From Candidatus Staskawiczbacteria bacterium (GTDB taxonomy: Bacteria; Patescibacteriota; Minisyncoccia; Minisyncoccales; Staskawiczbacteraceae), in assembly GCA_026395175.1 (NCBI GenBank), contig JAPLZF010000009.1, positions 146,083 through 178,960 of the forward strand: a stretch of DNA of 32,878 nt, in the 5' to 3' direction. Shown piece after piece: positions 1-32,878 of this stretch (the first letter of the stretch is position 1; every line of letters begins with the position of its first letter). Both the position numbers and the translations under genes were made by a program. Under the pieces are notes generated by a model. It was not told the origin of the DNA, searched no databases, and saw only the letters and a list, made by a program, of their open reading frames with translations.

Positions 1-243
1 AACTCCCCGAATATCCATTAACGCTTCAAAAAATTCCAAGCCTTCATAATTTAAAAACCCATACAAATCTAAAGCCTCTTCTTTAACATTTTGGTAAATA
101 AACAGCTTGAGATTTTCGCCAATTTCTGATAAAGTTAGCAGAGTTTGGCGGGACAAAAAAACCTTATAGCCAATACCAGCCACTTCTAATATAATAAACT
201 TATCCTTCTTTAATATAATTTTCCCGCTTAAATAAGATATCAT
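1..243 (-). CDS. ruvA: Holliday junction branch migration protein RuvA, N-terminal part (truncated by window edge)
   Basis: Reverse-complement reading from ATG at 243: MISYLSGKIILKKDKFIILEVAGIGYKVFLSRQTLLTLSEIGENLKLFIYQNVKEEALDLYGFLNYEGLEFFEALMDIRGV; typical RuvA OB-fold start. Open to the window edge and absent from the ORF track. Confidence 0.93.
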   Translation of the reverse strand, partial: MISYLSGKIILKKDKFIILEVAGIGYKVFLSRQTLLTLSEIGENLKLFIYQNVKEEALDLYGFLNYEGLEFFEALMDIRGV

Positions 244-267
244 ACGTATTACTATATATTATTGTAT

Positions 268-2226
268 ATGCAATTTGAACTAAAATCAAAGTTTAAGCCA
301 ACAGGCGACCAGCCGGAAGCCATAAAAAAGCTGACTGCCAATTTAAAATCTGGGGTAAAAGACCAGATACTTTTGGGTGTTACGGGATCTGGCAAAACAT
401 TCACTATGGCTAATGTAATTCAAAAAATACAAAAGCCCACCTTAATTATTTCTCCAAACAAAACTTTGGCAGCCCAGCTTTACCAAGAGTTTAAAGAATT
501 TTTTCCCAACAATGCTGTGCACTATTTTGTTTCTTATTACGACTACTACCAGCCCGAAGCATATATTCCGCAGTCAGACACATATATAGAGAAGGACTCA
601 AAAATAAACGAAGAAATTGATCGGTTAAGGCATTCTGCTGTACAAGATGTCTTGGCTAGAAAAGATGTAATTGTTGTGGCTTCGGTTTCTTGCATTTACA
701 ACATCGGCTCTCCGGAAAATTATCAAAATGTTTCTTTAGATTTAAAAACAGGACAAAAATTAAAAAGAAAAGATTTTATTTTGCATCTGACAACTTTGCA
801 ATACAAAAGAAACGACATAGATTTTAAACCGGGATCATTTCGCGTAAGAGGGGACTTGATAGAAATTTATTTGGTGACAGGTGAAAAAATATTAAGAGTT
901 GAATTTTTGGGAGAAAAAATAAATAAAATATCCGACACAAACCCGGGGTTGAAGCCAAGCTACAAAACAATAGATAAAAAATATACATTATTCCCAGCCA
1001 CTTTTTGGGTAGCTCCCCAAGACAAGTTAAACATTGCCATAGAAAATATAAAACTAGAATTACAGGACAGGCTAAAAGAACTAAAAAAACAAAATAAATT
1101 ATTGGAAATAGAAAGACTTGAACAAAAAACCAACTATGACTTGGAAATGTTGCAGGAAGTTGGGTTTTGCCATGGCATTGAAAACTATTCACGGCAGTTG
1201 GAATTTAGAAAAGCAGGAACAGCTCCATTTTCTTTAGTTGATTATTTTAATTATTTTAACCCCAACGGCTCTTTAATGTTTATTGATGAGTCTCACATTT
1301 CGGTTTCACAAATTAGGGCAATGTCTATTCAAGACAAAGTCAGAAAAGGAACTTTAATTGATTTTGGATTTCGGTTGCCTTCTGCTATAGACAACAGGCC
1401 ATTAAAATTTGAAGAATTTAAAGAACGCCAAAAACAAACAATTTATGTTTCTGCTACACCGGCAGACTACGAAAAAAATAAAGCTGGAAAAAATATTGTA
1501 GAACAAATTATAAGGCCCACCGGACTTTTAGAACCAAAAATTGAAATTAGAAAAACCGAAAACCAAATTCAAGATTTAATTGAAGAAATAAAAAAACAAA
1601 TTGCAAAAAAAGAAAGAACACTTGTTGTTACTTTGACAAAAAGATTGGCCGAAGAAATTTCTGATTATTTGGTTGATAGGGGAATTAAAACCCAATATCT
1701 GCACTCTGAAATTAAAACAATGGAAAGGCCAAAAATTTTAAAAGAATTCCGCGAAGGAAAGTATGACGTGCTTGTTGGAATAAATCTTTTAAGAGAAGGA
1801 ATTGATTTACCCGAGGTTTCGTTAATTGCAATTTTAGACGCAGACAAAGAAGGGTTTTTAAGAAACAAAACAACTTTAATACAAACAATGGGCAGGGCCG
1901 CCAGGCACCAAAACGGAAAGGCAATTTTATATGCCGACAAAACAACCTTTTCAATGCAAGAAGCTATAAATGAAATAAATAGAAGAAGAAAAATTCAGGA
2001 AGATTATAATAAGAAAAATAAAATAACGCCAGCTACAATTATTTCTGACATTAGAGAATGGGGCTTTTCCAAAAAAGAAGACATTGTTGAGGAATTTTTT
2101 GCAGTTCACGACAGAAAATTATTAGAAAAAGAAATGAAAATTGCCGCTAAAAACTTGGATTTTGAGCGGGCAGCAGAAATTCGCGATTTAATTGATAAAT
2201 TAGGAACAAACAAAAAGCCCGCATAA
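268..2226 (+). CDS. uvrB: Excinuclease ABC subunit UvrB
   Basis: Walker A GVTGSGKT, YYDYYQPEAYIP, SATPADYE, helicase motifs, C-terminal UVR domain (FERAAEIRDLI). The track start at 262 is TTG; ATG at 268 (MQFELKSKF) is more likely. Confidence 0.98.
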   Translation: MQFELKSKFKPTGDQPEAIKKLTANLKSGVKDQILLGVTGSGKTFTMANVIQKIQKPTLIISPNKTLAAQLYQEFKEFFPNNAVHYFVSYYDYYQPEAYIPQSDTYIEKDSKINEEIDRLRHSAVQDVLARKDVIVVASVSCIYNIGSPENYQNVSLDLKTGQKLKRKDFILHLTTLQYKRNDIDFKPGSFRVRGDLIEIYLVTGEKILRVEFLGEKINKISDTNPGLKPSYKTIDKKYTLFPATFWVAPQDKLNIAIENIKLELQDRLKELKKQNKLLEIERLEQKTNYDLEMLQEVGFCHGIENYSRQLEFRKAGTAPFSLVDYFNYFNPNGSLMFIDESHISVSQIRAMSIQDKVRKGTLIDFGFRLPSAIDNRPLKFEEFKERQKQTIYVSATPADYEKNKAGKNIVEQIIRPTGLLEPKIEIRKTENQIQDLIEEIKKQIAKKERTLVVTLTKRLAEEISDYLVDRGIKTQYLHSEIKTMERPKILKEFREGKYDVLVGINLLREGIDLPEVSLIAILDADKEGFLRNKTTLIQTMGRAARHQNGKAILYADKTTFSMQEAINEINRRRKIQEDYNKKNKITPATIISDIREWGFSKKEDIVEEFFAVHDRKLLEKEMKIAAKNLDFERAAEIRDLIDKLGTNKKPA

Positions 2227-2237
2227 ACGGGCTTTTT
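2212..2237. terminator. Bidirectional intrinsic terminator overlapping the uvrB stop
   Basis: AAAAAGCCCG-CATAAA-CGGGCTTTTT; the uvrB TAA lies in the loop, and A- and T-tracts sit on both sides between convergent genes. Confidence 0.88.
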
Positions 2238-2240
2238 AAG

Positions 2241-2471
2241 TTAAACTTTATCTTCCACGGGCTTTTCCCAGTTGTCTTTTATTTTTTTAATTGCCTGTGC
2301 TTCTTCCTCATTCAAAAGATAAATGTCTTTTAAAGTTTTTAACAATTCTATTCTTTCCTGGCCATCCATTTGGGGCAGTTTATCAAGCAAAACTTTTTTC
2401 TGCCCTTCATCTATTTTCAGGGTTTCAATAAAATTCTTTAAATTGTCATTATTTAAAATAGGATTTACCAT
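2241..2471 (-). CDS. Small helical hypothetical protein (76 aa)
   Basis: ORF 12 bp downstream of the 1083-aa ORF on the same strand; charged helical composition; ends at a shared terminator. Confidence 0.65.
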   Translation of the reverse strand: MVNPILNNDNLKNFIETLKIDEGQKKVLLDKLPQMDGQERIELLKTLKDIYLLNEEEAQAIKKIKDNWEKPVEDKV

Positions 2472-2483
2472 GTCCTTAAAAAT

Positions 2484-5400
2484 TTATTTTATTTCTTTTC
2501 TTATATTTTTAATACCCCTTACAGCTTCCCTATAATTTATTTCACCTCGGCTAAATTTTCCTTGGATATCAGCCACTTTTGCATCAAATTCTCCGAGTTT
2601 TCTCTGTCTATCTTTGCGTATTTTTTCCATGCCATCGCGGGCATTTTTTATTGTCTTTTCCAACTCATCTTTTGCTTTTTCAACTGCTTCATGAGATATT
2701 TTAAGCTGTTCGTCCCTTTCTTTTTGTTTTGTTCTCTCTGATCCATATATTTTCATTGCTGTTATGAACATATCTTGCTTTAGTATTTCGGGCCAATCTT
2801 TATTCATAGCCTCTCTTAAACTATTAATAAGGATTTCCCCTAAATCATCTTTCGGCTCAGTTTTTAAAAATTCCTGAGCTTCTTTATATAATTTTTCATC
2901 TTCTTTAGATAATCTTCCTGCCTCTTCAACAATTTTCGGTTCAGCGGGTTTTTTAGGCACCGGTAAAGCTTCTTCCGGCATTATCACTGGCTCGTATTCT
3001 GCTATTTGAGGTGTTGATTCTACAGCAGGTTCTGCAACTGGTGTTGATTCACTAACCACGGGCGGTTCTGTTGGGCCAGGGGCTGGAGTTTCTTGAAGTT
3101 TTTTTGAAGATTTTTTAGACGCTCCTGGTAGTTTTTTTATAGGTTCGTCAAAAAGCCTTTTTCTTGCTTCAGCATACATTCTTTCCAAAACCGCCACAGC
3201 TATCATTTCGTACTGTTCTGTAGTAGGTATTTTCTCTTCTTTGCCTTCCATGAATTTTTCAAAATCTAAATCATCTATCACAGCATTAACTATTTGCTGT
3301 TTTAACGGGTCCACTGCCAACGCGTTAATTTTTTGCTCTATTTTTTTGTCTACTTGTTCTCGATGATATTTCTCCCATTGTTCTCCTAAATTACCTCTAA
3401 CTTTGCCTTCAATTTCTTGGTTATATTTTTCTTTTGCTTCCTGCACTATTCTTTGATACTCAGCTTCTGTAATTCCAGAATCTTCATTATTTCCAACTTT
3501 TGGAATAAAAATTTTTTCTTCTTTACGCCATTCCCAAAATTTTCCGTCTTTTTTTCTTTCAAGCAAATATGGCTTGTAATTTTGGTTCAAAAGGGCAAAA
3601 AATGTTTCGCCTCCTTGCCTGCCTTTTTCCCGCAAGCTGTTTTCAAAAACTTCTTGCGTAATTTCTCCTTCAAAACCAATAGATTTTTTATATGCTTCTT
3701 TCTGCTCAGCTGAAAGTCTTATCCATTGGCTTTTTATCAACTCTTCATTTTTTAAAAATCTAAAATTATCTTCTATATTTCTAATATTTGGGTCATTTTT
3801 TTGGCCGGCCCAATATTCAACAGCTTCATTTTTAGTCTGACGCCTTGCCTGGGTTTGCATTGCAAAAGATTCTTCTGCATCTTGCTTTACATCTTTTCCT
3901 AACATTTTTCCAGCCAGGCTAGCTCTTGTTAAACGCAACTCTTCCAAATATCTTTCCATTTGCTCAACTTCCGTTGTGTTGCCCGTTGCCCTCAAGCCTG
4001 CAATTTTTCTTTCCTGACGCCTAATGCTTGCCTGCATATAGTTTAACAATAAAAATAGTGTTTCGGGACGCACTTGGCCTTCTTTTACGTCCATTACAAA
4101 AACATCAATTTTTTTCATTCTTTTTTCCAGATTCTCATATCTTGGATCTTTTTCAATTTGCAGGGCAAAGGCCATGGCAGCGTGAATTTTCATCTCCTCT
4201 GAAGAACTTTCAGTTGCGCCTTTTCTAGCCATTTCTTGTTTGTTTCTTTCAAAAAAATCCAGGGCAAATTCTTTTTCTGCCTCAACTCTCTCCTTTTTCA
4301 AAAAATCATCAATACTGCCTTTAATATCTCCCAACTTGGTTTTTCTTATGTATTCATTTTCAATGTCTTTTGTTGCTCTTTCGCGATGCAAAGCAATTTG
4401 CGCTTTGGCTTTTTCCACCTCACTATCACGCAGTTCGGTTTTAGCGCTTGCCTTTGCTTTTTTTGCTTCCAATTTTTCTTCACCCGCAGTTTTTGCTTCT
4501 TCGCCGGTAACTGGCAAAGCAGTTTTCCCATTTGCTTCTTTTTCCTGTTTTAAATATTCTTTTAACTTTCCTGTTGCTTTAAAGTCTTTACCAAAAAATT
4601 CTGCAATAATGTCATTAAGCTTAACTTCTAAAGGCGCATTTTTATCAATTGGCTTTACAACCATATTTCTGTCCACCATGTGCGCTCCTTGCTTAAGGTG
4701 AAACCCAGGAGGGAATTTACCATCATTTACAAGACACAAGAAAAAACTATTTTTTTCTGGGTCGGGAGAATAATTCCAATATCCTTTATATCCCAAAGCT
4801 CTTGCTACTTGAACCCCAAATTTCATTTCTTTTCCAATGTCCACAATAATTTCATTATTAGCTATCATTCCGTTTTTTTTCTTTGCTTCTAAAATCTTTA
4901 CTGATTCTTCAATATTTTTTCTAACATCTTCACTCCTGTTTATTTTTTTGGGTTTTCCGGTTTCTCTATCTTTCTTTATTGTTTGTATTATACCCATCTT
5001 TTTCATTTGCCCCTCTGATAAAAATTTTCTAGAGTCGCCTCCATTTTTAAAAAAATCAAACAAGTCTTCTGGTTTTACACATTTATTCAAACCATAAAGC
5101 GATCTATGAAAATTTTGGAGGCCTCTAGAATTTAAATTATATGATTCATTGTCAACATCATTTACAAAATTAACATACTCATATAAATAATTTCTTTTAA
5201 TTTCTCCATCTGTATAATCAAAATCTTCAATTTTTATCCGCCCTAAAGCCACCATTTTTTCAAACATTATCTTTGTTGCGCATTTGCCGGCTTCTGCATT
5301 TTCGCCGTGATGGTCTGCGTGAAGTCTGCCTTCAGCCAATCCAAATCCTTGATAATTTCCGGTGTCTGCCATAACGTCATTTTTGTTTTCAGGAATATTT

Positions 5401-5735
5401 TCACTTGCTTGTCCGGGCCTAACAAATTTAACTTTATTTAAAAGTCCTGCTAATTCAAGCATTTTTAAAACGCCCCAAGCGTCATGGTCTCCTGGTTTTT
5501 CTACAAATTCTCCTTTTTCATTTATGTAACCGTGTGTAACAGCAGTCTCAAAAAGCCGTTTTAATTCTTCTTCATATTTTTCCTCTCCTTCTTTTATGTT
5601 GCCTGCCCAAAGCGGATGATTGCTTTTTTCATCATATTCGTTTAACCTGTCAAAAATCGCAGGCTTTGCAGCTTCATCAAATCTCTTTAGTTTTTCTTCT
5701 TTTATTTCCTCTGGAGACCTTCTTGTTTCTGCCAT
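2484..5735 (-). CDS. Large hypothetical protein: possible DHH/MYG1-like N-terminal domain plus long coiled coil
   Basis: 1083-aa ORF. N-terminus has ADTGNYQGFGLAEGRLHADHHGENAEAGKCATKIMFEKM...YVNFVNDVDN; remainder is Lys/Glu-rich coiled coil with a Pro-rich linker and helical C-terminus. Confidence 0.8.
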   Translation of the reverse strand: MAETRRSPEEIKEEKLKRFDEAAKPAIFDRLNEYDEKSNHPLWAGNIKEGEEKYEEELKRLFETAVTHGYINEKGEFVEKPGDHDAWGVLKMLELAGLLNKVKFVRPGQASENIPENKNDVMADTGNYQGFGLAEGRLHADHHGENAEAGKCATKIMFEKMVALGRIKIEDFDYTDGEIKRNYLYEYVNFVNDVDNESYNLNSRGLQNFHRSLYGLNKCVKPEDLFDFFKNGGDSRKFLSEGQMKKMGIIQTIKKDRETGKPKKINRSEDVRKNIEESVKILEAKKKNGMIANNEIIVDIGKEMKFGVQVARALGYKGYWNYSPDPEKNSFFLCLVNDGKFPPGFHLKQGAHMVDRNMVVKPIDKNAPLEVKLNDIIAEFFGKDFKATGKLKEYLKQEKEANGKTALPVTGEEAKTAGEEKLEAKKAKASAKTELRDSEVEKAKAQIALHRERATKDIENEYIRKTKLGDIKGSIDDFLKKERVEAEKEFALDFFERNKQEMARKGATESSSEEMKIHAAMAFALQIEKDPRYENLEKRMKKIDVFVMDVKEGQVRPETLFLLLNYMQASIRRQERKIAGLRATGNTTEVEQMERYLEELRLTRASLAGKMLGKDVKQDAEESFAMQTQARRQTKNEAVEYWAGQKNDPNIRNIEDNFRFLKNEELIKSQWIRLSAEQKEAYKKSIGFEGEITQEVFENSLREKGRQGGETFFALLNQNYKPYLLERKKDGKFWEWRKEEKIFIPKVGNNEDSGITEAEYQRIVQEAKEKYNQEIEGKVRGNLGEQWEKYHREQVDKKIEQKINALAVDPLKQQIVNAVIDDLDFEKFMEGKEEKIPTTEQYEMIAVAVLERMYAEARKRLFDEPIKKLPGASKKSSKKLQETPAPGPTEPPVVSESTPVAEPAVESTPQIAEYEPVIMPEEALPVPKKPAEPKIVEEAGRLSKEDEKLYKEAQEFLKTEPKDDLGEILINSLREAMNKDWPEILKQDMFITAMKIYGSERTKQKERDEQLKISHEAVEKAKDELEKTIKNARDGMEKIRKDRQRKLGEFDAKVADIQGKFSRGEINYREAVRGIKNIRKEIK

Positions 5736-5807
5736 AATTTTTTATTATATTTGTTAATTTTACCATTGCCACATAATAAGTCAATTTTTAGAAAATACTA
5801 CCGGCTA

Positions 5808-5836
5808 TTTACAATTTAAGGATAATTTGCTATCAT
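5808..5836 (+). promoter_or_regulatory. Predicted sigma70-type promoter for rpsT
   Basis: TTTACA-17 bp-TATCAT; the predicted TSS falls about 2 nt before the ATG at 5845. Confidence 0.6.
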
Positions 5837-5844
5837 ATTTCTAT

Positions 5845-6108
5845 ATGGCAATAACAAAATCAGCTAAAAAAGCTATCAGACAATCTGCTGCCAGAAAAGA
5901 GCACAACATTGTCTACAAAGATAAAATAAAATCCCTTGTAAAAGAGGCTCGTGCCTTGGTTTTGGCAAAAAAAATGCCAGAAGCCAAAAAACTTTTACCG
6001 GCAATTTATACAGCATTAGACAAAGCTGCCAAAGTGGGAGTGATTAAAAAAAACAACGCCTCAAGGCGCAAATCAAGACTGACAAAATTGATAGACAAAA
6101 AAAACTAG
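5845..6108 (+). CDS. rpsT: 30S ribosomal protein S20 (bS20)
   Basis: MAITKSAKKAIRQSAARKEHN...KKNNASRRKSRLTKLI; the track start at 5827 is TTG, true ATG at 5845. Confidence 0.96.
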   Translation: MAITKSAKKAIRQSAARKEHNIVYKDKIKSLVKEARALVLAKKMPEAKKLLPAIYTALDKAAKVGVIKKNNASRRKSRLTKLIDKKN

Positions 6109-6125
6109 GCTTAGCCTAGTTTTTT
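6099..6125. terminator. Bidirectional terminator containing the rpsT stop codon
   Basis: AAAAAACTAGGC-TTA-GCCTAGTTTTTT; the rpsT TAG is inside the stem, holA stop at 6127. Confidence 0.88.
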
Positions 6126-6126
6126 G

Positions 6127-7059
6127 TTATATCTCGGCCAAAAACAAATCTAGCGCCAATTCCGGTTCAATCTTTCCCGACTTTACATCTAAATCTACCT
6201 GAAAAATCTTATGGTAGATTTTTTTTAGTTGGTCAATGCTAAACTGGTTGCACAGCCCAAAGCTCTTTTGGACCACAAAAGGATGAAGTCCGGATTTTTT
6301 TGCAATCTGCCCATACGGCTGGGTACTTTGCAGTTCCTTAATAATCAATAAGTTTCTAAATTGATAGGCAATCATTGTCAGCAAATAAAGGGAATTGTCG
6401 CCGTTATCCAAGTGCTTATGCAGTAAAGACAAGGCCAGCTTTTTATTTTTTGAAGCCAACGCATCTATGGTTTTAAAAATATCATTTTCAACATTTGGCT
6501 TCACCAGTAGCTCAACATCTTGGTGCGTTATTGTACCGCCTACTTTATAACTTGATAACTTTTTAACTTCGTTGGTCATCTGCCACAAATCATTCCCGAC
6601 AAAACTAATAAGCAAGTCTAAAGCATCGGAATTTATTTTTGCATTATTTTTTTCAAATTCTTGAGCCACCCATTTTTTAAGTGTAATGGGGGACAGGCAT
6701 TCAAACTCTTGGCACTTCACATTTTTTTGTAATGCCTTAAAAAATTTAGTTCTTTTATCTGCCGTGCAATCTTCATAAACAACAACAATGTCTTTTGAGT
6801 TTTCCAAGCTTTTTATGTTTTCTGAAAATTCTTCGCAAAATTTTATATCAGAAAAAACATTTTTTAAAATTATCAATTTCTTTTCTGCAAACATAGAAGT
6901 AATTTTAAGATTGCAATAAAAATCATCAAACTTTTTCTGCTTTGCATCAACATAAATTAAATTTAGTCCGGACTTATGGATTTTTTTGTAACCTAAAATT
7001 ATCTCTTCTAATTTCCTTTTTGACCTAAATGAATCTTGTCCGTAAATAAAATAAATCAT
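6127..7059 (-). CDS. holA: DNA polymerase III delta subunit
   Basis: MIYFIYGQDSFRSKRKLEEII start and HolA-like architecture (LAQEFEKNNAKI..., GNDLWQMTNEVKKLSSY, QFRNLLIIKEL). Confidence 0.9.
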   Translation of the reverse strand: MIYFIYGQDSFRSKRKLEEIILGYKKIHKSGLNLIYVDAKQKKFDDFYCNLKITSMFAEKKLIILKNVFSDIKFCEEFSENIKSLENSKDIVVVYEDCTADKRTKFFKALQKNVKCQEFECLSPITLKKWVAQEFEKNNAKINSDALDLLISFVGNDLWQMTNEVKKLSSYKVGGTITHQDVELLVKPNVENDIFKTIDALASKNKKLALSLLHKHLDNGDNSLYLLTMIAYQFRNLLIIKELQSTQPYGQIAKKSGLHPFVVQKSFGLCNQFSIDQLKKIYHKIFQVDLDVKSGKIEPELALDLFLAEI

Positions 7060-7427
7060 TTAAAATAATTTGTTTTATTGTTTCTATCAATTAAATCGTG
7101 AGCTTTTTTCATTTCTTCTGGAGTGTTTATGTAAATTATCTTGAATTTACCTGAAGTAATCTGATTTTCATAATCACTGTTAATCTCCAAGATATGTATC
7201 AAACCCCAATATATCCATTTTTCATCTCTATTTTCAACCAAAAAATTTCTCACAGGTGGGATATTATATATTCTTACCTTAGGTTTATCTTTAAATTCGA
7301 ATATTTTGTCTTTAAAATCTTCTGTGCAATAAGGATTTTTCAAATGATCCTCTAATTTTAATTCCACAGGAAAACCTTGCTCTTTTGTTAATTGTAATGT
7401 GTCGTTTTTTTCAAATGTTCCTCCCAT
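7056..7427 (-). CDS. Hypothetical protein (123 aa) upstream of holA
   Basis: ORF overlapping the holA start by ATGA (translational coupling arrangement). Confidence 0.65.
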   Translation of the reverse strand: MGGTFEKNDTLQLTKEQGFPVELKLEDHLKNPYCTEDFKDKIFEFKDKPKVRIYNIPPVRNFLVENRDEKWIYWGLIHILEINSDYENQITSGKFKIIYINTPEEMKKAHDLIDRNNKTNYFK

Positions 7428-7480
7428 ATTTTTATTTTTTAATTATAATTTTTACTGGTTGACCACAAATTTTGTAGGAT

Positions 7481-7505
7481 TTGTAGGACTTCCGATGTCC
7501 TACAA
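7481..7505. repeat. REP-like hairpin downstream of the RAYT gene
   Basis: TTGTAGGAC-TTCCGAT-GTCCTACAA perfect 9-bp inverted repeat with GTAG motif; preceded by a partial copy TTTGTAGGA. Confidence 0.8.
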
Positions 7506-7507
7506 TT

Positions 7508-8236
7508 TTATTCTTCTAAAAACAAACCTCTGTTTTGAGCAATGTTGTTTTTGTACTCTAACCAATTTTTAATAGCGTCTCTACACCCTCCCGCTTCACT
7601 CATAGATTCAAATAAAAAATTTCTTTCAGTTACAGATGAAAAATTCTTTTTCCCAATATAATCTTGATAACTCGACCACTTATAATTTTCTAAAAATTCA
7701 ATTGATTTATCAATATCACTAATTCCTTTTTCTTTCCATCCCGGCTCGTATAGAGAAAGGGGATTAACATGAATATAATTAAAAACAGTCATAAGCTGAT
7801 TGTCATTTTCTACACTGACCGATTTAAACGCATCCTGAAAAACATGTCCTTTTCTTTGATACTTTTTATTAAAATATTTACTTAGGCCAATACCAACTTT
7901 TTGCATAAATTTTGAAACACCGCCATCTTTTATTTGTTTTACTAAGAGATGTATATGATTTGGCATAAAGCAGAAGGCTAATACTTCCACAAATTTATCT
8001 CGCTCATCTAAAATTGTAGGACTCCCGAAGTCGCTCAATTTTTCTCTTTTCTTTTCAACTTTACGATCTCGTCGTCTAATAAAGATAGTTACGGGCTTAG
8101 AATTATTAAATTCGTAAATTGAAAAAATTCCACGAAAATAATCATTAGTGTTTTTAAAAATCAAATTGTCATCAAGCGCCCGCATAACAATGTGATAAAT
8201 ATCTCCTGTTATAAATTGTTCTTTTCTTCTTGGCAT
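7508..8236 (-). mobile_element. REP-associated tyrosine transposase (RAYT, Y1_Tnp/IS200-like)
   Basis: MPRRKEQFITGDIYHIVMRALDDNLIF..., HUH motif region FCFMPNHIHLLV, GHVFQDAFKSVSV, YIHVNPL. ATG at 8236 preferred over the GTG at 8260 in the track. Confidence 0.92.
8013..8045. repeat. REP-like repeat copy inside the RAYT coding sequence
   Basis: attgtaggactcccgaagtcgctcaatttttctc; matches the copy at 8239 over ~30 nt with one difference. Confidence 0.8.
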
Positions 8237-8238
8237 AA

Positions 8239-8267
8239 ATTGTAGGACTCCCGAAGTCACTCAATTT
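8239..8267. repeat. REP-like repeat at the RAYT 5' end
   Basis: attgtaggactcccgaagtcactcaattttt: GTAG tetranucleotide followed by GACT-CCCGA-AGTC hairpin. Confidence 0.8.
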
Positions 8268-8268
8268 T

Positions 8269-9177
8269 TTATAATTTCTGGCAGTTAGGGCAATAAAATG
8301 CGCTTCTGCCGGCAAATTTTATTCTTTTAATTTTTGCTTTTTTGCACCTTTTGCAAAGTTGATTTTCTCTTTTATATACTTTTCTTTCTGTGTCGAAATC
8401 TCCTTTTGTGCCGTCTGGTTTTCTGTAATCTGAAAAGCTTTCTCCGCCAAGCTTTACAGCCAGTGCCAAAACCTTTCTTATGGCTTGGTAAAGCAATTCT
8501 AACTCTTTTCCACTCAACTTTGCAACACTTTTTTCAGGATGTATTTTTGCCTGCCACAAAGCTTCAGAAGCATAAATGTTTCCAATGCCGGCAATTACAC
8601 TTGGGTCCATAATTACTTGTTTTACTTTGCCCTGCCGAAGCGGGGTACCCTTTGGGTCTGAAGGCGGGCTCGGCCGCAACAATGCTTTTTTAAATTTTGA
8701 AAATGTAAAAGATTTTTCCAATGGTTCTGGCCCCAATTTTTCAAAATCTTTTAACAAATCATCTGTTTTCCATAATTCAACTTTGGCAAATTTTCTGGCA
8801 TCGGAAAGAGCAAGCATTTTTTTATTATCAAGAAAAAATATCAAATGCAAAAATCTGTTGTATGGGTCATTTAACGGTCCCGACTCGGTCGGGACCCAAT
8901 TCCCAATTTTCAATTCCCAATTCCCAACTAATAAATGTCCTGTCATTTTTTGATGAACCAAAAGCGAATAATTTTCAGACAAATCAAAAATGATATTTTT
9001 TGCCCGTCGCCAAACCTTTTTTATTTTTTTATTTTTTATTTCTTTTTTAAACTGCTCAAAATCTTTTGGTTTTTTTACAAGCTTTTTCCAGTCAGACCAA
9101 ACATCAACAAAGGCCCTTTTAAGGACCTTTTGTTTTAAACCGTCTACTGTTGTTTGTACTTCTGGGAGCTCGGGCAT
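8269..9177 (-). CDS. mutM: Formamidopyrimidine-DNA glycosylase (Fpg/MutM)
   Basis: MPELPEVQTTVDGL start, VHQKMTGHLL, VIAGIGNIYASEALW, C-terminal zinc finger CKRCKKAKIKRIKFAGRSAFYCPNC. Confidence 0.96.
   Translation of the reverse strand: MPELPEVQTTVDGLKQKVLKRAFVDVWSDWKKLVKKPKDFEQFKKEIKNKKIKKVWRRAKNIIFDLSENYSLLVHQKMTGHLLVGNWELKIGNWVPTESGPLNDPYNRFLHLIFFLDNKKMLALSDARKFAKVELWKTDDLLKDFEKLGPEPLEKSFTFSKFKKALLRPSPPSDPKGTPLRQGKVKQVIMDPSVIAGIGNIYASEALWQAKIHPEKSVAKLSGKELELLYQAIRKVLALAVKLGGESFSDYRKPDGTKGDFDTERKVYKRENQLCKRCKKAKIKRIKFAGRSAFYCPNCQKL
8634..8687. repeat. GC-rich palindromic insert within mutM
   Basis: Contains GGGTACCC and ACCC-TTT-GGGT; encodes an in-frame RPSPPSDPKGTPLRQ segment unusual in Fpg; much more GC-rich than the surrounding gene. 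Confidence 0.5.
8876..8896. repeat. Perfect hairpin within mutM
   Basis: GGTCCCGAC-TCG-GTCGGGACC (9-bp perfect stem), next to a run of AATTCCC units (8897-8928). Confidence 0.65.
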
Positions 9178-9187
9178 TTTTTATTTG

Positions 9188-9691
9188 TTAGTTTTTTTCT
9201 TCGGCTTTGTTTTTAACGGCTTCCTGCAATTTATTAGATTCTTCAAGCAATCTTTCCAACTCTATGGTTCGGTTTTTTACCTTTTGTTCTAACGCATTTA
9301 TTGTTTCTTCTAGCTCTTGAGTTCTGGCCTTTACTTTAATGCCAACAGATTTTTCCATATTTGCCTCCTGCTCACTGGTTTTTTGCAGTTCTTGGGCTAT
9401 TTTATTAAAAATATTGGCTAATTCCGAAAGCTCGTCTTCTGTTTCCAAATAAACCCTGCTGGATAAATTCCCTTGGCTTAACTCTATTGCTTTATCAAGC
9501 AATCTTCTAAGGGGAGATGTGAGATTCTGGCCGATTGCAAAACCGAAAAAAAACACGAAAATAACAAGAAACAATATTATTATATAAAAACTCGGCTCTA
9601 ATGTTTCATAATTTAAAGCGATAAAAATAATTATGGCAAATATGCCGACTAAAATTATAGGAATCGCTATTTTTAATGCGTGCTTAGCCAT
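9188..9691 (-). CDS. Membrane protein with HAMP-like domain and coiled coil, no output domain
   Basis: Two N-terminal TM segments, then LTSPLRRLLDKAIELSQGNLSSRVYLETEDELSELANIFNKIAQEL (HAMP), then heptad-rich helix. Confidence 0.8.
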   Translation of the reverse strand: MAKHALKIAIPIILVGIFAIIIFIALNYETLEPSFYIIILFLVIFVFFFGFAIGQNLTSPLRRLLDKAIELSQGNLSSRVYLETEDELSELANIFNKIAQELQKTSEQEANMEKSVGIKVKARTQELEETINALEQKVKNRTIELERLLEESNKLQEAVKNKAEEKN

Positions 9692-9707
9692 ATTTTTTTA
9701 TTATCTG

Positions 9708-10595
9708 TTAATTATTATTTAATGACGACAAACGGCTGATTAATGAATTGAATTCCAATTTTCTGAAAATTTCTTCAACTTGATTTTTATTGAAATCTCC
9801 AAATTTGCAGTCTTCAATTTTAAAATTTATTTCAACGTCCTTTTTCATCTGCGACAGGTCTCGCGACATCAAAGCAGATTCCTTATTTTTTTTCAGCATT
9901 TCTTTTACCTTGGGTTTTAAAACAGCAGTGTCTGTTGAAAGCTCTTCATACAAATTTTTTATGTTGTCATATTTCTGGATTATTTCTGCAGCTGTTTTTT
10001 TGCCAATGCCTTCAACTCCCGGAATGTTGTCTGACGGGTCGCCAATTAAGGCTTTAAAATCTACCATTTGTTCGGGGCTCACGCCAAACCTTTCATGTAC
10101 CTTATTTATATCATAAATTACAGTATCGCGTATGCCTTTTCCCATTGTGTAAACCTTTGTATTCTCGTTAACCAATTGCAAGTTGTCTAAATCACCGGAA
10201 ACAATATAAACTTCCAAATTTTCCTCTTTTTTTGTCAGCTCGCAGATTGTGGCAATCAAGTCATCTGCCTCAACTCCTTCTTTTGCAAAAACAGGAATTT
10301 TGAAAGCCTCCAAGACTTCTTTCGTAATGGGAATTTGCGAAACAATTCCAGATGGAGTCACGGGTCTTTGAGCTTTATAATCTTTAAACATTTCGTGCCT
10401 GAATGTTGGCATTTTTGTGTCAAAACAAGCAACAATATAGTTTGCCTTCAAATCATTTATTGCCTTAAATAAGGTCAGCAAATATCCATAAACAGCTCCG
10501 GTTTCTTGCCCTGATTTATTTGTCAAAGGCGGAAGCGCATGAAAAGACCTGTGCAACAACGCGTTAGAATCAATAATAATCAATCTCTTTTCCAT
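9708..10595 (-). CDS. Standalone 5'-3' exonuclease (PolA N-terminal/FEN family)
   Basis: LLIIDSNALLHRSFHALPP, EADDLIATI, SGDLDNLQLV, GDPSDNIPGVEGIGKKTA; no polymerase domain. Confidence 0.93.
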   Translation of the reverse strand: MEKRLIIIDSNALLHRSFHALPPLTNKSGQETGAVYGYLLTLFKAINDLKANYIVACFDTKMPTFRHEMFKDYKAQRPVTPSGIVSQIPITKEVLEAFKIPVFAKEGVEADDLIATICELTKKEENLEVYIVSGDLDNLQLVNENTKVYTMGKGIRDTVIYDINKVHERFGVSPEQMVDFKALIGDPSDNIPGVEGIGKKTAAEIIQKYDNIKNLYEELSTDTAVLKPKVKEMLKKNKESALMSRDLSQMKKDVEINFKIEDCKFGDFNKNQVEEIFRKLEFNSLISRLSSLNNN

Positions 10596-10612
10596 TCTTT
10601 AGTATATCACTT

Positions 10613-13600
10613 TTATTGATGAACCGCTGTATTTGATGACCAAATCACCTTGCCGGCTGTATCATAAATCACAAGATTACCATCTGGTTGCACATACAAA
10701 CCGCCGGCTGGCGTTCCAAATTTCATCGTAGCCCATAATGCTTTGCGGATAGTTGAATCAAGAGAATCATAAATCACAAGATTGCCGTCTGATTGCATAG
10801 TAAGCTTTGCCGAAGTTTTGCCAGCTGTATTCGTTGTATTGGAAGCCCATAAAACTTTATTAGAAACATTATAGAGCACTGCATTGCCGTCTTTTTGGAG
10901 GGTTAGTCTATATGTTCCATTACAAGACATGACAGACTGCCCAGGGGTAAGCGACGATCCAATACGAAGTATTCCACATTCAGCCACGCTAAAATAATTA
11001 TCCGATGAGTCATAAACTGATTTGTTATCGGCGTCAGTTATTTTTATCTTGAAATTATTGCCGCCAACCATGCTACTTGGGATGCTTGGATAATTGTAGG
11101 AACCAATATTGTCAGCCAATAAACTTATCATTATAAAAGGTGAATCATTTTTAGTAATTTCAATAGAAATCTTTGAAGATACTCCTGCAGATTTCCATGT
11201 AATTGGAATTGACTGATTTGAAGAAAACGTTTCTCCTCCATTTGGTGAAGTAACGGTAACGGGCGACCTACAATCATAACACCCTGTATGTTGGGAGTCG
11301 TGTTGCAACATCGGCCAATCCATCAATGATGAATCATAAAAAGCATATAGTCCAAAAATATAAATAAATTTTGAAGAAGTGGCTATTAGCTCTGTTTTAC
11401 CATCACCGTTAACATCAGATAGAATCATTGTTCCATTAGAAGGTGAATCTATTTTTTTAGGAAATCCACTAATAGGAGACCCGTTTAGATCATAGGCATA
11501 AATATTATTAGTTTGAGAAGAATTAACAACAATATCTTCTCCAATTCCGTTGTCTATATTAGCTATAAGAGGATCTCCATCAAGGAGGCCAGGCTCTGCA
11601 GGAATAGGAAAATTAGGTAATGGTTTCCCTATACGATCAACCAACTGTAAATTCCCAAGCCAATCGCTGTAAGCTATTTCTGGATAACCATCTTTATTAA
11701 TATCTCCAATTGCAAATCTTGAGATAACGCTGTCGTATTCCGTTCCATTATAAGTATACCTTTGATTAGTCCACCCGCTAAGATTGCTTCCATCGCCGTT
11801 AAGCGCATACCCATGATCGAATATTTCATATTTCCCGTCATTATTAATATCGGCTGAAGCTAACGACCAATTCCAAAGTTCATTGTTATGAAGAAAAATT
11901 TTATTGCCCTTATAGTCAAATGCCTCAACGGCACCACCTGTAAGATCTATTTTAATTAATCCACAAATAATTTCTTTATATCCATCATTGTTGATATCTG
12001 ATAAAACAGGTTCGCTTCTTGGCAGATAATTATTTGGAACACTAACTGGCCAGCCAGATAAAATTTTGCCTTTATAGTTAAATGCATATATTTTCGTTCC
12101 AACGTTGCCAGTTGACATCCCTGTTCCAACGATTATTTCATTATATCCATCATTATTAATATCACCTATGCTTGCCATCTGGGGTGCGTCGCCGGTGATT
12201 GGATCAATTATTTGAGGCCAGCCATTGAGTTCTGTACCGTCTGATGCAAAAACATGTACCCTGCTGTAAGGCCCGGCGGGATTTGTACTTTCGATAACAA
12301 TTATTTCTTTTTTTCCATCATTATTTATATCACTAACAAGTATACTCTTGACGGGCCATCCGATTAATTTCGGCCAGCTTGCAGAAAACTGTTTTCCCGT
12401 ATAATTAAGAATATTTAAAGATACATAGTTAGAGGAGTCATAATAGGAATAAATTATTTCTTGTTTTCCATCATTATTTAAATCGGCAACAGCTATTTTT
12501 GTAAGAGAATCACTCTCAATCGGCCATCCATCTAAAATATTTGGGTCGTGGACTAAACTCACATTCAAATTTGCGGTTGATCCTTCTTGAATATTTACAT
12601 TTAATATTACATCTGAGTATCCTGTTTTACTCACTTTAATTGTTCTACCGCCAATATTTAAACTTGTAGTCAATGGTGTCTGGCCACGATAAATATAATT
12701 GCCAATAGCCAGATCTTTAATATAGACATCTGCTCCGCTGATATTTGATATTATAGAAAGAATGCCGATTTTATTAGACGATATACCACAATTATCATTA
12801 TTAAGGATTTTAGAACTATCATCGCAATCTTCTATTATCTGATCTTTACAAGAATTCGGACATCCAATAGCTGGTTTTGGTCCAATGCCCCAATAACAGA
12901 ATTTATCCATATCATTATCAGTACAAATAACTGATTGTGAAGTTGGCGATTTTGGTCCATCAACTACAAAAGCATACCAGGAACTGATGTTTGAATCATC
13001 GGCATAAATTCTGAAATAACCGTTCTCACCCCAAGCAGTTCCCCAACTGTTTTTGACAATCCAATAGTCACGACCATCATTTTTACCAAAACCAACGATG
13101 GTAACAGAGTGAGCTCCAGAAGCAGCAAAACCATTAATATCATGCTGATAAATTCCACTCTTATAACTAAAAAAATCAGGGTAAACATACATACCGACAT
13201 CAACCGGTCCGTTTGTAATTAATGCTTTCTTGATTTTATTAATATTATCAGCTAAATTGTCAGTTAAATCAATTCTTTTGTAGCTTAAATCTTTCCAGGC
13301 GGTTTTTTGCCAATTTATCAATTTAGCTGAACAGGGAGTATCAGTGGTCGAGTAGGGAAAAGAGCTTTCAACGGCATTGCCGGTATTGACCCAATATGTT
13401 TTGAAAATAGTTTCAATTTGGTAATCATAAGCGCCTGAGCAGCCACCAACCCCATCACTGGAATAAGGAATAGCGCAAGAAACTAAATCTTGCTCAGCCA
13501 AATTAGGAATTAAATTTGGGTTATTGTAATAAGCCTGAATATGGCCTTCAAAAGTAGCATCTGCACCGAATGCCCAGCAACTGCCACAATTACCTTGATC

Positions 13601-14194
13601 TTTTACAGAAGTTATGTAATTTTTTCCACCGACACTGCGCCAATCATAAAAATCGGGCAAGGTCGGATCGCTTTTTACAGATTTCGACCCGGATTTTAAC
13701 ACTGGAGGTTTACCTAATAAACCGGTTAATTGCTTTTTTTGCGCATCAGTTAATATTATTTTCTCATTCCAGCCGACTTGCCAATCCAAACCATTGGTCG
13801 AAATAGCGATTTGAGTTTGTTTTAATTGATAATTCAATTCTTGTTGACGGGCCGAAGAAAGCGCCATTAGTTTAGCCTTTAAAGATGCTCCTACATTTGA
13901 TTTAGTATTAAATTGCGAATAATCAATATCACAACCCTTATAAATCTTAACACCGTTTACTATCGACAAAATCCGACAATTATTTGTATTATTCAAACTA
14001 TTTCCATAATTAGTAAGCGAGGCAGTTGATTTAGTTTTTATATATGATATTAATGTTGGAGATACTCTAACAATGTCTGCGACAGAAAAAGCAATGATCA
14101 AAAGACTACAAACAAGAAATGTAGTTTTAATAATCTTTTTCTGTTTATCTGGTTCAGGTGTTTCTTCAAATTGATTTCGCATATTATTTTGCAT
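10613..14194 (-). CDS. Secreted/anchored multidomain C1A papain-like peptidase with PEGA, FG-GAP/VCBS repeats and C-terminal B-lectin domain
   Basis: N-terminal TM; VKDQGNCGSCWAFGA, GAHSVTIVGFGKNDGRDYWIVKNSWGTAWGENGYFRIY; PEGA-like GGRTIKVSKTGYSDV; repeated DINNDGYxEII; PNGGETFSSNQSIPITW; QSDGNLVIYD x2. Confidence 0.92.
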   Translation of the reverse strand: MQNNMRNQFEETPEPDKQKKIIKTTFLVCSLLIIAFSVADIVRVSPTLISYIKTKSTASLTNYGNSLNNTNNCRILSIVNGVKIYKGCDIDYSQFNTKSNVGASLKAKLMALSSARQQELNYQLKQTQIAISTNGLDWQVGWNEKIILTDAQKKQLTGLLGKPPVLKSGSKSVKSDPTLPDFYDWRSVGGKNYITSVKDQGNCGSCWAFGADATFEGHIQAYYNNPNLIPNLAEQDLVSCAIPYSSDGVGGCSGAYDYQIETIFKTYWVNTGNAVESSFPYSTTDTPCSAKLINWQKTAWKDLSYKRIDLTDNLADNINKIKKALITNGPVDVGMYVYPDFFSYKSGIYQHDINGFAASGAHSVTIVGFGKNDGRDYWIVKNSWGTAWGENGYFRIYADDSNISSWYAFVVDGPKSPTSQSVICTDNDMDKFCYWGIGPKPAIGCPNSCKDQIIEDCDDSSKILNNDNCGISSNKIGILSIISNISGADVYIKDLAIGNYIYRGQTPLTTSLNIGGRTIKVSKTGYSDVILNVNIQEGSTANLNVSLVHDPNILDGWPIESDSLTKIAVADLNNDGKQEIIYSYYDSSNYVSLNILNYTGKQFSASWPKLIGWPVKSILVSDINNDGKKEIIVIESTNPAGPYSRVHVFASDGTELNGWPQIIDPITGDAPQMASIGDINNDGYNEIIVGTGMSTGNVGTKIYAFNYKGKILSGWPVSVPNNYLPRSEPVLSDINNDGYKEIICGLIKIDLTGGAVEAFDYKGNKIFLHNNELWNWSLASADINNDGKYEIFDHGYALNGDGSNLSGWTNQRYTYNGTEYDSVISRFAIGDINKDGYPEIAYSDWLGNLQLVDRIGKPLPNFPIPAEPGLLDGDPLIANIDNGIGEDIVVNSSQTNNIYAYDLNGSPISGFPKKIDSPSNGTMILSDVNGDGKTELIATSSKFIYIFGLYAFYDSSLMDWPMLQHDSQHTGCYDCRSPVTVTSPNGGETFSSNQSIPITWKSAGVSSKISIEITKNDSPFIMISLLADNIGSYNYPSIPSSMVGGNNFKIKITDADNKSVYDSSDNYFSVAECGILRIGSSLTPGQSVMSCNGTYRLTLQKDGNAVLYNVSNKVLWASNTTNTAGKTSAKLTMQSDGNLVIYDSLDSTIRKALWATMKFGTPAGGLYVQPDGNLVIYDTAGKVIWSSNTAVHQ

Positions 14195-14231
14195 ATTGTT
14201 TTATCTATTTCAATTTTATTGTTTGATTATA

Positions 14232-14672
14232 TCATTTTTTAAAAATAATTTCCCGTTTGTTTTTATCGATAAACCTAAAATTAATTAAAATTGTATTTTT
14301 TGGCAAAACTTTTTTGATGCGCTCGGGCCATTCAATTGCGACAATGTTTTTGGGATTAGAAATTATTTCTTTAAAATCTAATTCCAAAATATCCTTTTCG
14401 TTTTTTAGTCTATAGCAATCTATATGATAGAAATTTTTAAAATGCTTCATTACAACAAATGTCGGGCTTAGTATTTTTTCTTTAATGCCTAAGCCTTTTG
14501 CAAAACCCTGCAAAAAAGTTGTTTTTCCTCCGCCCAAATTCCCCTGCAAACCAAAAACAACCGAAGAGTTATTTTTGCCCTGAGTTTGTCGAAGGGCCAG
14601 AACTTCTCGAGCCAACTTTTCGCCTAATTTTTGGGTTTGCTTATAATTTTTTGTTATATATTTTTTATCCAC
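14232..14672 (-). CDS. tsaE: tRNA threonylcarbamoyladenosine biosynthesis ATPase TsaE
   Basis: LQGNLGGGKTTFLQGFAKGLG, SPTFVVMKHF, HIDCYRL, IEWPERI; GTG start. Confidence 0.93.
   Translation of the reverse strand: MDKKYITKNYKQTQKLGEKLAREVLALRQTQGKNNSSVVFGLQGNLGGGKTTFLQGFAKGLGIKEKILSPTFVVMKHFKNFYHIDCYRLKNEKDILELDFKEIISNPKNIVAIEWPERIKKVLPKNTILINFRFIDKNKREIIFKK
14578..14596. repeat. Dispersed imperfect palindrome (copy 1) inside tsaE
   Basis: CCCTGAGTTTGTCGAAGGG; reverse complement matches 20150-20168 in 18/19 positions; encodes in-frame LRQTQGK. Confidence 0.75.
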
Positions 14673-14719
14673 AGATTTTTGTTTGACTTATTATACAAAA
14701 TTTTATAGGGTATATTAAC

Positions 14720-15277
14720 ATGGAAAATCAAGAAGCAAAAAATTTAATAGCTAATTCCAAAAATGTCTATTTGATAGCTTCAGAAGAGCCAGAGGCAATT
14801 ACTGCTGTATTGGCTCTTTTTTATACTTTAAAAGAATTAGGCAAAAATGTAAACCTGCTAATGGATACTTTGCCAGAAAACCTTAAATTTTTATCTCCAT
14901 CTTTAGACTTTATTTCTTATCCTAAAAATTTTGTAATTTCCGTGCCAAATAATGTTGCTAAAATTTCCCAAGTCTATTACGAAAAAAATGACGACGCGTT
15001 AAAAGTACATTTAACATTGGAAAGTGGTAATATAAAGAAAGACAACATTGCCTTTTATTTTTCAGAAGCAAAGCCTGACTTAATTATTACCGTTGGCATC
15101 AAAAATTATGTAAAAGAATTATCAGAAAAATTAAACTCTTTCGGCTTTTTACTGGATTCTCCAGTTTTGAACATAGATAATAATTCGCAGGAAAATCAAA
15201 AATTTGGTAAAATTAATTTGATAGAAGGCACGCCCTTGCTGGAAATTATCATGAAATTAATAATTAATTTACATTAA
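14720..15277 (+). CDS. Degenerate, truncated DHH-family (NrnA/RecJ-like) protein
   Basis: 185 aa with DHH-domain-like layout; terminal motif SPVLNIDNNSQENQKFGKINLIEGTPLLEII resembles IDHHxxNxxFGxxNxV but with DNN. Confidence 0.65.
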   Translation: MENQEAKNLIANSKNVYLIASEEPEAITAVLALFYTLKELGKNVNLLMDTLPENLKFLSPSLDFISYPKNFVISVPNNVAKISQVYYEKNDDALKVHLTLESGNIKKDNIAFYFSEAKPDLIITVGIKNYVKELSEKLNSFGFLLDSPVLNIDNNSQENQKFGKINLIEGTPLLEIIMKLIINLH

Positions 15278-15278
15278 T

Positions 15279-16613
15279 ATGGAAGAAAATAAAAAACTGC
15301 TGGGTTCTGTGACCATTTCTCCAAAAATTATCGGGGAGGTGGAAAAGGAAGTAAAAGATATTGCAGGATTCAAAAAGAAAATTGAAGAATATGTTGCCGG
15401 CAACATCACCGAACTTTTGGATGTTATTTTATACGGAGCAATTGCCCTTGATGTTTCCGACATACACGTTGAACCGCAAGAAAAAGATGCAAGGTTGCGA
15501 ATAAGGTTGGACGGCATCTTGCAGGATGTTATTTTTTTTAACCAGGATTCATATCACCATTTGCTTTCACGGCTAAAACTTCTTTCAAAATTAAAATTAA
15601 ACATTACAGACAAGCCTCAAGACGGCAGATTTACAATTGAAATTTCAGAATCCCTTATTGAAATTAGAACTTCCAGTTTGCCTTCAGAATATGGAGAATC
15701 AATTGTTATGAGAATTTTAAACCCAAAAAATTTAATTTCTTTGGACGACTTGGGATTGCGAGCCGACCTTTATAAAACTTTTCAAAAAGAAATTGAAAAG
15801 CCAAACGGAATGATAATTGTTACCGGCCCTACCGGTTCTGGAAAAACAACCACGCTTTACGCATTTTTAAAAAAAATACAAAACTCAGAAATAAAAATTA
15901 TAACAATTGAAGACCCAATTGAATATCATTTAAAAGGAATTTCTCAGACACAGGTGGCGCCAGAAAAAGGCTATGACTTTTCAGACGGATTAAGGTCAAT
16001 TGTCAGGCAGGACCCTGATGTTATTTTGGTTGGTGAAATCAGGGACTTGGAAACATCAAAAATAGCCCTTCAGGCAGCTTTAACCGGCCACCTGGTACTT
16101 TCTACATTGCACACTAATGACGCAGCAGGGACCATCCCAAGGCTTGTAGACCTGGGTGTGGAGCCGTCATCAATTGCGTCTGGCCTTAAAATGGCTGTGG
16201 CGCAAAGGCTGGTTAGAAAAGTTTGCAAAAAATGCTCTACTCTTGAAAAACCAACAGCTGACGAATTGTCAGAAATTAAAAAAGGGCTCAAAGCATTGCC
16301 CTCATCTTTAAAATTACCAGATTTGGACGAAGTAAAAATTGCAAAAGTCAAAGAAGGTGGATGCGCTTTATGCAATTTTACAGGATATAAAGGCAGGCAG
16401 GGGTTGTTTGAAGCATTTTTGGTTGATTCTGAAATGGAAAAATTTATTTTGACAAATCCGCCGGTTTCTTCAATTCGCGAACTGGCCATAAAAAAAGGAA
16501 TGGTAACAATGTACCAGTCCGGGTTGATTGACGTTGTGCTTTTAAAAACAACAATGGAAGAAGTATTGCGGGTAGTTGAGGAAGACGAAAAAAAACCCGA
16601 TGTAGCTGTATAA
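15279..16613 (+). CDS. pilB: Type IV pilus/type II secretion assembly ATPase (PilB/GspE family)
   Basis: DIHVEPQEKDARLRIRLDG, GPTGSGKTTTLYAFL, DPDVILVGEIRD, STLHTNDAAGTIPRL, CxxC pairs; short N-terminus. Confidence 0.93.
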   Translation: MEENKKLLGSVTISPKIIGEVEKEVKDIAGFKKKIEEYVAGNITELLDVILYGAIALDVSDIHVEPQEKDARLRIRLDGILQDVIFFNQDSYHHLLSRLKLLSKLKLNITDKPQDGRFTIEISESLIEIRTSSLPSEYGESIVMRILNPKNLISLDDLGLRADLYKTFQKEIEKPNGMIIVTGPTGSGKTTTLYAFLKKIQNSEIKIITIEDPIEYHLKGISQTQVAPEKGYDFSDGLRSIVRQDPDVILVGEIRDLETSKIALQAALTGHLVLSTLHTNDAAGTIPRLVDLGVEPSSIASGLKMAVAQRLVRKVCKKCSTLEKPTADELSEIKKGLKALPSSLKLPDLDEVKIAKVKEGGCALCNFTGYKGRQGLFEAFLVDSEMEKFILTNPPVSSIRELAIKKGMVTMYQSGLIDVVLLKTTMEEVLRVVEEDEKKPDVAV

Positions 16614-16807
16614 AAAAACGGCTCTAGAGTTGTAGGTGTTCTTATGTCTGGGACATAAACAAAGATTTATCTGAGGAATAATCGAGCCGGAGCAAGATTA
16701 TCCGAAGCTGAGATAAGTCCAAATAAATACCTCCAACTCTAGAGCCGTTTATCGTTAGACACTACTTAATACGAAAAATACCACAATTTAACTGCAAGTT
16801 TTCAATA
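16611..16807 (-). ncRNA. Candidate structured ncRNA with long closing stem and two hairpins
   Basis: Arms 16616-16638 and 16728-16750 pair over >20 bp (AAACGGCTCTAGAGTTG.AGGT.TT). Inner hairpins are TTATGTC-TGG-GACATAA and GATTTATCT/AGATAAGTC enclosing GGAATAATC/GATTATCC. The minus-strand 3' arm runs into TTTTTTT; a consensus minus promoter lies at 16814-16842. The 5' end is inferred from the promoter. Confidence 0.62.
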
Positions 16808-16813
16808 TTTTTA

Positions 16814-16842
16814 ATTGTATCACCTTTTAGCTCACATGTCAA
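16814..16842 (-). promoter_or_regulatory. Predicted sigma70-type promoter for the candidate ncRNA
   Basis: On the minus strand: TTGACA (16842-16837), 17-bp spacer, TACAAT (16819-16814); the -35 overlaps the ruvB start. Confidence 0.55.
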
Positions 16843-17840
16843 GCATTCTGCCTAAAAAAGAAGACGAAGCGCTGGACTCAACTTTGAGGCCTAGTTCTTG
16901 GGCTGAATACGTAGGCCAGGACAAAATCAAGGACAACATAAGGATAATTATAACAGCGGCAAAGCAAAGAAGCCAGAGCCCGGACCATTTGCTGTTTTAT
17001 GGCAACTCAGGACTGGGCAAAACCACCCTGGCTTATCTTGTGGCAAACGAAATGGGCAAAACCATAAGAGCAACTTCAGGACCGGCATTAGAAAGAGCCG
17101 GCGACTTGGCTGCAATTTTAACAAATTTGTTCGAAGGCGATGTTTTGTTTTTAGATGAAATTCATAGAATAAACAAAACCATAGAAGAATATTTGTATCC
17201 TGCAATGGAAGATTACAAATTAAACTTGGTTTTGGGAAAAGGGCCAATGGCGCGCACCATGGAACTAAAACTGCCAAAGTTTACCTTAATTGGGGCCACC
17301 ACAAAACCAGGATTATTATCAGCGCCCTTAAGAAACCGATTTGGCGCCACTTTTCAGCTTAATTTTTATAATATAGAAGACGTAAAAAAAATTATTGAAA
17401 GGTCCGGCAGGCTTTTAAAAATAAAAATGGAGCCGGATGCAGTGCAGGCAATTGCCCAGCGCTCAAGATTTACTCCAAGGGTTGCAAACCGACTTGTAAA
17501 ACGCGTGCGTGATTTTGCCCAAGTTCAAAATGCAGAAATTATTACAAAAGAAATTGCAGAAACAGCTTTGGATTCTTTAGAGGTTGATATGATGGGCCTA
17601 GAACCAAGCGACAGAAATATTTTGAAGGCTTTAATTGAAAAATTTGGCGGGGGACCGGTTGGTTTGCAATCTTTGTCAGCAGCTTCAATGGAAGAAGAAG
17701 ACACAATTTTAGACATTTACGAGCCATATCTTATGCAATGCGGTTTAATTGAGCGCACCCCAAAAGGCCGAGTGGCAACAAACCTCGCCTACAAACATTT
17801 AGATCTCCAACACCTCAAAAAACAATCTAATCTGCTTTAA
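16836..17840 (+). CDS. ruvB: Holliday junction helicase RuvB
   Basis: LRPSSWAEYVGQDKIKDNI, GNSGLGKTTLAYLVANE, LFLDEIHRINKTIEEYLYPAMED, GATTKPGLLSAPLRNRFG. Track start at 16815 is TTG; ATG at 16836. Confidence 0.97.
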   Translation: MSSILPKKEDEALDSTLRPSSWAEYVGQDKIKDNIRIIITAAKQRSQSPDHLLFYGNSGLGKTTLAYLVANEMGKTIRATSGPALERAGDLAAILTNLFEGDVLFLDEIHRINKTIEEYLYPAMEDYKLNLVLGKGPMARTMELKLPKFTLIGATTKPGLLSAPLRNRFGATFQLNFYNIEDVKKIIERSGRLLKIKMEPDAVQAIAQRSRFTPRVANRLVKRVRDFAQVQNAEIITKEIAETALDSLEVDMMGLEPSDRNILKALIEKFGGGPVGLQSLSAASMEEEDTILDIYEPYLMQCGLIERTPKGRVATNLAYKHLDLQHLKKQSNLL

Positions 17841-17841
17841 C

Positions 17842-17869
17842 AAAAAATCACCAAGCCCAGTGATTTTTT
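17842..17869. terminator. Bidirectional terminator between ruvB and the CofE-like gene
   Basis: AAAAAATCAC-CAAGCCCA-GTGATTTTTT between convergent stops. Confidence 0.85.
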
Positions 17870-17877
17870 AGTTTAGT

Positions 17878-18621
17878 TTACTTATTTTTTCTTTTTTTCC
17901 ATTTCGCGCCTTTCAATACAGGTTCGTAAATGTCGTCATCTGGTTTTATTTTTAGAAAATCTTTTCTAGGTTTTTGAGAAGTGAATTTTATATTGCCGAC
18001 GTCTTCTATAATTGCCATTGGCGTTTGTTCAGCTCCCTCGCCCATTGCATAAACTGCCGAGGCCGATAAAGAATCTACAATATTTGTTTGAGACATTTTT
18101 AATTTTCTGCCAAAAATATCTTTTTTGTTTCTGTAATCTCGCAAAGGATAAAACCCATAATATGAAATTCCAATTCCCATAATTCCGGCTCGCAAAGGAG
18201 TTGTGTGACTGTCTGAAATTATAACGCCAAAGTTTTTTAGCTTAAATTCTTTTTTTATAAATTCATAAATTTCTTTAGCACATTCAAATGGTTTTTTGGG
18301 CCACAAAATATAATATCCGTTAGCATTACTTTCATCTATGCCTGCTGTTGGAATCAAAATATTATTTTTGATTGTCAGCATAACGTCATATTTTGGATGC
18401 GTGCTTTCTAAGTATAAATCTGCTTCTTGTTCTACCAGCTTATCTTTCTTTATCTTGTTTATCTTAACACAATCTCCTTTCCAGATAGAAACCACTTTTG
18501 AAGTAATAATAATTATAGATTTTTCTTTTACTTTATATTTCAAAAAACTTTGCTTAATAACAGAAAGCAAATCATCTTGAGGTGGAATTAACGGCCTTGT
18601 TTTAATTGCCGTGACTTTCAT
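17878..18621 (-). CDS. Coenzyme F420-0:L-glutamate ligase-like protein (CofE/F420_ligase family)
   Basis: KTRPLIPPQDDL, IIITSKVVSIWKGDCV, AGIDESNANGYYILWP, VIISDSHTTPLRAGIMGIGISYYGFYPLRDYR. Confidence 0.85.
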   Translation of the reverse strand: MKVTAIKTRPLIPPQDDLLSVIKQSFLKYKVKEKSIIIITSKVVSIWKGDCVKINKIKKDKLVEQEADLYLESTHPKYDVMLTIKNNILIPTAGIDESNANGYYILWPKKPFECAKEIYEFIKKEFKLKNFGVIISDSHTTPLRAGIMGIGISYYGFYPLRDYRNKKDIFGRKLKMSQTNIVDSLSASAVYAMGEGAEQTPMAIIEDVGNIKFTSQKPRKDFLKIKPDDDIYEPVLKGAKWKKRKNK

Positions 18622-19305
18622 TTAAGCAAACGACTTAAAGAATTTTTGAGAAATGATATAGTTTTGGTTGACCAGTGGTTTTAAGAAGGCGACTACTTTT
18701 AAATTAGTTAATCTGTCTAAAACAGTGTTTAAAACCAAACAGCTTGTCCAAATTCCTAATGTAAAGACTCCTCTTTCTATAAATACAACCGGAATTAAAG
18801 CTATCCAAATTGCCGGAGTTAATGAAAATGTATAAAGAAAAATTACCGAACCCACTGCATGGGCTGTAAATGTAGCTCCCAAACTTTTTAGAATTAACCT
18901 TTTATTGAAAAATGTGGCAACAAACGGAATTAGCCAAATCATTGAATACATCCAAGCCTGCCTGCCAATTGGGTTTAACAAAAATAAAGCAATACAGATT
19001 GGAAAAATAATTGCTGTCTTTTTTTGTTTTAAGCCAAAATAAACTGCAGCAAGCATCATTGGCAAAAATCTAATTACTGTTAAAAGGTCTAACTTTTGGT
19101 GGAAAATAATTATGTTCAAAGCCCTGACAAAGAAAACAGAAATTGCACCCAAAATTGGCCCTAAAAACATTCCTCCAACAGGTCCCAGCAACTCAAACAA
19201 AGTAAAGCTTTGGCTTGAGCCGACAATTTTATTAACCACAACTTGAAAAGCTAATAAGCCTAAAATCGTGAATATTATTAAAAACAAAATTTTGCGTTTG
19301 TCCAT
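18622..19305 (-). CDS. Polytopic membrane protein, possible ECF-type substrate-binding component
   Basis: Multiple hydrophobic segments with GPVGGMFLGPILGAISVFFVRALN; starts immediately upstream of the CofE-like ORF. Confidence 0.7.
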   Translation of the reverse strand: MDKRKILFLIIFTILGLLAFQVVVNKIVGSSQSFTLFELLGPVGGMFLGPILGAISVFFVRALNIIIFHQKLDLLTVIRFLPMMLAAVYFGLKQKKTAIIFPICIALFLLNPIGRQAWMYSMIWLIPFVATFFNKRLILKSLGATFTAHAVGSVIFLYTFSLTPAIWIALIPVVFIERGVFTLGIWTSCLVLNTVLDRLTNLKVVAFLKPLVNQNYIISQKFFKSFA

Positions 19306-19382
19306 ATTTTTATTTGTTACTTATATTGGTATTTCTATTTATACTCTTTTTATTATAAAATACAATAATAACCAAGTTTAAT

Positions 19383-20354
19383 ATGAAGAAGATTTTATTT
19401 ATATTATTTTTTGTTTTAGTATTTGCCTTTTTATTGCCCCATTTTGTTTTAGCCGAACAAATAGATATTAATTCTGCGACATTGCCGCAACTGGATGAAT
19501 TGACCGGCATTGGACCAGCTTATGCTCAACGAATTATTGATGATAGACCGTATTCGTCAGTCGATGATTTGTTGCGCGTCAAAGGTATTGGTACCGCCAC
19601 ATTACAAAAAATTAAAGACCAAGGATTAGCCTGTGTGAACTGTGGTTCAACACAAGCGAATTTCGAAACCCAAATTTCGAATTCCGAAACAAATTCTAAT
19701 TCTCAAAATTCTAATGTTCAAAACACAATACCTAATACATACTCAAATGGAATTTATATAAATGAAATTTTGGCAAATCCCGCCGGAGCTGACGAAACCA
19801 ACGAATGGATTGAATTGTATAATTCCAACAATTCTGATGTTGATTTGTCGGACTGGCAAATTCAAGACACAGAAGGCACAGCAACAACTTTTACAATTCC
19901 GCAAAACACAAAAATTCTGGCAAATGGATTTTTAGTTTTCAAAAGGCCAGATACAAAAATAATGTTAAACAATGACGAAGACGGATTAAATCTTCTAGCT
20001 CCCGATAAAAAAACTATTGATTCTGTAAATTACACAAAAGCTTTGCTGGGACAATCGTACAACAAAACTTCTTTTGGTTGGGAATATAGCACAACATTAA
20101 CTCCTGAAACAAAAAATATTATTACAGCTGTTGCGACAAAAAAGAAAAGCCCTTCGACAAGCTCAGGGTCTGACGACTTGTCAAACGCAAAAAATTCTGT
20201 TAATAATAAGAATGCTGAGGCAGGATTAGCTGATTTAAGCCAAACCGCAAATCCTTGGTTTTTATTTTTTGCAGCTTTGGCAATAACAATAATTCTAGCC
20301 ATAATCGTATTATTTATAAAATTAAAAATATTTAAAAATCATGTCAGGACATAG
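19383..20354 (+). CDS. ComEA-like helix-hairpin-helix protein with lamin-tail domain and C-terminal TM anchor
   Basis: Signal peptide; DINSATLPQLDELTGIGPAYAQRIIDDRPYSSVDDLLRVKGIGTATLQKIK; IYINEILANPAGADETNEWIELYNSNNSDVDLSDWQIQDTEG; C-terminal TM. Confidence 0.9.
   Translation: MKKILFILFFVLVFAFLLPHFVLAEQIDINSATLPQLDELTGIGPAYAQRIIDDRPYSSVDDLLRVKGIGTATLQKIKDQGLACVNCGSTQANFETQISNSETNSNSQNSNVQNTIPNTYSNGIYINEILANPAGADETNEWIELYNSNNSDVDLSDWQIQDTEGTATTFTIPQNTKILANGFLVFKRPDTKIMLNNDEDGLNLLAPDKKTIDSVNYTKALLGQSYNKTSFGWEYSTTLTPETKNIITAVATKKKSPSTSSGSDDLSNAKNSVNNKNAEAGLADLSQTANPWFLFFAALAITIILAIIVLFIKLKIFKNHVRT
20150..20168. repeat. Dispersed imperfect palindrome (copy 2) inside the comEA-like gene
   Basis: CCCTTCGACAAGCTCAGGG, near-identical reverse complement of 14578-14596; encodes in-frame SPSTSSGSD. 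Confidence 0.75.
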
Positions 20355-21066
20355 TCATGCAAAAACAGTTATGGCCACAAAAATGGCCAATGCAGCTAAA
20401 AAAGGGAAAATATTTTCTAAATTTGGCAGATTGATTACAATTGCCGTCAAAGACGGTGGCGGTTCGGGAGACCCGTCAACAAATTCAAAGCTTAAGGCAA
20501 CTATTGAACAGGCAAAAAAAATGGACATGCCCAAAGAAAACATCGAAAGGGCAATTAAAAGAGGAACCGGAGAATTGGCCGGCGAGAGTTTGGAAGAAGT
20601 TTCTTATGAAGGTTTTGGTCCGGGCGGAGTGGCTTTAATAGTTGATGGCATTTCAGACAATTCAAACAGAACTTTGGGCGAAATAAGGTCAATTTTCAAC
20701 CAAAATAACGGCAAAATGGCAGGAGAAGGAGCTGTCAGATGGATGTTTGAAAGAAAAGGAGCCATAACTGTGCCGGTTGAAGGCAAATCAAAAGAGGATT
20801 TAGAGTTAATGGCAATTGAACTGGGAGCCGATGACGTAAAGTCTGATGGAAATAATTTAGATATTTATACAAAACCAGAAGAAATGGAAGCAATCAAAAA
20901 AGCTTTAGAGGAAAAGGGAGTCAAAATTGAATCTGCGTCTTTGGATTATGTAGCCAAAGAAGAAATTGAAATTTCTGAAAAAGAAAAAGAGCAGGTTGAA
21001 AGGCTATTTGATGCTTTGGATGAAAACGACGCTGTCAACGAAATTTACTCAAATATCAAAAACTAA
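20341..21066 (+). CDS. yebC: YebC/PmpR family protein
   Basis: MSGHSHAKTVMATKMANAAKKGKIFSKFGRLITIAVK...YEGFGPGGVALIVDGISDNSNRT; overlaps the comEA 3' end by 14 nt. Confidence 0.97.
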   Translation: MSGHSHAKTVMATKMANAAKKGKIFSKFGRLITIAVKDGGGSGDPSTNSKLKATIEQAKKMDMPKENIERAIKRGTGELAGESLEEVSYEGFGPGGVALIVDGISDNSNRTLGEIRSIFNQNNGKMAGEGAVRWMFERKGAITVPVEGKSKEDLELMAIELGADDVKSDGNNLDIYTKPEEMEAIKKALEEKGVKIESASLDYVAKEEIEISEKEKEQVERLFDALDENDAVNEIYSNIKN

Positions 21067-21076
21067 AAACGCAAAT

Positions 21077-21109
21077 AAAAATCCGCGAAGCTATGTTTGC
21101 GGATTTTTT
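21077..21109 (+). terminator. Intrinsic terminator downstream of yebC
   Basis: AAAAATCCGC-N12-GCGGATTTTTT. Confidence 0.8.
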
Positions 21110-21230
21110 GTTAAAATAATTATTTTTCTTTTAGTTTACCCCCCACACAAGCAGTTTGTCAAATCAAACAAACAAAAAATCGCCTTTCTGTTAATTTTTT
21201 GGTAGAATAGAGATAAATTAAAATAATAAT

Positions 21231-22046
21231 ATGGATAAAGAAATAATAATAAATTCTCTTAATAAAGATTTTGAGAATATTAAAAAAATTGATAAAAATG
21301 GCGTGGAATATTGGCATGCAAGAGAACTATTGCCTTTATTAGGTTATCCAAATTGGCAGAAGGCAGAAGAAGTTATCGCCAGAGCAGCTAAAGCTTGTAT
21401 AAATAGCGGTCAGGCTGTGGATAACCATTTTAACCAACTGGTTAAAATGGTCGAAATAGGTTCAGGAACTGTCCGAGAAGTGAAGGATTGGAAATTAGAC
21501 AGATACGCCTGTTATTTAATCGCCCAAAATGGCAATTCGAAAAAATCTGAAATAGCCATGGCTCAGACATATTTTGCCATACAAACTCGAAAGCAGGAAA
21601 TATTTGAAACTCTTTCAGGAACTGATAAAAGGTTATTCATTAGGGGAGAAGTGTCGGCAGAAAATAAAAAGCTTTTTAGCACAGCAAAAGGAGCTGGTGT
21701 TACAAAATTTGGTTCGTTTAATGACGCAGGCTATAAGGGATTATATGGAATGCCACTTGCAAATATTGAAAGCAAAAAAGGTATAAAAAAGGGAGAACTT
21801 TTAGACAGAGCGGGCACAACCGAATTGGCGGCAAATTTGTTTCGCATTACTCAGACTGACGAAAAAATAAAAAAAGATAATATTAGAGGAGATGATATGG
21901 CATCAAGAACACATTTTATGGTTGGTGGAAAAGTTCGCCAAACTATAAAAGACATAGGCGGAACGCTTCCGGAAAATCTTCCGCCAGAGAAACATATTAA
22001 AGAGTTAAAAAGTGAAAAGAAAAAACTTTTAAAAAAGAAAAATTAA
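21231..22046 (+). CDS. dinD: DNA damage-inducible protein D-like (DinD, BRO-N type)
   Basis: NGVEYWHARELLPLLGYPNWQKAEEVIARAAKACINSGQAVDNHF...LDRYACYLIAQNGNSKKSEIAMAQTYFAIQTRKQE. Confidence 0.9.
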   Translation: MDKEIIINSLNKDFENIKKIDKNGVEYWHARELLPLLGYPNWQKAEEVIARAAKACINSGQAVDNHFNQLVKMVEIGSGTVREVKDWKLDRYACYLIAQNGNSKKSEIAMAQTYFAIQTRKQEIFETLSGTDKRLFIRGEVSAENKKLFSTAKGAGVTKFGSFNDAGYKGLYGMPLANIESKKGIKKGELLDRAGTTELAANLFRITQTDEKIKKDNIRGDDMASRTHFMVGGKVRQTIKDIGGTLPENLPPEKHIKELKSEKKKLLKKKN

Positions 22047-22051
22047 AACAT

Positions 22052-22549
22052 ATGATCATTATTGGGATAGACCCTGGATCGGTAATCACGGGTTATGCCA
22101 TTATCAAAAAAAATAGAGGAGTCGAACCATACTTTGAGGTTATTGATTTTGGATGCATAATTACAGACAAATTTGCCACAACCGGCGAAAGGTTAAAAAA
22201 AATCCACAAAGAAGTGACAAAATTAATTGAAAAACACAAGCCGAATGTGATGGCTATTGAAACTTTATTTTTCTTTAAAAATTTAAAAACCGTAATGCCG
22301 GTAAGCCAAACCAGGGGAGTTATATTGTTGGCTGCTGAAGAAAAAAAACTATTGGTTTTTGAATTCACGCCTCTTCAGATGAAAATGGCTATTGCAGGAT
22401 ATGGCAGAGCGGAAAAAAGGCAGATTAAAGAAATGATTAAAAAAACCATCGACATTGAGAAATTTGATTTGAAAAAAAATAACAGGAAAAAAGATGATGC
22501 TTTTGACGCCTTGGGAATGGCAATTTGCGCTTCGTTAAAAACTTACTAA
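22052..22549 (+). CDS. ruvC: Crossover junction endodeoxyribonuclease RuvC
   Basis: IIIGIDPGSVITGYAII, MAIETLFFFKNLKTVMPVSQTRGVI, DDAFDALGMAIC. Confidence 0.95.
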   Translation: MIIIGIDPGSVITGYAIIKKNRGVEPYFEVIDFGCIITDKFATTGERLKKIHKEVTKLIEKHKPNVMAIETLFFFKNLKTVMPVSQTRGVILLAAEEKKLLVFEFTPLQMKMAIAGYGRAEKRQIKEMIKKTIDIEKFDLKKNNRKKDDAFDALGMAICASLKTY

Positions 22550-22578
22550 AAATAAATGCAGTTGTGGAGAAGACGCTA

Positions 22579-22606
22579 TTGACAATAATCTATGAAAAAA
22601 TATAAT
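22579..22606 (+). promoter_or_regulatory. Predicted sigma70-type promoter
   Basis: TTGACA-16 bp-TATAAT upstream of the small acidic ORF. Confidence 0.75.
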
Positions 22607-22642
22607 GATATTAATTATAATTAAAAATAAAAAAACAAAAAA

Positions 22643-22789
22643 ATGGAAGACGACTTTTTAACCAGGCTTATCAACGAAGACGACGATTTTGAGGATACTA
22701 ATTGGGATGACGACTCAGACGATGATAGCGATGACGTTGATGACGTTGATGAAGAAGACGAAGATGATGCTCCGGAAGAAGAAGTATAA
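22643..22789 (+). CDS. Hyperacidic 48-aa small protein
   Basis: MEDDFLTRLINEDDDFEDTNWDDDSDDDSDDVDDVDEEDEDDAPEEEV (29/48 Asp/Glu); flanked by a consensus promoter and an intrinsic terminator. Below the ORF-track cutoff. Confidence 0.75.
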   Translation: MEDDFLTRLINEDDDFEDTNWDDDSDDDSDDVDDVDEEDEDDAPEEEV

Positions 22790-22799
22790 ATTAGCGATG

Positions 22800-22827
22800 A
22801 AAAACTCCGCATAAAAGCGGAGTTTTT
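22800..22827 (+). terminator. Intrinsic terminator after the acidic ORF
   Basis: AAAAACTCCGC-ATAAAA-GCGGAGTTTTT. Confidence 0.88.
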
Positions 22828-22907
22828 ATTTGTTTGCTCTTGCATTTTTGCGCTTTTTCTGTAAAATATGTTTTAGTAGTATAATAATTTAATGGTATAA
22901 TATATGA

Positions 22908-25016
22908 ATGCTTATGAAAAATAAAATTATAAATATTTTTGTAAAAAATAAAAAAATGTTGCTTACTGTCGGAAAATATCTGGCTTTTTTATTTTTGGCA
23001 GGATGCATGCTGATTTTGGCATTGTTTGTCTATTACACTTGGAATCTGCCCCAGCCGGAAAAATTCACAGAAACCCCTTTCATACAATCCACTAAAATTT
23101 ATGACAGAACAGGCAAGGTTCTCTTATATGACATTTACGGAGAAGAAAAAAGGGAAGTAGTTTCTTTCGACAAAATTTCCGATAATTTAAAACACGCTGT
23201 TTTAGCATCGGAAGATTCAAGATTCTACCAGCATGGAGGAATAGATATTGGAAGAACAATTAAAGCCGCATGGATTGATTTGACTTCCCAGTCAAAAGCG
23301 CAAGGCGGGTCAACTTTGACCCAGCAGCTTATAAGGTCTGTATATCTTACCAGCCAGAAAAGCATAACCAGAAAAATTAGGGAAATTGTCTTAAGCATAG
23401 AGCTGGAATCGAGATATTCCAAAGACCAAATTTTTGACTGGTATCTGAATAAAATTCCTTTCGGGCAGAATACTTATGGAGCCGAAGCCGCAAGCCAGAC
23501 TTATTTCAGCAAACCAGCATCCGACCTTTCTTTGGCCGAAGCCGCAACTTTGACTGCAATGATTCCTGCCCCAAGCCATTATTCTCCTTATGGCCCTTAT
23601 AAATCAGAATTATTGCAAAGAAAAGACAGCATATTGGATAAAATGCAGAAATTGGGATATATCACAGATGCGCAGTTGAAAGAAGCAAAAAGCGAAAAAT
23701 TGGTTTTTACCAAAAATATGGAGTCCATAAAAGCTCCTAATCTGGTTATGTATGTCAAAAATTATTTGGACAACAAATATGGAGAGGATTACTTAAAAGA
23801 AAAAGGGCTAAGGGTTTATACTACTTTGGATTGGGACATCCAGCAATATGCAGAACAGGTGGTAAAAGATGCTGACAAGACAAATATAAGCAAAGGCGCC
23901 AATAACGCGGCAATGGTTGTTTTAGACCCCAAAACAGGCGAAATTTTATCTTTAATAGGGTCAAAAGATTATTTTGCCGACCCTTATCCTGAAACCGGAA
24001 GCGTAGTATTCGACCCGAAATATGATGTTGCCACAATGGGACAAAGGCAGCCGGGCTCTTCTTTCAAACCGTTTGCATATGCCACCTTGCTAGAAAAAGG
24101 ATACACTGCAAATACTATTTTGTGGGATGTAAAAACTGAATTTAACCCAAGTTGCGACCCAAGTGGGAATTCTGTGGCAGGTTCAAACGGCAGCAGATGC
24201 TACAGCCCGGAAGATTACGATGGAAGGAACAGAGGTCCTGTAACTTTAAGAACTGCATTGGACTGCTCATTGAACATACCTGCTGTAAAAGTTCTTTATT
24301 TGGCCGGAATTCCGGATGTTTTGCAGACAGCTAAAAATTTTGGGATTTCAACTCTGACTGACACGAACAATTACGGCCTGTCTTTAGTTTTAGGAGGAGG
24401 CGATGTCAATTTATTGGAAATGACTTCAGCTTACGGAGTTTTCGCGACAGAAGGAAATTATATTCCGGCAGTGAGTATTTTAAAAATTACCGACTCAGAC
24501 GGCAATATTATAGAGCAAAATCAGAAACAGCCGACAAAAGTTTTAGATACGCAAATTGCAAGACAAATCAATGATATTTTATCCGACAATAATGCCAGAA
24601 CTCCGATTTTCGGCGCAAACTCAGCATTGTATGTTCCAGGATATCAAGTGGCTGCCAAAACAGGAACTACGTCAGATTTCCGAGACGGCTGGACAATGGG
24701 ATACACGCCATTTGCAGTTGTCGGAGTATGGACCGGAAATAGCGATAACTCCCCGACAAAAGACGAGGGCGTGGGAATTGCCGCTCCAATGTGGAATAAA
24801 GTTATGACAAAAATTGTGTCGTCAAGACCGGCTGAAAGTTTCACTCCGCCAGACCCAATCACAGACAGAAGCCCTGTATTATTAGGCCAATTGCCGGCAG
24901 GCGACACTCACACAATTTTGTATTATGTTGATAAAAATAGTTCGCAATATCCTTTGTGGCAGGCAGGAATTGACAATTGGGTTGCCACAGGCGGAAGAAC
25001 CAGCGTTTATCCATAA
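22908..25016 (+). CDS. Class A penicillin-binding protein (transglycosylase/transpeptidase, PBP1A-like)
   Basis: ASEDSRFYQHGGID, GGSTLTQQLIRSVYL, QPGSSFKPFAYATLL, AAKTGTTSDFRDGWTMGYTP; N-terminal TM. Confidence 0.95.
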   Translation: MLMKNKIINIFVKNKKMLLTVGKYLAFLFLAGCMLILALFVYYTWNLPQPEKFTETPFIQSTKIYDRTGKVLLYDIYGEEKREVVSFDKISDNLKHAVLASEDSRFYQHGGIDIGRTIKAAWIDLTSQSKAQGGSTLTQQLIRSVYLTSQKSITRKIREIVLSIELESRYSKDQIFDWYLNKIPFGQNTYGAEAASQTYFSKPASDLSLAEAATLTAMIPAPSHYSPYGPYKSELLQRKDSILDKMQKLGYITDAQLKEAKSEKLVFTKNMESIKAPNLVMYVKNYLDNKYGEDYLKEKGLRVYTTLDWDIQQYAEQVVKDADKTNISKGANNAAMVVLDPKTGEILSLIGSKDYFADPYPETGSVVFDPKYDVATMGQRQPGSSFKPFAYATLLEKGYTANTILWDVKTEFNPSCDPSGNSVAGSNGSRCYSPEDYDGRNRGPVTLRTALDCSLNIPAVKVLYLAGIPDVLQTAKNFGISTLTDTNNYGLSLVLGGGDVNLLEMTSAYGVFATEGNYIPAVSILKITDSDGNIIEQNQKQPTKVLDTQIARQINDILSDNNARTPIFGANSALYVPGYQVAAKTGTTSDFRDGWTMGYTPFAVVGVWTGNSDNSPTKDEGVGIAAPMWNKVMTKIVSSRPAESFTPPDPITDRSPVLLGQLPAGDTHTILYYVDKNSSQYPLWQAGIDNWVATGGRTSVYP

Positions 25017-25018
25017 GC

Positions 25019-26134
25019 TTAATCAGAAGTCGAGCACCAGACATCATTTTTCCATGTCCAATTTTTATCCATGCCGGCCATGATGCAAATTTTGTTTTTA
25101 AAAACCACTGCGCCAACATCTTCCCTGCCAGTCCAAAGAGGATCTTTTTCTGTTTTCTGCCAATTTTTGCCGTCTTCTGAATACCAGACATCGTTCGCAC
25201 CATTTCCATATAAAGGTACATTTAATCTGCTCACAACCCAAAGCCTGTTTTGATAATCAATCAACGCAAATCCCTGGCGCGTTTCAAAAGGAGGATTTTC
25301 ATTTGCCAATGTCCAATTCACGCCGTCTGAAGAAGACCAAACATCATTATAAAGCTTGTCTTTAAAAGCCATTCCGCCCACCACCCATAATTTATTGTTA
25401 AAAACTTCAGCCGCAAAATCCCACCTTGGAGACCACTCTGCATTTTTAACAGCTTGCTTCCAGCTGACTCCATCGTCTGAATACCAAACATCATTAAAAA
25501 GCTGGTTTCCTGTATATTTTACTCCGCCAATAAGCCATATCTTATTTTGAAAAACCAAAAGCTGATGCCCTTCTCTGGCAGGCCAGGCGGTGGATTTTGT
25601 TTCTAATTCCCAATTTTTTCCGTCTTCTGACGACCAAACATCGCTTCTGTAGCCAATATCCGGACCCCATCCGCCCATCAGCCACATTTTACCCTTAAAA
25701 TCAACAACCGCCATAGACCTCCTGTTTCCCCATGGAGCATTATTTAAAACAAGCTGCCAATTTTTGCCGTCTTCTGACGACCAAACATCGCTAAAATGCG
25801 GCGCATTTCCATAATCTACATTCCCAGGGGAAATAAGGCGTTTAGTTCCGTCTAACCCGCCCATCAGCCATATTTTATTTTTATAGACAACTACCGCTTG
25901 AGAATCCCTGCCTTCCCATGGAGCTGAAGAAACAACTTCTTCCCAATCTAATGAAGCGGGATGAAATGACGGATTGGGAAGTGTTTCAGCCGGTTCTTCT
26001 GTTATATTTTTTTGATTATTATTAATTAATTCTGTCGCGCTTTCTTTTTTATAATATACAAAAACTGCTCCGCCGATTGCGATTATTATAATTAAAATAA
26101 ATAAAATTATTAAGATCAAATTATTTCTTTTCAT
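25019..26134 (-). CDS. Membrane-anchored kelch/galactose-oxidase-like beta-propeller protein
   Basis: N-terminal TM, then six repeats of KxWLMGG...NDVWSSEDGKNW. Confidence 0.85.
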   Translation of the reverse strand: MKRNNLILIILFILIIIIAIGGAVFVYYKKESATELINNNQKNITEEPAETLPNPSFHPASLDWEEVVSSAPWEGRDSQAVVVYKNKIWLMGGLDGTKRLISPGNVDYGNAPHFSDVWSSEDGKNWQLVLNNAPWGNRRSMAVVDFKGKMWLMGGWGPDIGYRSDVWSSEDGKNWELETKSTAWPAREGHQLLVFQNKIWLIGGVKYTGNQLFNDVWYSDDGVSWKQAVKNAEWSPRWDFAAEVFNNKLWVVGGMAFKDKLYNDVWSSSDGVNWTLANENPPFETRQGFALIDYQNRLWVVSRLNVPLYGNGANDVWYSEDGKNWQKTEKDPLWTGREDVGAVVFKNKICIMAGMDKNWTWKNDVWCSTSD

Positions 26135-26143
26135 TAAAATTTT

Positions 26144-27268
26144 TTATGTAGATTTAATCGGCATTACGACATATATATAGCTTGCGTCGCCTACAGGCTT
26201 TAATATGCAAGGACCTTCCTCTTTGCTCAAATCAAATATGACTTCAGAGCTTCTGATATTTAATAATCCGTCTGTCAAAAATTTATGGTTAAAAGACGCT
26301 TCTATCGATTCTCCCTCGATTTTAGCCGGAATACTGGACATACTTTCCCCGATGTCCGGAGATTCTGCAAAGATTTCAACTTCTTTGCCTGCTGGGTTTA
26401 TTTTTATTTTAACCTCGTTTATTCTGCCTGAAAAAAGCGACGCTGCCTTGATCTGGTTTAAAAATTCGTCTCTTTTTATAACAACATGGGTTTTGAATTT
26501 TTTAGGAATAATTTCTTCATAATTAGGATATTCTCCTTCTATCAATCGGGAAGTAATTTGCACTTGCGGGTGGTCGGCTTCTTTCATTGGAAACTCAAAC
26601 ATTGTCTGGTTAGCTGAAAAATATATTTTTAATTTTCCCTCTTTTTCGCCCAAGGTATTTATTATTTCCCTGGCTGGTTTTTGCGGCAGAATAAAAGAAA
26701 TATCTTTTTTTACCGCTTCGTCTAAGGTAATATTTTTTTCTGCCAGCCTGAAGCTGTCAGTAGCGACTATTTTCATTATATTTTTTGAAAAAATAAAATA
26801 AATGCCGGAAATTTCAGGCCTGGATTGAGAAGGAGAAGGCAAATCAACTATTTGAGCCAATCCCTGGCAGAATTTTTTATTATCAACTTCTAAAAATTCC
26901 AAATTTTTAAATTCCGGAATCAAGGGGAATTCTTCAGGATTAAATCCCTGAATCTTGTTTTTAAAGCTTTTACATTCAACATATAATCCTTGACTTTTTT
27001 CTTCCAAAACAATTTTTTCATTAGGCAATAAGGCAATAAAGCTTGAAAGAAATTTAGCAGGCACCACTACTTTGCCCTTTTTAATAATCTTGGTCAATAT
27101 CCATAACTTTATAGCAGTCTCCAAATCTGTGGAGCTTAAGCTTAAAAAATTATCTTCGGCGCTAATTAAAACATTGTCTAAAATAGGCAAAGATAAATTT
27201 TTCCCGACGATTTTTTCAACAACATTTAATCCGTTTTTTAAATTCTCTTTTAAGATTTCTGCTTTCAT
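26144..27268 (-). CDS. dnaN: DNA polymerase III beta sliding clamp
   Basis: MKAEILKENLKNGLNVVEKIVGKNLSLPILDNVLI...; C-terminal MPIKST; next to dnaA. Confidence 0.96.
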   Translation of the reverse strand: MKAEILKENLKNGLNVVEKIVGKNLSLPILDNVLISAEDNFLSLSSTDLETAIKLWILTKIIKKGKVVVPAKFLSSFIALLPNEKIVLEEKSQGLYVECKSFKNKIQGFNPEEFPLIPEFKNLEFLEVDNKKFCQGLAQIVDLPSPSQSRPEISGIYFIFSKNIMKIVATDSFRLAEKNITLDEAVKKDISFILPQKPAREIINTLGEKEGKLKIYFSANQTMFEFPMKEADHPQVQITSRLIEGEYPNYEEIIPKKFKTHVVIKRDEFLNQIKAASLFSGRINEVKIKINPAGKEVEIFAESPDIGESMSSIPAKIEGESIEASFNHKFLTDGLLNIRSSEVIFDLSKEEGPCILKPVGDASYIYVVMPIKST

Positions 27269-27477
27269 GTTTTTATAATTAATTATTAATATATTATTAA
27301 ATTTATTGTTATTAGTGTTTTAATTTTTAAAGCTTTTTAAAAAAGATTCGCCCTTAAAATTTTCTGTTTACTCTTAAAATTCTTTGTGCAAATGCTGTGG
27401 ATAAATTAGTTGGATAAAAGGTGCAATTTATGATGCGTGTTTTCTGCTGTTAAAGTTATTATATTTTTTACACCAAC
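27269..27477. other. Candidate oriC-associated region between dnaA and dnaN
   Basis: AT-rich block (27271-27330) and a perfect DnaA box TGTGGATAA (27396-27404) plus related TTGGATAAA. Confidence 0.45.
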
Positions 27478-28833
27478 TTATGCACTATATATTCTCTGTT
27501 TTATCAAGTTTAATTCCTCGGTTAACTTGTTGTTTTCTTCATTTTCCTGCAGTATTTTTTTGTAAGCATAAATGGCGGTTGTATGGTCTTTGCCTCCGAA
27601 TTTCCGCGCTATTGCCGGAAAAGAATATTTCAATTCTTTTCTCAGCAAAAACATGGCAATCTGCCTGGGTTTTACAATTTCTTTGCGGCGCGTTGGGTCG
27701 AACAGATTTTTCTCTTCTAAATTATAGAACTTGGCGACAACTTCTATAATTTTTTTGTAATTTGCCACGTCAAACGGAGAAAAAATGAATCCTTTTAGCA
27801 GTTTTTTGGCTGTTTCTATGTTCAATTCCTGGTTGATTTTATTGTAAATCAATATTTTATTCAAAGCGCCTTCCAATTCTCTGATATTTTTCTTAACATT
27901 GGCGGCGATATAATCTAAAATGTCATCTGGCAAATCCATATTTTTTTCCTGAAGCTTTTGTTTTAAAATTACCAGCCTTGTTTCGTAGTCCGGCAGGCTG
28001 ACATCGGCAATCATGCCTCCTTCAAATCTTGATCTTAAACGGTCTTCCAGCTCTGCAATTGCATTTGGAGGCCTATCGGAAGAAAGGATTATCTGCTTGT
28101 TTTTTTCATATAAAGAATTGAAAACATGGAAAAATTCCTCCTGGCTTTTGTTTTTGCCCGCAATAAATTGGATATCGTCTAAAATTAAGACATCTATCGG
28201 AGCCAAGCTCGCCTTGAAAGATTCCATGCTGTTTGTCCTTATGGCTGAAACAATGCTGGAAACAAATTTTTCAGAAGAAATATATTTCACTTTTTTCTTT
28301 TTTGATTCGTCGCTTATTTTATTTCCGATTGCCTGTATTAAATGTGTTTTTCCCAATCCCGTGCCTCCGTAAATAAATAATGGATTATAAGTAAACCCCG
28401 GGCTATCAGACACAGCCAGCGCAGCCGCATGAGCCAGTTCGTTGAAAGAGCCGACTACGAAGCTGTTGAATGTATATCGCGGATTAAGGTTGGTTTCTTT
28501 GTTTGTTTTGAATTCTTCAAATTTCAATTGGACATCTTCCTGCCTCAGATTTTCCATATTTATTTTGGACGGAGTATTTTTTGCTGATTGCGGTTTTATG
28601 ACAAAATCCAATTCCTTTATGGAATCATCAATGTCATGCAAGGTTTTTAAGATTGATTTGTTATATTTGTTGCTCAGCCATTCCTTGGAAAAAGCATTGG
28701 GAACTGAAATTATTATTTTTTCGGCTTCTTTAGAAACAATTTCAGTATTTTGAAACCAAGTGGCAAAATTGGCTTTAGAAATATTAAGCTGCATTTGCGC
28801 TAAAACTGACTGCCAAAGTTCTTGATTGTTCAT
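27478..28833 (-). CDS. dnaA: Chromosomal replication initiator DnaA
   Basis: YTFNSFVVGSFNELAHAAA, GGTGLGKTHLIQAIGN, LILDDIQFIAGK, KFGGKDHTTAIYAYKKI. Confidence 0.98.
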   Translation of the reverse strand: MNNQELWQSVLAQMQLNISKANFATWFQNTEIVSKEAEKIIISVPNAFSKEWLSNKYNKSILKTLHDIDDSIKELDFVIKPQSAKNTPSKINMENLRQEDVQLKFEEFKTNKETNLNPRYTFNSFVVGSFNELAHAAALAVSDSPGFTYNPLFIYGGTGLGKTHLIQAIGNKISDESKKKKVKYISSEKFVSSIVSAIRTNSMESFKASLAPIDVLILDDIQFIAGKNKSQEEFFHVFNSLYEKNKQIILSSDRPPNAIAELEDRLRSRFEGGMIADVSLPDYETRLVILKQKLQEKNMDLPDDILDYIAANVKKNIRELEGALNKILIYNKINQELNIETAKKLLKGFIFSPFDVANYKKIIEVVAKFYNLEEKNLFDPTRRKEIVKPRQIAMFLLRKELKYSFPAIARKFGGKDHTTAIYAYKKILQENEENNKLTEELNLIKQRIYSA

Positions 28834-28951
28834 ATAATGTATTTTTCCTTTTTATCGGCTCTTTGTCAAATAGAAGTAAAACAAAGAGGGGTGTTATTAA
28901 GCTGTGTATAACTTGTGTTGTCTGTTTCAACGGAGACGCACAATAAACAGC

Positions 28952-28980
28952 TTGTAATTTGGGATATTTTAGGCTATACT
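28952..28980 (+). promoter_or_regulatory. Predicted promoter for the rpmH operon
   Basis: TTGTAA-17 bp-TATACT upstream of rpmH. Confidence 0.6.
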
Positions 28981-29013
28981 GGTTGTATTATACTAATTAA
29001 AATTTTTAATACA

Positions 29014-29154
29014 ATGAGCAAAACATACAAGCCGAAAAAGAAAAAAAGAGCCAATACCCACGGCTTTTTGAGGCGTAAAAAAACAAGAAATGGCAAAAAA
29101 GTGGTGCAGAACAGGAGAAGGAAGGGCAGGGCGAAACTAACTGTGTCAAAATAG
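29014..29154 (+). CDS. rpmH: 50S ribosomal protein L34 (bL34)
   Basis: MSKTYKPKKKKRANTHGFLRRKKTRNGKKVVQNRRRKGRAKLTVSK; the track start at 28915 is too far upstream. Confidence 0.96.
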   Translation: MSKTYKPKKKKRANTHGFLRRKKTRNGKKVVQNRRRKGRAKLTVSK

Positions 29155-29169
29155 GCTTATTCAACTTTT

Positions 29170-29508
29170 ATGCTGCCTAAAATAAACAGGATTAAAAAGA
29201 AAAAAGACTTTGAAACAATTTTTAAAAATTCCAAGATTTTTAAAAATAACCTTTTTATTTTCAGAATGGCAAGAAATAATCTGGGGCTTAACAGGTTTGG
29301 GTTTGTAGTCAGCAAGAAGGTATCGAATAAAGCAGTAGTAAGAAATAAAATCAGGAGAAGATTATCGGAAATAATAAAAGCAGAAATAAATAATATAAAA
29401 AACGGAACAGACCTGATTATAATTGCCCTGCCTGGCATAGAAAAAAAAGAATTTTCTGAAATTAAAAAATCAATTGAAGAAGCTTTAACAAAATGTTTGA
29501 ATCTTTAA
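29170..29508 (+). CDS. rnpA: Ribonuclease P protein component
   Basis: LPKINRIKKKKDFETIFKN, RFGFVVSKKVSNKAVVRNKIRRRLSEI. Confidence 0.95.
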   Translation: MLPKINRIKKKKDFETIFKNSKIFKNNLFIFRMARNNLGLNRFGFVVSKKVSNKAVVRNKIRRRLSEIIKAEINNIKNGTDLIIIALPGIEKKEFSEIKKSIEEALTKCLNL

Positions 29509-30239
29509 TAAATTTTTTTTATATAATATTATATCAGCCGCTGTTTAATTCGCTTGTGTTTTTGTATAACTTCATACCTGGCCATGATTTTGGAATAGCA
29601 ATAATTGCGTTAACCATAATTATCAGGATTATACTTTTCCCGGTTTCCATAAAAGCCGTCAATTCCCAGAGAAATCTTCAGAAATTGCAGCCAAAAATGC
29701 AGGAAGTGCAGAAAAAATATAAAGATGACAAGGAAAAGCAGGCAAAAGAAATTTTAGAACTTTACAAAAAAGAAAAAATAAATCCGTTTTCAGGCCTTTT
29801 ATTAGCCTTAATACAACTGCCGATATTAATAGCGCTTTACAGGGTTTTTTGGAACGGTTTAAAATCAAAAGAGCTGGCCGGATTATATGGTTTTATTTCA
29901 AACCCCGGTCAAATAAATCCTTTGTTCCTGCACATTATAGATTTGTCAAAACCCAGCATATTTTTTGCTATTTTAGCGGGCTTAGTGCAATATTTCCAGA
30001 CAAAAATGCTGACCCCGCAAAACAAACTAAACGCCGGTCAAAAAAGCAAAGAGGCTGACTTTTCCCAGGTTATGCAAAAACAGATGCTTTATTTTTTTCC
30101 TGTTTTCACCGTAATAATACTTGTAAATTTGCCGTCTGCTTTGGGGTTATATTGGATAACAAGCGGACTTTTTTCCATAGTCCAACAATATATAATTTTT
30201 AAAAAAAGCGATAAATTAGAAACAGAAAAAACGCAATAG
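29493..30239 (+). CDS. yidC: Membrane protein insertase YidC/Oxa1
   Basis: FGIAIIALTIIIRIILFPVSIKAVNSQRNLQKLQPKMQEVQKKY; overlaps rnpA by 16 nt. Confidence 0.95.
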   Translation: MFESLINFFYIILYQPLFNSLVFLYNFIPGHDFGIAIIALTIIIRIILFPVSIKAVNSQRNLQKLQPKMQEVQKKYKDDKEKQAKEILELYKKEKINPFSGLLLALIQLPILIALYRVFWNGLKSKELAGLYGFISNPGQINPLFLHIIDLSKPSIFFAILAGLVQYFQTKMLTPQNKLNAGQKSKEADFSQVMQKQMLYFFPVFTVIILVNLPSALGLYWITSGLFSIVQQYIIFKKSDKLETEKTQ

Positions 30240-30240
30240 C

Positions 30241-30714
30241 ATGCTAGAACAAAAAGACATAGACAAAATTAAAAAAACAGCAGAAGAATTTTTTGAGAAG
30301 ATGACAGCGGAAATTCTTAATGTGGAAACCAGCTTGTCTTTAACAGATACAAATTCCGACGTTGTTGATTTATATATAAAAATGAATGACCCTCAAATTT
30401 TAATTGGCCAGCAGGGCCAGACGCTTTTTGAGATTCAGCGCCTTTTAAGGACAATTCTGAATAAAAAATTGCAGAAAGTTTTTTATCTTAATCTGGATAT
30501 TAATGATTATAAAAAGAAAAAAATAGAATATTTGAAAGACTTGGCTAAAGAGCTGGCTGACCAAGTTTCTTTAAACAAACAAGAAAAAGTTCTTTTACCG
30601 ATGTCATCTTACGAAAGAAGAATTGTACATGCAGAACTTTCTCAAAGGACAGATGTGATTACAGAAAGCCAAGGAGATGGTTTTGACAGGCACATTGTTA
30701 TAAAACCGCGGTAA
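30241..30714 (+). CDS. jag: Jag/KhpB-like KH-R3H RNA-binding protein
   Basis: ILIGQQGQTLFEIQRLLRTILN (KH) and LLPMSSYERRIVHAELSQRTDVITESQGDGFDRHIVIKPR (R3H); canonical position after yidC. Confidence 0.9.
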   Translation: MLEQKDIDKIKKTAEEFFEKMTAEILNVETSLSLTDTNSDVVDLYIKMNDPQILIGQQGQTLFEIQRLLRTILNKKLQKVFYLNLDINDYKKKKIEYLKDLAKELADQVSLNKQEKVLLPMSSYERRIVHAELSQRTDVITESQGDGFDRHIVIKPR

Positions 30715-30716
30715 AT

Positions 30717-32081
30717 TTATTTTTGTATTGGAATAATAATCATGCAATTAGGAACTACATTGCTATTATTCCTTATATTTTGCCATTTTATTTGCTGGGG
30801 ACCGAATTTGTTTGCATCTTTGCTGGTTGGAAATTCTTGGCAGAAAGTCCATGGCGTAATATTACAACTTTGTCCCGGACTGGCATAAGTGAATAGAACA
30901 ATATAATCATTGTGTATTATCATAGACGAAATGTTTTCTCCGCCCAGAGACGGCGAAATCTTGCTGATGCAATTTCCGCTTTGGCCATATCCTGCGCAAG
31001 GTTTTTCATTTTCCGGCACGTCATTGAATTGCAATGGATTATTTTGGTCGTCTAACGCATGGATATAAACCCCGGCGTTTTTGATTTCATCATTTGTCAC
31101 TTTATACCACCCGCCACTATCTTTTTTACATTGCGCAATTAAATCGCCGACACTATCACTATTGCCCATATTATCAACGCATATGCCAGTGCTTGTGTTG
31201 CAGGTTTCTCCATTAGTACAATCATCATTGGATGCGCAATAATGTTTGAGACATGATTTGCGGAAAAAATATACTCCGTCGTCATTTGCATCAAAATCAT
31301 ATTTATAAACAGATGCCGATGCCGCAAATGGGCTTACATTTTGGCAAGTTTCATTTGTATTTTCTTTAGTAGTGGTAATCTCCTGGCATTTTCCCCAAAA
31401 ATTAATATTATCATACAAAACAGTTATATAGGCAGTTTGGGTATCGGCATCTTGGACAATGCCTACTGAATTTATTTTGTTTCTCAAATTATCTCCTAAA
31501 TCTGGAATACTTGTTATGTTTGCTTTGGCGGTATTTTTAGGGTCGTCAGAACAGCCAGTTTTTTTGTAAAAATAAACGCCCGGAGCTTTTTTCGGCGAGC
31601 AGTCAGCATCTTTTAAGCAGGAAGCGCCTGTTCCGTCGGCAACACATTGGTTGTTGCTGTTGCAGGCCGTTGTCGGCAGTTCATCAAACTTAAAAAAACT
31701 AAGCTGGGGATTTATTGTTGTTATAATTAAATATGTCAATGTTAAAATAAGCAGGCCGGATATTGCTCCGCCAATTCTGTCTTTCGCTTCGCCCAGCAAG
31801 TCGGGTTTTGCCGGTGACAAAAGATACATTATTCCCGCGATAATTAAAGAAACAAGGACAGAAAAAAACCCAAGAAACATTCCGGCATCAAACAAATATT
31901 TTACATAAGCGGGCAATTTTGCGTCTGTCGCTAACGTTGTGGTTCCAATGGCAGGATATATTACTTCCAAGCCCGCAGCAGAAATTTTATTTATTGGCAA
32001 GCAAAAAAAACATACAGGCAAAAAAATTAAAAGATAAACCAGGGAGAAAACTTTTTTATTTTTTTTTATTATGTCATGCAT
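30717..32081 (-). CDS. Membrane protein with pilin/VirB2-like TM pair and Cys-rich 'GVYFY' repeats
   Basis: Signal/TM, second and third TMs (YLFDAGMFLGFFSVLVSLIIAGIMYLL; IGGAISGLLILTLTYLIITTI), then Cys-rich extracellular part with GVYFYKKTGC and GVYFFRKSC. Confidence 0.75.
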   Translation of the reverse strand: MHDIIKKNKKVFSLVYLLIFLPVCFFCLPINKISAAGLEVIYPAIGTTTLATDAKLPAYVKYLFDAGMFLGFFSVLVSLIIAGIMYLLSPAKPDLLGEAKDRIGGAISGLLILTLTYLIITTINPQLSFFKFDELPTTACNSNNQCVADGTGASCLKDADCSPKKAPGVYFYKKTGCSDDPKNTAKANITSIPDLGDNLRNKINSVGIVQDADTQTAYITVLYDNINFWGKCQEITTTKENTNETCQNVSPFAASASVYKYDFDANDDGVYFFRKSCLKHYCASNDDCTNGETCNTSTGICVDNMGNSDSVGDLIAQCKKDSGGWYKVTNDEIKNAGVYIHALDDQNNPLQFNDVPENEKPCAGYGQSGNCISKISPSLGGENISSMIIHNDYIVLFTYASPGQSCNITPWTFCQEFPTSKDANKFGPQQIKWQNIRNNSNVVPNCMIIIPIQK

Positions 32082-32086
32082 AATGT

Positions 32087-32878
32087 TTATTTTGTAGGAA
32101 TTATATAAGCGCTGTTTATATGCGCAGAACTAGATGCTATAATTTGCTGTACATTTAAATTAGGAATATCTTTAGTAAATGTTTGGCAATATCCTCCTGA
32201 ACCGTCTGCATTGATACTTGAGTAAAGACCAACCAAATAACTGCCTTTTATTTTTACAGAACCCGGGCAATTTGCAAAAGATGGGCATATATCTTTATAT
32301 CGTAAAGGTCTGTCAACGCTTGTATGGTCAAAATTACTCATTGGAACCGCATTCGTCCCTGCCACAATAATATCAATTATATCTTTGTCTGCTAACCCAT
32401 AAGAGCTGGCTCTGGCTCCTGCATCCCAGCCATAAGGTTCGCTGTAGAAAGTTACGCCGTCTCCGGAAGCTCCGACATCTGTATTTATTTCAAAAATATC
32501 AGCAGCAGAGGCATCTATATTAACAGGCTTGCATCCTTCAGTTTTTCCTTCATCTAACGCTATCGGCACACTGCATTGCCCCCCATTTTCAAGGCCCGTT
32601 ACTTGGTGGAAGATAACGCCGTAATTATAATCGTTTTCCGGATTTTCAGCATCATTAACATTAACAATTCTAATACCTTTTATTTTCCCGGCAAACGGAG
32701 TTCCTATGTCATCCTGCGAGCCGAGATTTGCGCCAGACATATAACCGCTGCATTTACTTTTATCATCATTGCATTCTCCTAAACAATAATAAACACCCGG
32801 TGTCTTGAACGCTATTTTAAAAGAACCATAACCATTAAAAGACAAAGGGTCGTCATCACATTTTATTTCTGTAACTTT
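32087..32878 (-). CDS. Cys-containing 'GVYYC' repeat protein, N-terminally truncated by window end
   Basis: Frame stays open to the window edge (...KVTEIKCDDDPLSFNGYGSFKIAFKTPGVYYCLGECNDDKSKC); shares a module with the downstream ORF. Confidence 0.7.
   Translation of the reverse strand, partial: KVTEIKCDDDPLSFNGYGSFKIAFKTPGVYYCLGECNDDKSKCSGYMSGANLGSQDDIGTPFAGKIKGIRIVNVNDAENPENDYNYGVIFHQVTGLENGGQCSVPIALDEGKTEGCKPVNIDASAADIFEINTDVGASGDGVTFYSEPYGWDAGARASSYGLADKDIIDIIVAGTNAVPMSNFDHTSVDRPLRYKDICPSFANCPGSVKIKGSYLVGLYSSINADGSGGYCQTFTKDIPNLNVQQIIASSSAHINSAYIIPTK

Follow-up and report, generated by a model that had tools for sequence, protein, structure and literature searches.

We found that a 1083-aa protein (P0001), encoded in a window of 32,878 nucleotides that constitutes the whole stretch of Candidatus Staskawiczbacteria DNA analysed here, begins with a domain (residues 1-409) that is supported as a divergent branch of the DHH-superfamily phosphoesterases, and continues into a long helical tail. 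It is rather probable, in our judgement, that P0001 is a small-nucleotide phosphodiesterase head carried on a scaffold, to which the product of the small gene next to it (P0002) binds. The kind of enzyme is known, while the family of residues 1-409 and its arrangement appear to be undescribed, since no published description of the family was found in the literature searched, which omits most subscription journals.

P0001 is a single unbroken ORF that occupies exactly 2484-5735 of the minus strand; the initial annotation had given the same length and limits, leaving the strand unstated. The plus strand across this interval is crowded with stops. At about 34% GC, chance cannot account for an open frame of 1083 codons, and the same residues are kept by homologues from other genomes. 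The stop codon of P0001 and the start of P0002 are separated by 12 bases, a terminator-like hairpin follows P0002, and a promoter-like site occurs some 20 bases 5' of the P0001 ATG, in the gap to a divergent rpsT (identified by eye), so that P0001 and P0002 look like one compact two-gene transcription unit, which is flanked on its other side by a convergent uvrB. By eye, P0001 has no evident signal peptide or membrane segment and would thus be cytoplasmic. The features of the locus are listed in Table 1.

Table 1. Features of the P0001-P0002 locus, in window positions
Feature	Position	Strand	Basis
P0001, 1083-aa ORF: DHH-like domain and helical tail	2484..5735	-	ORF call; homologues
DHH-like phosphoesterase domain, residues 1-409	4509..5735	-	alignments A1-A3, A5; HHalign; AlphaFold
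Motif I, D83-x-D85	5481..5489	-	22-row alignment, D85 invariant
Motif II, D124-T-G	5358..5366	-	alignment
Motif III, D141-H142-H143	5307..5315	-	alignment
Motif IV, D195	5151..5153	-	invariant in 22 rows
Helical tail, residues 410-1083	2487..4508	-	AlphaFold; pairwise comparison
Long predicted helix, residues 439-508	4212..4421	-	AlphaFold, low confidence
Pro/Ala-rich linker, probably disordered, residues ~864-936	2928..3146	-	AlphaFold; sequence
Long predicted helix, residues 983-1062	2550..2789	-	AlphaFold, low confidence
P0002, 76-aa helical partner protein	2241..2471	-	ORF; recurrence in other genomes
Promoter-like site TTGACT-16-TAAAAT with TG	5757..5784	-	consensus match only
Terminator-like hairpin with T tail, directly 3' of P0002	2211..2238	-	sequence

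Searches with single sequences against Pfam, NCBIfam, PDB and phage libraries gave no match, no single member of the family reached the PF01368 gathering score in the Pfam search, and the family has no Pfam or NCBIfam entry. DHH proteins, the group that had been proposed from the N-terminus, were reached above the null by profile comparison. HHalign against canonical patescibacterial PF01368 proteins gave scores of 34-41, and for the score of 41, which has motifs I-III in register, the 11 unrelated control families stood at 24 or less. The firmest step supporting DHH membership is indirect and runs through a linking family of short patescibacterial proteins of about 285 aa (L022, L023, L034, L035), to which HHalign aligns our family at 98.4% over 215 columns; each of these four proteins matches PF01368 in turn (best E 2.3e-5). 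They differ from the family in being short and without a tail, in having no visible partner, and in a motif I that is canonical and complete (THxxPDxDA). They match Pfam DHH and ChrB_C about equally, hinting that ChrB_C may itself be a DHH relative. As to other profile matches, those of profile A1 to PPR entries were discarded, being traced to one repeated 33-residue helix pattern, and profile A8 matched VPS28 and similar entries.

The initial annotation had also suggested a MYG1-type exonuclease, and the wording of the motifs (DTG...DHH) is indeed similar. Three patescibacterial MYG1 proteins, however, scored 20-27 in HHalign, about the level of the unrelated controls (up to 25.6) and below the DHH proteins, and PF03690 was not matched; we therefore regard a MYG1 identity as extremely unlikely and did not retain it.

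The AlphaFold model of the domain (8-row alignment) reached pLDDT 72 and pTM 0.74, falling below pLDDT 50 at residues 107-146, around motifs II-III. DHH entries come first in Foldseek and make up most of its top rows, weakly, with E of at least 0.027 and TM of at most 0.41 for a model that is weak at those motifs. The unrelated fold that the initial annotation had named as the outcome against its proposal did not appear, with the reservation that the modelled fold is of low confidence precisely around motifs II-III. In this sense, DHH membership rests mainly on the sequence profiles. Credible matches of the 22-row profile in the PDB were limited to PggH (7d62, E 7e-4) and to 6mtz, an uncharacterised protein (E 0.005). 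PggH, the pGpG-specific DHH phosphodiesterase of Vibrio cholerae, shares the DHH motif, aligns with motifs I and III in register and, as our family, apparently misses the usual motif I histidine (SDFDG, pattern SDxDG, in the HMMER alignment). It differs in that the match spans only profile positions 74-165, with TM of at most 0.39, and in lacking a giant tail.

As the closest solved structures include NrN and PggH, and NrN degrades SAM-AMP beside CorA (PMC10600005), the domain could be imagined as the off switch of an anti-phage or nucleotide-signal system. We consider this very improbable, because no credible PADLOC match was obtained and the neighbours are housekeeping genes, with no adjacent cyclase or CRISPR gene.

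The main alignment comprises 22 domains with 17-34% identity to the window protein. D85 and D195 are its sole invariant positions, and D124, D141 and H143 are each conserved in at least 90% of the rows. The N-terminal residues from which a DHH layout had been read are present and correspond to motifs II-IV, conserved in the distant family; motif I, which reads GDHDA in the window protein, lies upstream of them. With the PF01368, NrnA and RecJ proteins the family shares the order of motifs I-III, the DTG, the DHH and a late Asp, and it differs from them in lacking a gathering-level match and in its C-terminal half. The latter ends in QG..VR..MWIKP, and in the alignment QG..VR takes the place of the DHHA1 GGGH motif, whose absence argues for a divergent DHH branch. 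The histidine that in NrnA stands four residues before the DxD is E79 in the window protein and is also not His in the rest of the family. The metal ligands of D. radiodurans NrnA, a DHH/DHHA1 protein (D38, D40, D95, H121 and D171; PMC11229311), correspond to the conserved motif I-IV positions of the family. By this likeness, D83, D85, D124, H142 and D195 would probably hold two metal ions (Mn2+ or Mg2+), and the domain would use them to hydrolyse phosphodiester bonds of small nucleotides, for example nanoRNA, pAp and dinucleotides, whether linear or cyclic.

A domain of this kind may also have lost catalysis and have kept a binding or structural role, Cdc45 being such a non-catalytic case among RecJ relatives. 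In agreement, some divergent members show motif decay (DEDN, DEND, or N replacing the first Asp), motif III being degenerate in a few distant ones, which may leave some of the family without activity, and the branch of the window protein in the tree is long (1.71 against a median of 0.66). We judge an inactive head unlikely for P0001, since all seven motif residues are retained at only 33% identity to the syntenic sister domain of a genus-mate (G011), which suggests selection for catalysis. At the holA-uvrB site, the flanking proteins of the two genomes are 66-85% identical. In the tree the window domain has that of G011 as its sister (99/98), which together with the long window branch indicates that the gene diverges fast in place with its motif residues staying; horizontal replacement at this site is disfavoured for the domain by the same sister relation.

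The family comprises about 29 members, short kin excluded, and all of them belong to Patescibacteria or to unclassified MAGs. In the initial whole-genome search, 3 of 11 genus-mates proved to carry a homologue, and the samples from the remainder of the family and of the order had none. Profile searches extended the membership across the phylum, to about 2-3% of the genomes sampled, with a higher share in certain groups, and recovered seven named loci, three of which are the genus-mates found earlier. Viral contigs contained no relative. Members range from 339 to 2215 aa, and the domain may stand at the start of the protein (window, G011, L077), in the middle (L016, L053, L070), at the end (L060, L067, L072) or alone (L025, L026, L054, L066). 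Beyond the DHH-like domain, sequence is common only to close groups of members.

In agreement with this, other members carry tails unrelated to that of P0001. The fusion of the N-terminal domain to a giant coiled coil, as it had been described, is real as a fusion, and the coiled coil was overstated: at low confidence (pLDDT 48, pTM 0.34, 5-row alignment), the full-length AlphaFold model depicts a mixed helical region with two long helices, a set of shorter ones, a beta hairpin (723-738) and a disordered linker. The window tail resembles weakly the tail of L077 (E 0.002; 26.6 bits, where 60 shuffles reached no more than 22.7). Its similarity to a protein of G044 falls within the shuffle range, and it has none to the tail of the syntenic G011 protein.

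The 76-aa helical partner noticed initially proved to be a conserved neighbour, as a second lineage has the pair too and small neighbours are widespread. In L077, from another Parcubacterium, the DHH head and the weakly similar tail are followed by a 71-aa protein that shares 47% identity with P0002. In G044, of the same order as the window, a P0002-like protein of 78 aa (E 1.2e-19) comes directly after a 507-aa protein that resembles the L077 tail (E 5e-11), and the genome has no match to the DHH-like domain. The DHH head and the tail-partner unit are thus separable. As this unit occurs elsewhere without the domain, the DHH enzyme would most aptly be regarded as an interchangeable head of a scaffold complex, whose helical tail most likely binds P0002, the product of the probably co-transcribed gene. 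P0002 itself matches phrog_32056, of unknown function (E 8e-4).

A DUF5663-like (PF18908) small helical protein is adjacent in 14 of 25 large DHH carriers, and two further large carriers have a P0002-like partner, while the four stand-alone members lack both kinds of neighbour. When the DUF5663 profile was run against the 1545 ORFs encoded in the retrieved loci, almost every match lay beside the DHH giant, a count of adjacency and not of genome-wide exclusivity, as the DHH gene was the basis on which these loci had been selected. DUF5663 resembles P0002 in its place beside large DHH carriers, with the differences that it also adjoins large ORFs without DHH and that P0002 shows no detectable homology to it; a kinship between the two was discarded (no hmmscan match, HHalign 1%). 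DUF5663 is unmentioned in the literature searched, and the present family links it to a repeated gene pair. In G011 (L073:14397-15087), a DUF5663-like protein of 95 aa lies about 4.4 kb from the DHH giant, next to one of 119 aa that contains a hydrophobic stretch rich in glycine.

Another explanation for a large, modular and fast-changing protein may be that P0001 is a type IV secretion substrate with P0002 as its chaperone, the DHH head acting on host-cell nucleotides. VirD4-like coupling ATPases occur near the pair in L053, L075, L078 and G044, but these are only 4 of about 30 loci and no such gene is near in the window; with 5,713 VirD4 homologues across 2,918 patescibacterial genomes (PMC12102498), chance proximity is plausible. 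We consider secretion quite improbable and prefer a phosphodiesterase head on a partner-binding scaffold. A broader proposal, which is speculative and to our mind also doubtful, is an undescribed modular system of Patescibacteria in which a small helical protein, DUF5663-like or P0002-like, accompanies a fast-diversifying giant scaffold with exchangeable heads, the DHH branch being one of them and perhaps acting on host or phage nucleotides. Patescibacterial genomes are tiny, yet some devote 2-6 kb to one such giant. The DHH active site gives an enzymatic handle on proteins otherwise labelled hypothetical, and the stand-alone members (339-402 aa) are directly expressible and assayable.

Genome analysis denotes that a PF01368 DHH gene is present in 15 of 15 sampled relatives of the source genome (G000; 744 kb, 19 contigs, 95.5% complete); none was found in G000, an absence that is unsure at this completeness. 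Elsewhere in the window, a 185-aa protein (14720-15277, plus strand) resembles the N-terminal half of an NrnA-type DHH protein, with no DHH motif and no Pfam match. A 1193-aa protein (10613-14194, minus strand) combines a papain-family C1 protease, PEGA, FG-GAP repeats and a mannose-binding-lectin-like end, and is likely a secreted protease-adhesin. Near dnaA-yidC, a 454-aa protein without Pfam match (30717-32081, minus strand) has an N-terminal membrane region like VirB2/TrbC pilin; dnaA and dnaN have been reported near virB4 in the same class (PMC12102498). An IS200-like (Y1) transposase-family protein (7508-8260, minus strand) lies between mutM and the holA region, and a BRO-N domain protein like DinD (21231-22046, plus strand) immediately precedes ruvC.
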